Positions 1-64,000 of a stretch of DNA of 64,000 nucleotides are shown piece by piece. A program made the position numbers and the translations under genes. Each line of letters opens with the position of its first letter. Within the stretch, counting starts at the first letter, position 1. Source of the stretch: Clostridiaceae bacterium JG1575. GTDB lineage: Bacteria; Bacillota; Clostridia; Clostridiales; Clostridiaceae. The stretch spans positions 248,001-312,000 of the forward strand of contig LQGW01000052.1 in assembly GCA_002838815.1 (NCBI GenBank). Reading direction: 5' to 3'. The notes beneath the pieces were generated by a model. The model saw only the letters and a program-made list of their open reading frames with translations. It was not told the DNA's origin and ran no database searches.

Positions 1-1
1 C

Positions 2-604
2 GGACTCTCCCGCGACGAGGTGGATCTCAACCAATGGTTTTCCTTATTCGCAGTGGTGTTCCAGGACGTATACGCCCTGCCCTTATCCCTCAAAGAAAAC
101 ATTACGGCAGGAGCGGCCTTGGACGAGGACAAGCTTGAGCACGCCCTACAGAGCGCGGATCTTTCGGCTCTTACCCGTCGTCTTAGCGCAGGGCTTGAAA
201 CCAAACTAGTGAAAAGCGTCTACGACGATGCCGTGGACTTATCGGGCGGAGAAATGCAAAAGCTCATGCTGGCCCGCGCCATCTACCGTGACGCCCCGTT
301 CCTGATCTTGGACGAGCCCACCGCGAGTTTGGATGCCTTGTCCGAAGAGCGCATTTACCGCGCTTACCACGAAATCAGCGCGCAAAAAACAGCCCTTTTC
401 ATCTCCCACCGCTTGGCCAGCACTCAATTCACCGATCGGGTGATCCTCTTTGAAGACGGTAAGATCCGACAAGACGGCACCCATGAAGCCCTCATGCAGC
501 AAAAAGGACCCTATCGCACCATGTACCAAGCCCAAAGCCATTATTATTCCAGTGATGCCGTATCGAAAACCCCACCTGCGGAGGACCCTTGCCATGACTT
601 TTAA
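2..604 (+). CDS. ABC transporter ATP-binding/permease protein, C-terminal part (5' end outside window)
   Basis: Only the nucleotide-binding domain of an ABC transporter lies in the window; the reading frame is open from base 2, so the start and any membrane domain lie upstream. Visible motifs are the Q-loop (FAVVFQDVY), the signature LSGGEMQ, Walker B with its glutamate (FLILDEPTASLD) and the H-loop (ISHRLA). It closely resembles the nucleotide-binding domain of the next gene, with which it overlaps by 11 bases. From the family, two such half-transporters usually form a heterodimeric exporter of peptides or drugs, and that is the likely arrangement here (inference). The substrate cannot be told from the sequence. 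Confidence 0.9.
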   Translation, partial: GLSRDEVDLNQWFSLFAVVFQDVYALPLSLKENITAGAALDEDKLEHALQSADLSALTRRLSAGLETKLVKSVYDDAVDLSGGEMQKLMLARAIYRDAPFLILDEPTASLDALSEERIYRAYHEISAQKTALFISHRLASTQFTDRVILFEDGKIRQDGTHEALMQQKGPYRTMYQAQSHYYSSDAVSKTPPAEDPCHDF

Positions 605-2504
605 AAATCGCTGGAGCATTTACGGCCAAAGCCTGAAAATTCTTTGGCAGACCGATAAAAAAACAGTGTTTCTTAGTTTAATCGTTTCCTTCATCGAAGC
701 GTTGCCCGTTATTTTCGGCGTGGTTCTTCTCGCCCAGGTGGTGGCAGGGCTCTCGGCAGGACTCCCCTTTCAAGCCGTCTTTCTTCGAACGCTTTTTTGG
801 AGCGCCTTGATTTTCCTTTTGGAGCTTTTGAAATCCGGGGATGCCTATAAAACCTATCTTTTGGAAAACCTCTCCCTTAAGCTAAAGCGCAACATTTGCG
901 AGAAGTCGCTGACGATGGATTTTGAAACGCTGGAGCACCCTTCGACCTACAATCTCTATCGAGAAATGGAGGAGCGGCAGAACTTCACCGGTCGCGGCAT
1001 CCTCTCGTTTGCTTACAGCTTACTCTCCTATACGACTGAAAGTTTTTTCACCTTATTGATTACCGGAGTTTCTTTTGTCGTCTTCTTTTTTAAGAACACG
1101 CCGGATGCCGCGCATGCCGGGATGAATTACGTCCCCTGGAATCTTTTGGTCTTGGGGACGCTGATTCTCACCTTAATTTCCGGAGCCTACGGGTTACTGA
1201 AAATCCTCGACTACGAGGGCAAGATGATTGAAGAAGTGACGCCGGGCTCCCGCTTTGGCTCCTATGTAATGAACCAGGTGCTCAATTATCAAAAAACCAA
1301 AAGCCTGCGCCTTTTCAACCAAACGCCCAGTTTCTTAAGCGAAATTCGCAGGGTCCTAAAGTCCTATCAAACCATCGCCGAAAAAACCGGCATCCTTTTG
1401 GGTCAAGCGGGCATCTTCTTTGGTTTAGGGGATTTTATCCTCCTTGCGGCCCTTTTAATCGCCTGCGGCATCAAAGTGCAGACGGGGGCCATCACCCTCT
1501 CGGAGATGGTGTATTATCTGGGGCTCTACCGCCTCTTCAATTCCTCGGGAATCATGTTCGTTCAAGGAGTGGCCCGAACCTATGCCTTAACGCCGGAGCT
1601 GGCCCTTTACCAACAATATCTCGCCTTGCCCGATCCCAAAAGCCAAACCCACATCCCCATCGAAAAGCGCCAGGATCGCGCATACGCTCTATCTCTTCGC
1701 GACGTTTCCTTCACTTACCCCAACACCAATCGCGAAGCGCTGCACCACTTATCCTTGGACCTACCCATGGGTAAAAAAATTGCCATCGTGGGCGAAAATG
1801 GTTCGGGAAAAACCACCTTCATCAAGCTCTTGACCCGTCTTTACGACCCCTCAGAGGGGGAAATCCGCTTAAATGGCTTTGACATCAAAAAATACGACTA
1901 CGAAGAATATCGCAGCCTCTTTTCCGTGGTGTTTCAGGACTTTAAGCTCTTTTGCTTGCCCTTGGACGAAAACGTCGCCTGCAGCAAAGAGGTGGATTCC
2001 ATGCGCTGCAAGCGGGCGCTCGAAGAAGCGGGTTTTGACTTTGCCAAACACAATCTGGCGCAGGGATTAAAGACCTATCTTTATAAGGATTTCAGCGAAA
2101 ACGGCGTGGAACTTTCAGGCGGCGAGGCTCAAAAAATCGCCCTGGCGCGGGCTCTTTGTAAAGACAGTCCCATCCTCATTTTGGATGAACCCACTGCCGC
2201 ATTAGACCCCCTCTCGGAAATGGCCCTTTACGAGCGCTTTTCAGAAATCACTGGGGATCGTCTGGCCCTATACATCTCTCACCGCTTGGCTTCTTGCCGA
2301 TTCTGTGATGAAATCCTAGTTTTTAAACAAGGGCGTATCGTCCAGAGGGGCACCCATGAGCGGCTCTTGGCGGACGCGAAGGGACACTACTATAAACTCT
2401 GGCACGCTCAGGCCTCGTATTATGAAAAATCCCCGAAGCAAGATTCGACCCCTTCGGGCCTCACGAAAATGCCTCACTTAGAGGATTCTGGCGTGATACA
2501 ATAA
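594..2504 (+). CDS. ABC exporter half-transporter, fused permease and ATPase
   Basis: A 636-residue protein. The N-terminal half has about six hydrophobic segments (roughly residues 20-330) in the pattern of a type-1 ABC exporter. The C-terminal half is a nucleotide-binding domain with Walker A GENGSGKTT, Q-loop FSVVFQDF, signature LSGGEAQ, Walker B ILILDEPTAALD and H-loop ISHRLA. The start is ATG 594, preceded by GGAGG at 580-584; the longer open frame upstream has no ribosome site and overlaps the preceding gene. It probably pairs with the preceding subunit as a heterodimeric exporter. The two-component pair just downstream on the same strand suggests a peptide-sensing or bacteriocin-type locus, but no precursor peptide is visible here. 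Confidence 0.93.
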   Translation: MTFKNRWSIYGQSLKILWQTDKKTVFLSLIVSFIEALPVIFGVVLLAQVVAGLSAGLPFQAVFLRTLFWSALIFLLELLKSGDAYKTYLLENLSLKLKRNICEKSLTMDFETLEHPSTYNLYREMEERQNFTGRGILSFAYSLLSYTTESFFTLLITGVSFVVFFFKNTPDAAHAGMNYVPWNLLVLGTLILTLISGAYGLLKILDYEGKMIEEVTPGSRFGSYVMNQVLNYQKTKSLRLFNQTPSFLSEIRRVLKSYQTIAEKTGILLGQAGIFFGLGDFILLAALLIACGIKVQTGAITLSEMVYYLGLYRLFNSSGIMFVQGVARTYALTPELALYQQYLALPDPKSQTHIPIEKRQDRAYALSLRDVSFTYPNTNREALHHLSLDLPMGKKIAIVGENGSGKTTFIKLLTRLYDPSEGEIRLNGFDIKKYDYEEYRSLFSVVFQDFKLFCLPLDENVACSKEVDSMRCKRALEEAGFDFAKHNLAQGLKTYLYKDFSENGVELSGGEAQKIALARALCKDSPILILDEPTAALDPLSEMALYERFSEITGDRLALYISHRLASCRFCDEILVFKQGRIVQRGTHERLLADAKGHYYKLWHAQASYYEKSPKQDSTPSGLTKMPHLEDSGVIQ

Positions 2505-2555
2505 AAACAACCCTCAGCCTAGGGGGAAATACGCCGATTCAGGAGGAAGGAGCGA

Positions 2556-3284
2556 ATGGGAACGCTGCATATTGCTATACTAGAAGATGAGCCCACTGCC
2601 TTACGTCTTTTACAGGCCGCCCTCAAAGAATCCAGCGCGGAGCTGGGCCTTTTTGTTCAACTTCACCCCTTCTCCGGCGCTGCCCCCTTTTGGTTGGCTT
2701 ATGAGGAATTGCCGCTGGACGCCGTATTTTTAGACATCATGATGCCGGGAGAATCGGGTCTTGAAGTGGCGCGTACCCTACGCGAAAAGGAAGACCCCGC
2801 CCGGGAGCTTGAGTTGGTTTTTTTAACGGGCACTAAGGAATATGCCTTGGACGGCTATGCGGTGAATGCCTTGGGGTACTTGGTCAAGCCCTTCGCCAAG
2901 GATCGTCTGAAGGATCTTTTGGCGCACATCGCCAAAAAGCGCAGCACGCAAGAGCCTCTCGTGGTGTTGCCCACCCCGGAGGGTCTGGTGCGCCTCTCTC
3001 CTGCCAGCATTCTTTACGCAAAAGCCCGCGGGCATCAACTGGAGGTGGTTACCCATCGAGAAACCATTACCCTTCGCATGCCCCTGCGGACGTTGGAAGC
3101 GCTTTTACCCAAGGACTCCTTCTGCCTTTGTCACCGCTCGTTTTTGATCAACATCCGCCGAATGGAGCGCCTAAAGCGCAACACCGTCGTTCTGGAGGGC
3201 GGCTGCGAACTTCCCGTGTCCCGCGCATCGTATAAGGAGGTCCATGGTCATTTTATCCGTGAAAACAGCCTTTTGGGGCTCTAA
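2556..3284 (+). CDS. LytTR-family response regulator
   Basis: A 242-residue response regulator. The receiver domain (about residues 1-125) has the acidic pocket ED at 10-11 and phosphoacceptor Asp60 in AVFLDIMMPG, with the conserved Lys in LVKPF. The C-terminal domain (about 135-238) is a LytTR DNA-binding domain, recognisable from YAKARGHQLEV and FCLCHRSFLINI. A strong AGGAGGA lies just before ATG 2556. The gene overlaps the downstream kinase gene by 41 bases, so the two are translated together. LytTR regulators of this type (AgrA, ComE, BlpR families) usually control peptide quorum sensing, bacteriocin or virulence genes; the adjacent ABC exporter fits that, but the target is inferred. Confidence 0.93.
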   Translation: MGTLHIAILEDEPTALRLLQAALKESSAELGLFVQLHPFSGAAPFWLAYEELPLDAVFLDIMMPGESGLEVARTLREKEDPARELELVFLTGTKEYALDGYAVNALGYLVKPFAKDRLKDLLAHIAKKRSTQEPLVVLPTPEGLVRLSPASILYAKARGHQLEVVTHRETITLRMPLRTLEALLPKDSFCLCHRSFLINIRRMERLKRNTVVLEGGCELPVSRASYKEVHGHFIRENSLLGL

Positions 3285-4065
3285 CGCCCCCCTTTTTCTC
3301 TCCCTTTTGGCCTTGACGCTTCTTAGTTACCCCATTGCCCGCTGGGTCAAAAAGCGCTTGGCGAAGATGTACGACGAGCGCATTGAAGCCTTTCAGCGCG
3401 ACCTTTTGAGTACACACTCCAAGGAAGTAGAGAGCATCTATCGGCAGATGCGCAGCTGGAAACACGATTGGAAAAATCAACTGCAAACCATGGAGGCGTT
3501 TGTGCTTTTGGGCCAACCAGAAGATCTCTTACCGTATCTTAAAGAGCTCAACACCGGATTGGATCGGGTGGATTCCTTAGTAAAAAGTGGGAATCTGATG
3601 CTGGACGCCATCCTCAACGCAAAGCTCACCCTCGCCAAGGAACAGGGAATTCCTTACGACGTACGGGTCAGTGTGCCCCGTCCGCTTTTTGTCCGGGAAG
3701 TGGATCTTTGCTCCCTCGTGGGGAACCTCCTAAATAACGCTCTGGAAGCCAGTCAGGCAGCGCCTTCGCCAGAAGAGGCCTTAATTCGCGTTTACATGGC
3801 CCCCCTCAAGCACCAGCTCTACCTTTGCGTGACCAATAAAACCTTTGTGGCCTACCGAGAGGAACACGGCCGCTTAATAACCACCAAACCCGGAGCAGAT
3901 CATGGCTTCGGTCTTGCCAGCATTGATACCATTGCCGAAAAATACGACGGCTTTGTCAATCGGCAGTACGAAGAAGGAATATTCGCCACGGAAGTTTTCC
4001 TAAGCCCCCCAGAAGAGCCCCACACGGTAAATAAAGAGTCCATCAATAGGAGCGGCAGGGATTGA
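3244..4065 (+). CDS. GHKL-type sensor histidine kinase
   Basis: A 273-residue kinase with one predicted membrane segment near the N-terminus (about residues 15-32) followed by a cytoplasmic helix. The phosphoacceptor is probably His74 in SWKHDWKNQL; the N-box is GNLLNNALEA (about 160-169) and the G-box DHGFGLASI (about 219-227), typical of the AgrC/ComD/CitA-like GHKL class. AgrC-type kinases normally have six or seven membrane segments; this one lacks them, so it must sense a signal through a short membrane anchor or a partner, possibly the neighbouring ABC exporter (inference). AAGGAGG at 3234-3240 precedes ATG 3244, inside the end of the response regulator gene. Confidence 0.9.
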   Translation: MVILSVKTAFWGSNAPLFLSLLALTLLSYPIARWVKKRLAKMYDERIEAFQRDLLSTHSKEVESIYRQMRSWKHDWKNQLQTMEAFVLLGQPEDLLPYLKELNTGLDRVDSLVKSGNLMLDAILNAKLTLAKEQGIPYDVRVSVPRPLFVREVDLCSLVGNLLNNALEASQAAPSPEEALIRVYMAPLKHQLYLCVTNKTFVAYREEHGRLITTKPGADHGFGLASIDTIAEKYDGFVNRQYEEGIFATEVFLSPPEEPHTVNKESINRSGRD

Positions 4066-4085
4066 AGATCCTTACCGCTCCTATT
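4045..4085. terminator. Inverted repeat between convergent genes (probable terminator)
   Basis: A perfect 11-base inverted repeat, AATAGGAGCGG (4045-4055) and CCGCTCCTATT (4075-4085), with further pairing in the loop (AGGGAT/ATCCTT, one mismatch). It overlaps the stop codon of the histidine kinase gene and sits between it and the convergent small membrane protein gene. There is no T-run on either strand, so termination efficiency is uncertain. Confidence 0.5.
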
Positions 4086-4092
4086 GGGTTAA

Positions 4093-4383
4093 TTATGGAT
4101 GCTGTAGCTCGGATTTTTTGCGAAAAAGCGAGCAGGAATTTAGACCGATGGATCCGAGGGCAGCGATCCATAAAAAAGGGCTCAGCGTCGGCATGGTATC
4201 CATCAGACCTCCGAGATCCCCCCGCATCACGCGGGCCGCTCCATCGGCATAAAAAGAACAAAGGGTCAAGATCGTTAAGGACATACTCAAAAACCGGAAC
4301 CCTCTGGCCTCTTTATGTTGTGACGTTCGCCATAAATTCATGAGGGCAAAAACTAGGGCCCCTACGCCAAGAACCATCCACAT
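4093..4383 (-). CDS. Small hypothetical membrane protein
   Basis: A 96-residue protein I do not recognise. Three hydrophobic stretches are seen at about residues 2-17, 29-46 and 64-82, with a charged tail ending in RKKSELQHP. The start ATG at 4383 has GGAGG six bases upstream; a possible promoter TTGTCA, 18 bases, TACGAT lies just before it, which argues for a real gene and against the longer frame that starts 60 bases upstream. It lies downstream of recA in the same orientation but has its own promoter and a hairpin separates them. Function unknown. Confidence 0.6.
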   Translation of the reverse strand: MWMVLGVGALVFALMNLWRTSQHKEARGFRFLSMSLTILTLCSFYADGAARVMRGDLGGLMDTMPTLSPFLWIAALGSIGLNSCSLFRKKSELQHP

Positions 4384-4470
4384 CCCAGACCTCCGAAAAC
4401 GTTCGTTTTCCAGATCGTAGCACAGCGCCTTCGACTTTGACAACTAAAAAAACAGATTTGATGAAAGAAA

Positions 4471-4518
4471 CCCCTCCGAAGATCCCATGAGGCACTAGGG
4501 ATTCGGAGGGGGCTTTTT
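4471..4518. terminator. Terminator hairpin downstream of recA
   Basis: CCCCTCCGAA (4471-4480) pairs perfectly with TTCGGAGGGG (4502-4511). On the plus strand it is followed by GCTTTTTTT; on the minus strand, the direction of recA, it is followed by TTTCTTTC. It therefore looks bidirectional, ending recA and blocking plus-strand read-through from the kinase operon. Confidence 0.75.
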
Positions 4519-4540
4519 TTGGGGGCAAGGGAGGGTGTGT

Positions 4541-5572
4541 TTATTCCGCCCCCGCTTCCCCTTCTTTGACTCCGTCTAAGAGAGGCAGTCCATGCTTTTC
4601 CCGGATCTTATTTTCGATCAAAAGCGCCAGATCCTTGTTCTCTGCCAGATACTTCTTGGCGTTTTCTCGGCCCTGGCCCAGGCGGGTTTCCTCATAGTTG
4701 AACCAAGCGCCGGATTTTCCAACGATGCTCTCCTTCACCCCCACATCGAGAATGTTTCCTTCTCGGGAGATGCCGCCGTTATACATAATATCGAATTCCG
4801 CGGTCCGAAACGGCGGAGCGACTTTGTTTTTCGTGACCTTAATGCGAGTGCGGTTTCCTTGGAATTCATCGCCGGATTTGATGGAATCCGTGCGGCGCAC
4901 ATCCAGGCGCACAGAGGAGTAAAACTTTAAGGCGCGACCTCCAGGCGTAGTTTCGGGGTTTCCGAACATTACGCCGACTTTTTCACGCAACTGGTTGATG
5001 AAGACCACACAGCAGTGACTTTTGCTGATGGAGGCGGTGAGCTTGCGAAGCGCCTGGGACATCAAGCGAGCTTGAAGGCCAACATGGGTATCGCCCATCT
5101 CCCCTTCGATTTCAGCGCGGGGCACCAAAGCAGCTACGGAGTCCACCACCACGATGTCCACGGCATTAGAGCGCACCAAGGCTTCGGTGATCTCCAAGGC
5201 CTGTTCACCGGTATCGGGTTGAGAGACGATGAGGTTGTCGATGTCCACGCCGATGACTTTAGCGTATTGGGGATCTAGGGCATGCTCTGCGTCAATGAAT
5301 GCCGCGATGCCGCCGAGCTTTTGCGCCTCGGCAATCATGTGCAAGGTGACGGTGGTTTTTCCGGAGGATTCCGGTCCGTAGACCTCAATAATCCGGCCGC
5401 GGGGGACGCCGCCGATGCCTAGGGCGATGTCCAAATCCAAGCAGCCCGTGGGAATGGATTCCACATTCAGCTTGGCATCATCCCCGAGTTTCATGATGGC
5501 GCCTTTGCCGAACTGTTTTTCGATCTGGTTCATCGCCGCTTCAATGGCTTTTAGTTTATCTGTATTTGGCAT
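4541..5572 (-). CDS. recA: Recombinase RecA
   Basis: A 343-residue RecA of normal length. It forms ATP-dependent filaments on single-stranded DNA, catalyses strand exchange and stimulates LexA self-cleavage. Visible features are the N-terminal helix ending GKGAIMKLG, Walker [10 protein letters not shown], the DNA-binding loop region around [13 protein letters not shown], and [14 protein letters not shown]. The start ATG at 5572 follows GAGAGGAG. Its promoter carries a perfect LexA box (see 5591-5637), so it is SOS-regulated as in other Bacillota. A hairpin terminator follows. The acidic C-terminal tail (KEGEAGAE) is short but normal. Confidence 0.99.
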
Positions 5573-5590
5573 GGTGATCTCCTCTCAATA

Positions 5591-5637
5591 GAACATTCGT
5601 TCTAGTTCATTATATTCAGGCGGTGAAGAAAATGCAA
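5591..5637 (-). promoter_or_regulatory. recA promoter with LexA (SOS) operator
   Basis: Reading the minus strand: -35 TTGCAT (5637-5632), a 17-base spacer, -10 TATAAT (5614-5609), then the operator GAACGAATGTTC (5602-5591). This is a perfect GAAC-N4-GTTC palindrome of the Gram-positive LexA/DinR type, placed over the transcription start where a repressor would block it. The recA ribosome site follows within 20 bases. Confidence 0.92.
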
Positions 5638-5728
5638 GATGTCCCAAAAAGGCAAATCGTTCCCCTTCCCTTAGAGGCATTATGTTGCGACCTGGACCTA
5701 ATTATACAATTCCTTTCGGACAAAGATG

Positions 5729-6823
5729 TTAAGGGCTGCCTTGAACTTTTTTGCGGTACACCCGATCGATTTCAAGAAGAATATCATCCTGCGGCGCGGC
5801 TTCCATGGCTTTAAGGAATAAATACTCGGCTTCAGAGACTTCTCCGATTTCATAAAGGGCGATGATGAGGTTGGTCATGGGGCCCAGCTCATGACCCGCG
5901 TCATAGACGGTCTGAAAATAGGCTTTGGCGGTGGCAAAATCTTCTAAGAGCGCGTAATTGAGGCCCAATTCATGGAGGACATCCATGTACTCAGGATCCA
6001 AGCTCTGCGCTTCCTCCAAGTAGAAGATGGCTTTTTCATAATTGCCCAGGAGGCGATGCGCCACGGCCATGGCGTAGATGAGCCGAGGATTGGTGCCTTC
6101 GCTTTGGCGCAATTCGTTGAAGGAGACCAGGGCCTGGGCCGGATCCTCAGCCAAAAGCTCATAGGCGCGCTCTGCTTTTTGATTGCGCTCGAGCATTTCC
6201 AAGAGCCCGGTGACTTCGTCGGTGGCTTCTCCGCCCAAGGACAGATACTCCCGCAGGTCTCGAAGCGCCTTCTCATCCTCCCCTCGTTGATGAAAGAGCG
6301 AGCCGCAGATCAGCCATCCCATGGGATTTTGATTGGCTTTCGCTTTTTCCGCCAAAGCCAAAACCTCATCGCCGTATTCCTCTGAGGAGAGCACCAGATC
6401 CTCGCCAATGGACAACAAGAGCGTTTCAGTAGCTTTAGAAGGGAGGGCGTCGCAAAGCCCCTTCAAGAGTAAAAAGGCATCCTTGGTGGACTCTCCGGCC
6501 TCCTCGGCCAAAAGCATTTTGACTTGATGCTTGATGTGCCCCTCTGCATCTGGGAAGCCTTTAAGCATCGCCCGATAATCCGAGGCATAAGTGAACTGGG
6601 GATCCGCCCCTAAGGCCAGGGCCGCCCCGGAAATAAACTCAGTGACGGGCAAATCCTTGGGAACGCGCCCATTTTGAATCTCCTCCACCAAAAAAGAGGG
6701 GGCGATGGGGACATACAATGGCCCCTTCGCCTGACCCAGAGAGGGCGCTTGGAATAATTCGGCCGCCTTATCGCGATTGAGCTCTAAGAACAGCAGTCGG
6801 TTGAGTCGTTGATTGAGTTGCAT
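5729..6823 (-). CDS. TPR-repeat protein
   Basis: A 364-residue soluble protein without signal peptide. The C-terminal part (about 160-360) consists of tetratricopeptide-like helical repeats, for example NPRLIYAMAVAHRLLGNYEK and the following DPEYMDVLHELGLNYALLED. The N-terminal half is helical and unrecognised. The start ATG at 6823 has AAGGAG seven bases upstream. It lies between phosphoglucomutase and recA on the same strand; recA has its own promoter, so only the first two are likely co-transcribed. TPR proteins act as interaction scaffolds; no specific role can be read. Confidence 0.85.
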   Translation of the reverse strand: MQLNQRLNRLLFLELNRDKAAELFQAPSLGQAKGPLYVPIAPSFLVEEIQNGRVPKDLPVTEFISGAALALGADPQFTYASDYRAMLKGFPDAEGHIKHQVKMLLAEEAGESTKDAFLLLKGLCDALPSKATETLLLSIGEDLVLSSEEYGDEVLALAEKAKANQNPMGWLICGSLFHQRGEDEKALRDLREYLSLGGEATDEVTGLLEMLERNQKAERAYELLAEDPAQALVSFNELRQSEGTNPRLIYAMAVAHRLLGNYEKAIFYLEEAQSLDPEYMDVLHELGLNYALLEDFATAKAYFQTVYDAGHELGPMTNLIIALYEIGEVSEAEYLFLKAMEAAPQDDILLEIDRVYRKKVQGSP

Positions 6824-6911
6824 GAAGGTACTCCTTTATAGATGCTTCGGCCAAGTGGTGCGCCATGGCGTCATAAGACGAGGAAAAAGCAGTCCTTTGC
6901 GGCTCCTTTTG

Positions 6912-8639
6912 TTATTCTTCGAAGGAGCGCTGGACCCAGCCGTCCATGACGCCTCGAAAGCGCTCCATGGCCTGATGAGCCTCTGGCGCGTTTGCAGCAC
7001 GCACCGCAAGATAGGCTTTCATTTTGGGCTCCGTGCCCGAGGGGCGAATGACAAACCACGAGTCGTCCGCCAGCATGAATTTAATTACGTTGGATTGGGG
7101 GAGGGTCAAAAGATGCTCCGTGCCGTCCAAGCGATGCTCACGGCTGGTCCAAAAATCCTGCTTGATCAGCACAGGAACCCCATCCACTTCTTTTAGATCC
7201 AATCCGCGGAAAAAGTCCAAAGAGCGCCGAATCTCTTCGGCACCGGCGCGACCGCCGCGGGCGTAGGATTCTGTGACTTCCTCATAGGTGCCGTAGGTGG
7301 CATACACTTCCATTAGGGCATCGTAAAGCGTCATATTCCGGCTCTTATAGTAGAGCGCCATTTCCGCCACCAGCATGGCGGTGACCACCGCGTCCTTATC
7401 CCGGGTGAAGGTCCCGGCCGAGTAGCCAAAGGATTCTTCAAAGCCAAAAATAAATTCGTAGCTGCCTTCTTGTAAGAATTCTTCGATTTTCTCACCGATG
7501 TATTTAAATCCTGTGAGAACATTAAAGAGCGTGACGCCGTAATGGTCGCAGATTTTTTGCACGCTTTCCGTGGAGACGATGGTCTTAATCACTGCGGCGT
7601 TTTTCGGCAACCGCCCCTCTTGCTTTAAGGCAAGAAGCATATAATGGGTCAACAGCATGCCGGTTTGGTTGCCCGACAAAACGCGCATGGCGCCGCTGGC
7701 GTCCTGCACCAAAACGCCCAAGCGGTCGGCATCAGGATCCGTGCCAAAAATGAGATCCGCATCGATGGATCGATTCATCTCCAAGGCCAGGGCAAAGACG
7801 CTCGGGTCTTCCGGATTGGGATAGGGCGCCGTGGGGAACTGCCCATCGGGCCGCTCTTGCTCGGGAACCACGTACACTTTTTCATAGCCCTGCTCTTTTA
7901 AAATGGTGCGCACGGGGACGTTGCCGGTTCCGTGCAACGGCGTATAAATGATTTTCAAATCCTTGGCGTGCTGGGCAATAAGATCCCGCTTCACCGACAA
8001 GGTTTTAATGGATTCATAATAGGCTCGATCCACGTCCTCGCCAATGAGGATGATTTGCCCTGTGGCGATGGCGGCCTCGTAATTCATCGCCGGTAGATCT
8101 GCATAGGAGTGAATTCCCTGAATCTTCGCGAAAATCTCCGCCGCTTCTTCGTCGGTGACCTGTCCGCCGTAGCCCGAGTAGACTTTGTAGCCGTTGTACT
8201 GCTTGGGGTTATGGGAGGCGGTGATGACGATGCCGCCATCCGCTTCTAAGTGCCGCACGGCAAAGGACAACAAGGGTACGGGCCGTAACTCTCGGAACAA
8301 ATAGACCGTGTGCCCTTCTTGGGCTAAAATTCTTGCCGCCAAACGAGCAAATTCGGGAGATTTGATGCGGCAGTCGTAGGCGATGACGACCTTCGCCCGT
8401 CCGTAATTCTGGCTTAAATATCGGGCATAGCCCAACGTGGCCTTCCCCACCGTATGCTCATTCATTCGGTTGGTGCCCGCGCCTAAAACTCCTCGTAAAC
8501 CCGCCGTTCCAAAGGATAATTCCTGATAAAAGCGGTCTTCGATCTCCCGTTCGTCCGTAAGGGCTTTCAATTCCTTGCGGTACTCCGGCAAAATGGCTTC
8601 ATCGTTGAGCCATTGACGGTAGACTTCTTGATAATCCAT
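6912..8639 (-). CDS. Phosphoglucomutase/phosphomannomutase
   Basis: A 575-residue alpha-D-phosphohexomutase that interconverts the 1- and 6-phosphates of glucose (or mannose), feeding cell-envelope and glycogen precursors. The catalytic phosphoserine is Ser142 in ITASHNP; the metal loop is DPDADRLGV; the sugar-binding loop is GFEESFGYS; the phosphate-binding loop near the C-terminus is RPSGTEPK. The length matches the PgcA-like group of Bacillota. I chose ATG 8639 because AAAGGAGG precedes it; an upstream in-frame ATG at 8678 has no ribosome site. A possible -10 (TATAAT) is at 8697-8692 on the minus strand. PgcA is the likely B. subtilis counterpart. Confidence 0.95.
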   Translation of the reverse strand: MDYQEVYRQWLNDEAILPEYRKELKALTDEREIEDRFYQELSFGTAGLRGVLGAGTNRMNEHTVGKATLGYARYLSQNYGRAKVVIAYDCRIKSPEFARLAARILAQEGHTVYLFRELRPVPLLSFAVRHLEADGGIVITASHNPKQYNGYKVYSGYGGQVTDEEAAEIFAKIQGIHSYADLPAMNYEAAIATGQIILIGEDVDRAYYESIKTLSVKRDLIAQHAKDLKIIYTPLHGTGNVPVRTILKEQGYEKVYVVPEQERPDGQFPTAPYPNPEDPSVFALALEMNRSIDADLIFGTDPDADRLGVLVQDASGAMRVLSGNQTGMLLTHYMLLALKQEGRLPKNAAVIKTIVSTESVQKICDHYGVTLFNVLTGFKYIGEKIEEFLQEGSYEFIFGFEESFGYSAGTFTRDKDAVVTAMLVAEMALYYKSRNMTLYDALMEVYATYGTYEEVTESYARGGRAGAEEIRRSLDFFRGLDLKEVDGVPVLIKQDFWTSREHRLDGTEHLLTLPQSNVIKFMLADDSWFVIRPSGTEPKMKAYLAVRAANAPEAHQAMERFRGVMDGWVQRSFEE

Positions 8640-8780
8640 AGCGGATCCTCCTTTATAAAGGGCGCCTTGCGCGAACACCCCATCTCATTTTATTATACAT
8701 GCAATCGGGTCCATCCCTGCGGGAAAAATGAAAAAACACCGGCGGCGCGGGGGGCTTAGCGAAAAAGCTGGCTGCGTTCA

Positions 8781-8950
8781 TTGAATCTGCGCAGTGTTTA
8801 TACTAGAATAAAAAGTGTTTCTCCATTTAGAGGAACCGGCTAAAAAATCTCTTCTTGGGCCATACCAAAGATAAACCCTGCCCTTGCCCAAGCCTCGCCT
8901 TCGAGGGACAGTGCAGCACTAAAGATTACAGGAAGGACGGTGGCAGTTCA
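8781..8950 (+). promoter_or_regulatory. Promoter and ~135-base leader of the decarboxylase gene
   Basis: The promoter is -35 TTGAAT (8781-8786), a 17-base spacer, and -10 TAGAAT (8804-8809). The transcript would then have about 135 bases before the start codon. The leader contains CTTGGGC and GCCCAAG as an inverted repeat and other possible stems, but no T-run terminator and no riboswitch class I can name. The rest of the gap back to 8640 holds the phosphoglucomutase promoter region and nothing else recognisable. Confidence 0.6.
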
Positions 8951-10411
8951 TTGTATAAACTGAACCAGAATGAAACACCTCTTTTCGATGCCTTGATGGA
9001 ATATGTGGATCGGGATACGATCCCTTTCCACGTTCCCGGTCATAAAAGGGGCCACGGCGTCGATGCCAAATTCAAACAATTCATGGGGGAGAACCCCTTT
9101 CAGATCGATGTGACGGTGTTCAAACTGGTGGATTCCCTGCACCATCCCACCGGCCCCATCAAAGAAGCCCAAGCCCTTGCGGCGGACGCCTATGGGGCGG
9201 ATGCTTCCTTTTTTTCCATTCATGGAACCTCTGGCGCCATTCAGGCCATGATCATGAGCGTCGTCAACGCCGGGGAAACCATTATCGTCCCGCGAAACGT
9301 TCATAAATCCGTGACGGCTGGAATTATTCTCTCGGGCGCCACGCCAGTTTATATGCAGCCGGAGCTTGATAAGAACCTTGGGATTGCCAATGGGGTTTTG
9401 CCAGAGACTGTGGAGGCGACCCTCAAGGAAAACCCCCACGCCCGGGCGGTCTTAATCATCAACCCCACCTATTACGGCGTGGCTACGGACCTGAAGCGGA
9501 TTGCCGAAATCGTGCATTCCTACGACATTCCCCTCATTGTCGATGAGGCCCACGGACCGCACCTGAAGTTCAGCGATCAGCTGCCCCTTTCCGCCATGGA
9601 GGCGGGAGCCGATCTTTGCGCCCAATCCACTCATAAAATCATCGGGGCCATGACTCAATGCTCCTTGCTCCACGTCCGCACCAAATACGTGGATGTGTCC
9701 CGGGTTCAGCAGATCATGAACCTTTTGCAGACCACCTCTCCCTCCTACCCCCTCATGGCCTCCTTGGATACGGCACGCCGTCAGATCGCCCTGCACGGGA
9801 AGGAGCTCCTCGCCTACGCCATTGATCTTGCAGAATACGTTCGGGAGAAAATCAATGAAATCCCCGGCTTTTATTGCTACGGCAAGGAGCTCTTGAACCG
9901 GCCCGGTGTTTTTGCCATCGATCCCACGAAAATCTGCATCACCTGCCGAGATTTGGGCATCACGGGCTTTGACCTGGATATGATCCTCTCCAATAAATAC
10001 CACATCCAAATGGAGCTCTCGGACCTCTACAACGTCTTAGCGGTGGGAAGCTTCGGCGACACCAAAGAACATATGGATCAGCTGTTGGCGGCTCTTTGGG
10101 AAATCAGTGAAGAGTACATGAATAAGAGCTCGCGAAAAGCAGACTTTTTGGATATTCCGCCCATTCCCAAGCAGGTCCTGATTCCCCGGGAAGCCTTTAA
10201 TGGGCAAAAAACCTCGGTGCCTCTCTCCGATTCCATTGGCGAAGTTTCGGGTGAATTCCTCATGGCCTATCCCCCCGGCATTCCGGTGCTTTGCCCTGGC
10301 GAAGTCATTACCGAGGAAATTGTTCAGTACGTGGAAGATCTCAAAAAAACCGGGCTCTACGTACAAGGGACGGAAGATCCCAGAGTCGAAAACATCCAAG
10401 TGGTGCTTTAG
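8951..10411 (+). CDS. Orn/Lys/Arg decarboxylase family, PLP-dependent
   Basis: About 486 residues from TTG 8951. It is a fold-type I pyridoxal-phosphate enzyme of the SpeA/Cad-like family found in Bacillota, which decarboxylates arginine, lysine or ornithine to give polyamines. Visible features are the N-terminal PFHVPGHKRG, the aspartate pair region IVDEAHGPH (about 196-204) and the PLP lysine, probably Lys229, in STHKIIGAMTQ. The C-terminal domain ends with an IPVLCPGE stretch typical of the group. The start is not certain: TTG 8951 has only GGTGG as a ribosome site, with AGGAAGGA further away; the frame is open further upstream to 8855. The substrate cannot be decided from sequence alone. 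Confidence 0.93.
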   Translation: MYKLNQNETPLFDALMEYVDRDTIPFHVPGHKRGHGVDAKFKQFMGENPFQIDVTVFKLVDSLHHPTGPIKEAQALAADAYGADASFFSIHGTSGAIQAMIMSVVNAGETIIVPRNVHKSVTAGIILSGATPVYMQPELDKNLGIANGVLPETVEATLKENPHARAVLIINPTYYGVATDLKRIAEIVHSYDIPLIVDEAHGPHLKFSDQLPLSAMEAGADLCAQSTHKIIGAMTQCSLLHVRTKYVDVSRVQQIMNLLQTTSPSYPLMASLDTARRQIALHGKELLAYAIDLAEYVREKINEIPGFYCYGKELLNRPGVFAIDPTKICITCRDLGITGFDLDMILSNKYHIQMELSDLYNVLAVGSFGDTKEHMDQLLAALWEISEEYMNKSSRKADFLDIPPIPKQVLIPREAFNGQKTSVPLSDSIGEVSGEFLMAYPPGIPVLCPGEVITEEIVQYVEDLKKTGLYVQGTEDPRVENIQVVL

Positions 10412-10433
10412 CGCCCACCATAAACGCTTGATC

Positions 10434-10480
10434 CCACGGCCGGCCCTCCCAATTTTGCGGAAGGTCGGCCGTGGTTTTTT
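10434..10480 (+). terminator. Terminator after the decarboxylase gene
   Basis: CCACGGCCGGCC (10434-10445) pairs with GGTCGGCCGTGG (10463-10474) and is followed directly by TTTTTT. This is a classic intrinsic terminator in the plus direction. Confidence 0.9.
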
Positions 10481-10610
10481 GATTTTGATCCGACGAAACG
10501 TCCCTTTTGGAAATGGGGACTTCTGCTATTGGATTAAGAAGACTTCAAAGGATCCAAAGAATGGATCCTCGAAAAAAAAGGAAGATCCTCCCATGCGAGG
10601 GACCGTATGC

Positions 10611-10635
10611 TATAATATGTATAGAACATACGTTC
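10611..10635 (+). promoter_or_regulatory. Promoter with LexA (SOS) operator before the radical SAM gene
   Basis: An extended -10, TGCTATAAT (TATAAT at 10611-10616), is followed eight bases later by GAACATACGTTC (10624-10635), a perfect GAAC-N4-GTTC LexA box. Arrangement and distance match the recA promoter of this window, where the box also follows the -10. No good -35 is seen. The start codon of the radical SAM gene lies 42 bases downstream. Confidence 0.88.
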
Positions 10636-10676
10636 TTAGTCAAAGGGACCCTACCCCCGCATCGGAGGAATCGACC

Positions 10677-12053
10677 ATGAACTTTACCGACAAAGTCACC
10701 ATCTTAGCGGAATCCGCCAAATACGACGCCTCCTGCTCCTCTTCCGGATCGATGCGAAAAAAAGGCGGTCCGGGGCTTGGTAGCGCGGCGCCTGCAGGGA
10801 TCTGTCATACCTTTTCCTCGGACGGACGCTGCATATCCCTTTTAAAAATCCTACTCACCAACGCTTGTCGCTACGATTGTCACTACTGCGTCAACCGATG
10901 CAGCAACGACATCCCGCGGGCTCGCCTAACGCCGCAAGAGGTAGCGGATCTCACCATGGCCTTTTACCGGAGAAATTACATTGAAGGGCTGTTTTTAAGC
11001 TCCGGCATTCCCGTCTCCCCCGATCAAACCATGATGGACCTCATCCAATGCGCAAAGCTTTTGCGCACCGTGCATCACTTTCAAGGGTACATTCATTTAA
11101 AGGCCATTCCCGGGGCCGATCCTCTCTTGATCCAGGAAGCCGGCATGTACTGCGACCGCCTAAGCGTCAACATCGAACTGCCCTCTGAGGAGAGCTTCCC
11201 GATCCTCACCCCACAAAAACGCATGGCCGATGTGACGGGCCCCATGGGCACCATCGCCTCGGCCATCCGGCACCAGACCAAGGGACCCTTAGCCCTCAAA
11301 GGGGCTTCCTTCGCGCCAGCAGGTCAAAGCACGCAGCTGATCGTGGGGGCTACGGCTGATTCCGATCACCGGATTCTGCTTTTAGCGCAGTCCCTCTACA
11401 GCCGCTACCAGCTCAAACGGGTGTATTATTCAGCGTACATGCCCGTCAACCAAGGGCCAACCCTTCCAGAGCTCATTGCCCCACCCCTTTTACGGGAGCA
11501 TCGGATCTATCAAGCCGACTGGCTGTTGCGCTTTTACGGGTTTTCCGCTCAAGAACTGTTGAACGAGGGAGAGAACTTTGAAGAGGAATGGGATCCGAAA
11601 ACCACCTGGGCCCTGCGCCATCCAGAATTTTTCCCTGTGGAAATCCAGCGAGCCCCCAAGCGCGACCTTTTAAGAGTTCCAGGCATCGGCGTCCAGTCCG
11701 CCCTACGCATCATCAAAGCTCGCGCCCACGGGTCCCTAGAGGCCGCCTGCCTCAAAAAAATGGGCATTGTGATGAAGCGCGCGTGCCATTTCATCACCTG
11801 CGGTGGAAAGGCGCTAGCCCCCACCGGCTTTGACCCATTGCGCATCCGAAGCGCTCTCTCCCCCGGGCCCAAAATTCAGCAGCTGAGTTTTTTCGACGAT
11901 GAACTCAAAGCCCTCGCCGAAGAAACCTTTTTAAAGCAGCCCGACGCCCTTTGGGGCTGGCGAGAAGAAGATGTCTGTCGGGCCCTACAACAAAACGCAG
12001 CACAGCAGGCCCTTTTACAGGAAGAGCGCACTCGGCCCTTGGGAGGTTTTTAG
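10677..12053 (+). CDS. Putative DNA modification/repair radical SAM protein (TIGR03916-like)
   Basis: A 458-residue radical SAM protein. The cluster-binding motif is CRYDCHYC, with Cys64, Cys68 and Cys71; a further Cys lies at 75. The region around GRCISLLKILLTNAC matches the family annotated as putative DNA modification/repair radical SAM proteins. A helix-hairpin-helix (LLRVPGIGVQSALRI) in the C-terminal third suggests DNA binding. ATG 10677 follows CGGAGGAA. The DUF4130 gene starts two bases after its stop, so the two form an operon, and these families are known to occur together. The LexA box upstream points to DNA-damage induction. The chemistry has not, to my knowledge, been settled; repair by radical chemistry is inference. 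Confidence 0.92.
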   Translation: MNFTDKVTILAESAKYDASCSSSGSMRKKGGPGLGSAAPAGICHTFSSDGRCISLLKILLTNACRYDCHYCVNRCSNDIPRARLTPQEVADLTMAFYRRNYIEGLFLSSGIPVSPDQTMMDLIQCAKLLRTVHHFQGYIHLKAIPGADPLLIQEAGMYCDRLSVNIELPSEESFPILTPQKRMADVTGPMGTIASAIRHQTKGPLALKGASFAPAGQSTQLIVGATADSDHRILLLAQSLYSRYQLKRVYYSAYMPVNQGPTLPELIAPPLLREHRIYQADWLLRFYGFSAQELLNEGENFEEEWDPKTTWALRHPEFFPVEIQRAPKRDLLRVPGIGVQSALRIIKARAHGSLEAACLKKMGIVMKRACHFITCGGKALAPTGFDPLRIRSALSPGPKIQQLSFFDDELKALAEETFLKQPDALWGWREEDVCRALQQNAAQQALLQEERTRPLGGF

Positions 12054-12055
12054 CC

Positions 12056-12778
12056 ATGATCTATGTCGTTGAAAACTCCATGGAAGGCTTTTTCACAGCC
12101 CTATATCATCACTTGAAAATCGAGCCCTGCGAAGGGATCCTTCGGGAACAAGACGCGAGGGCCTCTCTTTTGGAGGCGCCCAAAGCCCTCCCTAGCGATA
12201 ATGCCCTCGCCCGCCGCGTCAGAGAAGGGCTTCGGGAAAAGCTCGGAAGCAAAGAACGATCCTTGATGAACTATCTTTTGCTTTATAACGATTCGCAAAG
12301 CTTCACCTGGGCCTTGCAGGTGACACTTTTTGCCCTCTCCTACGGCCCTGGGGCCGCGGATGTGTTGCAGCACCCCGCAGTTCTTCGGGCCACAAAATGC
12401 CAACAAGCCGTGCGCAAGGAAGCCCACCGTATGAAGGGATTTTTACGCTTTCAATGTGTGGAGCAGGTGATGATTGCCGTCATGGAGCCCGACCACGACA
12501 TCTTGGAGCTCTTAGCGCCCCATTTTCGTCAACGCATGGACCATCACCCCTATCTGATTGTGGACGCCAAACGTCAAAAGGCACTTCTGATCCAAGATCA
12601 GAAGTGCCTGGTGCAAAAAAACGTGCGTCTGCCCGATGGCTTGCAACAAGAAGATCCCTATGAAGCCCTGTGGCGCTCTTATGTGGATCATTTGGCCATC
12701 GTCTCTCGACGGAACCCCAAAGCACAGGACCGCCTGGTTCCTCGAAGGTATCGGGGGCACATGACGGAGTTTCAATAG
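12056..12778 (+). CDS. DUF4130 / TIGR03915-family putative DNA repair protein
   Basis: A 240-residue protein recognised by its N-terminal YVVENSMEGFFTALY, the central HRMKGFLRFQ and HHPYLIVD, and the C-terminal RRNPKAQDRLVPRRY. This family (DUF4130) is regularly found next to the radical SAM protein encoded just upstream and is annotated as a putative DNA repair partner. Start ATG 12056 lies two bases after the upstream stop, with GGGAGG 8-13 bases before it inside that gene. There is no membrane segment or signal. The operon ends here; the next gene is convergent with only three bases between. Co-regulation by LexA with its partner is expected. Enzymatic activity is unknown. Confidence 0.9.
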   Translation: MIYVVENSMEGFFTALYHHLKIEPCEGILREQDARASLLEAPKALPSDNALARRVREGLREKLGSKERSLMNYLLLYNDSQSFTWALQVTLFALSYGPGAADVLQHPAVLRATKCQQAVRKEAHRMKGFLRFQCVEQVMIAVMEPDHDILELLAPHFRQRMDHHPYLIVDAKRQKALLIQDQKCLVQKNVRLPDGLQQEDPYEALWRSYVDHLAIVSRRNPKAQDRLVPRRYRGHMTEFQ

Positions 12779-12781
12779 GCG

Positions 12782-14167
12782 TTAGGCTTTTTTGCGGCTG
12801 ACCAAGGCGCCCAATAAAATGGAGTAAAGCTTCGCCTCTGCCGTATCCGCCCGAGAAACCAAAAGAATGGGCACGCGAGCCCCCATGATGATGCCGGCGT
12901 TGACGGCTCCGGCAAAATAGCTAAGGGATTTGCCGAGCATGTTGCCCGCCTCAATGCTCGGCACGAGAAGCACGTCCGCATCCCCGACCACTTCGCCGGT
13001 GAGGCCCTTATGCTTTGCCGCTTCCTTGGAAATGGCGTTGTCCAGGGCAAGGGGGCCTTGCAGGATGCAGCCGGACAATTCGCCGCTTTGCTGCGCCAAA
13101 ACAAGATCCCGCGCGTCGAGGGTGCAGGGCATTTTCTCATTGACCTTTTCCACGGCGCAAAGCGCTGCGACCTTGGGTCGTTCAATACCCAGACAATGCC
13201 CCACGGCCACGGCGTTCTTCACGAGTTCCTTTTTCTGCTCCAGGGTGGGATAGGCGACCATGCCGCCATCCGTGGTCAAAAGAAGCTTATGGTAGGTGGG
13301 CACATCGTAGATCATGACGTGGGAGAGTACCGGGGACTGACGCAGGGTGAATTCCTTATTGAGGACCTGCTTTAATAAGGTTTTGGTTTCCAAGAGCCCT
13401 TTAAGGATCATGTCCGCCCGTCCTTCCGATGCCGCGCGGCACGCTTCGTGGGCGGCCATTTCCGCACTCTCGCAGCCAACAACCTCCACCCCCTCTTCAT
13501 CGCCCAAAAGGGCGCGGATCTTCTCGGCCTCGCCAAAAAGAAGGGGTTGGACTAAGCCTAGTTTTTTGGCGCGCAGCACCGCTTCAATGACGGCCTCGTC
13601 CTCTGCAGCGGCCACCGCAAGGACGGCCGGCTGCGCCAAAGACACCTCTTTCAACTGTTCCAATCGTGTAATCATCTCATTCTCCTTTTCCGCATGATGG
13701 GATGCTCGGGCAGCGTCTTGGACAGAAAGTTCTCGAAAGAATTCAGGCAATTCTTCCTCTGAATACACTTTGATTCCTTCGGCCCGAAGAAGCTCGGTGA
13801 AAACCCCTGCCCCGGGGATCCGTTGCCCACAAAATCGTCCGTCGTATCGTTCATGGACGCCACAGGACGGGCTGCGCTCCTTCAAAAGAACGGTGGTGAC
13901 GCCCTGCGCCTGGCAAAGGTGCAGGGCTTTTTGAGCCCCTTCCTTGAAGGCTGCTGTGACGTCTTGGCCCTCCTTGGTTTTGACGCAACCGCTGCAGGTT
14001 CGTTCCGCAGGCGCTCGAGGAATGGGTAAGCCGCCCAAGACCTCAGGGCAAAGTGGCAAGACCTCTTCTGCGGCCAACCCCTCCATAAGCTGGGGAATGC
14101 CCTTTTCTTGACCATCATAACGCACTTTGTGCCCCAAAAGACAGGCCGAAACGGCAATTTTTTTCAT
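12782..14167 (-). CDS. DUF523 protein fused to phosphate butyryltransferase-like domain
   Basis: One 461-residue frame covers two normally separate proteins. Residues 1 to about 150 are DUF523 (KIAVSACLLGHKVRYDG at the start, CSGC, SPSCG). Residues 165-461 are a full-length phosphate acyltransferase of the Ptb type, starting MITRLEQL and including GLVQPLLFGE, ILKGLLETKTLL and SIEAGNMLGKSL. Ptb exchanges the CoA of butyryl-CoA for phosphate. The linker of about 15 residues is polar. The first start, ATG 14167, has GGGAG upstream. An internal ATG (13675) has a perfect ribosome site, so Ptb may also be made separately. No butyrate kinase gene is adjacent. DUF523 function is unknown. Confidence 0.88.
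   Translation of the reverse strand: MKKIAVSACLLGHKVRYDGQEKGIPQLMEGLAAEEVLPLCPEVLGGLPIPRAPAERTCSGCVKTKEGQDVTAAFKEGAQKALHLCQAQGVTTVLLKERSPSCGVHERYDGRFCGQRIPGAGVFTELLRAEGIKVYSEEELPEFFRELSVQDAARASHHAEKENEMITRLEQLKEVSLAQPAVLAVAAAEDEAVIEAVLRAKKLGLVQPLLFGEAEKIRALLGDEEGVEVVGCESAEMAAHEACRAASEGRADMILKGLLETKTLLKQVLNKEFTLRQSPVLSHVMIYDVPTYHKLLLTTDGGMVAYPTLEQKKELVKNAVAVGHCLGIERPKVAALCAVEKVNEKMPCTLDARDLVLAQQSGELSGCILQGPLALDNAISKEAAKHKGLTGEVVGDADVLLVPSIEAGNMLGKSLSYFAGAVNAGIIMGARVPILLVSRADTAEAKLYSILLGALVSRKKA
13675..13687 (-). promoter_or_regulatory. Internal ribosome binding site and start for the Ptb domain
   Basis: On the minus strand AAGGAG (13687-13682) lies six bases before an in-frame ATG (13675-13673) that begins MITRLEQL, exactly where free-standing Ptb proteins begin. 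It suggests independent initiation of a 297-residue Ptb inside the fused frame. Confidence 0.65.
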
Positions 14168-14194
14168 AAGGTTCTCCCTAATTTCCCTGAGGGT

Positions 14195-16558
14195 CTATTT
14201 CAATTCGGCAATGGTGACGCCTGCGCCCCCTTCGCCATAGGCGCCAGGTCGTTTGGCGCGCACATGGGGATGCTTGTTGAGCAGCCCGTTGATGCGATTT
14301 TTCAACACGCCCGTGCCCACGCCATGGATGATGGTTACTTCACTGAGCCCGCCCATGGCGGCCTCATCCAAATACTGGTCCGTACGATAGGCGGCCTCTT
14401 CGGCGTCCAATCCTCGAAGATCCAACGAAGAGGGCACGCTGCGAAGGTTTAAGGAGACCGAGCGAGGGGGATTTTTCTTTGGGGCGCCCGCCTCCTTTTT
14501 TAAGGGCAAAAGGTCCCGAAGATTTGCGTTGATCTTCATGATGCCCGCCTGAACCTGTAGATCCCCCTTCTCATCGGGTAGGGTCAGCACGCTGACGGTC
14601 TTTGCAATGGTCCGATGATGGTATTCTTTGCCCAAGCGGATGCTTTTTTTGATGCTTTGATCCTCGGGCTCATTGGCCTCTTTGGCTTTTTCTTCGGCGT
14701 CGATGAGGGCCAAAGTGTCGCGCAGGCTTTGCCGGTTTTTCTCCAGTTCTTGGCGTAAGGAGCCATGATAGCCCTGGTTTTCAATGCGGCGCAGGCTCTT
14801 TAAGATGTCGTCGGCTTCCTCTTTGACGTTGCGTAGGAGCCCGCGCGCCTCGCGCCGAGCATCTTCAAGCTCTTTTTCCCTTAGGGCGTCCACACCGGCG
14901 AGCTTTTTTTCCAGCTCCTCTTTTTGCCTCTCCAAGCTGCGGCGCAGGGCGTCCGCTTTTTGTGCATCCGTACGCGCTCGCTGATTGGAGGTTTCAAGGT
15001 TCTCCAAAAGATCTTCAAAGCGCAGGGAATCCTCGGTCAAATACGTACGGGCCTCTTCGATGATCTCCAAGGACAAGCCCAAACGCTGACTGATGAGAAA
15101 TGCGTTGGATTTTCCCGGGACCCCAATGAGCAGGCGATACGTAGGGCGCAGGGAGTGCACATCAAATTCCACGGAGGCGTTTTCCACGCCCGAAGTGCGT
15201 AGGGCATAGGCTTTAAGCTCCGAATAGTGCGTGGTGGCGATAACCCGACTGCCTCTTTGTTTCAGCGTTTCCAAAAGGGCCATGGCGAGCGCTGCGCCCT
15301 CTGTGGGGTCGGTGCCCGCCCCCAATTCGTCAAAGAGCACCAGGGAGGAGTCATCGGCTCCCTTCATGATCTCTACGATGTTGGTCATGTGGCTGGAGAA
15401 AGTGGATAAACTTTGCTCGATGCTCTGCTCATCTCCGATGTCTGCATATACTTCCCGGAAAAAGGAAATGTGCGATCCTTCATTAACGGGAATGGGCACC
15501 CCGGAGAGCGCCATGACGTGGAGAAGGCCCACGGTCTTCAAGGTCACGGTCTTGCCCCCGGTGTTGGGTCCGGTGATGACGAGGGAGGTAAAGTCCTCGC
15601 CCAGCCAGATGGTGGAAGGAACGGCTTTTTTGGGCGGCAGCAGCGGGTGTCGGGCGCTTATTAGATGAAAGGTGCCGTCCTCTTGAATCAAGGGGCTCAC
15701 GGCAAAAAGCTGTGCAGCGTATTTGGCTCGAGCGAAGATCGAATCCAATTCGTAGATGATCTGCGCATCTCGGGCCACTGCCGGATGATGGGCGGTGACT
15801 TTGGCCGAAAGCTCCCGAAGAATCCGTTGGATCTCCGATGCTTCCTTGAGCATCAGCTCGCGAATTTCATTGTTGAGCTGCACAAGGCTCATGGGCTCGA
15901 TGTAGACCGTTTGTCCGGAGGCGGACTGATCGTGCACGAGCCCCGGGACCTGGCCTTTATGCTCCGCCTTCACTGGGATGACGTAACGGTCGCCCCGCAC
16001 GGTATAGAGGGCTTCTTGAAGGTATTTGGCGTTGCTTCGCACCAAGCCCTGGATCTTTTCCTTCACAGAGCCGCTTTTTTCCTTCAGCGCTTTTCGGATG
16101 CCGTAGAGCTGCATGGAGGCCCGATCGGCGATTTCTTCTTCGCTGAGAATCGCCTGGGCAATGTCTTCTTCCAGGCGCGGCAGGGGCGTGATGCCCTGCA
16201 AAAGATTCGTCAAGGCGGACACATCGCCCTCCTCCAAGCTACCGTAGCGCAGGAAAAGCCGCGCCGAGCGCAGAAGGTTTCCGATGTGCAGCAGCCCCTT
16301 GGGGTTGAGGGTTCCCCCTTTTTGGGCTCGAAGGAGTTCCTCTCGGGCATCGTAGACGCCTTCAAAGGGTGGGGCGCCTTTAGCCGAAAGCAACCGACCC
16401 GCAGCATCCACTTCGCGCAGCGCACGGGCGGCTTCTTGTGGGGTATCAAAAGGCGTCAGCGCTTCGACTTTCTCTGCGCCCGCCGAGCACACAGCCCTTT
16501 TTTTGATCTCTTCTTTGATTTTATTAAATTCCAGTTTGTCAATGCTTTTGCTATTCAT
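14195..16558 (-). CDS. mutS2: MutS2 ATPase/endonuclease
   Basis: A 787-residue MutS2 of usual length. Order of domains: helical clamp/lever region, ATPase with Walker A GPNTGGKTVT (about residue 335) and Walker B LVLFDELGAGTDP, a long coiled coil (about 510-630), and a C-terminal Smr domain beginning SLDLRGLDAEEA with the GVGTGVLKNRI loop. Family members suppress recombination and, in B. subtilis, split collided ribosomes, so either role is possible. ATG 16558 follows AAGGAAT. The DUF523-Ptb gene starts 27 bases downstream and the U32 peptidase gene ends 65 bases upstream, so these may be one transcript. Confidence 0.97.
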   Translation of the reverse strand: MNSKSIDKLEFNKIKEEIKKRAVCSAGAEKVEALTPFDTPQEAARALREVDAAGRLLSAKGAPPFEGVYDAREELLRAQKGGTLNPKGLLHIGNLLRSARLFLRYGSLEEGDVSALTNLLQGITPLPRLEEDIAQAILSEEEIADRASMQLYGIRKALKEKSGSVKEKIQGLVRSNAKYLQEALYTVRGDRYVIPVKAEHKGQVPGLVHDQSASGQTVYIEPMSLVQLNNEIRELMLKEASEIQRILRELSAKVTAHHPAVARDAQIIYELDSIFARAKYAAQLFAVSPLIQEDGTFHLISARHPLLPPKKAVPSTIWLGEDFTSLVITGPNTGGKTVTLKTVGLLHVMALSGVPIPVNEGSHISFFREVYADIGDEQSIEQSLSTFSSHMTNIVEIMKGADDSSLVLFDELGAGTDPTEGAALAMALLETLKQRGSRVIATTHYSELKAYALRTSGVENASVEFDVHSLRPTYRLLIGVPGKSNAFLISQRLGLSLEIIEEARTYLTEDSLRFEDLLENLETSNQRARTDAQKADALRRSLERQKEELEKKLAGVDALREKELEDARREARGLLRNVKEEADDILKSLRRIENQGYHGSLRQELEKNRQSLRDTLALIDAEEKAKEANEPEDQSIKKSIRLGKEYHHRTIAKTVSVLTLPDEKGDLQVQAGIMKINANLRDLLPLKKEAGAPKKNPPRSVSLNLRSVPSSLDLRGLDAEEAAYRTDQYLDEAAMGGLSEVTIIHGVGTGVLKNRINGLLNKHPHVRAKRPGAYGEGGAGVTIAELK

Positions 16559-16623
16559 GGGGTATTCCTTTGGATGTTGGTCCGTTCGGGAAGGGACAAG
16601 AATCGGTTGCGTGCGTTTTTGGG

Positions 16624-18990
16624 TTACTCCACCCCGCGGCGATGATGGCCTCTCGTGGCGTCCGCCACGGGCAGGGCCGTTTGGTTCACTAACGCCAAAA
16701 CCACTGCCTTAACTTGCGTGGAATCCTCTAAGGTCAAATCGGCGCGAAAATGGCGGAATCCGGCCCGCTGAAGCGCCTTTTGTTGATCCAGATTGTTTTT
16801 GATCTTGCCGTTCAAGATCGTGGTGCGGCAAAACTGATCCGGCAAAATCGGGAATGCTTCTCCGGAGGCATCTTTTAAGGCATAGCCTTTTTGCCGGCAC
16901 GGAGCAGAGCAATCGGCTTCATGAGATCGGCCGCCGGCCGTTGCCCCCACCGCGCAGTATTCCGAATACATCATTTCACTGCGCCCATAAAGCGTGGGGA
17001 CATAAAATTCTGGAGTCGCCAAGGCAATAAGTTCCTTGGCGTTGAGTTCCTCAGAGGGAGCCGCCGCATCCAAAATGGGATAAAGGAGGCGGCCGAAGCT
17101 GTTCAATAAATTAAGCTTCGTGTCCCCCAAAAGGAGGCACTGGGGCAAGGCGCCGGACGCCATGCGAGCGAAGACCCCATAGTTATCGGTGATCACCGCC
17201 TGCAGGCCCTTACGGGCGCCCAAGGCCTTCATGACTGAGGGCAACTCTTTTTTGAGGATTTGGGGCAACCGTACGCCGTAGGCATATCCTTGGGCATCCA
17301 GTCGCTTTGCGTCCTGTATGGTTAAAAACTCCGGGCCCTGATACCAAAGAGCAAGCACCGGCAACACCTTTTGGGCGATGCGCGGCTCTTCTTCCAAGAG
17401 CTCTTGAAAGGCGGCCCAGTGGCTTTTTCGGCAAAGCGTCACCACATAGGGACGATCCAAAGGTCTCGCCGTCCGACTGGAAGGAGCGGTCCGGGACGTC
17501 TGTTGCCACATTTTTTGAGGCAGAGCGATCTCTTGTCGTTGGGGGTGGATGAGCGCTTCTTCCATCTGGGCTAACAGCTCTCGACGCAGGGCGTTGATGG
17601 CGGATATGGGCAAAAATCCTTCCGCGTAGGTTACGTCCAAGGATTCGATGCGAAAAGGCGTGCCTCCGCTTTTTTTGAGGCTTTTTTCCAGGCGGAGGGC
17701 GGAAACCGGCGCCTCCTTGGCCTCCTCCACCTTGGGGCCCCGAAGGGTTTTTTGGATTTTTCCCGATTGGGCGCTCAGCGTCAGCGCTTTGCCAGGCATA
17801 AACCGAGCGCGAAGGGTCAGCGGCCAAGCGCCCTGGGCGCTCGTGGCAAGCTTGCCTTGGATGCTGCGTAAAAGGGCCGAATCGCTGGTTTTCATCAGGA
17901 AATCCCCTTCCCGGTATTGATGGGGGAAGAGTTCACAGACTTGTCCTTCCAAAGCTTGGGCGACTTCTTGCCCCTTGGTTTTGATCTTGGTGACGATGAA
18001 GCCTTCCTCCCCGGCCCGCAGGCCATCTCCTAAGGCCAATGGGGCTTCCAGGCGGATCTGGCCGTCTTTGATACGCCCTAGGGCGATGCCGGTGTTTTTC
18101 GGCGAACGGTAAGCCATCAAATCGGCCCCCTCATTGCCCAACAAGAATCCGGAGGTAAAGCCTTCCCGGTTGAAGATCTGGCGGATTCCCTCGAGGCTTG
18201 AGGGGTGCCCTAAAAGAGCGGAGCGATACTGGTGCACGGTCTCATAGACGTATTCGGGTCGCTTCATGCGCCCTTCTATTTTTAGGGACGAGACCCCGGT
18301 GTCCACCAAATCCTTGAGAAAATTTAAGGAAGCTAAATCCTTGGGGCTCATGAGGTAGCCCGAAGCCACCCGCTGTCCTTGTTCATCGATCAAATCATAC
18401 GGCAAGCGGCAGTTTTGTGCGCAGCGACCTCGGTTGCCCGACCGACCGCCTAAAAGGCTGGACATCAAGCATTTCCCAGAGTAGCTGATGCATAGAGCAC
18501 CATGAATGAACACCTCGGTTTCCGCTTCTTTGGAGATGGCGCGGATCTCCTCCAAGGAGAGTTCTCGGGCGAGCACCACGCGGCTGATGCCTTTTTTCGT
18601 CAGGTACCGGGCGCCCTCCTTGTTGTGCACCGTCATCTGCGTGGACGCGTGGAGTTCCACCTCCGGATGATGGGTGGTGAGCAGGTACACCAAGGCCGGA
18701 TCTTGGATGATGATGGCGTCCACTCCGAGATTCCAGACCCTTAGAGCGTAAGCATAGGCCTCTTGGAGTTCCTCATCCTTTAAAAGCGTATTGAGGGTGA
18801 GGTAGACCTTACAACCGCAGCGGTGGCCGCGGCGGATGGCTTCCGCCAAGTCCTCGTCGGTGAAGTTTTGCGCATAAGCCCGGGCCGAAAATTTGGGACC
18901 GCCCAGATAGACGGCATCGGCCCCAGCGCAAAGCGCCGCTTCCATGGCCTGAAGATCCCCGGCAGGACTGAGTAATTCTATGGATTTCAT
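16624..18990 (-). CDS. U32-family peptidase-like protein with DUF3656 domain
   Basis: A 788-residue member of the large U32 family. The N-terminal domain opens MKSIELLSPAGDLQAM and carries the four cysteines Cys167, Cys174, Cys190 and Cys194 that bind an iron-sulfur cluster in family members. The middle holds a DUF3656-type region (after about residue 380) and the C-terminal part has a second Cys-rich stretch (EYCAVG, CSAPCRQ). Related proteins RlhA, TrhP and UbiU/V hydroxylate RNA or ubiquinone using prephenate-linked chemistry; others are annotated as collagenases. A 23S rRNA or tRNA hydroxylation role is a reasonable inference. The start is ATG 18990 with AGAGGAAG before it; an upstream in-frame ATG at 19143 lacks a ribosome site. 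Confidence 0.92.
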   Translation of the reverse strand: MKSIELLSPAGDLQAMEAALCAGADAVYLGGPKFSARAYAQNFTDEDLAEAIRRGHRCGCKVYLTLNTLLKDEELQEAYAYALRVWNLGVDAIIIQDPALVYLLTTHHPEVELHASTQMTVHNKEGARYLTKKGISRVVLARELSLEEIRAISKEAETEVFIHGALCISYSGKCLMSSLLGGRSGNRGRCAQNCRLPYDLIDEQGQRVASGYLMSPKDLASLNFLKDLVDTGVSSLKIEGRMKRPEYVYETVHQYRSALLGHPSSLEGIRQIFNREGFTSGFLLGNEGADLMAYRSPKNTGIALGRIKDGQIRLEAPLALGDGLRAGEEGFIVTKIKTKGQEVAQALEGQVCELFPHQYREGDFLMKTSDSALLRSIQGKLATSAQGAWPLTLRARFMPGKALTLSAQSGKIQKTLRGPKVEEAKEAPVSALRLEKSLKKSGGTPFRIESLDVTYAEGFLPISAINALRRELLAQMEEALIHPQRQEIALPQKMWQQTSRTAPSSRTARPLDRPYVVTLCRKSHWAAFQELLEEEPRIAQKVLPVLALWYQGPEFLTIQDAKRLDAQGYAYGVRLPQILKKELPSVMKALGARKGLQAVITDNYGVFARMASGALPQCLLLGDTKLNLLNSFGRLLYPILDAAAPSEELNAKELIALATPEFYVPTLYGRSEMMYSEYCAVGATAGGRSHEADCSAPCRQKGYALKDASGEAFPILPDQFCRTTILNGKIKNNLDQQKALQRAGFRHFRADLTLEDSTQVKAVVLALVNQTALPVADATRGHHRRGVE

Positions 18991-19142
18991 GCTTCTTCCT
19001 CTCCAAAAGCCCCAAAAATCGCTCTTTTGTGGGGTCTTCATTGTTTCCTTTGTGGCTTCCCTAGAAAAAAGATGCCTGCAAGATCCCATGCTTTGATGGT
19101 CCGCGGCATCCTTTCCCGGGATGATGGAACACGTGGCTCCCA

Positions 19143-19712
19143 TTATAGGGGCTTTGTGCCCTCCTTTTTGTCCTTGATGGTATTCATCTGTGTCTCAAAG
19201 AGCTTATTTTGAAGCTCCACCACTTTGTATTTATAGGACTGCAGTTCAAATTTCAATTCTTTGTTGATCTTTGACAGGCCTTCGTTGTCGCTGCGATATT
19301 CCTTGACGGATTCGGTAAGAATCCCAATTTCGGAACGTACCTTTTGCAGATCTTCTTCTTTTTTGAGGGCCAGCGCCTCTTCTTTTTTAGCCTGGCGGGA
19401 CAGTTCTTCGTCCTTTTGCCGCAGCGCCTCTTCCAGGGTACGGATCTCTTCTTCCAAGTCCCGCATGCGCTGCTCTTGATCCTGCAGGTGCGTCTTTTGT
19501 ACCTGCGCTTCTTGGGCCCGCTTCATCTGTTCATCCACCAGATTGCAAGAGGTTAAGATGGCTGCGGTGGAAATATTCAGCTTGCGGTTGGACCGCATCA
19601 TGGTCCGGAGCAATTGATCCACCGTATCCCCGATGGTCCGCATGTGCTCTTCGGATTCCTCTCCCATTAGGGTATAATCCAGCCCTTGAATGTTCACCGT
19701 CACCTTTTTCAT
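19143..19712 (-). CDS. zapA: Cell division protein ZapA, long form
   Basis: A 189-residue protein. The first 75 residues are ZapA (KKVTVNIQGLDYTLMGEE, with the helix around IGDTVDQLLRTM), which promotes FtsZ bundling at the division site. The remaining 110 residues are a highly charged coiled coil, about twice the length of common ZapA proteins. ATG 19712 has AGGAGG nine bases upstream; an in-frame start at 19868 is not supported. A promoter is seen upstream (19806-19835). The U32 peptidase gene follows 152 bases downstream. Confidence 0.9.
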   Translation of the reverse strand: MKKVTVNIQGLDYTLMGEESEEHMRTIGDTVDQLLRTMMRSNRKLNISTAAILTSCNLVDEQMKRAQEAQVQKTHLQDQEQRMRDLEEEIRTLEEALRQKDEELSRQAKKEEALALKKEEDLQKVRSEIGILTESVKEYRSDNEGLSKINKELKFELQSYKYKVVELQNKLFETQMNTIKDKKEGTKPL

Positions 19713-19805
19713 GTCCACTATCCTCCTGACTTTCTCCAAGGACTGTTGGGGGATCGGCTCCCCAAACCCCCTCGTCCGCCCACTCTCGCGCAAAGATGTG
19801 ATACT

Positions 19806-19835
19806 ATCATACACCAGGCGGGCGTCCTCTTTCAA
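19806..19835 (-). promoter_or_regulatory. zapA promoter
   Basis: On the minus strand -35 TTGAAA (19835-19830), an 18-base spacer, and -10 TATGAT (19811-19806). A short hairpin, TTGGGG with CCCCAA, lies in the leader between promoter and ribosome site. Confidence 0.65.
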
Positions 19836-19854
19836 TGAATGCGTTGCAAAGGAT

Positions 19855-20211
19855 TTATTTGGCGCCAAACAGATAGGGAATCATGGGCAGGAAAAAGAGA
19901 ATGACGCCCTCAATAATCAGGAGCGTGGCAAAGGAGACATGGGTACGCACATCTTCCAGATCCTTGTTTTGAAACTGCACGGCGTCCATGTGCTTACGCA
20001 CTTCCATGGCTTGCCAGGTGGCGTCCTTGGTGCGCAGGCCGTTGCGCCCCATAAAGGTAATAAAGGCTAAAATCATCAAAGCAAATCCGGTGAGGCTCAC
20101 CATCTCCCCCAGCCGGTCCCACCCTTTTAAGGACCACGTCAGCAGCAAAAAAACTGCAGCATTAGCCGCCTGAAGGATCAAGAAAGCCCGAAGGCGCGGT
20201 CTATTTTTCAC
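19855..20211 (-). CDS. Small hypothetical membrane protein
   Basis: A 118-residue protein I cannot assign. Hydrophobic segments are at about residues 9-27, 37-54 and 93-113; between the last two is a charged stretch with KHMDAVQFQNKDLEDVRTH. The start is GTG 20211 with AAAGGAG seven bases before it. A TATAAT at 20303-20298 on the minus strand could be its -10 element. It lies upstream of zapA on the same strand, but zapA has its own promoter within the end of this gene. An envelope role is only a guess. Confidence 0.7.
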   Translation of the reverse strand: MKNRPRLRAFLILQAANAAVFLLLTWSLKGWDRLGEMVSLTGFALMILAFITFMGRNGLRTKDATWQAMEVRKHMDAVQFQNKDLEDVRTHVSFATLLIIEGVILFFLPMIPYLFGAK

Positions 20212-20384
20212 AAATGAACTCCTTTCCCAAACGGGGGAGGCCTGCCATTTTGGGGCACACGCAATCCCCTGCCCAAAAACGGAGGCTCTTTTCTCTTATT
20301 ATACCTATTTTTGGGGGAAGCGGGGGCTCTTTGAGGAAGAGTTGCTTTGACCGAGGATCCCTTTTTCTTGGAAGGCTTCGGGCG

Positions 20385-20413
20385 TTGACGAAGCGCCTTT
20401 TTTTTCTTATGAT
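20385..20413 (+). promoter_or_regulatory. Promoter of the pheST operon
   Basis: -35 TTGACG (20385-20390), 17-base spacer, -10 TATGAT (20408-20413), directly upstream of the T-box leader. Between here and the divergent small membrane gene (20212-20384) I see only that gene's promoter region. Confidence 0.7.
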
Positions 20414-20419
20414 AATGAA

Positions 20420-20666
20420 GAATGATGTTGAAGAGGCCGAGTAAGGCGCCCCATGAACCTTCTTTCCAGAGAGATGCGCCCCTTGGGCTGAAAGGCGCAT
20501 CAAGAACAGGGCCGTCTGAAGATTCACCCTTGGAGTCGCTGAAAAAGAAAGCAATTTCTTTTGGCCGGTCCCCGCCGTTATTGGGAAAAGTGGCAAAAGG
20601 CATCCTTTTGCAAGTTGGGTGGTACCGCGTTCAATCGTCCCATGGAGTAATTCCATGGGATTTTTT
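20420..20666 (+). ncRNA. T-box riboswitch (Phe) before pheS
   Basis: The conserved T-box sequence GGGTGGTACCGCG is present at about 20617-20629. It is followed by an intrinsic terminator, TCCCATGGA (20638-20646) and TCCATGGGA (20652-20660), then TTTTTT. The antiterminator would pair the T-box region with the first terminator arm. In Stem I the proposed specifier is TTC at 20523-20525 (Phe), followed by ACCCTTGGAGTC as in other T-boxes. Uncharged tRNA-Phe should therefore switch pheST on. The exact 5' edge of Stem I is approximate. Confidence 0.93.
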
Positions 20667-20687
20667 AAATGGAAAAAAGGAGACGAC

Positions 20688-21725
20688 ATGCTAAAGCAAT
20701 TGGAACAATTGAAGGAAGAGGCTCTGGCCCGCATCCAGAGCGCCAAGACCCTGGAAGAGCTCAATGGGGCCCGCACCTCCGTGCTGGGCAAAAAAGGACC
20801 CTTAACGGAAATCTTAAAAGGAATGGGCAAACTCTCCCCCACGGAGCGAAAAGAGACCGGGCGGGTGGCCAACGAAGTCAAGGAGCATCTCTTGGCCGCC
20901 CTCACCGCTCGAGAAGAAGACCTCATTGCCCAAGGTTCGGTCCTAGACTATTCCCTGGATCCCACGAGGCCCGGCGCTCGTCGACGCCTGGGGGGATTAC
21001 ACCCCATCACGCAAATGTGCTATGACCTCAACGATGCCTTCCAAAGCATGGGGTTTGAAATCTATGAGGAACCGGAGATCACCTCCGAAGCCTTCGCTTT
21101 TGATCGCTTGAATTTCCCCGCCGCTCATCCGGCCCGGGAATCCATGGACACCTACTGGCTCAGCGGCCCACCCGAGGCGAGTGCTGAGGAAAAGCTCTGC
21201 CTTCGCCCGCATCTGACGGGTGGCAGCGTGCGCTATCTCCTAGAACACGGCGCTCCGGCCCGCTTTGTCTACCCAGGTCGCGTCTACCGTAATGAAAACA
21301 CCGATGCTCGCCACGAGCGCGCCTTCTTCCAATATGAAGCCCTTATTGTGGATCGGGATTTTTCCTTTGCCCAAGGACAACTCTTAATCAAGACCGTGCT
21401 CGAGACCGTATTCGGCATTGAAGTGGACATTCGCATGCGGGCGGGCTTTTTCCCCTTTGTGGAACCGGGCTTTGAGATCGACATGAAATGCCTCGTCTGT
21501 CAAGGCAAAGGCTGCAAGGTTTGCAAAAATGTGGGCTGGATTGAGGTTATGCCCGGAGGCACCCCCCATCCCAACGTGTTAAAAAGTGCGGGTCTAGACC
21601 CTGCGCTCTGGTCCGGTTTTTACATCAACATCGGCTTGGACCGCTTGGTCATGATGCGCTATGGCGTCGATGACGTGCGCCTATTCCACTCGACGGACCT
21701 TCGGTTCCTCAGTCAATTCAAGTAG
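20688..21725 (+). CDS. pheS: Phenylalanine-tRNA ligase alpha subunit
   Basis: A 345-residue class II synthetase subunit that, with PheT, forms the alpha2-beta2 enzyme charging tRNA-Phe. The N-terminal coiled coil is at about 1-90; the catalytic domain includes GLHPITQM, the motif 2 loop FVYPGRVYRNENTD, a zinc-like CLVCQGKGCKVC cluster and the motif 3 region INIGLDRLVMMRYGV. ATG 20688 follows AAAGGAG. The gene sits behind a Phe T-box and 12 bases before pheT. The motif 2 neighbourhood (RHERAFFQYEALIVD) differs from the usual H-x-x-F-x-Q-x-E-G form but keeps the key Gln and Glu. Confidence 0.97.
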   Translation: MLKQLEQLKEEALARIQSAKTLEELNGARTSVLGKKGPLTEILKGMGKLSPTERKETGRVANEVKEHLLAALTAREEDLIAQGSVLDYSLDPTRPGARRRLGGLHPITQMCYDLNDAFQSMGFEIYEEPEITSEAFAFDRLNFPAAHPARESMDTYWLSGPPEASAEEKLCLRPHLTGGSVRYLLEHGAPARFVYPGRVYRNENTDARHERAFFQYEALIVDRDFSFAQGQLLIKTVLETVFGIEVDIRMRAGFFPFVEPGFEIDMKCLVCQGKGCKVCKNVGWIEVMPGGTPHPNVLKSAGLDPALWSGFYINIGLDRLVMMRYGVDDVRLFHSTDLRFLSQFK

Positions 21726-21737
21726 GAGGAAGACAAC

Positions 21738-24161
21738 ATGCTGATATCAATGAACTGGATTCGGGAGTATGTTTCACTGCCGGACCATTTAACTATGGAC
21801 AAGCTGGCCCATGATTTAACCTTGCGCACCGTGGAGATCGAAGGGGCAAAGAATCCGGCCGAAGCGTTGGAACACATCGTCGTCGGACGGATCCTTCGGG
21901 TAGCCCCCCATCCCGCTGCAGACCGACTGCGCCTAGCAACCACCGAAGTGGGCCTGGAGCATCCCGTGCAGATTGTCTGCGGCGGCATCAACCTTAGACC
22001 AGAGCAAAAGGTGGTCGTGGCCTTGCCCGGAGCGAAGGTGCGCTGGCACGGTGAAGGAGCCCCCGTCGTCATCCAACCAGGCAAGCTTCGTGGCGAAGCC
22101 TCCTACGGCATGATTTGCGGCTCCGATGAAGTGGGGCTTGAGGAACTGTTTCCAGCAAAGCAAGAGGGAGAAATCATGGATCTATCCTCCCTGGACGTGC
22201 CCGCCGGAATGCCACTGGGCGACGCTCTTGGCCTAAACGACGTGATCCTTGAAGTGGACAATAAATCCATGACCCACCGGCCCGACCTTTGGGGCCACTA
22301 CGGATTGGCCCGGGAGCTCTCGGCGATCTATCACGCCCCCCTGGCCCTCCTACCCGCCTTTGAAGCGCCCAAAGAGGTCCTTTTACGCCCCATTGAGGTG
22401 GAAGACGCTGCGGATTGTCCCCGCTATACCTTGACTCAAGTGGATCAAGTCAGCGTAGCCCCCTCGCCCCTCTGGCTCCAGATCCGTCTTTTCAGCGTCG
22501 GCGTTCGCCCCATCAACAATGTAGTGGATTTGACCAATTACGCCATGCTGACCACTGGCGAGCCCTGTCATGCCTTTGATGCGGATTCTCTGACGGGTGG
22601 CCTTTGCATCCGTCGGGCCCAAAACGACGAAGAGCTCGTCTTGCTCGACGGATCCCAAGTCTCCCTCACCCGGGAGGATTTGGTCATTGCCGATGAGAAA
22701 GGCGCCGTCGCCTTGGCGGGCGTCATGGGCGGCAAAGCCGATTCCGTGCACCCCAAAACGGGAACGATCCTTTTGGAGGCGGCCTCTTTTGACCCCTCCC
22801 TCATCCGGCGCACCACCAAAAAGCACGCGCTGCGCACGGAGGCCTCCATGCGCTTTGAAAAAGGCCTCAACACCCAAAGAGTGGAGGAAACCTTGGGGGT
22901 CTTTCAGGCCATGGCCCGCACCCTATTGCCCGGATGCGTCTTCACCTCCTATCAAGACGTGGCCCAGGCGGCTACCCCAACGCCCAGCGTTCGCGTAACG
23001 CAAGACTTTTTGTCCCGGCGCCTTGGCCGTGAACTATCCCTTCAAGACCTCATGCAATCCCTCTCGCCTCTGGGCTTTCAGGTGGCAAAGATGGAGGACG
23101 CCTTTGACGTGCGGGTTCCCGCCTGGCGCGCCACGGGGGACGTCTCATTGCCAGAGGACCTTTTGGAGGAAGTCGCCCGCATGATCGGCTATGAAAACTT
23201 CTCCTTCCAGGCGCCTCAAGTGGAGTTGACGGGTCCTGTGCGCGCTGACGACGCCCGCTTGGACCGAAGGATCCGAGAGTATTTAGCCTTCCGCTGCGGC
23301 TTACAGGAAATCTACACCTATCCTTGGGTGCACGATCAATACATCAAAGCAGCCCAACTGCCCACAGACCATTTATGCACCTTGGCCGCGCCCCCATCCC
23401 CGGAACACGCACATCTTCGCAGCTCCCTTGTGCCCGGGCTTTTGGAGGCTTGCGACAAAAACAGCCGCTATTTTGAAGAACTCGCGATCTTTGAAGTGAC
23501 CCAGGTCTTTCGATCCGACGAATGCTACAGCCCTTCGGTGCCCGAGGAGCGTCTGCCCAAACCCGAAAAGCATCTGGGCATCGCCCTGATGGGTCCAGAT
23601 CCTGAAGCACTTTTTTGGCGGCTCAAAGGTATTGTGGAGGATCTGCCGCGCATCGCCATGCTCCCTCCCTTCACCTTCACGCCATATGAAAGACCCCCCT
23701 ATGCCGACCGAAACGCTTGGTTGAACGTTCATACCCAGGGTGTCCCCATCGGGGACTTGAGCCTTGTGTCCTTGCAGACCCTCAACGCATCTGGAATCAA
23801 GCACGCCGCCCTCGCCATCGCTCAGATCAACCTTTCTGCTTTAAAGGCCTTCCCCTCAAGAGACAACCACTTTATCCCTCTGCCCAACTTCCCCTTGGTG
23901 TTGCAGGATCTTTCGCTTCTGGTGGAAGAGTCGGTGCAATGGGCGGATTTAAAAGCCCTCGTCGCCCCCAAGGTCCGCTCGGTGGAATTCATCGACGAAT
24001 ACCGCGGCAGCCAGATCCCCCAAGGCAAAAAATCCGTGACCTTGCGCGTATGGCTGGGCTCGGACGAAAAAACTTTGACCTCCAAAGAAATTGATGCGGT
24101 GATGCAGGACATTACCCAGACCATCGCCGATCGCATGGGCGCCCACCTGCGCGATCAGTAA
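21738..24161 (+). CDS. pheT: Phenylalanine-tRNA ligase beta subunit
   Basis: An 807-residue PheT of the long bacterial type. In order: N-terminal coil, OB-fold tRNA-binding domain (about 40-150, VGRILRVAPHPAADRL), B3/B4 editing domain (about 210-380), B5 domain (about 400-475), the class II-like core, and the C-terminal ferredoxin-fold anticodon-binding domain (FPLVLQDLSLLVEE to the end). ATG 21738 has AGGAGGA just upstream. It is co-transcribed with pheS under the Phe T-box. Confidence 0.97.
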   Translation: MLISMNWIREYVSLPDHLTMDKLAHDLTLRTVEIEGAKNPAEALEHIVVGRILRVAPHPAADRLRLATTEVGLEHPVQIVCGGINLRPEQKVVVALPGAKVRWHGEGAPVVIQPGKLRGEASYGMICGSDEVGLEELFPAKQEGEIMDLSSLDVPAGMPLGDALGLNDVILEVDNKSMTHRPDLWGHYGLARELSAIYHAPLALLPAFEAPKEVLLRPIEVEDAADCPRYTLTQVDQVSVAPSPLWLQIRLFSVGVRPINNVVDLTNYAMLTTGEPCHAFDADSLTGGLCIRRAQNDEELVLLDGSQVSLTREDLVIADEKGAVALAGVMGGKADSVHPKTGTILLEAASFDPSLIRRTTKKHALRTEASMRFEKGLNTQRVEETLGVFQAMARTLLPGCVFTSYQDVAQAATPTPSVRVTQDFLSRRLGRELSLQDLMQSLSPLGFQVAKMEDAFDVRVPAWRATGDVSLPEDLLEEVARMIGYENFSFQAPQVELTGPVRADDARLDRRIREYLAFRCGLQEIYTYPWVHDQYIKAAQLPTDHLCTLAAPPSPEHAHLRSSLVPGLLEACDKNSRYFEELAIFEVTQVFRSDECYSPSVPEERLPKPEKHLGIALMGPDPEALFWRLKGIVEDLPRIAMLPPFTFTPYERPPYADRNAWLNVHTQGVPIGDLSLVSLQTLNASGIKHAALAIAQINLSALKAFPSRDNHFIPLPNFPLVLQDLSLLVEESVQWADLKALVAPKVRSVEFIDEYRGSQIPQGKKSVTLRVWLGSDEKTLTSKEIDAVMQDITQTIADRMGAHLRDQ

Positions 24162-24190
24162 CCTTCGACCCCTTTTAAGGAGGAGTAGCC

Positions 24191-24840
24191 GTGTCGTTAT
24201 TGCATAAACCCAGGGCCCGCTGGGCATCCGCCCTCTTAACCCTAGTTTTATTGATGAGTGGGTGTATGTCCCCCCAAGCCAAAACCACCGCCTCGCCCCC
24301 AGTCAGCGCACCGCAACAAACCGTGGAAGCCGTGGTATTGACCCCCACCCTCTTATTTTTGCCCGCTGCCGCCGACCGCCCTGCGGATCTCGTGGCGGTG
24401 AGAGGAGACGCCGTGAAGAATCTCGGCGATCCAGGCACCCTCGCCCAGGTGGTGTTTCAGGGCCCCTTCCAACTTTCTCATCCAAAGCAGGCGACGGTGC
24501 AAGAAGCCCGCGCCTTGAAAAAGCCCACCCAGCCCCTGATGTTGCCCATTCAGCAGGCCAAGGAGTTCATGGACGCTCTGGGTGATTCCGCCCGTCTCGT
24601 TGACGTGCGCACTCCCGAGGAATTTAAGGAAGGTCACCTGCCCAACGCCCTGAACGTAACAAGCGAGGAACTTAAGACCCTCTTGCCACAAAAGGTCCCG
24701 AAAAAAACACCATCTTGCTGCTGTATTGCCGTTCGGGAAACCGCTCCGCGCAAAGTGCTCGAAAAGCCCGAACCCTCGGATATTCCGTGGTGTTCGATCT
24801 GGGCGGTCTTAGCGAATATCCCGGCACCCTTCAAAACTGA
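24191..24840 (+). pseudogene. Rhodanese-domain lipoprotein, frameshifted at an A7 run
   Basis: Starts at GTG 24191 with AAGGAGGAG before it. The N-terminus is a lipoprotein signal (LTLVLLMSGCMS), then a variable region of about 90 residues, then a rhodanese domain (ARLVDVRTPEEFKEGHLPNA). At the A7 run (24701-24707) the zero frame leaves the family sequence; the -1 frame continues it perfectly with NTILLLYCRSGNRSAQ, which holds the catalytic loop CRSGNRS, and ends at TGA 24838-24840. Without a shift the domain loses its active site and the frame runs on to 24931. It may be a true mutation, a homopolymer sequencing error, or productive slippage on the A7 run. Confidence 0.8.
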
Positions 24841-24849
24841 TCCCTCTTC

Positions 24850-24899
24850 AAAGACAACACGGTGGACCCCAGAAAAGGTCCCGCGTGTTGTCTTTTTTT
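24850..24899 (+). terminator. Terminator after the rhodanese gene
   Basis: AAGACAACACG pairs with CGTGTTGTC (24884-24892) and is followed by TTTTTTT (24893-24899). It ends the plus-strand pheST operon. Confidence 0.9.
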
Positions 24900-24903
24900 G
24901 CGT

Positions 24904-24926
24904 AAAAAAAGAGCCCCGTAGGGCTC
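24904..24926 (-). terminator. Terminator after the RNA methyltransferase gene
   Basis: The palindrome GAGCCCCGTAGGGCTC (24911-24926) is followed, on the minus strand, by TTTTTTT (24910-24904). It ends the minus-strand trk/methyltransferase operon, back to back with the pheST terminator. Confidence 0.88.
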
Positions 24927-24933
24927 AGTAGAT

Positions 24934-25722
24934 TCAAAGGGATGGGACGCGTCCCAGCCACTCATAGAGGAATAACGACGCTGCGATGCCAGCGTTGAGG
25001 CTTTCTGCTCCCCCGGGCATGGGGATGCGCAGGGATTGGTGCGGCAGACTCCGCAGGGCGTCGGAAACCCCCTTTCCTTCATTGCCGATGCATAGGATTG
25101 AGGCGGGCGCCGGTGCCTGAGCGCTGGGTGCTTGGGCATTGGCCAGATCCGAAAGGTAAAGGGAAAACCCCGAATCAATGAGGCTTGCAAGATCTTGGGA
25201 CGTGACCCCCAAGGCCAGGGGCACGCGGAAGATGCTGCCCATGGTGGCCCTCAGCACTTTTTCTTGAAAGGGATCCGCCGTTTTGGGGCTCAATAGAATA
25301 CCGGCGGCACCAAACGCGTGAGCTGAGCGGATGATGGTGCCAAGATTTCCCGGATCTTGCACTTCCTCTAAGTAGAGATATAGGCCCGGCCTTTCAATGG
25401 CTTCTTTGAGGGTGAGGCCCGGCGGCTGATGCACCTGGGCGAGAATCCCTTGGGGGTTCACGGTGGCGCAAAGAGGGTCCAAAAGTTCCTTGCGGACTTC
25501 AATCATCTGTGGGAGAGGCATCCCCAGCGCTTCCAGCGAGCGGCGCTGCGGGTCGCTGGACCAATAAATCGCTTCAATGGAGGCTCCCTGGCGCAGAGCC
25601 TCCTGAATCAAGCGCCGACCCTCTAAAAGAAACTGGCCGCTTTCTTTACGTCCTTTGCGCTCTTTTAAACGGCGCAGCTGCTTCAGACGGACGTTAGCGG
25701 GACTTGTAATGATGGGCTCCAT
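24934..25722 (-). CDS. TrmH/SpoU-family RNA 2'-O-methyltransferase
   Basis: A 262-residue SPOUT-class methyltransferase. An N-terminal substrate-binding domain (about 1-90, KERKGRKESGQFLLEGRRLI) precedes the knotted catalytic domain with motifs EEVQDPGNLGTIIRSAHAFG, ILCIGNEGKGV and the C-terminal knot LRIPMPGGAESLNAGIAAS. It transfers a methyl group from SAM to ribose in rRNA or tRNA. The start ATG 25722 lies three bases after the trkA stop and has only a weak ribosome site, so translational coupling to trkA is likely. The modified nucleotide cannot be told from sequence. Confidence 0.94.
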   Translation of the reverse strand: MEPIITSPANVRLKQLRRLKERKGRKESGQFLLEGRRLIQEALRQGASIEAIYWSSDPQRRSLEALGMPLPQMIEVRKELLDPLCATVNPQGILAQVHQPPGLTLKEAIERPGLYLYLEEVQDPGNLGTIIRSAHAFGAAGILLSPKTADPFQEKVLRATMGSIFRVPLALGVTSQDLASLIDSGFSLYLSDLANAQAPSAQAPAPASILCIGNEGKGVSDALRSLPHQSLRIPMPGGAESLNAGIAASLFLYEWLGRVPSL

Positions 25723-25725
25723 GGC

Positions 25726-26379
25726 TTACAGCGCGTTTTCCATCAAGGCGATGTCTTCCGTGGCCCCGACGGCGATGATGACGGCATCCTCCGGGATGGA
25801 GTCCGACGCCTTAGGCGTTAGATTGATGTTGGTTCCCGAACGGATGGCCAAAATGGTGATGCCGTAGCGGGCGCGAAGATCCAATTCCAGCAAAGACTTG
25901 CCGGTCCAGCCTTCGGGTGCCTTAAGCTCCACCATCTGATAATTGTCGGAGAGTTCAATGAGGTCCATGAGGTTCGTCGTGACCAGGTTATGCGCCACCC
26001 GAATGCCCATGTCCTTTTCCGGCAAAATGACCTTGTCCGCGCCGATCTTTACCAATACTTTTTGGTGCAGTTCAGACTGTCCCTTGCAGATGATCTTTGA
26101 GACCCCTAAATCCTTTAAAAGCAGGGTGATCATAATGGACGCTTGAATGTTGGTGCCGATGGTGACCACCGCTACGTCGAAGTTTCGCACCCCCAAGGTT
26201 TTTAGGGCGTACTCGTCCGTGGCGTCCATCTGAACGGCATGGGTGACGTGATCGGCGATTTCCTGCACCAAGGTTTCGTCTTTATCAATGGCCAGAACAT
26301 CATGGCCCAGATCGGTTAAGGTGCGAGCGACGGACATGCCAAAGCGGCCCAGTCCGACGACGATAAATTGTTTTGACAT
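25726..26379 (-). CDS. trkA: TrkA/KtrA-type potassium uptake regulatory protein
   Basis: A 217-residue RCK protein: an NAD/ATP-binding Rossmann domain (GLGRFGMSVA at about 8-17, then DLGHDVLAIDKD) followed by a TrkA_C domain (about 140-215). It gates the TrkH/KtrB pore encoded just upstream. ATG 26379 has AAAGGAAAGGA before it. The short single-RCK form is the KtrA type of Gram-positive bacteria. Confidence 0.95.
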   Translation of the reverse strand: MSKQFIVVGLGRFGMSVARTLTDLGHDVLAIDKDETLVQEIADHVTHAVQMDATDEYALKTLGVRNFDVAVVTIGTNIQASIMITLLLKDLGVSKIICKGQSELHQKVLVKIGADKVILPEKDMGIRVAHNLVTTNLMDLIELSDNYQMVELKAPEGWTGKSLLELDLRARYGITILAIRSGTNINLTPKASDSIPEDAVIIAVGATEDIALMENAL

Positions 26380-26462
26380 AGAAGTCCTTTCCTTTTGCGA
26401 GGGATATGTTCGCTCAAAGTAACGTGGAATAATGGTTCAACGAAGTCCGGGAGCGCGTTAAG

Positions 26463-27911
26463 CTAGCCGATGAGAATTTTTCCTTCCGGGTAGCGGATCT
26501 TTGCGGGTGGCTTTTGCCTCGAGAGCGCTAAAAGCACGGTGATGGGACCAACTCGCCCCAAATACATGCCGGCGCTGAGGGCGATTTTCGAGGCGGTGCC
26601 GATGCCTGGCGTAATGCCGGTGGAGAGGCCCACGGTGCCAAAGGCCGAGGTAGCCTCATAAACCATGGCCTCCAAGGAGGTGCCCTTGGTGGATTCCACA
26701 AAGCTCATAACCAAGGTGACGCCAAAGATGATGGAAAGGCCGATGACGACGACGGCAAAGGCCTTATACACCGTATCCTTATCGATGCGACGGCCAAAAA
26801 CCTCGGGGTCCTTACGCCCTTTGAGCACGCAATAGGCGGTCAGGAAAAGAACGCTGAAGGAGGTGGTCTTGATGCCGCCTGCGGTGGATCCGGGCGATCC
26901 GCCAATGAACATGTAAATCATGGTCAAAAGGCGTGAGGACGGCGTCATGGATGGAATGGACAAGGTATTGAAGCCCGCCGTGCGGGGGGTCACTGAGGCA
27001 AAGAGCGCGTTGATGATCTTATTGGGGACATTCATGGGCCCAAGGGTAGCGGGATTTCTGGCCTCAAAGAGGAAAAACAGCACCCCACCGCCAAAGACCA
27101 AAAGAGCTGTGGTCCCAAGCACCAGCTTGGAATGAAACGAAAGTCGCTTGATGGATTTGATGCTCCAAAGTTCAATCCACACGGAAAAGCCCAAGCCCCC
27201 CACCACGATGAGGGCCATGATGGTGATGACGATGGCGGGGTTGTCATTGACCAAGGTCAAGCTGTTGTAATTGCCTAAAAGATCAAAGCCGGCGTTACAA
27301 AAAGCGGAGATGGAATGGAACACACCAAAGGAAATGCCTTTGCCCCACCCGTATCGAGGGACGAATTGGGTCATCAAAAGCAGCGCGCCCAAGGCCTCTA
27401 CCCCTAGGGTGAAAAAGACCACATAGCGCACCATGCGAATGATTCCTTGAAGATTCATGGCGTTATAGGCTTCTCGCATCAGCAACCGATCCCGAAGACC
27501 CAGGCGTTTGCCAAGGACGATGGCCGTCAAGGTGGCGAAGGACATAAAGCCTAAGCCGCCGATCTGGATGAGCAAAAGAATAAAGCCTTGGCCCAGCGAA
27601 TTCCAGTAATTCGCCGTATCCACCACGGTTAAGCCGGTGACGCACACGGCGCTGGTGGCCGTAAACAGGGCATCGATGAAGGGCGTCGCGACCCCTGTTT
27701 TTGTGACAAAGGGCGCGCAGAGAAAAAACGCCCCCAAAAGAATGGTGGCTAAAAAGCCCAGAGCCAGCACCCGTACGGGGTTCATATCCACCCGCATGAA
27801 GCGCGGGGCGCCCGGCTCTTTGCCGCCGTCCCCGGGCTCAAGGCCCGGGGTTACGGGGATTTCCAGGGACGCCAACCCCTCAAAGGGATTGGGTGAATTG
27901 GTCTTCAGCAT
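26463..27911 (-). CDS. trkH: TrkH/KtrB-type potassium uptake protein
   Basis: A 482-residue membrane protein of the TrkH/KtrB superfamily, which carries K+ through a pore built of four M1-P-M2 units. All four selectivity loops are visible: TSAVCVTGLT, FCNAGFDLLG, TPRTAGFNTLS and SAFGTVGLST. A polar tail of about 45 residues rich in Pro and Gly precedes the first membrane segment and is longer than usual. The start ATG 27911 has GAGGT ten bases upstream. trkA follows after 83 bases, so the two probably make one channel complex. Confidence 0.95.
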   Translation of the reverse strand: MLKTNSPNPFEGLASLEIPVTPGLEPGDGGKEPGAPRFMRVDMNPVRVLALGFLATILLGAFFLCAPFVTKTGVATPFIDALFTATSAVCVTGLTVVDTANYWNSLGQGFILLLIQIGGLGFMSFATLTAIVLGKRLGLRDRLLMREAYNAMNLQGIIRMVRYVVFFTLGVEALGALLLMTQFVPRYGWGKGISFGVFHSISAFCNAGFDLLGNYNSLTLVNDNPAIVITIMALIVVGGLGFSVWIELWSIKSIKRLSFHSKLVLGTTALLVFGGGVLFFLFEARNPATLGPMNVPNKIINALFASVTPRTAGFNTLSIPSMTPSSRLLTMIYMFIGGSPGSTAGGIKTTSFSVLFLTAYCVLKGRKDPEVFGRRIDKDTVYKAFAVVVIGLSIIFGVTLVMSFVESTKGTSLEAMVYEATSAFGTVGLSTGITPGIGTASKIALSAGMYLGRVGPITVLLALSRQKPPAKIRYPEGKILIG

Positions 27912-27940
27912 AGTTTTCTTACCTCAAAAGGAGGAGCCGA

Positions 27941-30862
27941 TTAAGCGTTGCGTATGGGTCGAATCTCAGAGAACAGGCCCTCACTGGCACGGATGGTGTC
28001 TTCATTGCCGTAGCAGACGAGGTAATTTTTCTCCATCAGCTCATCCAGAAGATCCGCATGGCTCATCAGCGAATCTCGGGTGGCCTCAATGGCCTCATTC
28101 ATGCGCTGTTCGATGTCTGCTTCGCTGGTGGCGGAGAAGCGGCGCCCCAGGGCCAGCGCATTGATGTCCATGGCCGCCATGGGCGGATTGAATTTGGTCA
28201 TGCTACCGATGATGTATTGCGTCACGTCCTCCTCATCCAAAGGCATCTGGCGAAGGAAGGCGCCGCAACCATCAAAGGTCTTCACTGTGTTGGCCAAATT
28301 GGGATCCCGGTAAGAAAAGCACGAGACGTTACCGGAGGGGTCCATGAGGATGCCCGCGCCGTATGCGCCGCCCCGAGCCCGAATGGCATTGTGCAGATAA
28401 TCCTTGCTCAATATGGAGGAGAGCACCGTCAATTCGCCGGAATACGTGTACCCCATCTGCTTTAAGTTGTAGCCCTTGGCCACATACTGCACGCCGGAGG
28501 CGGAGGTGATTCCCTCTTGCTTGGGCGTGAAGTCAAAAGGAATGACGCTGGCCTCAAGTTCCCCGATGCTGGGCAGGATGGCTAAAAACCCTTGGGCCAA
28601 GCGCAGGGCTTTTGAGCGGTGTTCTTCATCGCTGGTCAAGGAGACCACAACATCCCCTTGAGCAAAGATCTTCTTTGCCACGCGCACCAGGTCCTCTTCA
28701 ATGGAGAAATCCGGACGCTCGAGATTTTTTAGCATGCGGTTGAGGTGATCGTAGAAGGCCACACCCAAGAGTTCCTCTTGGTAACGGCTCCCCGGGGAGA
28801 AGAAGGAAGAGACCCTGCGCATGGCCAGATCATGGCCGCTGTAGTCAAAGCCCATCTCCATGTTCGAACGGAGCATCAATAAGGCTTCCCGAATTCTCTT
28901 CGTGCTGGAGAAATCGGTCGTATAAATCACTTGCTCCATGTATTTGGGCAGGTACTCCATTTTCTCGCTGAGCGCGGCACCGCTGACCTGGAAGCGCGCT
29001 TCATAGGCCATGGGATCTTTCGTGCTCTTATATACGGCCGGGTGGAAGGAAAGACCCGAGGTATTCATGTGGATCTCGTTGTTCAGATCCTGGTAGCTGA
29101 GCTCCTTCGTGTCCGTGATGCCTAAGAGCGCGGCGAGATAGCCCACGAACGGCAGCTCCTCTCTCGTGATGCGGTCCAAGGAGAAGGATGCGGTGAAATA
29201 AAGAATGTCGGCGCTTTCAAAGGGATGGTACAAGATCAAGCCCTTTTCTTCTGGAACCTCTTCTTCATTCAAAGGACGGATGGTCCGGGAAATATCCGCT
29301 TTGCTCAGATGGGGAATGGTGGCCTTGTCTTCTTTGGAGTCGTCGGTCATCTGGAAGGCGCGAAGGGTTTCGTTCTCTGCAATCAATTCTTGAAGGGCTG
29401 CATCGCTCAAAGCCTTTTTATATTCGGCGAGGGCCTCTTCCATGGCCTGATCTTTTGCCTGGAAGAAATCCTTGTCGGGGCAATGCACCGCGAAGACCTT
29501 CACAGGGTTCTCCAAGATCCGTTCCCGGATCCACTGCTCGAAGAGCCCCTTCTCCATGCCCTCACGTAGGGCTGGGAAGATCGTTTGGAATTGCATGTTC
29601 TGCAACGGATCGCAGCCATAGCGCCATGCGGACATGGCGTTGACAAAGTAAATAATGCCGCGCAAGGATCCTTGCGCTTCCCGAAGCCGGAATTCAGCAT
29701 GATTGATGGACGCGGCCAAAAGCTTGGGATCAATCCCCTTCTCCACAAGTTCCTTCAAAGTGTCCTCCACGACCTTTGTGAATTCATCCAGACGGGCGGC
29801 GTCGGTATTTTTCACCGCAAGACCAAAATCCAAGTAGTAGGAATCGCCGGACAAGGACATGGTGTCTTCCCCAAGATCCGCATTCTTCAGCGCTTCTTTC
29901 AACGGGGAGGATTCCGATTGCACGAGAATCTCATTCAAAATGAAATTCATAAAGTAGTCTTGAACGTTGGCCGCTTTTCCAAGGCAGACCGCATAAGAAA
30001 GGTAGGCATTGGCCTGAGCGGTTTGACTGGCGTCGGAGGGGTACTGGAAGGTTTTCCGTTTGATGCCGGGCGTCTGCTCTTTGAGAACCAGATCGTCGGG
30101 GCACTCCTTGCGCTCGAAATGGCTGAGGTATTCTTCATCCAAAAGCTGGGAGATATCCGCAAAATCCACATCGCCATAAAGATAGATCAGAGCGTTGGAA
30201 GGGTGATAGTAGCGCCGGTGAAACGCCAGTAGGTTTTCATAGCTGAGATTTGGAATGTCGTAGGGATAGCCGCCGGATTCCAAGCCGTAGGTGGTTCCTT
30301 CGTTGAGGGCCTGGCTGACCTGGGTTGCGACGTTGGATTCAGGAGAAGAATACGCGCCCCGCATTTCGTTGTACACGACGCCATTGTAGCGGATGGGCTC
30401 CTCTTTGGAAAAAATCTCGTGATGCCATCCTTCTTGCAAGAAGATTTCTTTGCGCTCGTAAAGGATGGGGAAAAGCACCGAATCCATATACACATCCACC
30501 AAGTTTTTAAAATCCTTGGCGTTCATGGACGATAAGGGATAGAGCGTCATATCCGAATACGTCATGGCGTTGAGGAAGGTATTCATGGAGCTTTTTAAGA
30601 GTTCCATGAAAGGCTCGCGGGTTTTGAACTTGCGCGATCCACTAAGAACGCTGTGTTCCAAAATATGAGCGACGCCCGTGGAATCCTTGGGCGGCGTCTT
30701 AAAGCCGATGCCGAAGGCCCGATTGGGGTCGCTGTTTTTCAGAAAAAGCAGCGGCGTTCCGGTTTTTTCATACGTATAGTAATACGCTGTGGCCCCCGTT
30801 TCCGGGGAAGCTATTTCTTTCTCCAAGTGAAATCCATTCAAGGATTGATGTTGATCCATCAT
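27941..30862 (-). CDS. M16C-family zinc metallopeptidase (presequence protease-like)
   Basis: A 973-residue protein of the insulinase superfamily. The inverted zinc motif HILEH gives ligands His66 and His70 with catalytic Glu69; a third ligand lies in the NEMRGAYSS region about 75 residues later. The second half contains the inactive M16C domain and the M16C-associated region. Length and layout match the PreP/HypA group, which degrades short unstructured peptides in a closed chamber. There is no signal peptide, so it is probably cytosolic. ATG 30862 (the first of two ATGs) follows AGAGGAG. A second, shorter M16 protein is encoded at 51198-52481. Confidence 0.95.
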   Translation of the reverse strand: MMDQHQSLNGFHLEKEIASPETGATAYYYTYEKTGTPLLFLKNSDPNRAFGIGFKTPPKDSTGVAHILEHSVLSGSRKFKTREPFMELLKSSMNTFLNAMTYSDMTLYPLSSMNAKDFKNLVDVYMDSVLFPILYERKEIFLQEGWHHEIFSKEEPIRYNGVVYNEMRGAYSSPESNVATQVSQALNEGTTYGLESGGYPYDIPNLSYENLLAFHRRYYHPSNALIYLYGDVDFADISQLLDEEYLSHFERKECPDDLVLKEQTPGIKRKTFQYPSDASQTAQANAYLSYAVCLGKAANVQDYFMNFILNEILVQSESSPLKEALKNADLGEDTMSLSGDSYYLDFGLAVKNTDAARLDEFTKVVEDTLKELVEKGIDPKLLAASINHAEFRLREAQGSLRGIIYFVNAMSAWRYGCDPLQNMQFQTIFPALREGMEKGLFEQWIRERILENPVKVFAVHCPDKDFFQAKDQAMEEALAEYKKALSDAALQELIAENETLRAFQMTDDSKEDKATIPHLSKADISRTIRPLNEEEVPEEKGLILYHPFESADILYFTASFSLDRITREELPFVGYLAALLGITDTKELSYQDLNNEIHMNTSGLSFHPAVYKSTKDPMAYEARFQVSGAALSEKMEYLPKYMEQVIYTTDFSSTKRIREALLMLRSNMEMGFDYSGHDLAMRRVSSFFSPGSRYQEELLGVAFYDHLNRMLKNLERPDFSIEEDLVRVAKKIFAQGDVVVSLTSDEEHRSKALRLAQGFLAILPSIGELEASVIPFDFTPKQEGITSASGVQYVAKGYNLKQMGYTYSGELTVLSSILSKDYLHNAIRARGGAYGAGILMDPSGNVSCFSYRDPNLANTVKTFDGCGAFLRQMPLDEEDVTQYIIGSMTKFNPPMAAMDINALALGRRFSATSEADIEQRMNEAIEATRDSLMSHADLLDELMEKNYLVCYGNEDTIRASEGLFSEIRPIRNA

Positions 30863-31060
30863 TCATTTCTCCTCTCGTTACAGCAGCAAGGGCACGAACC
30901 ATCGTGCATTGGCCCTCGATCGTCCAAAGACTCCCCCCGCATACGTCCTCTAATTTTATCACATATTGCAACGAATACCACGGGGCGCCCCCTCCCTACC
31001 CTTTGGACTTTCTCGCCCAAAGACGCCCTCGAGCTCACGCCTTGGAAGATCGCTCTATGA

Positions 31061-31090
31061 AAAAAAGAGAACTGCAACGAGTTCTCTTTT
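31061..31090 (-). terminator. Terminator of the infC-rpmI-rplT operon
   Basis: On the minus strand AAAAGAGAACT pairs with AGTTCTCTTTT around a six-base loop, and a T-run continues (31067-31061). It lies right after rplT. Confidence 0.9.
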
Positions 31091-31098
31091 GGGGTCCC

Positions 31099-31458
31099 TT
31101 AGGCGTTGATGCTTTTCTTCGCCTGATCCACGAGATTGGTGAATCCCTGGGGATCATGGATGGCGATCTCGGAGAGCATTTTCCGGTTGATTTCAATGCC
31201 GGACTTCTTCAAGCCATTCATCAAGGTGGAATAGGTCATGCCGTTCATGCGGGCAGCCGCATTGATCCGGGCAATCCAAAGTTTTCTAAAATCTCTTTTC
31301 TTCAGCTTGCGGCCGACATAAGCGTTGCGAAGGGCACGGATGACCGTTTCGTTGGCCGTCCGAAACAGCTTGCTTTTACCTTGGTAGTATCCCTTGGCGA
31401 GCTTTAGGACTTTTCTATGATTCTTCTTTGCGTTTACCGCTCTTTTTACTCTTGCCAT
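31099..31458 (-). CDS. rplT: 50S ribosomal protein L20
   Basis: A 119-residue L20 with the typical basic N-terminus ([14 protein letters not shown]) and the globular C-terminal half. It binds 23S rRNA early in 50S assembly and, in Bacillota, represses its own operon by binding the infC leader. ATG 31458 follows AGGAGGAAGACG. It is the last gene of infC-rpmI-rplT. Confidence 0.99.
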
Positions 31459-31475
31459 TTATCGTCTTCCTCCTA

Positions 31476-31673
31476 TTAAATGTAAGGAAGTAATCTTCTG
31501 ATTACCTTTTCCTGGGCCGTGGATACATAGCCGGTCTTTCTCAAGTTTCTCTTTCTTTTGGCCGACTTCTTGGTCAGGATGTGGCTTTTGAAAGCTTTGG
31601 ATCTTTTGAACTTGCCGGTTCCGGTTTTTCCAAACCGCTTGGCAGCCCCTCGGTGTGATTTCATTTTTGGCAT
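31476..31673 (-). CDS. rpmI: 50S ribosomal protein L35
   Basis: A 65-residue very basic protein ([13 protein letters not shown] at the start, then [20 protein letters not shown]), the normal length and pattern for L35. ATG 31673 is preceded by AGGAGGAAT. It lies 17 bases from rplT and 25 from infC in the conserved order. Confidence 0.99.
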
Positions 31674-31698
31674 GATGGGGAATTCCTCCTAAAATTTT

Positions 31699-32211
31699 CT
31701 ATTTGACGTTGGACGCCACGACCATGGTCATATTGCGTCCTTCCATTTTGGCGGGTTTTTCAATGATGCCGAGCTCTTCAACTTTGGCAAAGAACTCCTT
31801 CATCAGGGCATAGCCCTTTTGGCTGTGTTCTGCTTCGCGGCCGCGAAAACGGATCGTAACTTTGACCTTATTGCCTTCCTTTAAGAATTTATTGGCATTG
31901 TTGGCCTTAGTTGAGAGGTCATGATCGTCGATGTTCAAGGAGAAACGAATCTCTTTAAGCTCCACGGTCTTTTGTTTTTTCTTGGCCTCTTTTTCCTTTT
32001 TCTGTTGCTCGTAGAGGAACTTTCCATAGTCCATAACGCGGCATACAGGGGGCTTGGCGTTGGCCGAAATCATCACAAGGTCCATGTCTTTTTCCGCAGC
32101 GATCCGCTGAGCGTCGCGGCTGGACATGATGCCGAGCTGTTCGCCATCGCTGGCGACGACCCGAACTTCCTTCTCCCGAATTTGGTGGTTGATGGGGTAA
32201 TTCTTACTTAT
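31699..32211 (-). CDS. infC: Translation initiation factor IF-3 (candidate AUA start)
   Basis: About 170 residues. IF-3 binds the 30S subunit and checks the start codon. The N-terminal domain contains INHQIREKEVRV and the C-terminal domain RPGRNMT-like MEGRNMTMVV at the end. No ATG lies near the expected start. A perfect GGAGGTGA sits at 32224-32217, and eight bases after its GGAGG is ATA (32211-32209) encoding the Ile of ISKNYPINH, where family members start. TTG 32226 and GTG 32220 overlap that ribosome site and so are poor choices. A rare start codon is the rule for infC (AUU in E. coli), where it allows autoregulation. Confidence 0.93.
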   Translation of the reverse strand: MSKNYPINHQIREKEVRVVASDGEQLGIMSSRDAQRIAAEKDMDLVMISANAKPPVCRVMDYGKFLYEQQKKEKEAKKKQKTVELKEIRFSLNIDDHDLSTKANNANKFLKEGNKVKVTIRFRGREAEHSQKGYALMKEFFAKVEELGIIEKPAKMEGRNMTMVVASNVK

Positions 32212-32226
32212 ATTTTTCACCTCCAA

Positions 32227-32374
32227 GTGAATGACGAAAAAAGGGACAGCGCAATGCCGTCCCTTTGAATCTACTGGTGATCAGTACCGCTTGGCGGTTG
32301 GTTCAAGTTTATCCATACCTTAAAGAACGAAATCCGTAAGGTGAGAAACGGCGGTTTCTGCTTCGTACTCAGTT
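32227..32374 (-). ncRNA. infC operon leader (L20-type autoregulatory attenuator)
   Basis: The roughly 140-base untranslated leader ends in a terminator: AAAGGGAC with GTCCCTTT (stem spanning 32240-32266 in window coordinates) followed on the minus strand by TTTTTTCG, 15 bases before the ribosome site. Upstream segments can form alternative stems. In Bacillota this position is held by the L20 leader, where ribosomal protein L20 promotes early termination. I assign it by position and layout, not by a covariance match. Confidence 0.72.
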
Positions 32375-32404
32375 ATCATATCGTAAAGTCAAAGTGCCTG
32401 TCAA
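32375..32404 (-). promoter_or_regulatory. infC operon promoter
   Basis: On the minus strand -35 TTGACA (32404-32399), an 18-base spacer and -10 TATGAT (32380-32375). Near-consensus, as expected for a ribosomal protein operon. The region 32405-32543 beyond it holds two small palindromes (GCGTT/AACGC and CGCTT/AAGCG near 32437-32455) and no gene. Confidence 0.8.
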
Positions 32405-32543
32405 GTTTTTTTTAATATTCTCGAAACGGTTGACGCGTTCTCAACGCTTGAAGCGCGAATGCGAATTACGACAACAGCCATCAAGCCATGAAATGCCGCC
32501 TTTTTTTTAGGGGCCTTTTTTGCCCAGGGCGATGGGTGCGGTT

Positions 32544-32936
32544 TTAGAACTGCTCGGCCAACTGAAGCATCAAGGGTTCCTCGTAGCGATAGCAATTGCC
32601 GCCCATGAGAAAGAAGATGATGTCCTCCCGCTGGTAGCCTTCTTTGTAGCGGTGCGTGCTTTTGATGAATTTTTTCATCATCGAATGACTCAATTGGCTC
32701 AAGCCCCGAATTTCCAAGGCCGAATAATATTTTTTCGAAAACAATTGCTCCAAGCGCTGCTGCATCTCTTTTTTGTAGCCTTGATCCACCTCTTCATTTC
32801 GATGAGGTCCCAAGGGTCCTCGATGGTGTTCCGGGCAAAGGTAAATAATGTTCAGCGGGGTGTCCAATCCCCCTTCTGCTTTATGGATGACATGGTGTTT
32901 GTCTCCGGCCTTGCCACATACAATGCATTGGGTCAA
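32544..32936 (-). CDS. HNH-type nuclease domain protein
   Basis: About 130 residues from TTG 32936, which has AAAGGAGG ten bases upstream. The first 40 residues form an HNH/treble-clef: Cys4 and Cys7 (CIVCG), His14-His15, His18, Asn29 and Cys34-x2-His37-His38 (CPEHH). The rest is a helical region ending with a short C-terminal tail. HNH proteins of this size are nicking or restriction-like nucleases, but this one stands alone, with no restriction, phage or mobile neighbours. A possible -10 (TATACT) lies upstream. Role unknown. Confidence 0.75.
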   Translation of the reverse strand: MTQCIVCGKAGDKHHVIHKAEGGLDTPLNIIYLCPEHHRGPLGPHRNEEVDQGYKKEMQQRLEQLFSKKYYSALEIRGLSQLSHSMMKKFIKSTHRYKEGYQREDIIFFLMGGNCYRYEEPLMLQLAEQF

Positions 32937-33157
32937 AAAAGAACCGCCTCCTTTTCTTTGAGTATACCATATCCCAAAAGAGCTCTGAGGTGCCCTGTGC
33001 TTCACATTTTTGATCTCATCTCACGTCGCATCTTTAGGGCGTGCCCACTCCAGGCTTCTTATGAAATCCCACCAAAAAATCGGGGGGAAAGAATGCTCTT
33101 CCCCCCCGATTCTCTCTTTATGGATGCAGGTTCCTTAGGGTCTTGGTCGCGGTCTTT

Positions 33158-33433
33158 TTATTTATTGATCCGTGCCCGAAGATCCTGGCAAGCCCGGAAT
33201 ACGGGTTTGCGGAATGCTTCAATGCGAACTTCCTCATTGGTTTTGGGATTGCGCCCAACCCGAGGAGCTCGGTCTTTGACTTCAAAGGTCCCAAAGCCCG
33301 TAATCTGGACTTTTTCTCCTTCGACTAACGTGTCCTTCATTGTATCCACAATGAGGCAAACAATTTCTTCGGTCCTTTTTTTGGACATGGATGTTTGCTG
33401 AGCCATGTACGCTACTACATCGGTTCGGTTCAT
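33158..33433 (-). CDS. HU-family DNA-binding protein
   Basis: A 91-residue bacterial histone-like protein with the HU core (VQITGFGTFEVKDRAPRVGRNPKT and the beta-arm ending FRKPVFRACQDL). It bends and compacts DNA. ATG 33433 follows GGGGGTATATCGA. The gene appears monocistronic. The first residues MNRTDVVAYMAQQT are typical of HU. Confidence 0.97.
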   Translation of the reverse strand: MNRTDVVAYMAQQTSMSKKRTEEIVCLIVDTMKDTLVEGEKVQITGFGTFEVKDRAPRVGRNPKTNEEVRIEAFRKPVFRACQDLRARINK

Positions 33434-33509
33434 TCGATATACCCCCTGATTTAATGGTTTATACCTAATGAGTATAATTATGGACAGCCTAAAATAGATT
33501 ACAATTTGG

Positions 33510-34406
33510 TTACAATTTGGTCGTTTTTGCAGCGCTTTCGGACAAAATTATTCCAATGTCCTCATGGGAGAAGCGATAATGCTTGCCACAGAAGTGACAC
33601 GTCAACTCTTCTTCTTTGCCTTCCTCATATAAATTCTGAAGTTCCCTTTGGCCCAAAGATATCAGCGCTGCTTCGACCCGTCCCCGGGAACAGTCGCATT
33701 CGTAGCGTGGCGTTTTGCGTTCTTGAATTTTTAGATCCATGCCAAAGAGTAAGTCCTCTAAGATCTCCTCCATACTCTTTCCCTCGGCCAACAGGCTGGT
33801 CAAAGGCCGCATCTCTTCCACGCGGTAGGTCAAAAGATCGGCGAGCATAGGATCGTGACCGGGCATCATCTGAAGGAGAATGCCACCGGAGGCTTTGATG
33901 GTGTGGTTCACATCCACCAAAACGCCCAAAATCACAGCCGAAGGCGTCTGCTCGGACACCGTATAATAATACGCGATGTCTTCGGCAATCTCCCCGGTGA
34001 AAATCGGAACACTGGATACGTAGGGCTCCTTTAGGCCCATGTCCATGATCACCGTGAGGCGTCCTTCTTTCCCTACGGCGCCGGAAACATCGAGTTTTCC
34101 GTTTTCTTTTTTGGGTAAATCCACGCTCGGATTCCCAAGGTAGCCTTTCACAGCAAGGTTTCGGCCCGAAGTCACAAGGCACCCTTGGGCCGGACCGTCT
34201 CCTTTAATCTGTAAGGTCAGCCGATCCTTGGCGTTCTTTAACACCGACCCCATGAGTAGGCCGCCCGTAAGCATTCGACCGAGGAGCGCAGAGCCCGTGG
34301 GGGCCGTATCATGGATCTTGCGCGCCTCTTCCACCAAGGTTTTGGTATCCGCCGCAAGGATGCGGATCATGCCCTCCTGGGCTGTGGCTCTAATGAGTTC
34401 ATCCAT
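33510..34406 (-). CDS. hslO: Redox-regulated chaperone Hsp33
   Basis: A 298-residue Hsp33. The C-terminal redox switch is clear: Cys237-x-Cys239 and Cys270-x2-Cys273, which bind zinc when reduced and form disulfides under oxidative and heat stress, activating the holdase. The N-terminal domain carries GSALLGRMLTGG and GYLGNPSVDLP. I prefer ATG 34406 (MDELIRATA), ten bases after AAGGAG, over ATG 34415, which is one base from it. The upstream methyltransferase stop lies one base before this start, so the two genes are coupled. Confidence 0.97.
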   Translation of the reverse strand: MDELIRATAQEGMIRILAADTKTLVEEARKIHDTAPTGSALLGRMLTGGLLMGSVLKNAKDRLTLQIKGDGPAQGCLVTSGRNLAVKGYLGNPSVDLPKKENGKLDVSGAVGKEGRLTVIMDMGLKEPYVSSVPIFTGEIAEDIAYYYTVSEQTPSAVILGVLVDVNHTIKASGGILLQMMPGHDPMLADLLTYRVEEMRPLTSLLAEGKSMEEILEDLLFGMDLKIQERKTPRYECDCSRGRVEAALISLGQRELQNLYEEGKEEELTCHFCGKHYRFSHEDIGIILSESAAKTTKL

Positions 34407-34407
34407 C

Positions 34408-35145
34408 TTATTCATTCTCCTTTAAAAGGACCAAGACGCCGCGTTGGGTCTTTGAGGTCCAGGGTTCTTCTTCATAATCGTCGCTTTGGTGGAGCACTTG
34501 AAAGCCCACCGCTTGTGCGAGTTTGATCATTTCGTCCCGTTCGTGTAAGTAGAGGCGCTGCTCTTCGATGACGCGTCGATAAAGCCCCTCTTTCGTACGA
34601 ACGAAGCTGTTGATTTCAAGGTCCAAATGACCCTCACTTAATTCATTCTCCCAAACATGGAAGTAGTCCTCGTCGTCGTATACGTAGGTCCGACACTGGG
34701 CCATGGCCCGAAGCTTTGCCGGGGTGGAGCAGTCCAAAAGCAGGAGCCCCCGTTTTTTGAGATTGCCGTAACTTTTTGAAAAATAGTCCTTAAGCTCTTG
34801 CAACGTCAGATAATTGACGACGTCCAAGACCGATAGGATGCTATCAAATTGACCGGGCATGGAAAATTCAGAAGCGCAGACTTGCAAAAAAAGCGGAACC
34901 ATGGGCGGTTTGAACTTGGGTCGAGCCAGGGCCAGCATATCCCGGGAGGGATCGCAAAGAATCATTCGTTCAAACACGCCCAGAAGCTGCGCAGAAGCGT
35001 TGCCCGTACCGCACCCCATGTCAAGGAGGGTGCCCCCCGAAAGCTTGGCTTGCTTCATGCGGCGGCGAAGATAGGTCCGCATTCTTTGGTAGTCAAAATC
35101 TTCTTTGATTTTCGCCTCGTAAATCTGTGCAAATTCCTGATACAT
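34408..35145 (-). CDS. SAM-dependent class I methyltransferase
   Basis: A 245-residue Rossmann-fold methyltransferase. Motif I is LDMGCGTGN (about 41-49); the acidic residue after strand 2 is in ILCDPSRDMLALA; the later strand is LLLLDCSTPAK. It begins MYQEFAQIYE, the common opening of small-molecule methyltransferases in Bacillota. The start ATG 35145 has GAAGGAG nine bases before it; a longer in-frame start at 35250 has no ribosome site. It is coupled to hslO downstream. Substrate unknown. Confidence 0.9.
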   Translation of the reverse strand: MYQEFAQIYEAKIKEDFDYQRMRTYLRRRMKQAKLSGGTLLDMGCGTGNASAQLLGVFERMILCDPSRDMLALARPKFKPPMVPLFLQVCASEFSMPGQFDSILSVLDVVNYLTLQELKDYFSKSYGNLKKRGLLLLDCSTPAKLRAMAQCRTYVYDDEDYFHVWENELSEGHLDLEINSFVRTKEGLYRRVIEEQRLYLHERDEMIKLAQAVGFQVLHQSDDYEEEPWTSKTQRGVLVLLKENE

Positions 35146-35284
35146 CAGCGCGTTCTCCTTCGTCCAAAGCAGCAACTCCGCGGCTTCGAAGGCCTGCTTT
35201 CTTGGGGCGTCTGCCCATTTCTTTATTAATGATCTCCTCATTATACACAAGATTTGCGCCGCGCGGGGAAAAAACGCCCTCAGC

Positions 35285-35312
35285 GAACAAGGCCCCCGAA
35301 GGGGCCCTGTTC
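35285..35312 (-). terminator. Terminator-like hairpin after the long YflT-type gene
   Basis: GAACAAGGCCCC and GGGGCCCTGTTC pair around a CGAA loop (minus strand loop TTCG). On the minus strand a T-run follows about ten bases later, so it may be an imperfect terminator. Confidence 0.6.
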
Positions 35313-35314
35313 AT

Positions 35315-36841
35315 TTACGATGGGGAAAAGGGTTCACGGTGGTTGCTGGGATCCTCTTTCTCCAGGGGATCGTTTAAGCCAAGTTCGTTCTCATCCCATA
35401 GATCGGAGGGTTTGATGGCGACTTTACCCGACATCTCCTCCACTTCTCGGGCGATGTCTTCGTAATCTTTTTTGAAATCCTCCCCCTCGATCTTGAACGC
35501 TTTTCGGGGATCTTCCTCATGCATCTCTTGCTGGAGTTCTTCGGCCTTCATGGCTTCATCCTTTCGGATCTTTGTAAGTTCGTCCTCCGCTTTTTCCGAG
35601 GTGTGATCCCATTGGGCTTTGGCGGCATCTAAGGTGTGCGCCCACTCTTTTTTTGCCGGATCCTCCGAGGCTTCTTCCTTAGGAAGGTCCTGGTCCACAG
35701 CAGCTTTTGGATCCTTCAAAGTTTCCCAAGTGGCATCCCCTTCCCAACTTTCAGGCTCAGAGAGTTCGGGCTTTTGGGTGGCAGGAAGTTCTTCCTCGAA
35801 GGAGAGAGGCCGCGTCGTCGGATCCTTAGCTTCAGGATGCATCATCGGATCCTCGTTCGGCCGATCGCTGCCCAAAACAATGGGCGCAGGGCTTGGCGTT
35901 TCCCCATCCAAGACGATGGGGGGCGCCTGCGGCTCGGGAACCTCCAGAGGGTCCATGGGCTTTTGCGGTGCCTGGAGGATGTCGCTGGGCTGCTCCAACG
36001 CTGGACGCATCGAGGCGGCCTCTTCTCCTAAATCTTTCGAGGGCTTCTCTTGCATCGGTTCTTGCTCTGCGACTGGGGCTCGATTGACGTCCCGCACTAT
36101 TTTATTGAGATCACCTCTTAGAAAATCACCCTTCAAAACATCCTGAACAAAGGGGTCTTTGCGGATTTCATCGGCTGATAAGGATTCGTCCTTTGAAGAA
36201 ACGAGTTCTTGAGGCTCTTGGATCAGAGGGTCCGATTCCTTGGGCGGCTGTTTGAGCGACTCTTCCCGCATCTCTCGCTCAAGATCGGTGAGCCCTTCTT
36301 GCAAGTTGTCCTTGGCCGTGCGGAACTTTTCATACCCCTGGGGCTCTTCGGGGGGCGCTGGCACATCGGCAAAGGCGGTACCAGTATTCATGGCCCGTCC
36401 GCCCGAGACGATTTCTTCCTCCAAGACCCGACGATCCGGGGCCGGGGCGTCGGAGTCCGAAGAGGTCCAATCCTCGCGGTCGAAGTCCCGCGCCAAATCA
36501 TCGGCGACGGTGTCTTCATGGGTGAAGCCCTGGACGTAGAGCAAAATGGCGCCTCCTTCCAGTTCTTTCATATAGTCGCTGCGTTCCTCTTCGGTGAAGC
36601 CCATCCGATCGAAGATGTCCTCGAAGGTGTCTTCACCAGAAATGAACTCCTTGAAGCGATCCCACAGAGATTTGTCTTGATCCTCTTCCAGGGTTTCAAC
36701 GTTTCGTATGCTTTGAAGGTGGCTATCGTCTTTGGCATAAACGTGAATGTCACTTTCCCGGAACCCTTGTCGTTTGAGTTCGGCTACTCGCTGCAGCACC
36801 TCTTCGGGACTGCGGAACGATTCGATGTTTTTGGAATTCAT
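35315..36841 (-). CDS. YflT/GSP17M-domain protein with long acidic disordered tail
   Basis: A 508-residue protein. Residues 1 to about 115 form a YflT (general stress protein 17M) domain: RSPEEVLQRVAELKRQGF, ESDIHVYAKD, then LWDRFKEFISGED and GAILLYVQ. The other ~390 residues are low complexity, rich in Glu, Asp, Pro and Lys, with repeated APPIVLDGE/PAPIVLGSD-like blocks and a charged helical end (EWAHTLDAAKAQWDHTSEKA). ATG 36841 follows GAGGAGGAAG. No signal or membrane segment. The domain matches the short neighbour at 37085-37423, so the pair arose by duplication. A stress role is inferred from the domain name only. Confidence 0.82.
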   Translation of the reverse strand: MNSKNIESFRSPEEVLQRVAELKRQGFRESDIHVYAKDDSHLQSIRNVETLEEDQDKSLWDRFKEFISGEDTFEDIFDRMGFTEEERSDYMKELEGGAILLYVQGFTHEDTVADDLARDFDREDWTSSDSDAPAPDRRVLEEEIVSGGRAMNTGTAFADVPAPPEEPQGYEKFRTAKDNLQEGLTDLEREMREESLKQPPKESDPLIQEPQELVSSKDESLSADEIRKDPFVQDVLKGDFLRGDLNKIVRDVNRAPVAEQEPMQEKPSKDLGEEAASMRPALEQPSDILQAPQKPMDPLEVPEPQAPPIVLDGETPSPAPIVLGSDRPNEDPMMHPEAKDPTTRPLSFEEELPATQKPELSEPESWEGDATWETLKDPKAAVDQDLPKEEASEDPAKKEWAHTLDAAKAQWDHTSEKAEDELTKIRKDEAMKAEELQQEMHEEDPRKAFKIEGEDFKKDYEDIAREVEEMSGKVAIKPSDLWDENELGLNDPLEKEDPSNHREPFSPS

Positions 36842-36969
36842 GGATCTTCCTCCTCATGAGCCCATGGGTGGGCTTTTGTTGCTGTAACTTATTATACGGA
36901 GGGGATTTTACGGTTTTATGAGAAAAAATCCCTGCGACCGCCATAGTTATAAACGCCAAAAACAGCGAA

Positions 36970-37010
36970 AACGAGCCGAAAAGGCGCCTCCTTCGGCGTT
37001 TCGGCTCGTT
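36970..37010 (-). terminator. Terminator after the short YflT-type gene
   Basis: AACGAGCCGAAA (36970-36981) pairs with TTTCGGCTCGTT (36999-37010), and the loop pairs further (CGCC/GGCG). On the minus strand TTTTCGCTGTTTTT follows. Confidence 0.82.
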
Positions 37011-37084
37011 CATTCTCTTCATATTGTTCGTCTTTTGGTAACGTTTATGTCCTCCATATTCATGAAAGGCATAGAAAATTCAGC

Positions 37085-37423
37085 TTATAATTCATCGTGG
37101 GCGATGATGAGCAGTAACTTCCCGGCCTCCAGGGCCTCCAAGGATTTTTCCGTCTGTTCTGAGGGCAGGCCCAGCCGTTCAAAGGCCGATCCAAACTCTT
37201 GCTCTGCGCCGACAAAATTACGAAGCTTACTCCAAAGCGTGCGCTCTTCGGCAAACCCCGGCTCGTCGGAAAGGTTCTCCATGTGCCCCTGCAAGTTGTC
37301 GATCTGTCCGCCCTTGGCCACCACATACATATCCGTATCGTGGAAGCCATCGCATTTGAGTTGATCGATTCGAGCGACCACTTCTTCTTGAGTGTTGAAG
37401 ATCTCCACTTTATTTTTTAGCAT
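37085..37423 (-). CDS. YflT/GSP17M-domain general stress protein
   Basis: A 112-residue protein consisting of one YflT domain: VEIFNTQEEVVARIDQLK, GFHDTDMYVVAK, LWSKLRNFVGAEQEF and a closing AGKLLLIIAHDEL. It aligns along its whole length with the first 115 residues of the next gene downstream. ATG 37423 follows AGAGGTGAA. The leader contains a hairpin, CCTCCAAA with TTTGGAGG (37445-37464 area), and a promoter-like TTGCAT, 18 bases, CATAAT further up. A terminator separates it from the downstream paralogue. Confidence 0.8.
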   Translation of the reverse strand: MLKNKVEIFNTQEEVVARIDQLKCDGFHDTDMYVVAKGGQIDNLQGHMENLSDEPGFAEERTLWSKLRNFVGAEQEFGSAFERLGLPSEQTEKSLEALEAGKLLLIIAHDEL

Positions 37424-37560
37424 CCGTTCACCTCTTGCTCCGCGCCCTCCAAAATACTTTGGAGGATGTGACGTATTGTTGGTTGGTGCCTATATTATGC
37501 CCCGATCAAGAGGGGTTATGCAATCGCTATTTTTCCCAATCCCTTGGGAGACGCCGGCAC

Positions 37561-38274
37561 TCAAAGCGTTGGGGAGGCGCTCCTTCGTGGAGGTTCAACC
37601 GTCGGGTGAAACGAGAGGCTCACAGCGCGGGCTCCTTTTTTGTGTGGGGCGTTCAGACGCTGCACTTGTTCAATCTTTGAAAGACTCACTTCATAGGCCG
37701 TACAGGTTATCGGGGTGCCTTCTTCTTTGGTTTTTTGATAAGCTCTGCTTTGGAAGCGACCGATGAGCGACAAGCAGTCTCCCACTTGCAGATCCTTGGC
37801 CAGACGAGCGTTTCGACCCCAGGCAATGACGGGGATGTAATCGGATTTTCCAAAGGATCGATTGACCGCCAACAAAAGATCGGCGATCTCTCGACCAAAG
37901 GGCGTCGTACGAAAAACGGGCTTTTTGCAGACATATCCTTCCAATTCGATGCGGTTGGGGTCTTCGAAATCGGTCGTGGGAGCCTCCAGAACACGGGCAA
38001 ATACCGTGAGGATCAACTTATTGCGTCCACTTAGGTACTTATTGTAGCTGCGAAGAGATCCTTGCACCGAAATGAGCGCACCCTTTTGCACCGCATAACG
38101 GTCCAAAAGATGCTCCGAGACCGTGACCGGGATCACATCGCATTGGTCGCTGAGACGGCACACCCGCATCGTGAATTGCGAAAATCGTTCCCCCACCATC
38201 TCATGGCTGAACAAAGGGTCCGTCACAACCACGCCGCAGAGCTGGATGTCGTTGGTGTTGAGATGTTTTTCCAT
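37561..38274 (-). CDS. Single-stranded DNA-binding protein with two OB folds
   Basis: A 237-residue protein with two SSB-like OB domains in tandem: about 8-98 (IQLCGVVVTDPLFSHEM, then GALISVQGSL) and about 108-205 (IELEGYVCKKPVFRTTPFG, YIPVIAWGRNA, GDCLSLIGRFQSR). The second is closer to classical SSB. The C-terminus (SFHPTVEPPRRSASPTL) lacks the acidic DDDIPF-type tip of housekeeping SSB, so this is probably an accessory protein. ATG 38274 follows GGGGGAAAC. It stands alone, opposite the divergent DUF4364 gene. Confidence 0.85.
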   Translation of the reverse strand: MEKHLNTNDIQLCGVVVTDPLFSHEMVGERFSQFTMRVCRLSDQCDVIPVTVSEHLLDRYAVQKGALISVQGSLRSYNKYLSGRNKLILTVFARVLEAPTTDFEDPNRIELEGYVCKKPVFRTTPFGREIADLLLAVNRSFGKSDYIPVIAWGRNARLAKDLQVGDCLSLIGRFQSRAYQKTKEEGTPITCTAYEVSLSKIEQVQRLNAPHKKGARAVSLSFHPTVEPPRRSASPTL

Positions 38275-38387
38275 GTTTCCCCCATATCCTTCTTTTTATC
38301 CTTCGTTGCGTCTTTACCATAGTAACAAAATTTGTATTCGGTTTCAATCTTTTTGACCCTTTTTTTCCGGGCAAACTCGCCTGTTTG

Positions 38388-38396
38388 TGCTATGAT
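38388..38396 (+). promoter_or_regulatory. Extended -10 promoter of the DUF4364 gene
   Basis: TGCTATGAT at 38388-38396 is an extended -10 element about 30 bases before the start codon. No clear -35 is present at the right distance; TTGACC at 38353 is too far away. Confidence 0.5.
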
Positions 38397-38427
38397 GGAT
38401 TCATACTATTTTTAAGCGGAGGGATCT

Positions 38428-38967
38428 ATGCAGGATAATAAAAATAATGCAGAGAATAAAATCCTCATTCTGTATGCCTTGGCCCAGGCCCGCTATGCCA
38501 TGACCAAGCACGACTTGTCCATGATCATGTTGGATAATTTACTCATGAGCTATTACAATTTTTCCGACGCCATGTATGGCTTAAAGGATGGGCGCTTCAT
38601 CCTGCTTGAAAACGACGGACTCAACGAATACGTGGAAATCACCGAATCCGGCCGCTCCATGCTGGATCTGTTTTCTCCCAACATGGACATCCACAAACGA
38701 TCCATGATCGACGTCTATATGGAAGAGATGAAGGATGAGCTCATCGACAAAAACACCATCCGCGCCACCTATCACCCCGTGGAAGACGATCGTTTCATGG
38801 TGGAGATCAGTTCAAAGGAAGGCCGCAAGGTGCTGTTCAACTTGGATATTGAGGTCGCCACCAAGGAAGAGGCCGAGGCGATCTGCGCCAACTGGGAGCG
38901 AAATCCGGAAATCATTTATTATCAATTCTTAGCTCTTTTAAAAGGCCGCAAGGAAGAGCTCTTGTAA
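38428..38967 (+). CDS. DUF4364 family protein (winged-helix-like)
   Basis: A 179-residue protein of the DUF4364 family found across Clostridia. The N-terminal half (NKILILYALAQARYAMTKHD, SYYNFSDAMYGLKDGRFI, YVEITESGRSML) reads like a winged helix of the PadR type; the C-terminal half is a separate alpha/beta domain ending in a helix. GGAGG lies six bases before ATG 38428. It is divergent from the SSB-like gene and followed by a bidirectional terminator. A regulatory role is inferred from fold only. Confidence 0.88.
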   Translation: MQDNKNNAENKILILYALAQARYAMTKHDLSMIMLDNLLMSYYNFSDAMYGLKDGRFILLENDGLNEYVEITESGRSMLDLFSPNMDIHKRSMIDVYMEEMKDELIDKNTIRATYHPVEDDRFMVEISSKEGRKVLFNLDIEVATKEEAEAICANWERNPEIIYYQFLALLKGRKEELL

Positions 38968-39004
38968 GGCTCCCTTCCAGAGCCTGCCCTTTCCTCGAGA
39001 GCGA

Positions 39005-39040
39005 AAAAGAACGCACCCCAAAAGGATGCGTTCTTTTTTT
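39005..39040. terminator. Bidirectional terminator between DUF4364 and serS
   Basis: AAGAACGCA and TGCGTTCTT pair around CCCCAAAAGGA; TTTTTTT follows on the plus strand and TTTTTCGC on the minus strand. A separate hairpin, GATGAGG with CCTCATC, lies at 39064-39092 next to the serS stop, and a GCTGCTCTTTTT direct repeat lies between them. Confidence 0.88.
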
Positions 39041-39094
39041 GCTGCTCTTTTTGCTGCTCTTTTTGATGAGGCTTGGATCTTGCGATCCTCATCC

Positions 39095-40390
39095 CTATTG
39101 GTTGTTCTTAGGCGGCGTCATGCGCGCCTTTCCGCCCATATAGGGTTGCAGCGCCGAAGGAATCAAAACGGAGCCGTCTTCTTGCAGATTGTTTTCCAAA
39201 AAGCCGATGAGCATCCGCGGCGGAGCCACCACAGTATTGTTTAAGGTGTGCGGGAAGTACGTCTTTTTGCCGGCTTTCACACGGATGGCCAAGCGTCGCG
39301 CCTGGGCATCGCCAAGATTTGAGCACGAACCTACTTCAAAATATTTTTGTTGCCGGGGGCTCCAGGCTTCGACGTCCACGGATTTGACCTTCAAGTCGGC
39401 CAAATCCCCTGAGCAGCATTCCAATTTACGCACCGGAATGTCGAGGGTACGGAAAAATTCCACCGTCAAATTCGCCATGCGATGGAACCACTCCATGGAT
39501 TCCTCGGGTGCGCAGATGACGATCATTTCCTGCTTTTCAAACTGGTGAACGCGGTAGAGGCCTCGCTCTTCAATGCCATGGGCGCCCACTTCCTTACGGA
39601 AGCACGGTGAGGAGGACGTAAGGGTTAAGGGCAGCTGCAGGGGGTCTAATACTTCATTGATGAACTGACCGATCATGGAGTGTTCGGAGGTCCCGATGAG
39701 GTAGAGATCCTCCCCTTCCACCTTGTACATCATGTTGTCGCGCTCGGCGAAACTCATGACGCCGTCCACCACATTGCTGCGAATCATGTAGGGTGGAATG
39801 CAGTAGGTGAACCCCTGATCGATCATAAAATCCCGGGCATAGGTCATGATGGCGGAATGCAGACGGGCCATATCGCCCTTTAAAAACCAAAAGCCGCTGC
39901 CTGAAGTTTTTCGGGCGCTGTCTAAGTTGGACCCGTCTAATCGCTCCACGATGTCCATGTGATAGGGCACTTCAAAGCTCGGAACCAGGGGCTCACCAAA
40001 ACGCTCCACCTCTACATTCTCTTCATCCGAGCGACCAATGGGTACAGAGTCATCGATGATTTGGGGAAGGACCATCATGCGTTCTTTGATGGCTGCTGAG
40101 AGATCCTTGGCTTTTGCTTCGAGGGCCGTCAGACGATCTGCATTCTCTTCGACTTGCTTTTTATTCGCCTCAATAGCTTCTTGGGAGCCGCTTCTCATGA
40201 GCTGTCCAATAGCCTTTGAGAGGGTTTTGCGCTCGAACTTTAATTGTTCCGATTCCGTCAAGGCGGCCCGGTAGCGAACATCAAGATCCAGGACCTCATC
40301 CACCAGGGGCAGCTTCTCTTCTTGGAATTTCTTTTTCAGGTTCTCTCGAACGAGCTCCGGCTCGCTTCGTAAGAGTTTAATATCGATCAT
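39095..40390 (-). CDS. serS: Serine-tRNA ligase
   Basis: A 431-residue class II synthetase of normal length: N-terminal antiparallel coiled coil that grips tRNA-Ser (about 25-105), then the catalytic core with motif 2 (SPCFRKEVGAHG) and motif 3 (TVVAPPRMLIGFLE). It charges tRNA-Ser and, for selenocysteine, tRNA-Sec. ATG 40390 follows AAGGAGATGG. It lies 69 bases downstream of folC. No T-box is visible in front of it, unlike pheS and valS here. Confidence 0.98.
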   Translation of the reverse strand: MIDIKLLRSEPELVRENLKKKFQEEKLPLVDEVLDLDVRYRAALTESEQLKFERKTLSKAIGQLMRSGSQEAIEANKKQVEENADRLTALEAKAKDLSAAIKERMMVLPQIIDDSVPIGRSDEENVEVERFGEPLVPSFEVPYHMDIVERLDGSNLDSARKTSGSGFWFLKGDMARLHSAIMTYARDFMIDQGFTYCIPPYMIRSNVVDGVMSFAERDNMMYKVEGEDLYLIGTSEHSMIGQFINEVLDPLQLPLTLTSSSPCFRKEVGAHGIEERGLYRVHQFEKQEMIVICAPEESMEWFHRMANLTVEFFRTLDIPVRKLECCSGDLADLKVKSVDVEAWSPRQQKYFEVGSCSNLGDAQARRLAIRVKAGKKTYFPHTLNNTVVAPPRMLIGFLENNLQEDGSVLIPSALQPYMGGKARMTPPKNNQ

Positions 40391-40459
40391 GTTGCCATCT
40401 CCTTGTTTTTATCGTTTCGGGCACCTGGGTCTTGGAGGTCTAAGATGCGCCCGAGGTGC

Positions 40460-41776
40460 CTAATTGTCGTAGGGAACTGAAAAACGCGCCCGCATGACCC
40501 TGCGCAGATCCCCCACCATATAGAGGGACCCGGAGGCGATGATGAGATCCCCGTCCTCCATTTCGTCCAAGGCCAGTTCCAATGCTTTGGGGTAGCTTTC
40601 TTCCCAGGTAACGTGGTCGTTGAACGATACGATGTAGTCGTAGAGGTCTTTGGCCAGGGACGCTCTTACGGAATTGGGGGTGACGCAGATCACCGAGCGG
40701 GCGTCCCTGGCAATAAGATCCGCCATTTCATGGGTTTCTTTATCGGCCAAAATGCCCAAGATCAAAACGTAGCGCCGATGCGGATAGTAAAAATCCAAGG
40801 AGCGCTTGAGTTGACGGATGCCGTCGACGTTATGTGCCCCATCGATGATGACCAAGGGATCCCGAGAGAGAATCTCAAAGCGGCCCATCCAGCGGACTAC
40901 CGAAAGCGCGGCAGCGGTCTTTTGGGGGGTCAACCGCTGGGCGCCTTGTTGCTGCAACGCTTCTAGGGCGCGTACGGCGAGGAGCGAATTCATCAGCTGG
41001 TGGATGCCCAAGAGGCGAAGCGAGGCCTGAAAATGCCAAGATCCTGCATGATACGCCACTTCCTGAATCCCCTCTTCCTCTCGGAAATGGATCAATTTGA
41101 CTTCCTGCGGCAAGACAAAGGTCAGCGGAGCGCCCGTCGCCTTTGCTTTTGCGACGAGCACTTGCTTGGCCTCTTCGCGCTGTGGGTAGGAGATGACCGG
41201 GGCCTTCTTAATGATGCCGGCTTTGGCCTTGGCAATTTCTCCGAGGGTATTGCCCAGTACGTTCATGTGGTCGTAGCTGATGGAGGTGATGACGCTGAGG
41301 ATGGGATCCACCACATTGGTGGAATCCAAATCCCCACCCAAACCCACTTCAATCACGCAGTAGTCCAGTGCTTCCTCTTTAAAATAGACGAACATCACTG
41401 CGGTGATGATTTCAAATTCCGTAGGGTGTTCCATGCCTTCATCCAGGCAGTTTTTTACCGCCGCCGCCACTTTTTCCGTGCAGCGAGCAAGGTCCTCATT
41501 GCTGATGTTTTTTCGGTTGATCTGAATTCGCTCGTTGAATTCTTCAATATAGGGAGACGTGTATAGCCCCACCCGATAGCCCGATTTCATGAGCGCTTCA
41601 CTCATTATGGCTGCCACGGAGCCCTTCCCATTGGTCCCGGCGATATGAATGGCTTGGAGCGCTCGCTCCGGGTTCCCTAAATACTTCAGCATGCATTCCA
41701 TACGGGCGAGACCCAGGTTTTGTCCGAATTTTTGGGTCCCAGTAATAAAGGCCATGGCCTCTTCATAGGTCATCAT
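40460..41776 (-). CDS. folC: Folylpolyglutamate synthase/dihydrofolate synthase
   Basis: A 438-residue Mur-ligase family enzyme that adds glutamate to folates. The P-loop is GTNGKGSVAA (about 47-56); later motifs are YTSPYIEEFNERI, EVGLGGDLDSTNV and the C-terminal domain opening VIIDGAHNVDGI. ATG 41776 (MMTYEEA) follows AAGGAAAAATTTCT. The leader contains two hairpins (41799-41862). It lies downstream of valS on the same strand but has its own promoter. Confidence 0.96.
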   Translation of the reverse strand: MMTYEEAMAFITGTQKFGQNLGLARMECMLKYLGNPERALQAIHIAGTNGKGSVAAIMSEALMKSGYRVGLYTSPYIEEFNERIQINRKNISNEDLARCTEKVAAAVKNCLDEGMEHPTEFEIITAVMFVYFKEEALDYCVIEVGLGGDLDSTNVVDPILSVITSISYDHMNVLGNTLGEIAKAKAGIIKKAPVISYPQREEAKQVLVAKAKATGAPLTFVLPQEVKLIHFREEEGIQEVAYHAGSWHFQASLRLLGIHQLMNSLLAVRALEALQQQGAQRLTPQKTAAALSVVRWMGRFEILSRDPLVIIDGAHNVDGIRQLKRSLDFYYPHRRYVLILGILADKETHEMADLIARDARSVICVTPNSVRASLAKDLYDYIVSFNDHVTWEESYPKALELALDEMEDGDLIIASGSLYMVGDLRRVMRARFSVPYDN

Positions 41777-41798
41777 AGAAATTTTTCCTTGTCCTTTT

Positions 41799-41878
41799 GT
41801 CCCTATGGTAGGGACGCTTCGTTATGCCAAGCTTGGATCCTCTAGGAAACGCACTGCTTGGCGGATGCCTCTATTCTA
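41799..41878 (-). promoter_or_regulatory. folC promoter and double-hairpin leader
   Basis: On the minus strand an extended -10, TGGTAGAAT (TAGAAT 41878-41873), is followed by two perfect 7-base stems: GCCAAGC/GCTTGGC (41862-41826) and GTCCCTA/TAGGGAC (41815-41799). The second lies just before the ribosome site. No riboswitch class recognised. Confidence 0.55.
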
Positions 41879-41997
41879 CCATGCTTTCTTCCAAAGAAAC
41901 GCAAAGCGGCGCTCTCTTGCGGGAAAATCCCAGCCCCCACGCGCCTTGTTGTTGAGGCAATCCCATGGAGCCTGCATCGAGGGGGCAAAAGGGGAGC

Positions 41998-44682
41998 TTA
42001 TTGGTTTTTCATACGGGCTGCGGCCTCATAGCTTTCCTTGGATTTATCCAAGAGTGCCTGATAGCCGGCCATTTTCTCTCGTTCTGCCTCGACAAGCTCT
42101 TGCGGTGCCTTCGCCAAGAAGCGCTCGTTGGAGAGCTTCTTTTCGATGCGGGCCACTTCTCCTTCGTACTTTTTAATGTCTCGGGAGAGGCGATGGAGCT
42201 CTTGTTCCAGGTCAATAAGGTCCAGGAGCGGCAAGAAAATTTCCGCCCCCGGGGTCACCACGGCCACCAAATCCTGCCGCTGTGGTTTTTCCTCCAAAAC
42301 GATGACTTCTTGGGCAAACCCCAGCTTTTTAAGATACGCTTCGCTCTTTAAAAAGGCGCTGCGGGCAAAAGCTTCGGGCAACACATAGGTTTTGGCCTTG
42401 CGGGCGGGATGGACGTTCATTTCTTGGCGCACGGCCCGAATGGCTTTAATCGCACCGATGACGAGCTCCATTTCCCGCTCCCCTTCTTGAAGACTTTCGG
42501 AAGCCTCCCCAGAGGGCCATGCTGCTCGAACAATGGTTTCTTCCCCCGTCAGGTGCGTATAAATTTCTTCGGTAATAAAGGGCATCACGGGATGAAGCAG
42601 CTTCAACCCATCGGAGAGCACGCGAACTAAAACGTTCATAGCCACGCCCTTCGCTTCTTCATCACTTCCTTGGAAGGCGGTTTTGGACAGTTCAATGTAC
42701 CAGTCGCAAAACTCCGTCCAAAGAAAATCATAAATTTTTTGTAAGGCAATGCCGATCTCAAAGCGGTCCAAATTCTCTGTGACGTCTTGAACCACCTTTG
42801 CGCTGCGCGAGAGAATCCATTGATCCGCCAAGGAATACGCGGCGGACTCTTTCGTCCGTTCCATCAGTTGCGCATCCAGATTCATCATGGCAAAGCGCGA
42901 GGCATTCCAGATCTTATTGGCAAAATTACGGGCGGATTCCACTTTGTCTTGATTGTAGCGGATGTCACTGCCTGGTGCATTTCCAGTGGCCAGCATGTAT
43001 CGCAAGGCGTCCGCGCCGTATTGGTCGATGACGTCCAAGGGATCTACGCCGTTGCCCAAAGATTTACTCATCTTTCGGCCCTCATCGTCTCGCACGATGC
43101 CGTGGAAGAGCACCGTATCAAAGGGCTTTTGGCCCATGGTGTGAAGCCCCGAGAAGATCATGCGAGCCACCCAAAAAAAGATGATGTCGTAGCCCGTCAC
43201 CAGGGTGCTCGTGGGGTAAAAATAGGCCAAATCTTCGGTTTTTTGCGGCCAACCCAAGGTGGAGAAGGGCCAAAGAGCCGAGGAAAACCAGGTGTCTAGG
43301 ACATCTTCATCCTGAATGAGGTGCTCATGGGAACAAACTGGGCACTTTTGAGGCGTGTCCATTGCCACTATTTTTTCGCCGCAAGACGCACACGTCCAAA
43401 CGGGGATTTGATGCCCCCACCAAAGCTGACGGGAAATGCACCAGTCTTGAATGTTTTCCATCCAGTTGTAGTAGGTTTTCTCCATGCGCTCTGGGATGAA
43501 GGTGATTTCCTTGTTGCGCACGGCCGCCACAGCAGGAGCGGCCAAGGGGGCCATTTTCACGTACCATTGATTGGTGATCATGGGCTCAATGGCGGTGCCG
43601 CAACGGTCATGGGTGGAGACGTTGTGCCGGATGTCTTGGACCTTGAGCAAAAACCCTTGCTCTTTTAGATCCTTCACCATGGCTTTTCGCGCGGCGGTGC
43701 GCTCCATACCTTGATAAGCATAGCCGTTTTCATTGAGGACGCCATGGTCGTCCATGATGGTGATTTCCTTTAGGTGATGCCGAAGGCCCACTTGATAGTC
43801 ATTGGGATCATGGGCAGGGGTAATTTTGACGACGCCCGTTCCAAATTCCATATCCACGTATTCGTCGGCGATGATTGGAATGATGCGATCGGTGAGGGGG
43901 AGCCTCACGCTTTGGCCCACCAAATGACGGTAGCGCGCATCCTCTGGGTGAACCGCCACTGCGGTATCGCCTAAAAGGGTCTCCGGCCGAGTCGTCGCAA
44001 TCTCCACAAAGCCTTCCCCTGAGGTTAAGGGATACTGAATGTGCCAAAAATGCCCCTCTTGTTCTTCATAATTGATCTCTGCATCGGAGATGGCGGTGAG
44101 GCACTTAGGGCACCAGTTGGTGATGCGCTGCCCTTGGTAGATCAATCCTTCGTTGTAAAGATTCACGAAGGTCTTTCGAACCGCCAAAGAAACGTTCTCG
44201 TCCATGGTGAAGGCCTCTCGAGTGTAGTCCACCGAACACCCCATACGGTCCAGCTGTTCTTTGATTTTCCCACGATACTCATTGGCCCACTCCCAGGTGT
44301 ATTCCAAGAATTTCTCTCGCCCAATTTCTTTTTTCACGATGCCTCGAGCCAAAAGCTCGTTCTCCACTTTGACTTCCGTTGCGATGGAGGCGTGATCTTG
44401 TCCGGGCAACCAAAGAGCGTTGCGCCCCTGCATTCGGCGGAAGCGAATGAGGATGTCCTGGAGGGTATTGTCTAATGCGTGCCCCATGTGGAGCTTCCCC
44501 GTGATGTTGGGGGGCGGCATGATGATGGTGTAGGGTTCTTTTGTCGGATCCGTGGTGGGCGTAAAATACCCCTTTTCGAGCCAGCGGCTCATGTGATTTT
44601 CTTCAAAATTTTTGGGATCGTAGGTGGTCGATAGACCCTCTTTCGGGGGATTCCCTTTTGGTTGATTGGACTGTTTTATCAT
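41998..44682 (-). CDS. valS: Valine-tRNA ligase
   Basis: An 894-residue class I synthetase. HIGH motif: HMGH at 65-68 (PPPNITGKLHMGHALD); KMSKS in GRKMSKSLGNG; a CP1 editing domain between; and the C-terminal coiled coil (about 820-890) that contacts tRNA. The zinc-type CxxC pairs (WTCASCG, CPVCSHE) are present. ATG 44682 is eight bases after AAGGAG; an in-frame ATG at 44700 overlaps that site. It follows the hydrolase gene by 37 bases and both lie behind a Val T-box. Confidence 0.97.
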   Translation of the reverse strand: MIKQSNQPKGNPPKEGLSTTYDPKNFEENHMSRWLEKGYFTPTTDPTKEPYTIIMPPPNITGKLHMGHALDNTLQDILIRFRRMQGRNALWLPGQDHASIATEVKVENELLARGIVKKEIGREKFLEYTWEWANEYRGKIKEQLDRMGCSVDYTREAFTMDENVSLAVRKTFVNLYNEGLIYQGQRITNWCPKCLTAISDAEINYEEQEGHFWHIQYPLTSGEGFVEIATTRPETLLGDTAVAVHPEDARYRHLVGQSVRLPLTDRIIPIIADEYVDMEFGTGVVKITPAHDPNDYQVGLRHHLKEITIMDDHGVLNENGYAYQGMERTAARKAMVKDLKEQGFLLKVQDIRHNVSTHDRCGTAIEPMITNQWYVKMAPLAAPAVAAVRNKEITFIPERMEKTYYNWMENIQDWCISRQLWWGHQIPVWTCASCGEKIVAMDTPQKCPVCSHEHLIQDEDVLDTWFSSALWPFSTLGWPQKTEDLAYFYPTSTLVTGYDIIFFWVARMIFSGLHTMGQKPFDTVLFHGIVRDDEGRKMSKSLGNGVDPLDVIDQYGADALRYMLATGNAPGSDIRYNQDKVESARNFANKIWNASRFAMMNLDAQLMERTKESAAYSLADQWILSRSAKVVQDVTENLDRFEIGIALQKIYDFLWTEFCDWYIELSKTAFQGSDEEAKGVAMNVLVRVLSDGLKLLHPVMPFITEEIYTHLTGEETIVRAAWPSGEASESLQEGEREMELVIGAIKAIRAVRQEMNVHPARKAKTYVLPEAFARSAFLKSEAYLKKLGFAQEVIVLEEKPQRQDLVAVVTPGAEIFLPLLDLIDLEQELHRLSRDIKKYEGEVARIEKKLSNERFLAKAPQELVEAEREKMAGYQALLDKSKESYEAAARMKNQ

Positions 44683-44719
44683 CTTTTGTTCTCCTTCCAA
44701 AGGACTTCATGGCGGGCGG

Positions 44720-45385
44720 TTAGGACCAAACCCTCAGTTGAGGCTTGGGCGCGTCGATAAAGCGGGACATTTCAGAAATTACTTGATTCAAGATCTTTAA
44801 GGAATCTTCGGTGGAGGCTGTGGTGAGGCTGTGATCGGCGCCTTCCAAAACCCGAATTTTGGGGGCATCAAGACCCAACGTCCTTTTCGCAGAAGGAATG
44901 TCAAATAAGGGATCCTGATCCCCGGCAAAGGCAATGAAGTCCGTGCCCCGCACCACTTGCGCCATCTCTTGGAGGGGCGTCAGGTATATGCATTTTAAAG
45001 GCAGCGTTCGCTTCAAGTTTTTGGCGGCGTCTGCTGCAAAAAGCGCGCCGACGCTCTTGCCAATGAATAAAAGATCCCACATTCTGGCTCCCTCTCCTGC
45101 TTCTTTGAGCACATCTCCTACAAGACCTGCCACCAGGCGAGTCATGGCCGAGCGCGTGACCAAGTTGAACTCGAAGGGCCCATAAGACAAAATCAAAAGA
45201 TTATAGCCCTTTTCAATCGCCATGCGGATGCTGTAATACAATAAGGGTTTGTCGGCGTTATACCCCTTGCCGGGAAAAATGACGGCGAGCCCTCGAGCCT
45301 GCGGGGTCTCCAGCAAGGTTCCATTAAGCTTCAAATCCTCCCCTTGGGATTGAACGACCCGCTTGATTAGTTCTCTGGTTTTCAT
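44720..45385 (-). CDS. Alpha/beta-hydrolase family protein
   Basis: A 221-residue hydrolase. The nucleophile elbow is IGKSVGAL with Ser111; the acid is Asp156 or Asp158 in AFAGDQDPL; the histidine is His185 in EGADHSLTT. The region FPGKGYNADKPLLYY fits the oxyanion loop. No signal or membrane segment. ATG 45385 has GGAGG seven bases upstream; longer in-frame starts lie within the T-box and are rejected. It is the first gene after a Val T-box and is followed by valS, so its synthesis rises with uncharged tRNA-Val. Substrate unknown; an esterase or aminoacyl-related role is only a guess. Confidence 0.88.
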   Translation of the reverse strand: MKTRELIKRVVQSQGEDLKLNGTLLETPQARGLAVIFPGKGYNADKPLLYYSIRMAIEKGYNLLILSYGPFEFNLVTRSAMTRLVAGLVGDVLKEAGEGARMWDLLFIGKSVGALFAADAAKNLKRTLPLKCIYLTPLQEMAQVVRGTDFIAFAGDQDPLFDIPSAKRTLGLDAPKIRVLEGADHSLTTASTEDSLKILNQVISEMSRFIDAPKPQLRVWS

Positions 45386-45420
45386 CGTAAGACCTCCGAT
45401 CCATTCAGTACGTTCTTTTA

Positions 45421-45670
45421 AAAAAACAAAAAGAGCCTCATCCATAAGGACGAAGACTCGCGGTACCACCTTATTTCCCACGCCTTGCGACAGGGGCACT
45501 CTTGGGATAACGACCCGGTAGGGGCCGGCATCGGCTACTACTCAAACGATTCACCCATGCAGCTGGGAAAGGGACCTTCTGCCTGGATCCCTATAAACCT
45601 TCCACCCTTGGTTTACTCTCTTGGAGGGACCCCCAGCGCATACTCATCTTTCCTCTTTACGCTATTAATA
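45421..45670 (-). ncRNA. T-box riboswitch (Val) before the hydrolase-valS operon
   Basis: On the minus strand the T-box sequence AAGGTGGTACCGCGAG (around 45473-45458) is followed by an imperfect terminator, GAGTCTTCGTCC with GGATGAGGCTC, and TTTTTGTTTTTTT ending at 45421. Aligning with the Phe T-box of this window places the specifier at GTG (45554-45552), a valine codon, followed by AATCGTTTGAGTAG. The target gene valS supports Val. The 5' edge is approximate. Confidence 0.9.
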
Positions 45671-45675
45671 CTAAA

Positions 45676-45703
45676 ATTATAACCCCTTCCAAGATCGTGT
45701 CAA
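45676..45703 (-). promoter_or_regulatory. Promoter of the hydrolase-valS operon
   Basis: On the minus strand -35 TTGACA (45703-45698), a 16-base spacer and -10 TATAAT (45681-45676): both boxes are at consensus. Confidence 0.85.
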
Positions 45704-45725
45704 GTCCGTTCGCCTCACCTACACG

Positions 45726-45758
45726 AAAAAAAAGCGGCCCACGAACAATTCGTAGGCC
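45726..45758 (-). terminator. Terminator after the giant activase gene
   Basis: On the minus strand GGCCTACGAA pairs with TTCGTGGGCC around a three-base loop, followed by GCTTTTTTTT. The ~100 bases between it and the activase stop hold no gene. Confidence 0.9.
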
Positions 45759-45864
45759 TAAGAGGAGCAACCATTAACGAAACCAGTTCCCTTATGGGAT
45801 GGATCCCTGGATCGGGTTCTCCCGTTTCCTTGAGCGATCCGAAGCATTTTTTGGAGGGGTGGGG

Positions 45865-48800
45865 TTAATCCCCAGAATTATAGAGGGTATGCGCCGCATC
45901 CAGGGTCAACGGATTGACGGGCGCTGGATGCATGGTTTCGTTCAGCTCGGCAAAGGAATAAAGCGCTCTGCCTTTAAGATTCTTAAACGCCACCGAGAGC
46001 ATCAACTTGATTCGATTGAGCTGGTTGACTTCGGATGCGCCGGGATCATAGTCGATGGCGGCAATGTTGGCTTCTGGGTGCAACTCTCGCAGGCGCTTGA
46101 TGACGCCCTTTCCCGTCACGTGATTGGGTAGGCACGCAAAGGGTTGCATGCAAATGATGTTGTTCACACCCTCCTCCAAAAGTTCCAGCATCTCGCCCGT
46201 CAAGAACCACCCTTCCCCCGTCATGTTGCCCAACTGGAGCACTGGTTCGGTTTTTCGAGCCAGATCATAAATTGAAGGCGGTGGGGAAAAGCGTTGGGAT
46301 TGTTTTAACGCCTTTTTCATCGCTTTACGGAAGAATTCAATCCCATAAATGCTGATGTGGCCCGTTATGGCATCTTTTTTGGAGGCACCCAGGAATTTAT
46401 GCTTAAAGTCCGTGTCCAAGGCGGAGTAGAGGAAAAAGTCCGTCAGATCCGGCATCAAGGCTTCTGCCCCTTCAGACTCCAAGACATCCACTACAGAATT
46501 ATTGGCGGTGGGATGAAATTTGACCAAAATCTCTCCAACCAGCCCGACCTTGGGCTTCACCAAATCTTCAAAAATGGGCAGTTCGTCAAAATCCCGTACG
46601 ATGGCGCGACAGTTTTTTTCATAGTCCCGGAAGCTGCCTTTTTCCAGACTTGCAATGCAGCGAGCTGCCCAGCGTTTATACAGCGCATTGGCGGACCCTT
46701 TGACCTTTTCATAGGGCCGCACGCGGTAGAGAACCCGCATCAAAAGATCCCCGTAGATGATGCCCTGTCCGGCCCGGCTGATGGTGGGCATCCCCATCTG
46801 CATGCCGGGATGATTCTCAAAACCCTGCACCGAGAGCGGAACGCAGGGGATGTTGCCAAAGCCAGCATCCTTCAATGCCTTACGAATGAACGCTACGTAA
46901 TTGGTGGCCCGACAGCCTCCGCCCGTTTGCGTGATGAGTACCGTAGTGTGGTCCAGGTCATACGTGCCCGATTGCAAAGCGTTGATGAGTTGACCCGTGA
47001 CGAGGATGCTGGGGTAGCAGGCATCGTTGTTGACGTATTTGAGGCCGGCCTCCACCGCTCCTTTGTCCACCTCGGGCAAGAGCACCACGTTAAACCCTGA
47101 ATACCCAAGGGCTGCTTCCACAAATTGCAGGTGGATGGGAGACATTTGAGGGGCCAAGATGGTGTGGGTCTTTTTCATTTCTTTGGTGAAGGGAATGGGC
47201 GCATAGTCCAAAGGAACTTCCTGGAACTCATAGTGATTGCGCTCCCGCTCGGCCATAGCAGCCTTCAACGAGCGAATGCGGATGCGCGCAGCCCCGAGGT
47301 TGTTGCCTTCATCGATTTTCAGGCAGGTATAGATTTTTCCTTTGGCACCAAGGATTTCTTGAACTTGGTCTGTAGTGACGGCGTCCAGACCACAACCAAA
47401 GGAGTTGAGCTGAATCATTTCCAGATCGTCCCTGGAACTTACCATGCGGGCGGCGTGATACAGCCGGGAGTGGTAGGTCCACTGGTCCACCACGCGCAAC
47501 CTCGCGTCCGGATCGGGATCCCTATGGCAAATGGAATCTTCGGTGAGAACCGCCATGCCAAAGGAAGTGATCACCTCGGGAATCCCATGATGGATCTCGG
47601 GGTCCACATGGTAGGGACGTCCGGCAAGCACAACGCCCTTCATGTCGTGGTCCTTCATGTATTCGAGCGTTTCTTCCCCAAAGCGACGGATGTCTTCTTT
47701 ATAGGCATCCCGTTCCAAAAAGCCCGCTTCAACGGCCTCGCGCCACTGAGCCAAGGTAATGTTGGTGTAGGGTTTGAAAATCTGGTGGAGCCGCTTGGCA
47801 AGCCCCTTGCGGTCGCCGATGTTCAAAAAAGGATTGAGAAATTTAGTGCCGCTGTTTCTCAAATGATCCACATTGTTTTTAATGACCTCTGGGTACGAGG
47901 TAACAATGGGGCAATTGTAGTGATTGTCCGACGCAAATTCCTGCTCCTCGTAAGGAATGCAGGGATAAAAAATGTATTGGGGGTGCTTACGAATCAACCA
48001 TTCAATGTGTCCGTGCACCAGTTTCCCCGGATAGCATACGGATTCTGAAGGAATGGTCTCCATCCCCATTTCATAGACTTGCTTACTCGATTGAGGCGAA
48101 AGAAGGACGGAGAACCCCACCTGGGTCAATACCGTATGCCAAAAAGGGTAGTTCTCATAAAGGTTTAAAACCCTGGGGATGCCAATGACGCCCTGCGGTG
48201 CTTCGTTTGCCGGGAGGGAATGGTAGGCCTTAAACGTCCGCTCGAACTTATAGGCAAAACCGTTGGGGATGGAGGATTTTTCCACATTGCCCAAGGGCCG
48301 GTCGCAACGGTTGCCGGAAATGAACTGTTTGTCCCCGGGGAAGCGATTGATGGTCAACTGACAGTTGTTGGCACAAAGTCCGCAGCGCCTTAGCTTCGTT
48401 TCGTAAGTGAAATTCTTCATTTCGTCGGGGCTGCGAAGGCTTGAGCGCTGTCCAACTTTCGAGCGCTCTCTTGCGATGAGCGCCGCTCCATAGGCGCCCA
48501 TGAGGCCGGCAATGTCCGGACGCACCGCCTGAACCCCAGAGACCAATTCAAAGGCACGGAGAACGGCATCGTTATAAAAGGTCCCCCCCTGCACGATGAT
48601 CCGCTCCCCCATTTCTTTGGGATTGCGAATTTTAATGACTTTATAGAGGGCGTTCTTGATGACGGAATAAGATAGCCCGGCGGAGATGTCCCCGACGCTG
48701 GCGCCTTCTTTTTGTGCCTGCTTGACGCGGGAATTCATGAATACGGTACAGCGGGTCCCCAAATCCACAGGCCCCTGGCTGGTCAGCGCTTCCTTAGAAA

Positions 48801-50199
48801 AAGCCTCCGGAGTGTGATTGAGGCCCTTAGCGAAGGTTTCAATAAAAGACCCGCAGCCTGAGGAACAGGCTTCATTGAGGAGAATCGAATCGATGACGCC
48901 GTTTTTGATGCGCAGGCATTTCATGTCCTGACCGCCGATATCCAAGATAAAATCCACGCCCTCCAGGAAATGGTTGGAGGCTTTGTAATGGGCGATGGTC
49001 TCAATTTCCCCAAGGTCCACGTTCAAGGCTTCCTTGATGAGGGATTCTCCGTAGCCGGTGACGCAGGCATGGGCCAAATAGGTGCCTTCAGGGAGCGCGG
49101 CATAAACTTTACGCACCTCTTCCACGACTTTATCCAGGGGCTTTCCTTCATTGGATCCGTAGAAGGAATAGACGAGATGATCTGCTTCATCCACCAAGGC
49201 CACCTTACTCGTCGTGGACCCTGCATCGATGCCCAAATAGAGCGGTCCTTTGGCCTCTTGCAGCGGGCGGCGCGGCACCCGTTCCGCATCGTGGCGGGCC
49301 TTGAATGCCTCATAGTCCCCAGGTGTTTCAAATAAGGGCGCAAGGCGTGCGACCTCGTGCAAGGGGATCTCTTTTTTGCGTTGCAGCCGCTCTATGATTG
49401 TCTCAAAAGGCTGAGCTTCGTCGGCGAGGGAGAGCAGCGCGGCCCCCATGGCCACAAACAAATTGGCGTTGGTTGGAACGAGGATCTCCTCGTCCTTTAA
49501 ACCTAAGGTTTCAATAAAACGCTGGCGAAGCTGCGGCAAAAAGTGCAAAGGTCCCCCCAAAAAGGCGACATGACCCCGGATGGGGCGTCCACAGGCCAGC
49601 CCGGAAATGGTTTGATTGACCACGGCCTGAAAAACAGAGGCCGCAATGTCTTCGGAGCGCGCCCCCTCGTTAATGAGGGGCTGGATGTCCGTTTTGGCAA
49701 ACACGCCGCAGCGGGCCGCAATGGGGTAAATGGTCGTATGGCGCGCAGCGAGGTCGTTGAGCCCCTGGGCATCTGTTTTTAATAAAGTCGCCATCTGATC
49801 GATGAACGCCCCCGTTCCACCAGCGCAGGTTCCATTCATCCGCTGATCCATGGCGGCCCCAAAATAAGTGATTTTGGCGTCCTCTCCGCCCAATTCGATG
49901 GCCACGTCCGTGTGAGGAATGAATTCCTCCACCGCCTTAGTGCAGGCGATGACTTCCTGAGAAAAAGGGATTTCAAGTACTTTTGCGATCCCTAAGCCCC
50001 CGGATCCCGCCGCATGAATGGTCCCGCTGACTGACCCCAAGAGGTCATACACTTCCAACAGAATGCCTCGGACGGTGGAATGCACGTCCGAGAAGTGGCG
50101 GCGATAGGTGGAATATACCACCTTTCGTTCATGATTCAACACAACGATCTTGACTGTGGTGGAGCCCACATCCAAACCCATACTGACTTTTTGTGTCAT
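45865..50199 (-). CDS. Giant acyl-CoA dehydratase activase-type protein (BadF x2 + DUF2229)
   Basis: A 1444-residue protein. Two BadF/HgdC-type ATPase domains come first: about 5-265 (MGLDVGSTTVKIVV, GGEDAKITYF, GTCAGGTGAFIDQMA) and about 320-575 (GIDAGSTTSKVAL, DIGGQDMKCLRI, EACSSGCGSFIE). The Cys of CAGGTG and CSSGCG are candidate ligands of the shared [4Fe-4S] cluster. Then come a Cys-rich stretch (RRCGLCANNCQ), a DUF2229 region and a long C-terminal region resembling the D-component fold (GGGCRATNYVAF, LVGEILVKFHPTANN). Small HgdC proteins reduce 2-hydroxyacyl-CoA dehydratases; this large form is widespread in anaerobes and its substrate is unknown. No dehydratase genes are near. ATG 50199 follows AGAGGTAAGTT. 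Confidence 0.92.
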   Translation of the reverse strand: MTQKVSMGLDVGSTTVKIVVLNHERKVVYSTYRRHFSDVHSTVRGILLEVYDLLGSVSGTIHAAGSGGLGIAKVLEIPFSQEVIACTKAVEEFIPHTDVAIELGGEDAKITYFGAAMDQRMNGTCAGGTGAFIDQMATLLKTDAQGLNDLAARHTTIYPIAARCGVFAKTDIQPLINEGARSEDIAASVFQAVVNQTISGLACGRPIRGHVAFLGGPLHFLPQLRQRFIETLGLKDEEILVPTNANLFVAMGAALLSLADEAQPFETIIERLQRKKEIPLHEVARLAPLFETPGDYEAFKARHDAERVPRRPLQEAKGPLYLGIDAGSTTSKVALVDEADHLVYSFYGSNEGKPLDKVVEEVRKVYAALPEGTYLAHACVTGYGESLIKEALNVDLGEIETIAHYKASNHFLEGVDFILDIGGQDMKCLRIKNGVIDSILLNEACSSGCGSFIETFAKGLNHTPEAFSKEALTSQGPVDLGTRCTVFMNSRVKQAQKEGASVGDISAGLSYSVIKNALYKVIKIRNPKEMGERIIVQGGTFYNDAVLRAFELVSGVQAVRPDIAGLMGAYGAALIARERSKVGQRSSLRSPDEMKNFTYETKLRRCGLCANNCQLTINRFPGDKQFISGNRCDRPLGNVEKSSIPNGFAYKFERTFKAYHSLPANEAPQGVIGIPRVLNLYENYPFWHTVLTQVGFSVLLSPQSSKQVYEMGMETIPSESVCYPGKLVHGHIEWLIRKHPQYIFYPCIPYEEQEFASDNHYNCPIVTSYPEVIKNNVDHLRNSGTKFLNPFLNIGDRKGLAKRLHQIFKPYTNITLAQWREAVEAGFLERDAYKEDIRRFGEETLEYMKDHDMKGVVLAGRPYHVDPEIHHGIPEVITSFGMAVLTEDSICHRDPDPDARLRVVDQWTYHSRLYHAARMVSSRDDLEMIQLNSFGCGLDAVTTDQVQEILGAKGKIYTCLKIDEGNNLGAARIRIRSLKAAMAERERNHYEFQEVPLDYAPIPFTKEMKKTHTILAPQMSPIHLQFVEAALGYSGFNVVLLPEVDKGAVEAGLKYVNNDACYPSILVTGQLINALQSGTYDLDHTTVLITQTGGGCRATNYVAFIRKALKDAGFGNIPCVPLSVQGFENHPGMQMGMPTISRAGQGIIYGDLLMRVLYRVRPYEKVKGSANALYKRWAARCIASLEKGSFRDYEKNCRAIVRDFDELPIFEDLVKPKVGLVGEILVKFHPTANNSVVDVLESEGAEALMPDLTDFFLYSALDTDFKHKFLGASKKDAITGHISIYGIEFFRKAMKKALKQSQRFSPPPSIYDLARKTEPVLQLGNMTGEGWFLTGEMLELLEEGVNNIICMQPFACLPNHVTGKGVIKRLRELHPEANIAAIDYDPGASEVNQLNRIKLMLSVAFKNLKGRALYSFAELNETMHPAPVNPLTLDAAHTLYNSGD

Positions 50200-50457
50200 A
50201 ACTTACCTCTTTGATTCCTTTAGGGCTCCTTGAGCCCTCCCACGGGAGTCCTCCCGCAAATCTTTTGGCTATCTTTTGTTGTTGGTGCGTTGCTTCAATG
50301 GTGCCTGAAGAACCAATGGTGCCGTATGTTCGATGCGCGTAAGCTTCCACAGCCCTCCAAGGCGTGAGCGCCTGTGCATTTTTGTCGTCTTCTTGCATTG
50401 AGTATACGAGAAAATTGGTGCCGTTGCATTAAAAGTTTGAGCTTCAAAGTTTACAAC
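50200..50457 (-). promoter_or_regulatory. Leader region of the activase gene, with GGCACCA repeats
   Basis: The gap contains no gene I can support. A -10-like TATACT lies at about 50406-50401 on the minus strand. The ~200-base leader holds repeated copies of GGCACCA/GCACCAA (plus-strand TGGTGC at about 50283, 50299, 50317 and 50417) and a perfect hairpin GGGCTCAAGGAGCCC (50236-50222) just before the ribosome site. No T-run is present, and no riboswitch class is recognised. Confidence 0.4.
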
Positions 50458-51201
50458 TTACGAACAATCATCCCCTGCATCCACTTCTTCCTGTAGCACT
50501 TGTTCATAGACGCTGCGCACCAGGTCGTATTCATAGCCGCGGGATAAAAGAAATCGGTAGGTTTTTTCTCGGATCTTCGGTTCCTCTTCACCACGTCGCT
50601 TCAAAGAAGTCCTTTTTTTGCGACACTCTTGCTGAGCAACTTCGCGCATTTGGGCGTGAACCTCCTCATTGAGCAAATCCGCGGCGATGCTCTTGTCCAC
50701 GCCCTTGCGGTGAAGTTCTTCAAGGATGGCTCGAGATCCCTTAGAGCGCATGCGCACGGTCAAAAAACTTTTGGCGTAGGCTTGGTCGTCCAAGAGCCCC
50801 TGCTCAAGCAAACGGCTGAGAACCTCTTGGGTGGCGTCTTCAGAAAATCCCGCCGCCAACAGGCGATCCCGCAGCTCTTTTTGGGTCCGCATGCGAAGAT
50901 CCAATAAGGACAGCGCCTTTTCTCGAGCTCGTACGCATTCATCTTCCCGGCACAAATCAATAAGCTCCGCCAAGGGAAGGCTCATGCCTTTTCGGAGCGA
51001 TCGCCGATGAACGATTTCTAAAGAAAGGCGCAAGATCAATTCTTGCGGTGCCAACGGATCCGCTCCCCCTTCCTGAATCTTCCATTCCAGGGGTAAGGCG
51101 CTCGCCTCCAAAAACCGGCTGTCCTCCTGGGGTTCCAGTTGCCCAAGAAGACGCACCTGGCGAGGGAACTTGGCCTCGCTGCTCAACTGCAGAATAATCA
51201 T
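50458..51201 (-). CDS. recX: Regulatory protein RecX
   Basis: A 247-residue RecX, which caps and limits RecA filaments. Three helical RecX repeats are visible: ALSLLDLRMRTQKELRDRL, ATQEVLSRLLEQGLLDDQAYAKSF and the later KTYRFLLSRGYEYDLV. An N-terminal region of about 90 residues precedes them, longer than in E. coli but usual in Bacillota. The start ATG 51201 overlaps the stop of the upstream M16 gene (ATGA), with AGGAGC upstream, so the two are coupled. No LexA box is seen at this locus. Confidence 0.9.
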   Translation of the reverse strand: MIILQLSSEAKFPRQVRLLGQLEPQEDSRFLEASALPLEWKIQEGGADPLAPQELILRLSLEIVHRRSLRKGMSLPLAELIDLCREDECVRAREKALSLLDLRMRTQKELRDRLLAAGFSEDATQEVLSRLLEQGLLDDQAYAKSFLTVRMRSKGSRAILEELHRKGVDKSIAADLLNEEVHAQMREVAQQECRKKRTSLKRRGEEEPKIREKTYRFLLSRGYEYDLVRSVYEQVLQEEVDAGDDCS

Positions 51202-52481
51202 CGGGAGGCTCCTTTTTGTGAAGGGCTTGTCTGCTCTTTTGGGTCGGCCCAGCCCTCTGGATAGACGATGGAGATGGTGGGTTGCGAAAGATAGGTCTTG
51301 GCCACCCGATTGAGATCCTTGGGCGTAAGGCGCGCCAACAATTCCTTTTCCACTTCGTAGTAGAGCGGTGGGTCCCCCATCATGACGTGGGTTCCCGTAT
51401 AGCGAGCCAAGGAGGCTGCGCTGTCCAAAAGCAGCGCGGTATCCATACGGTGCACCTTACGGGCCACAGCCAGCTCCTCTTCTTCAAAGACCCACTCGCC
51501 GGAGCGGATCGCTTCAAGAACCTGCAGAATGTACGCCAAAATTTCATCGATGGATTGAGGATCCGCGGCGCAGTAGATTTCAATGGTTTCGACCCCAGGG
51601 TCCAGATCCAAACTCGAATAAATATCATAAGAGAGGCCCCGGCGGATCCGAATCTCCCGATAAAGAATGGAATGATCGGACGCCCCGAGACGGGAATTTA
51701 GAAGAGCCAAGGCCTCCTCATCTTCGGGCCGAACGGAACCCAAGGGAAAGACGATGCACACCGAAGCCAGCTCCGAATGAGGGTAGGTCTCACGAAAGGT
51801 ACCTCTTTGATTTTGCAAAAAAGGAATCGGAAGAGGCGCTTCTCCTGGACCGGTCCATGCCCCGAAATACCGCTTCACCAAGCGGTCCATTTCCTCATGG
51901 CTGCGATCGGAGACCATGGAGAGGACGGCGTTTTCCGGCGTGAAGAATCGCTCGTAAAACGCGCGTATATCCTCGCGGGTAAAGGAACGGATGGTTTCCT
52001 CCGTGCCGATAACGTCCAAATGAAGGGGATCCTTGGGCCAAGCCCTGCGATAGAGGGTCAGGTAGGAATGCTCCTCCAGATCCTCCAGGCCTTCTTGGTA
52101 TTCATTTAAAATGACCTGGCGCTCGCGCGCCACTTCCGCCTCACAAAACGACGGGTAAAGAAGCAAATCTGACAAAAGCTCCAGGGATCGTTGCATTTCT
52201 TCTTGCAAGGCGAGAATCTCAAAATTAGTCCGGATGAGTCCGGTAAAGGCGTTTACGGATCCCCCGAGGGATTCGAGCGCTCCATTGAGCTCCTCGTGGC
52301 TCCTGTTCGTCGTGCCCGTGAAGAGCATGTGCTCCACAAAGTGGCAAAGACCTTTCTGCTCGGGCTTGGCATGGCAGCTGCCCACGGCAAAGTTCATGTC
52401 CAAGGCCATGACCTCGCTTTTTCGATGGATGGTGATCAGGCGGAGCCCATTGGGCAGGCGCCGTAATTTGATGTCTGGCAT
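51198..52481 (-). CDS. M16-family zinc metallopeptidase
   Basis: A 427-residue single-chain M16 protease. The zinc motif HFVEH gives His47, Glu50 and His51; the third ligand is in the NEYQEGLEDLEEHS region about 75 residues on. The second half is the inactive M16 domain. This matches the YmxG/PqqL-like group in Bacillota (mitochondrial processing peptidase relatives). There is no signal peptide. ATG 52481 follows AAAGGAACC; a TATAAT at 52517-52512 on the minus strand is a likely -10. recX is coupled behind it. Confidence 0.93.
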   Translation of the reverse strand: MPDIKLRRLPNGLRLITIHRKSEVMALDMNFAVGSCHAKPEQKGLCHFVEHMLFTGTTNRSHEELNGALESLGGSVNAFTGLIRTNFEILALQEEMQRSLELLSDLLLYPSFCEAEVARERQVILNEYQEGLEDLEEHSYLTLYRRAWPKDPLHLDVIGTEETIRSFTREDIRAFYERFFTPENAVLSMVSDRSHEEMDRLVKRYFGAWTGPGEAPLPIPFLQNQRGTFRETYPHSELASVCIVFPLGSVRPEDEEALALLNSRLGASDHSILYREIRIRRGLSYDIYSSLDLDPGVETIEIYCAADPQSIDEILAYILQVLEAIRSGEWVFEEEELAVARKVHRMDTALLLDSAASLARYTGTHVMMGDPPLYYEVEKELLARLTPKDLNRVAKTYLSQPTISIVYPEGWADPKEQTSPSQKGASR

Positions 52482-52715
52482 AATATGGTTCCTTTGAATT
52501 ATTCAACCTTGATTATAAGGCTTTCCCCAAAAGAATACCACGTCCCTAATTCCCCAGATCCCCAGGCTTGTGGTATTTCATTGGTTGATATTAAATTGGT
52601 TCCAATCCAAATACAGTGCACAGCCTTTGGGCTTTTTCATTTTTAGTTTGGCGAAGAAAGCCGGCATCCCCTCATTGCATTGGCATAAAATCCTAAAATG
52701 CATTGAGAATCCCCA
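52482..52715. other. Intergenic region between the M16 and iorA genes, no gene seen
   Basis: About 230 bases of mostly AT-richer sequence. It holds the M16 -10 element (52512-52517, minus), a small palindrome ATTGGTTCCAAT near 52595-52606, and a weak minus-strand frame (52578-52781) with no ribosome site, which I do not accept as a gene. Confidence 0.5.
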
Positions 52716-52745
52716 TTGAAAAAGTTTACCCACCTCTCCTATAAT
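52716..52745 (+). promoter_or_regulatory. iorAB promoter
   Basis: -35 TTGAAA (52716-52721), an 18-base spacer, -10 TATAAT (52740-52745). The transcript leader is about 55 bases and contains GGAGG at 52790-52794 followed by ATG-TAA, then the iorA start. Confidence 0.75.
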
Positions 52746-52806
52746 GAGGGTGTATTGTTTGCTCAACCCATCGACCCGCATCGTTCATTGGAGGTGCATG
52801 TAACCC

Positions 52807-54612
52807 ATGTCAGAAAAAGTCGTCATTACCGGCAACGAGGCCTTGGCCCGTGGCTTTTATGAAGCGGGAGGCCACGTGAGCTGCGCCTATCCCGGTTCCC
52901 CCACCGTATCCATCACCGACAGCCTCATGGCTCTCCCGGAGGTGGATGCCAATTGGGCCACCAACGAAAAGGTCGCCTTGGAGATGGCCATCGGCTCCTC
53001 CATCACCGGCGCCCGCTCCCTGTGCGTCATGAAGCATGTGGGCCTAAACATCGCCCTGGATCCCTTCATGACCTTTACGCAGACGAAAACCCTTGGCGCT
53101 TTTGTTTTGGCCATTGGCGACGATCCTGGACTGACCAGTTCACAAAACGAACAGGATTCGCGGATCTTGGCCCAGTTTTCCAACATCCCCGTGCTGGACC
53201 CGGCCACGCCCCAGGAAGCCTTGGATTATACCAAGGAAGCCGTACGTCTCTCCGAAGAATTCCAAACGCCAGTGATGGTCCGTATCATGTCTCGGCTTTG
53301 CCATGCCCGTGGCATCGTCCACTACGGCGAACGCAAAGAAGCACCCATCCGTGGGTTTGAAGAGGATCCCGCCAATTTCTGCATGCTTCCGCCCTACTCC
53401 AACGCGCAACAGTTTTTTATGAAGGAGCGTATGGAGCGTTTGCAAGAGTACAACGCCTCCTATCGTTTGAACCAATGGCCTCAAAAAAAACATGAGGTCC
53501 TCATCATCACTTCTGGGTTGGTCTTGGGCGTTTTGGAGGAAATCAATCCGCCGGCGGATGTGCTGAAGCTCGCCATGGTTTGGCCGCTGCCCAGCGAAAA
53601 AATCAAAAAGCTTGCGGCCGATTACGAAAAAGTCCTCGTCCTTGAAGAACTCACTCCGGTGCTTGAGAAGGAACTCAAAAGCGCCGGCATCGCCTGCGAA
53701 GGCAAAAAGTACTTCCCCTTCACGGGCGAATTGGATTTTGACACCGTTCGCCGCGGACTCTTTGACGCCGGTGTGCTCCAAGAAGATCCCCAAAGCCGCT
53801 CCTTTGAGGAAATCGTCGGACGCAGCCCCATGCTTTGTGCTGGATGCCCCCACCGTCCGGTCTTTGATACCCTCAAAAAACTCAAAGCCACCGTTGTTGG
53901 CGACATCGGCTGCTATTCCTTGGGCATCTTGCCCCCCTTCCAAGTCCACAAAACCAACATCTCCATGGGCGCCTCCCTGGGCATGGTCCTGGGCATGGCC
54001 AAAGCCAACCGTCTGGCCGGCATCGAACGGCCTCTGGTCGCCACCATCGGCGACGGAACCTTCTTCCACTCGGGACTCTCCGGCATGGTACAGCTCTCAA
54101 ACATTGAGGAAAACATCACCGTCATCTGTATGGACAACCGCACCACCGCCATGACGGGCGGTCAAAAAACCATGACCACCAATGAACTCTACCAAGACGA
54201 GGACAAAAAAGATCCCCGCCACTACGTCAGCATCGAAGCCATCGTCAAGGCCATGGGTATTGCGGACGTTCAGGTGCTCGATCAGTTCCAGGTGAAAGAA
54301 TACCATCGAGCCGTGAAGGAGGCCATGAAACGCAAAGGACTCTCCGTCATCATCAATACTCGTCCCTGCGCGCTGAATTTCAAAGTGGTCAATCCGCCCT
54401 TTTATGTGGATGAAAAGATCTGCATTGGATGTCGCTCTTGCGTCAACACCAACTGTCCCCCCATCAACATGCAAAAATATGAAGGCATCGACGCCCTCAA
54501 ATCCCACATCAACGCCGATATGTGCGTAGGCTGCTCGGTCTGCTCCCAAGTTTGTCCCGTCGGCGCCATTAAACCCCTGGCATCCAAAGGCAAGGAGGGT
54601 CAAAAAGCATGA
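52807..54612 (+). CDS. iorA: Indolepyruvate ferredoxin oxidoreductase, alpha subunit
   Basis: A 601-residue thiamine-diphosphate enzyme that oxidatively decarboxylates aryl pyruvates from Trp, Phe and Tyr to aryl-acetyl-CoA, passing electrons to ferredoxin. The N-terminal pyrimidine-binding part has [15 protein letters not shown]; the TPP part has [24 protein letters not shown] and [11 protein letters not shown]; the C-terminal ferredoxin domain has two [4Fe-4S] motifs, [14 protein letters not shown] and [14 protein letters not shown]. The start ATG 52807 has GGAGG 12 bases upstream, with an ATG-TAA in between. iorB overlaps by four bases (ATGA). Confidence 0.97.
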
Positions 54613-55538
54613 ACATCGTGAATATTTTGATTGCAGGCGTCGGCGGCCAAGGATTGGTTCTTACCACAGAAATCATCGCCAAAGCCGCATTTTTCGCCGG
54701 CTATGAAGTGGCCACCAATGACGTCATCGGATTGTCCCAGCGCGGTGGGAAGATCAACGGTTCCATCCGCTTTGGTGAAAAAGTACCCACTCCCAACGTC
54801 CCTTCCGCCTCCGCCAGCGTTCTTTTGGGTTTGGAAAAACTCGAAACCCTACGCTTCGTGGATGAAGTCATCCCCGGGGGTACGGTCTTGATGAACCGCA
54901 AGGAAATTTACCCCAACCCTGTGCTGATGGAAAAAGCCGCCTATCCCTCCAATATTGAAGAAGAAATCCAGTCGCGAAACGTGCGTTTTGTAGCCATGGA
55001 TTCCGATGAACAGGCCAAGGCCATCGGCAACATTCGAGTGGCCAACACCATCCTCATCGGAGCCCTCTCCACTCTCGTGGACATTGAGGAGCGTCACTTT
55101 GCTGAAGCCATTGTGCAAAGCGTTCCCCCGAAAACCATTCGAGCAAACCTTCAAGCCTTTGTCCGCGGCCGAGAACTCTTAGGAGCCCCCGTCAGTACGG
55201 AACTTCCTGAAGAAGGCGCAAAAGAAGCTGCGGCAACGCCCACTGCGGAGTCGCCCTATGCGGAAGTAGCCGTGAAAGAACCGCATCCCATGGACCCTGC
55301 CGGGGGAGAGATGTCCGTGGTCAACGATGCCAGTGCAGCCCCCAAGGGCGATCCGGCAACCAAAGCCTCAGCGCCGGAAATGGAGGTGTGGATTTGCACC
55401 GTTTGCGGCTATGCCTACGATCCCGTAGCCGGTGATCCCGACCATGATGTGGCGCCCGGAACCCCCTGGGAAGAGGTTCCGGAGGATTGGACCTGTCCCT
55501 TATGCGGCGTCGGCAAGGATGCGTTCGAACGCCAGTAG
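54609..55538 (+). CDS. iorB: Indolepyruvate ferredoxin oxidoreductase beta subunit fused to rubredoxin
   Basis: A 309-residue protein. Residues 1 to about 190 are IorB, the gamma-type subunit ([33 protein letters not shown]). A linker of about 65 residues rich in Ala, Pro and Glu follows. Residues 258-309 are a complete rubredoxin, with both iron knuckles CTVCG and CPLCG and the usual [20 protein letters not shown]. The usual IorB stops before the linker. The rubredoxin could take electrons from the IorA clusters directly and pass them to a rubredoxin-linked acceptor, such as rubrerythrin (inference). Start ATG 54609 overlaps iorA; AAGGAGG lies within iorA just upstream. Confidence 0.96.
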
Positions 55539-55560
55539 CCCTCTCTTCCTTGGAAGACCC

Positions 55561-55610
55561 AAACGCCCGAAACGCTCCCCCACAAAAAGGGACAGCGTTT
55601 CGGGCGTTTT
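55561..55610 (+). terminator. Terminator after iorAB
   Basis: AAACGCCCGAAACGCT (55561-55576) pairs with AGCGTTTCGGGCG (55594-55606), followed by TTTT. A very stable 13-base stem. Confidence 0.9.
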
Positions 55611-55892
55611 CCTTGGCGGGTCCCTCGTCCGAAAAAAAAGGGGGCCTCCCCTTTTTTCTTTTCTTTGGGGCGCCCTCAAATTATGGATTACCTCTTATTT
55701 TATCTCACCTGAACGACGGAAGATTCCCTGTATTCTTCTCTTTGCTCCCGTTAAGGAAGGGGGGCTATGAGCCCCTTACAAACACCTTGAACGCTGAGCC
55801 TTACTCTATCGATCAAGAATCTTCGAAACAAGTCTTGATACCCCTTAGGATATCCTTCTTCCGAAAGCCATGGACCCAGTCCCTGACGATGC
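55611..55892. other. Intergenic region with second terminator, no gene seen
   Basis: A second bidirectional hairpin, AAAAGGGG/CCCCTTTT with T-runs on both sides, lies at about 55632-55657. Further on there are a small GGGGCT/AGCCCC hairpin near 55756-55770 and an inverted repeat ATCAAGA/TCTTGAT near 55809-55836. I find no supported coding frame. Confidence 0.55.
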
Positions 55893-56348
55893 TTATTTGG
55901 ATGGTTCAATGGGGGTTCGTTTTTCTTCTTGGTACAAAAACTCATCCCGCTGTTCGGTAAACTGCAGGCTCCCGTCGGCGACATACTTATTCGCATCCGT
56001 CGCTTCACAGGCGGTCTTCATCTGCGAGCGCCACGTGAGGGTCACGGCTGCAGCAATCAGCAAAGGAACCAACAAGGAGGCGGCCAAACGAAGCGCAAAA
56101 TTGTCGCTGGTTTTTTTGGCGGGCGCTGCGGTGGTCTTGGGCGCTTGCTGAGTTTTTGGCGATCCTTCTAAGGCCCAGCGGCGTTCTTTTGCCCCTTGTT
56201 GCGGCATGAGGTGATCTAAGGATGCACTACGGGCGATGCGAACGACAGCGTCCCCTGTGGGCGTGGGGTGCTGCGCGGCCAGGACCGGCCTTGCAAAAGA
56301 GAACAGCAGCACCCAAAGAATTAAAAGACTGGCAGGTTTTCGTTTCAT
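55893..56348 (-). CDS. Hypothetical secreted/membrane-anchored protein
   Basis: A 151-residue protein I do not recognise. It has a signal peptide (KRKPASLLILWVLLFSF, cut after VLAA), a polar region rich in Pro, Lys and Gln, a membrane helix at about 97-112 (LAASLLVPLLIAAAV) and a short cytoplasmic tail with one Cys. ATG 56348 overlaps the stop of the upstream zinc-ribbon gene (ATGA), with GGGAGGG before it, so translation is coupled. It is the third gene of the SPFH operon and is probably a membrane partner of those proteins (inference). Confidence 0.75.
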   Translation of the reverse strand: MKRKPASLLILWVLLFSFARPVLAAQHPTPTGDAVVRIARSASLDHLMPQQGAKERRWALEGSPKTQQAPKTTAAPAKKTSDNFALRLAASLLVPLLIAAAVTLTWRSQMKTACEATDANKYVADGSLQFTEQRDEFLYQEEKRTPIEPSK

Positions 56349-57448
56349 AAAATCCCTCCCAAAAGCACGAAGCTGAGGATTGCCATTAACGGTAGCGCAA
56401 TGCCTGCAAACCACAGCCAAAAAAGCTTGCGGTCCACCGGCAGATCGCCCACCAATTTTCCCGTCTGGCCGTTCATGGCGAAAAGGTAGTTTTTCCCCTC
56501 CCATTTCGTGCTAAGAAGCCATACCGGGAAAAAAGCGTAGGTGGCCGGATCCATGGACACGGAGATTTCTTCTTTTTTTTGCGTAACGCTGGAGTAGCCT
56601 TTTACGGATTTTCGGAACGCATCCTTCACGGATTGACTGATTCGATCCTGCGCCCGCTCCGAGCATTTTTCTTCGTCTTCATCGTAGGTATCGGCAAAAT
56701 AGCCGGGCAGATACGCCGTGGAAAATTCCTGTAAATTCTCATAGGTATAAGGTTCAATGGCGTCCATATGCTCATCGGGCATCTTGCTGGAGGCATCCAC
56801 AGGAACCATTTCAAAGGACAGATGCCCTTTTCGGTAGATGTCGTAATGCTCCGTAATTTCGATTTTTTCCGACTGCGTCTGCCGCTTGTGGACTTTGGTG
56901 GCGCGATAAACCATGTCGCCGTAGGCCTCGCCATCAAAGAGCCAAAACGGAACATAGACGCCTTGGATTTCATCGATGTGGTTTTGAGCGGCAAAGGTTT
57001 TGGGCAAAAATTTCTTGCCTTTATAGTAATTTTGCAGCGCTTGCTTGGCGGCCTGTTGATCCAACACAAAAGGGATCACGGCATCGGGCATGGCGCCCCC
57101 CGTCAGCGCTGAGGGAACCACCGTCGGATTCCCGCAATAAGGACAGGTGCTGGCGGCGGTGTTTTCCGTGCAGATGAGCTCCGCCCCGCAGGACGGACAT
57201 CCATAGGCTCTCAGGCGTTCGGCCTCATCATCGCTCCAGCCGTGGGCCGCTTTTTGAAATTCCGCCTCCTCTTTGGAGGGCGTGCCCGCGGCGCGGGCCG
57301 CTTCTTCTTTTTTGGCAAACATCTCTTCGACTTCAGCCACTTCATACTCGGCGCTGCAATAATCGCATTTAAGCTTTCCAGTGGCTCCATGAAAATGCAA
57401 CGGACCCGTACAAGAGGGACATTGATAGTTGGTTACTGAACTTGCCAT
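56345..57448 (-). CDS. Zinc-ribbon membrane protein
   Basis: A 367-residue protein with two zinc ribbons, CPSCTGPLHF...CDYC (about 10-32) and CPSCGAEL...CPYCG (about 82-106), a central beta-rich domain, and one or two C-terminal membrane helices (about 340-366). Related proteins are often annotated as TFIIB-type zinc ribbon-containing or PriA-like without evidence. The first residues are MASSVTNYQCPSC. ATG 57448 has GGGAGGTG before it; the longer frame from 57463 overlaps this site. It lies 68 bases after the SPFH gene and is coupled to the small membrane protein gene downstream. Function unknown. Confidence 0.82.
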   Translation of the reverse strand: MASSVTNYQCPSCTGPLHFHGATGKLKCDYCSAEYEVAEVEEMFAKKEEAARAAGTPSKEEAEFQKAAHGWSDDEAERLRAYGCPSCGAELICTENTAASTCPYCGNPTVVPSALTGGAMPDAVIPFVLDQQAAKQALQNYYKGKKFLPKTFAAQNHIDEIQGVYVPFWLFDGEAYGDMVYRATKVHKRQTQSEKIEITEHYDIYRKGHLSFEMVPVDASSKMPDEHMDAIEPYTYENLQEFSTAYLPGYFADTYDEDEEKCSERAQDRISQSVKDAFRKSVKGYSSVTQKKEEISVSMDPATYAFFPVWLLSTKWEGKNYLFAMNGQTGKLVGDLPVDRKLFWLWFAGIALPLMAILSFVLLGGIL

Positions 57449-57516
57449 GCCTTCACCTCCCAAAAATGTCAGAGAAGTTCCAAGCTTCCTCTGAGCATGA
57501 CGCGCAAGTTTTTTTC

Positions 57517-58956
57517 TTACTTTGCATCGTTCTCGTCAAAGACGTCCCCGCATTCAGGACAGAACTTGGGTGGATGGTGGGGATCCTTCGGTTCAAAGCC
57601 GCAGTTGTTGCACCGATACCCCGGGGCCTCTTCGGGCTTTTTCGCACCGCATTCTTTGCAAAACTTTCCTTGATTCACCACGCCGCAGCTACAAGTCCAG
57701 CCGCTCTCGCTTGCGCGCACGGGCCGGGGACTGCCGCACTCTGGGCAAAAGGCGCCGCTGGTTTCCCCACCACAGACGCAACGCCAAAGCTCCTGGGGTT
57801 TGGGTTGGGGTGCGCCGCATTGGGCACAGAATTTGCCTTGGTTTCCGGCATAACCGCAAGAGCAAGTCCAAGCGTTCTTCGCTTTTTGCGCTTCAGCTGC
57901 TTGCATTTCTTGGGTCCTTTGAGCCTCTGCCTTGGCTTGTTCTTGCTGAGCCCCTGCTTGGAAGAGTCCCGCTGGGTTCATGCCGCCGGCTTGGCTGGCC
58001 ATATTCATGCCCATAAAGGCCATGGCGGGGCCGGTACTGGTATTTTCTGCCGCGCTTTGCATGGCGGAAGCTTGAGCGCCTACCATGTGTGCCGCGGCCA
58101 TGTTGGCGTTTCGGAACACCGCATTGCGCTGAAGCTCCTTAATCATGGCTTCATCCTCTTCCGAAGCCTTTACGCTGGAAACTCCGAAAGAAACGATTTC
58201 GATGCCCCGCAAAAGCCGCCATTTCTCGGACAACACTTCATTGAGCAACTTAGCCAGTTCTTCGGTGTGCCCGGGCAACGCGGAATACCGGACGCCCAAA
58301 TCACTGATCTTGGCAAAAGCCGGCTGCAAGGCCGTCATCAATTCCGTCTTCAGCTGACCGTCAATGCGGTCGCGTTCGTAGGTTTCGGCGACGTTGCCCG
58401 CCACGTTGACGTAAAAAAGCATGGGATCGCTGATGCGATAGCTGTATTCTCCAAAGCAGCGAATGGAAATATCCACGTCCAAGCCGATGTTTTGGTCCAC
58501 CACCCGGAAGGGAACCGGGCTGGGCGTTCCATACTTGTTGCCCATCAGTTCCTTGGTGTTGAAATAATAAATACGCTGGTCCTTGGGGGTTTCTCCGCCG
58601 AAGGTGAACCGCTTGCCCACCGTTTGGAAGGTTTTCATGATCCCCTCGCCCAAGCCCCCCGTAAATATGGATGGCTCCGTCGAGGCATCATAGGTGAATT
58701 CTCCGGGGTCCGCGCAAAGTTCCACAATTTTGCCCTGCTCCACAATGATCATGCATTGGCCGTCCGCCACCGCAATGAGGGAGCCAGAAGTGATGACGTT
58801 CTCCGACCCTTTTGTGTTGGAGGAACGTCTGGAGGTTTTCTGCATTCCCTTCGTCATCAGGACGTTCTCGGGAAGGGCTTCGCAATAGAAAAACTCTTTC
58901 CATTGATCGCCCAGGGCTCCACCTGCAGCTCCAGCAAGCGCTTTGATCAATCCCAT
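57517..58956 (-). CDS. SPFH-domain protein with four C-terminal zinc ribbons
   Basis: A 479-residue protein of the group annotated as virion core protein (YdjI type). The N-terminal 290 residues are an SPFH/band-7 domain (KGSENVITSGSLIAVADGQC, then RYSALPGHTEELAKLLNEVL); then an Ala/Met/Gln-rich helix; then, from about residue 361, four zinc ribbons in a row: WTCSCG/FCAQCG, WRCVCG/FCPECG, WTCSCG/FCKECG and YRCNNCG/FCPECG. In B. subtilis YdjI recruits repair factors such as PspA to the membrane. ATG 58956 follows AAAGGAGAG. It heads the operon with the zinc-ribbon membrane protein and the small membrane protein. Confidence 0.88.
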   Translation of the reverse strand: MGLIKALAGAAGGALGDQWKEFFYCEALPENVLMTKGMQKTSRRSSNTKGSENVITSGSLIAVADGQCMIIVEQGKIVELCADPGEFTYDASTEPSIFTGGLGEGIMKTFQTVGKRFTFGGETPKDQRIYYFNTKELMGNKYGTPSPVPFRVVDQNIGLDVDISIRCFGEYSYRISDPMLFYVNVAGNVAETYERDRIDGQLKTELMTALQPAFAKISDLGVRYSALPGHTEELAKLLNEVLSEKWRLLRGIEIVSFGVSSVKASEEDEAMIKELQRNAVFRNANMAAAHMVGAQASAMQSAAENTSTGPAMAFMGMNMASQAGGMNPAGLFQAGAQQEQAKAEAQRTQEMQAAEAQKAKNAWTCSCGYAGNQGKFCAQCGAPQPKPQELWRCVCGGETSGAFCPECGSPRPVRASESGWTCSCGVVNQGKFCKECGAKKPEEAPGYRCNNCGFEPKDPHHPPKFCPECGDVFDENDAK

Positions 58957-59134
58957 GAATATCTCTCCTTTCGCAAGGTCCCTACGAATGATTTTAGGGA
59001 CTCTTTTTAAACTGCGGCTCCTCGTCCATCGATTCGTCCTGCTGCCTATGCTCTCGAGGAAATTCCTTGGTTATGGGTTTACCTTATCGCGTTTGGCCAT
59101 ATCTTCCCATTGGCCGTAAGACCCATCTTTATAG
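58957..59134 (-). promoter_or_regulatory. Leader of the SPFH operon
   Basis: No gene is supported. Just before the ribosome site is a perfect 7-base hairpin, GTCCCTA/TAGGGAC (58978-59001), the same stem as in the folC leader. A ten-codon frame (ATG to TAA) lies around 59032-59000 on the minus strand but has only a weak ribosome site. No confident promoter found. Confidence 0.4.
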
Positions 59135-59175
59135 AAAAAGCAAATCACCCCTTGGATCAGGGTTCAAAGGGTGAT
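59135..59175 (-). terminator. Terminator after the three-gene sensory operon
   Basis: On the minus strand ATCACCCTT pairs with AAGGGGTGAT around a 13-base loop, followed by TTGCTTTTTC. It ends the operon encoded at 59235-63737. Confidence 0.8.
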
Positions 59176-59234
59176 GTCGCGCCTCCCTAAGCGTCCATTA
59201 TGATCGGCTTTGGCCTCCTTCGAGATTGCCCCAT

Positions 59235-59858
59235 TTAAATATTAGGATCGATCCAGCCGCCGCTGATGGCAAAGGCGATGAGGCCCGGACGACCGCAGGT
59301 CCCGGTCTTGCGGAATAAATTCTCCATGTGCCGCTTCACCGTGCTCTCGGTGATGGAGAGGGCGTGAGCCATTTCTCGGTTGGAATAATCCTTACAGACC
59401 AAGCGAAGAACCTCCAACTCTCGCTCGGTGAGGGGCAACTCCCCCTCCTGCACGGGCACTTTGGGCCCTCGCTCTGGAAACACCGACTCTCCAGAGAGGA
59501 CCCGATCCAACACCCGCACAAATTCTTGCGCTTGAAGATTTTTATTGAGGAAGGCGTCGACCCCGGCGCGGCGAGCGCGCTGCTCAAAGGAAATCTCATC
59601 GCAACCCGTCATCAAAAGAACCTTAATCTCAGGGAATTCTTTTTTGAGCTTTTGCGCCGTCAATAGGCCGTTGGTATGACACTCCTTGGTGCGGATGTCC
59701 AAGAACACCGCATCCGGTCGCCACCTTTCGCAGGCCGATTGGGCCAGCGAGGCACAGGATAGGCTCTCCACGATGCAGTAGCGCGTCGCATCGGAAAAGC
59801 AGTGCTCCAAAAACCGGAGCACAATGGGTTCATCATCAATCAACAGTAATCGGATCAT
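59235..59858 (-). CDS. NarL/FixJ-family response regulator
   Basis: A 207-residue regulator. The receiver has acidic residues DDE at 8-10, phosphoacceptor Asp54 in AVFLDIRTKE, Thr in LMTGCD and Lys in LNKNLQ. The C-terminal LuxR-type helix-turn-helix has LTERELEVLRLVCKDYSNREMA. ATG 59858 follows AGGAGGGATC. It overlaps the kinase gene by 23 bases, so the two are a cognate pair. The LuxR helix includes VKRHMENLFRKTGT, the usual recognition-helix pattern. Confidence 0.94.
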   Translation of the reverse strand: MIRLLLIDDEPIVLRFLEHCFSDATRYCIVESLSCASLAQSACERWRPDAVFLDIRTKECHTNGLLTAQKLKKEFPEIKVLLMTGCDEISFEQRARRAGVDAFLNKNLQAQEFVRVLDRVLSGESVFPERGPKVPVQEGELPLTERELEVLRLVCKDYSNREMAHALSITESTVKRHMENLFRKTGTCGRPGLIAFAISGGWIDPNI

Positions 59859-61290
59859 CGCTTAAGATCCCTCCTTTTTCTTGCGCCATGCAACCAGGGG
59901 CCTTTGCCTCGGGAACGTTCTCCTCCTCCCGAGGCAACCAGACGGTCAAGGTAAAGGGTGGGCCCCCCTCGGCCCGAAAAAGTCCGCCTTGTCGCTTCAC
60001 TTCGCGTTCCATGGCACAAAGACCTCCACCATAGACCAAGGACTTACCGGCCCCTTGCCCATCGTCCGTCATCTCTAGCGTATAAAATGTGGGGGTTTTC
60101 GTCAGAAAAGCTTCCATTTTGCTGCACTTTCCGTGGCGCAGCGCATTGCTCGCCCCTTCGCGCAACACCTTTAGGAAGAGGGCGCCTACTTCTGGCTCCT
60201 TTGGCCAAGGCCCCTGGAGGTTCAGCGGCGTTCCCAGCCGGTTCAAGGATTCCAAGAGATGCTCCTTAGCGAGCTCGGGCTCTTCCCTTGCAAGATTCGG
60301 TCCCTTTCGCAACTCCTCCACCAAGGCCTGGAGATCCTTAGGATCTGGGGCAATCTGAGCGTTTAAGAGGCGCTCCAGCTGAGAAACCCGTTGGCCCATG
60401 ACGTCATGGATTTGATTCCACGCTCGATCCCAAGCCTCTTCACGCCGTAGCTGTTCCAAATGATCCAAGGTTTCTTTTAGCTCTTGCTGCTGGCCTTTGA
60501 GTTCCTCTTGCAGCTCCTGTAGGGCCTTATGCAGTCGCTCCTCCTGGGTCACCTCCGTGGCCGTCAACTGCCAGATGCTCCGTCCCTCCCCGCCCATTTC
60601 TTGAAGGGAAAACTGCCAGACGGTCCCATCGTTCAAATGGCGGAACACGGGAACCTCGCCGAGCCCGAGCAATTCTTCCACACGCCGGCCGTTGCGTACA
60701 AAGCTTCCCATGATCTGTTGGAGCAGAAGAATCATCTGGCGATTGACCAAGAGCACCTCACCTTGAGCGTTGTAGAATAAGAGGCCACTGTGGGAAAGGT
60801 CTAGGGCTTCCTTGATGGCCATGGGGGTGATCTCTTCTTTGAGGCTCTTACGAATGCGCAACAGCGCGTAGAGGCCTCGAGCCAGGGCAAATATGGGAAG
60901 GACCAACACCGAGCGAGTAAAAAGCACTTCTTGGTTGGGGCCGTACATGGGTAGAAAAAGAACAAAAAGCAGCGAGGCGCAAAGCGCATCCCCTTGACGA
61001 GTCTTCCAAAAAAGCGTCCCGGAAAGGCCAAGGCCCAAAAAGCCTAGGATCCAGCGCCAATCCGTAAAGCCCGCAAGAAATAACTCTCCGCGCAAAAGGT
61101 AGGCCAGCATGCGGCGCACCAGAATGCTTTGAGAAAAAAGGACTATGGCTAAGAGCCCCTCCACCCAAAAAGCCAGTTGCCCATGAGGCGTCCAGGCCCA
61201 GACAAAGGCCTGAACGATCATGGCCGCCAAGGTGACGAAAAGGAGGACGTAGAGCCAGTGAGGCGAGATGGTTTTCATCAGGGAAATCAT
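59836..61290 (-). CDS. Membrane sensor histidine kinase (HisKA_3 type)
   Basis: A 484-residue kinase. About five or six membrane segments (15-145), a PAS-like region (about 160-245), a coiled coil (about 250-290), then the dimerisation helix with His295 in WNQIHDVMGQR, and a HATPase domain with N-box REGASNALRHG (Asn382), DDGQG and a short Gly loop YGGGLCAMERE. This is the NarX/DesK-like class that pairs with LuxR-type regulators, as encoded next door. ATG 61290 follows AAGGAGGA; longer frames are unsupported. It overlaps both neighbours by a few bases. Confidence 0.9.
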   Translation of the reverse strand: MISLMKTISPHWLYVLLFVTLAAMIVQAFVWAWTPHGQLAFWVEGLLAIVLFSQSILVRRMLAYLLRGELFLAGFTDWRWILGFLGLGLSGTLFWKTRQGDALCASLLFVLFLPMYGPNQEVLFTRSVLVLPIFALARGLYALLRIRKSLKEEITPMAIKEALDLSHSGLLFYNAQGEVLLVNRQMILLLQQIMGSFVRNGRRVEELLGLGEVPVFRHLNDGTVWQFSLQEMGGEGRSIWQLTATEVTQEERLHKALQELQEELKGQQQELKETLDHLEQLRREEAWDRAWNQIHDVMGQRVSQLERLLNAQIAPDPKDLQALVEELRKGPNLAREEPELAKEHLLESLNRLGTPLNLQGPWPKEPEVGALFLKVLREGASNALRHGKCSKMEAFLTKTPTFYTLEMTDDGQGAGKSLVYGGGLCAMEREVKRQGGLFRAEGGPPFTLTVWLPREEENVPEAKAPGCMAQEKGGILSDDPITVD

Positions 61291-63737
61291 GACAGATCCT
61301 CCTTTTTCAAGAAAAGATGCAAGGATCGATCCTCTCCAAGATCCTTCAGTTCCTCCCCTCCCGTCCACCCATGGGTCTTCAAGGCCTGGGCGATTCGGCG
61401 GCAGGGGACCTGGGAGGCTTGCGTCGTCAGCCAGAGCGTCGCACCATCGTCTTGGAGAAACAGCCGCAGGGTGCTCTGGGTCAAGGGGCCCTCGCAAAGG
61501 AGGATCAATACCCCATAGATGCTCAGGTAGAGGCGCGTGGCAAAGGCTAGGGAAAACGAGCCCGTCCCGGTGCCAAACATTCGGACCATCGGAGCCAAGG
61601 GCAGCGTCAGTTCATTTGCGATTCGCAAAACTTCTGTGGCGGGCAGTGCTGCAAAACTTTTGGACTTAACCAACAGCTCGCTGCGCCGTTTGCAGTACAA
61701 AGCGCGGATGCGCAAACAAGCAAAGGCGAGCTCGCGCTGTGGGCCCTTCGTTGGCAGATGTGAAATCATCTCCTTCATTTCCAAGATGCACGATTCCAGG
61801 GCCGTAGCCACCTCCCGGGAAATCCGGTTTTGCTCTAGCAAAAGGATTTTTCGGCTCTTGATGCGCTCTTGTCGGCGCAGCATTTTATTTTCCCGCTCCA
61901 GCTGCGCCGTGGCCTCCTCCAACTGCGCCTGCAGGCCACGCAGCTCAGAAATGTCCTCACACGCTAAGACCGTGCCCCCGGCAATCAAGGTGTGCCAATG
62001 TAAGGACTGGTCGTGGCGTACGACGTAGGGCGCTGCGCCCTTGGCCCAACCCAAGGGCCTGGCCATTTCATGCGACCCGAGGGTGCGGTAGCGGACCTGG
62101 CCTTTTTTATCCAAAATCTGCATATTGAGCCGACTGCGTTCAAAAAGTCGTCGATACCTGCGGTTGTTGGGCACAAGGCCTGTCCAAAGCGCCGTCTGCC
62201 AAAAAGCTAAGGTGCAAAACGTCATCCCCAAGACCAAGGGGATGTCTCTAAAAAACGAGATCGAAAGGTTATAGAAAAGGTTATACAGTAAGCCCATGAG
62301 AAACACCAACAGTGGCAGCACCCTACGCCGACGGTTTGGAACCTCTAGGCTGTTGCGAAATAAGATCCAAAAGGTCACAAACTGCGTCAGCATAAACCAT
62401 GCGGCAATGATTTGGTAGCCGACGGTACGCTCATACTGGTGCCGCCAAAGATCCGGCGACTGGGCTAAAAAACGGAAGACGAGCTGATGCGCATCGTTGG
62501 TGAGGACCAATACAATCAGAGCGCCTGAGACCACAGCAGCGGCTTTGAGCCAAAGGGGGCGACGAAATTCCTCGAGGCTTGTGACGTTGGCCGCCATGGA
62601 TAAAGAGAGCACCGGCAAGGTGAGGATGAAGAAATAATAGGAGTACCATAAGATGCGAATGAGTCCATAGGTTTCATCAGAGAGCGTGTATTTCAGCACA
62701 TGCAAAAGAATCCAACACAACAATAAAGCGCCCATGAAATAGAGGCTTTTTTGCAGGCCCCGGCGCAACACCACTCGGCGCACCTCCGAGAGAAAAAAGA
62801 CAATGGCGAAAATCATCAGGCTCGCCACCACCTGATGCTCCTCCGCCGTTTGGGGAACGTGCCAGTGCCGTCCCAACACCAAGCGGTCGTACATGGGCAG
62901 GGGGTTGCCTAAGAGAAGATAGTCCGACAAATGCTCGGACGCCCAAAAAACCGGGACGTTTGGCGGCAAGGAGGCCAGGACTTCTTGCGGGGTTTTCGCC
63001 ACCCCCTCGCCAAGATCGGCGCGCGCCAAGAGCGCTTTTTGCCCGGCGGAGAGCTCTTCACGCAGCAAAAGACCCACGGAGAAAACCAGCACCCCTTCTT
63101 TGGGATAAACCACCGATCCTTCGTTGATTTTTTGCCCCTCCCTGAGAGCCTCGGAGCGCAGGATCCAGGAAAGCGGGATCGTCCCAGGTCGGGGGGTATT
63201 CGCTCGTTCCACGGTTTGCAGACGGCTGATCCGATCTAAAGGGGCATAGGGCAGGATGCGTCCATCTTTTTGCAACGACAAAAGGGCCCATACCGCCTTG
63301 AAATCCATAGCGTTTTGGGGAAATTCAATGGAATATCCCGACAGATCCCCTTCCGCCAAAGGGAGCACTCCTGGCGAGCCTTGGGGGCCTTGAAGCACCA
63401 TCACATCGTAGTAAAGTGGAACAAAGAAAAATCTTTGGGAGCCGCCAACAAGGGGCAGGGCCGTGACATCTTTGGTCCAAAGCCCCGAGCCGCCGGTAAA
63501 AAAGGTCAACAGCGGCGCTTCATCTTTGCCCCAGGGTCGCGCCTGAGGGAACACTTCCAAAAGGGTTTTTTGAACCTTTGGAGGCAGGGATTGGGGGTAG
63601 GTCAGCATGCTCGAGGACTCCGGCGGGGGTCGAAAGGTTTCAAAGGGACGTTCCGAGGGAAACAACAAAAAAAGAACCACTGCTCCCATGAGAAGATAGG
63701 GAATGCAATTGAATGAAAGGACTTTTTTGTTCTTCAT
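61287..63737 (-). CDS. Large membrane sensor protein with degenerate kinase-like end
   Basis: An 816-residue protein. One N-terminal membrane anchor (about 11-27), an extracytoplasmic domain of about 270 residues, a block of seven or so membrane helices (about 306-550), a PAS-like region (about 560-620), a coiled coil (about 622-665), and a C-terminal region of about 150 residues that resembles a kinase core but lacks a phosphoacceptor His, an N-box and clear G-boxes. It resembles the 7TM sensor kinases of Clostridia in layout. It is translationally coupled (ATGA overlap) to the real kinase, so it is probably a co-sensor that controls it (inference). ATG 63737 follows GAGGTGATGGT. Confidence 0.8.
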   Translation of the reverse strand: MKNKKVLSFNCIPYLLMGAVVLFLLFPSERPFETFRPPPESSSMLTYPQSLPPKVQKTLLEVFPQARPWGKDEAPLLTFFTGGSGLWTKDVTALPLVGGSQRFFFVPLYYDVMVLQGPQGSPGVLPLAEGDLSGYSIEFPQNAMDFKAVWALLSLQKDGRILPYAPLDRISRLQTVERANTPRPGTIPLSWILRSEALREGQKINEGSVVYPKEGVLVFSVGLLLREELSAGQKALLARADLGEGVAKTPQEVLASLPPNVPVFWASEHLSDYLLLGNPLPMYDRLVLGRHWHVPQTAEEHQVVASLMIFAIVFFLSEVRRVVLRRGLQKSLYFMGALLLCWILLHVLKYTLSDETYGLIRILWYSYYFFILTLPVLSLSMAANVTSLEEFRRPLWLKAAAVVSGALIVLVLTNDAHQLVFRFLAQSPDLWRHQYERTVGYQIIAAWFMLTQFVTFWILFRNSLEVPNRRRRVLPLLVFLMGLLYNLFYNLSISFFRDIPLVLGMTFCTLAFWQTALWTGLVPNNRRYRRLFERSRLNMQILDKKGQVRYRTLGSHEMARPLGWAKGAAPYVVRHDQSLHWHTLIAGGTVLACEDISELRGLQAQLEEATAQLERENKMLRRQERIKSRKILLLEQNRISREVATALESCILEMKEMISHLPTKGPQRELAFACLRIRALYCKRRSELLVKSKSFAALPATEVLRIANELTLPLAPMVRMFGTGTGSFSLAFATRLYLSIYGVLILLCEGPLTQSTLRLFLQDDGATLWLTTQASQVPCRRIAQALKTHGWTGGEELKDLGEDRSLHLFLKKEDLS

Positions 63738-63830
63738 ACCATCACCTCAGCGATTGCGTGCCATGACGGTTGTGCTGATGAACGGTGCCAGAAGTCTTTC
63801 CCTCAACCTTCGGTTCTTGAATCTACTCTA

Positions 63831-63859
63831 AGTGTAGAAAAAATAAAGCTTTCTGACAA
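63831..63859 (-). promoter_or_regulatory. Promoter of the three-gene sensory operon
   Basis: On the minus strand -35 TTGTCA (63859-63854), a 17-base spacer and -10 TACACT (63836-63831). Beyond it (63860-64000) I see no certain gene; a minus-strand frame ending KKRR at a TAA near 63925-63923 could be the tail of a gene starting outside the window. Confidence 0.7.
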
Positions 63860-64000
63860 GTTCATAAGTCTATGTTTTCGATGCCCACCAAGGGCGCCTC
63901 CCCTCTACGAAGGACAAGAATTTTAGCGACGCTTTTTGAGAAAAACGAACGAGGAAGCATCAGAAGGAATAAAAATACTCCTGAGCCAATTCTGTACGGG

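Follow-up and report, generated by a model that had tools for sequence, protein, structure and literature searches.

The locus analyzed here raises the question of whether two adjacent genes, encoding a radical SAM protein and a DUF4130 protein, are switched on by DNA damage and, if so, what the pair would do to DNA. Within the window, that is, the whole 64,000-nucleotide stretch that was analyzed, the genes are preceded on the plus strand by an extended -10 element, TGCTATAAT, at positions 10608-10616, which has no good -35 partner and was missed by a simple promoter scan that demands one. Seven nucleotides after TATAAT, the LexA operator GAACATACGTTC, a perfect palindrome, is located at 10624-10635 (plus strand) within the 14-mer AGAACATACGTTCT, followed by a ribosome-binding site, GGAGG, at 10664-10668 (plus strand) and by the ATG of the first gene at 10677. 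The recA gene of the same window (4541-5572, minus strand) served as an internal positive control: TATAAT at 5614-5609 is followed by the operator GAACGAATGTTC at 5602-5591 on the minus strand, the order of the two elements being identical and the gap 6 nt for recA against 7 nt for the operon. The original prediction had placed a perfect LexA box just past the -10 element of a two-gene operon and had likened the layout to that of recA, and both points were borne out. Upstream, a gene for an Orn/Lys/Arg decarboxylase ends before a terminator-like hairpin and the downstream neighbour is convergent, so that the pair forms its own transcription unit. In most relatives of the family the box lies between a TTTACA-like -35 element and the -10 element, whereas here it follows the -10 element; RNA polymerase would be blocked in either arrangement. 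On the minus strand at 12782-14167, a single ORF carries a 2-thiouracil desulfurase (DUF523) domain and then a phosphate acetyl/butyryltransferase domain, which is either an unusual fusion protein or the result of two genes running together in one frame.

The pattern GAACN4GTTC is in itself weak evidence, since it occurs twice in the 64-kb window against an expectation of 1.2. In the whole 2.38 Mb genome there are 24 such sites, approximately one per 99 kb (52 for the reversed pattern), and a site within 66 nt before a given gene is thus an event of about 1 in 1,500. Other genomic sites precede a Y-family polymerase gene and a Clp ATPase gene, and the genome contains a lexA gene whose own promoter has a box with one mismatch, GAACAGGTGTTT; the SOS regulon of the host was judged from whole-genome pattern matches only. 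The site of the Clp-family ATPase gene, a perfect AGAACGCATGTTCT at G000:C1:35549-35560, lies 89 nt before the gene and suggests that it, too, may be under SOS control. The same 14-mer as at the operon is also found at G000:C7:10124-10135, 40 nt before an 86-aa ORF without a Pfam match.

A clearer picture is provided by relatives of the operon. At the curated cut-off, TIGR03916, the family of the radical SAM protein, was detected in 67 of the 117 sampled genomes that belong to the window's family and in 65 of the 299 from its phylum. The scan for GAAC-N4-GTTC upstream of these homologues, which the original prediction had proposed as a check, was run on 131 loci over 200 nt, with start codons set by rule rather than by annotation, and 128 loci were usable. 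Allowing one mismatch at most, a LexA box was present in 104 of the 128 Bacillota loci and a perfect one in 39, counts which overstate the number of events because the loci share ancestry and are not independent; dinucleotide shuffles of the same regions gave 5.4 and 0.1, respectively. The box-bearing loci comprised 59 of 65 from the window's own family and 45 of 63 from other families. When all 256 palindromes of this design (four bases, a gap of four) were compared, GAAC came first on both counts. The original prediction passed the test that it had set for itself, under which a lack of box enrichment ahead of homologous pairs would have counted against it. Most of the boxes are found 20-80 nt ahead of the start, usually in the spacer from TTTACA to TATAAT. 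In an additional set of 80 named loci, a box of this kind preceded 22 of 214 neighbouring genes that had an upstream gap of at least 80 nt, versus 35 of 62 radical SAM genes, and the two perfect control sites were those of genes divergent from the radical SAM gene.

Regarding the loci that lack a box, at E 0.001 LexA was without a match in two of the genomes tested (G290 and G166) and matched only weakly in one more, while in three boxless genomes recA had no promoter-placed box either; the missing box thus sometimes goes with a missing regulator. In four genomes of one genus (L130-L133), GAACN4GTTC is replaced by GAATATRTATTC, also read as GAATATATATTC, in the promoter spacer approximately 60-72 nt before the radical SAM start, and recA of these genomes keeps a GAAC box with one mismatch. 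A lower-scoring group of Bacillota TIGR03916 proteins (L138-L151, about 340-430 bits), in which the N-terminal cysteines are shifted, is possibly a second subfamily, and 12 of its 14 loci have a LexA box that deviates by no more than one mismatch. The two other sampled genomes of the window's genus (G011 and G052, one of them only 87% complete) had no TIGR03916 member, so that the distribution of the operon is uneven even between close relatives.

Beyond Bacillota, the operators differ with the lineage. All 9 alphaproteobacterial loci examined have GAAC-N7-GAAC no more than 40 nt from the start, and both betaproteobacterial loci have CTGT-N8-ACAG, these being the known LexA operators of the two groups. 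The loci of the Bacteroidota Pontibacter and Hymenobacter have CTAA-N5-TTAG, the LexA motif published for Bacteroidetes (PMC8565304). At the loci of Chlorobi, Geobacter, Parabacteroides and other non-Bacillota, none of the motifs tried was in promoter position, and the non-Bacillota loci as a whole were chosen from match lists, not at random. The lineage-specific operators in the alphaproteobacterial, betaproteobacterial and Bacteroidota loci imply that LexA control followed the gene through changes of operator, and such retention between phyla argues strongly for a genuine role in repair. The expectation that damage induction ties the pair to DNA repair was strongly supported in this way, by the conserved operators in Bacillota together with the different ones elsewhere. 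LexA control of the operon is, on this sequence evidence, a well-supported prediction.

The first gene (10677-12053, plus strand) encodes a 458-aa protein that scored 578.6 bits with TIGR03916 against a cut-off of 343.5 and was modelled by AlphaFold2 with a pLDDT of 86.8. Its CxxxCxxC motif (10866-10889, plus strand), formed by C64, C68 and C71, is that of the radical SAM enzymes and is invariant in 62 aligned sequences; C20, C43 and C52, located N-terminal to it, are also invariant in the aligned members. The model is a radical SAM barrel that matches lipoyl synthase, HydE and biotin synthase with Z scores of 16-18, VIA-align giving Z 17 for lipoyl synthase (residues about 3-285) and HydE (39-287). 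A helix-hairpin-helix (HhH) core, LLRVPGIGVQSALRIIKARA, at 11667-11726 (plus strand) is indicated by weak profile matches to ComEA/RuvA at residues about 320-360 and by helices in the model. Both the cysteine motif and the HhH domain had been predicted for this protein; the motif was confirmed, and the domain is supported by these weak matches. No spore photoproduct lyase (SPL) family or chain appeared among the Pfam/NCBIfam matches at E 0.001, in a model set without the SPL model sought, or among the PDB sequence matches. SPL was also not among the fold matches listed for the model, which does not count against it.

Past the folded part, residues 402-406 (11880-11894, plus strand) read QLSFF, a peptide predicted from its conservation to bind DnaN, the beta-clamp, and located in a region of low pLDDT (around 401-410) in the AlphaFold2 model. 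Of 164 complete relatives, 146 carry a pentapeptide of the form Q[LMI][STDNCAE][LFMI][FLW] within their C-terminal 75 residues, compared with a mean of 1.6 for shuffled tails and 0 for an internal window. In Proteobacteria, a clamp-type motif such as QLALF, QLSLF or QLSLI stands at the extreme C-terminus in 11 of 11 proteins. The QLSLF type is a known form of the sliding-clamp binding peptide; the variant in the window's protein is QLSFF, not QLSLF. Docking of the radical SAM protein on DnaN through QLSFF is therefore likely, as judged from the conservation of the peptide. A literature search returned no paper linking radical SAM enzymes of this kind with the sliding clamp, and binding to it is not known for any radical SAM enzyme.

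The partner gene (12056-12778, plus strand) starts 2 nt after the first and encodes a 240-aa protein without a UdgX/UDG fusion (model pLDDT 93.9). It was identified as DUF4130, as expected, with 183.8 bits for TIGR03915 against a cut-off of 112.25 and 140.2 bits for DUF4130. The co-occurrence of the two families, which had also been noted beforehand, was found again in all 30 of one set of loci and in about 77 of 80 of another, the DUF4130 gene being downstream of the TIGR03916 gene. The UDG-less partner is the rule among the 80 closest relatives, and TIGR03914, the UDG/UdgX form, had no match at E 0.001 in the window's own genome, which is 97% complete. The partner is annotated as a UdgX family member in Phaeobacter, Paracoccus, Caballeronia, Thioclava, Leisingera, Azospirillum and Ketogulonicigenium. 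The nearest folds to the DUF4130 model are nearly all DHH/DHHA1 proteins (RecJ, Cdc45, NrnA), with Z scores of only 8.2 for PAP phosphatase 8a8k and 7.4 for RecJ. Comparison by hhalign with the NrnA and RecJ sets gave E values of 0.9 and 0.6, without profile support; the DHH metal motif is absent from the invariant DUF4130 columns and the "DHH" string in the window's protein is not conserved. A relationship to DHH/DHHA1 is therefore not claimed, the fold list being suggestive and the profile comparison unsupportive.

Spread of the pair by phages was also considered and rejected: there were only two IMG/VR matches, and the ten "phage" records are mostly unannotated faecal contigs, one of them with bacterial genes. 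In the record named Acinetobacter phage MD-2021a (L237, CAKLQH020000003.1), glyS, glyQ and aidB lie beside the pair, and the record looks like a bacterial contig filed as phage.

Taken together, the findings are best explained if the radical SAM enzyme is induced by the SOS response, tethered to the clamp and directed at a DNA lesion, which it would process alongside its partner DUF4130; we assign this explanation a probability of roughly 0.6. The operon would be a LexA-repressed member of the SOS regulon, in which DNA damage leads to RecA-stimulated cleavage of LexA, freeing the promoter so that both proteins are made together. The TIGR03916 protein would bind SAM and a [4Fe-4S] cluster held by C64, C68 and C71, its C-terminal HhH domain would bind DNA, and QLSFF in the flexible tail would dock it on DnaN, placing its activity at stalled forks and repair tracts or behind them. 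At these sites, a 5'-deoxyadenosyl radical may reverse or convert a damaged base; it is from the family, the HhH domain and the context that we infer radical chemistry on DNA. The lesion is more likely to be of the pyrimidine type, because the proteobacterial enzyme is partnered by DUF4130 fused to a uracil-DNA-binding UdgX domain. DUF4130 would be an obligate partner that most likely recognizes the lesion or the product. Some considerations count against this explanation. The substrates of radical SAM enzymes include RNA, peptides and cofactors as well, and a gene of the SOS response need not act on DNA; moreover, the clamp motif is a short peptide proposed from conservation, of which the window has the variant QLSFF. 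A wider version of the proposal, that the clamp-tethered enzyme and its obligate DUF4130 partner form a widespread SOS pathway for a lesion outside the known excision, photolyase and SPL routes, and hence a new radical-based, fork-coupled repair, is offered tentatively.

Several other explanations were weighed. The simplest would make the box a palindrome that arose by chance and the operon an ordinary housekeeping pair, as would fit the near-chance frequency of the pattern in 64 kb; it was rejected on the basis of conservation across loci (104 of 128), the neighbouring-gene controls and the other operators in other phyla, and is scarcely credible. Another explanation agrees with the original prediction in assigning to the enzyme a chemistry like that of SPL, in which abstraction of an H atom would directly reverse a thymine photoproduct, without light and in cells other than spores. 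The absence of Spo0A from the window's genome is consistent with the "without sporulation" part of that prediction. The radical SAM motif and SOS control would suit such a reaction, SplB itself is SOS-regulated in several groups (PMC8565304), and DUF4130 has been grouped with SplB-like photolyases (PMC3765255). Nevertheless, SPL is missing from the family matches (subject to the model set described above) and from the PDB sequence matches, many hosts are gut or sediment anaerobes that receive little UV, and the HhH domain and clamp motif point to repair at forks and not to repair of the spore type, so that this reaction is considered unlikely.

The remaining alternatives retain DNA as the substrate and differ in what would be done to it. 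The enzyme may add or alter a base under stress, for example by sulfur or methyl transfer with an auxiliary cluster on C20, C43 and C52, the altered base being read or removed by DUF4130/UdgX. The three extra invariant cysteines, the nearest folds (lipoyl synthase, HydE and biotin synthase, with auxiliary clusters present in several of them) and the family name, "DNA modification/repair", all point in this direction, but damage control across phyla fits repair better and no modification-like neighbours were seen among the annotated loci; base modification is thus improbable, to much the same degree as SPL-like reversal. Alternatively, the targets may be replication-blocking crosslinks, interstrand or DNA-protein, in which the link would be cleaved by radical chemistry and the remnant handled by UdgX/DUF4130. 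Both the clamp motif and the SOS control point to a role at blocked forks, and UdgX is known to bind uracil-DNA covalently. The dominance of the UDG-less form among the closest relatives argues against this role, which we regard as quite unlikely. If lesion processing by a clamp-tethered enzyme is correct, many bacteria carry a damage-induced radical enzyme that is guided to DNA by the replication clamp and acts on a lesion unnamed so far; tests could start directly from the clamp peptide, the three additional cysteines or the optional fusion to UdgX.

It is necessary to separate what was known from what is new. For the comparison, COG4277 is presumed to be the same family as TIGR03916. Under the COG nomenclature, a COG1573-COG4277 (UDG-radical SAM) operon was described as SOS-regulated in Bacteroidetes in a 2021 LexA paper (PMC8565304), which also cites Verrucomicrobia and Caulobacter as having such an SOS-regulated operon. 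DUF4130 was predicted to be an enzyme with a role in mutagenesis and was connected with UDG and with radical SAM proteins of the SplB type (PMC3765255). In the text of a C. difficile LexA study no radical SAM gene is mentioned (PMC4234289), and the family is not among the COGs named in a study of the gut SOS meta-regulon (PMC3998124). The literature search returned no report on SOS control of the UDG-less Bacillota form, no experiment on any family member and no paper on TIGR03916. The term "undescribed" in the original prediction was consequently too strong, given that SOS control of the COG4277-UDG operon is published (PMC8565304), although it holds for the UDG-less Bacillota form as far as this search extends. 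The additions made here are the UDG-less Bacillota form with its operator of the B. subtilis type, the test of operators across phyla, and the clamp motif.

Compared with known systems, the pair corresponds most directly to TIGR03916 (rSAM_link_UDG) and TIGR03915 (SAM_7_link_chp)/DUF4130, since both of the window's proteins pass the cut-offs and the gene order is the same; the members of these families are uncharacterised. The SOS-regulated COG1573-COG4277 operon likewise places a radical SAM gene and a partner under a LexA-type repressor, but its partner includes a UDG domain, whereas here DUF4130 stands alone under a B. subtilis-type operator. SplB resembles the window's enzyme in being a radical SAM protein tied to DNA repair, with genes that are SOS-regulated in some bacteria. 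The window's enzyme differs from it in giving no sequence match in the searches described above, in having an HhH domain, a clamp-type tail and a DUF4130 partner, and in belonging to a genome without Spo0A. ImuB and DinB, clamp-dependent SOS proteins, are SOS-induced as the window's protein is predicted to be, and recruitment to DnaN through a QLxLF-type peptide would be a further shared feature; unlike them, the window's protein is not a polymerase.
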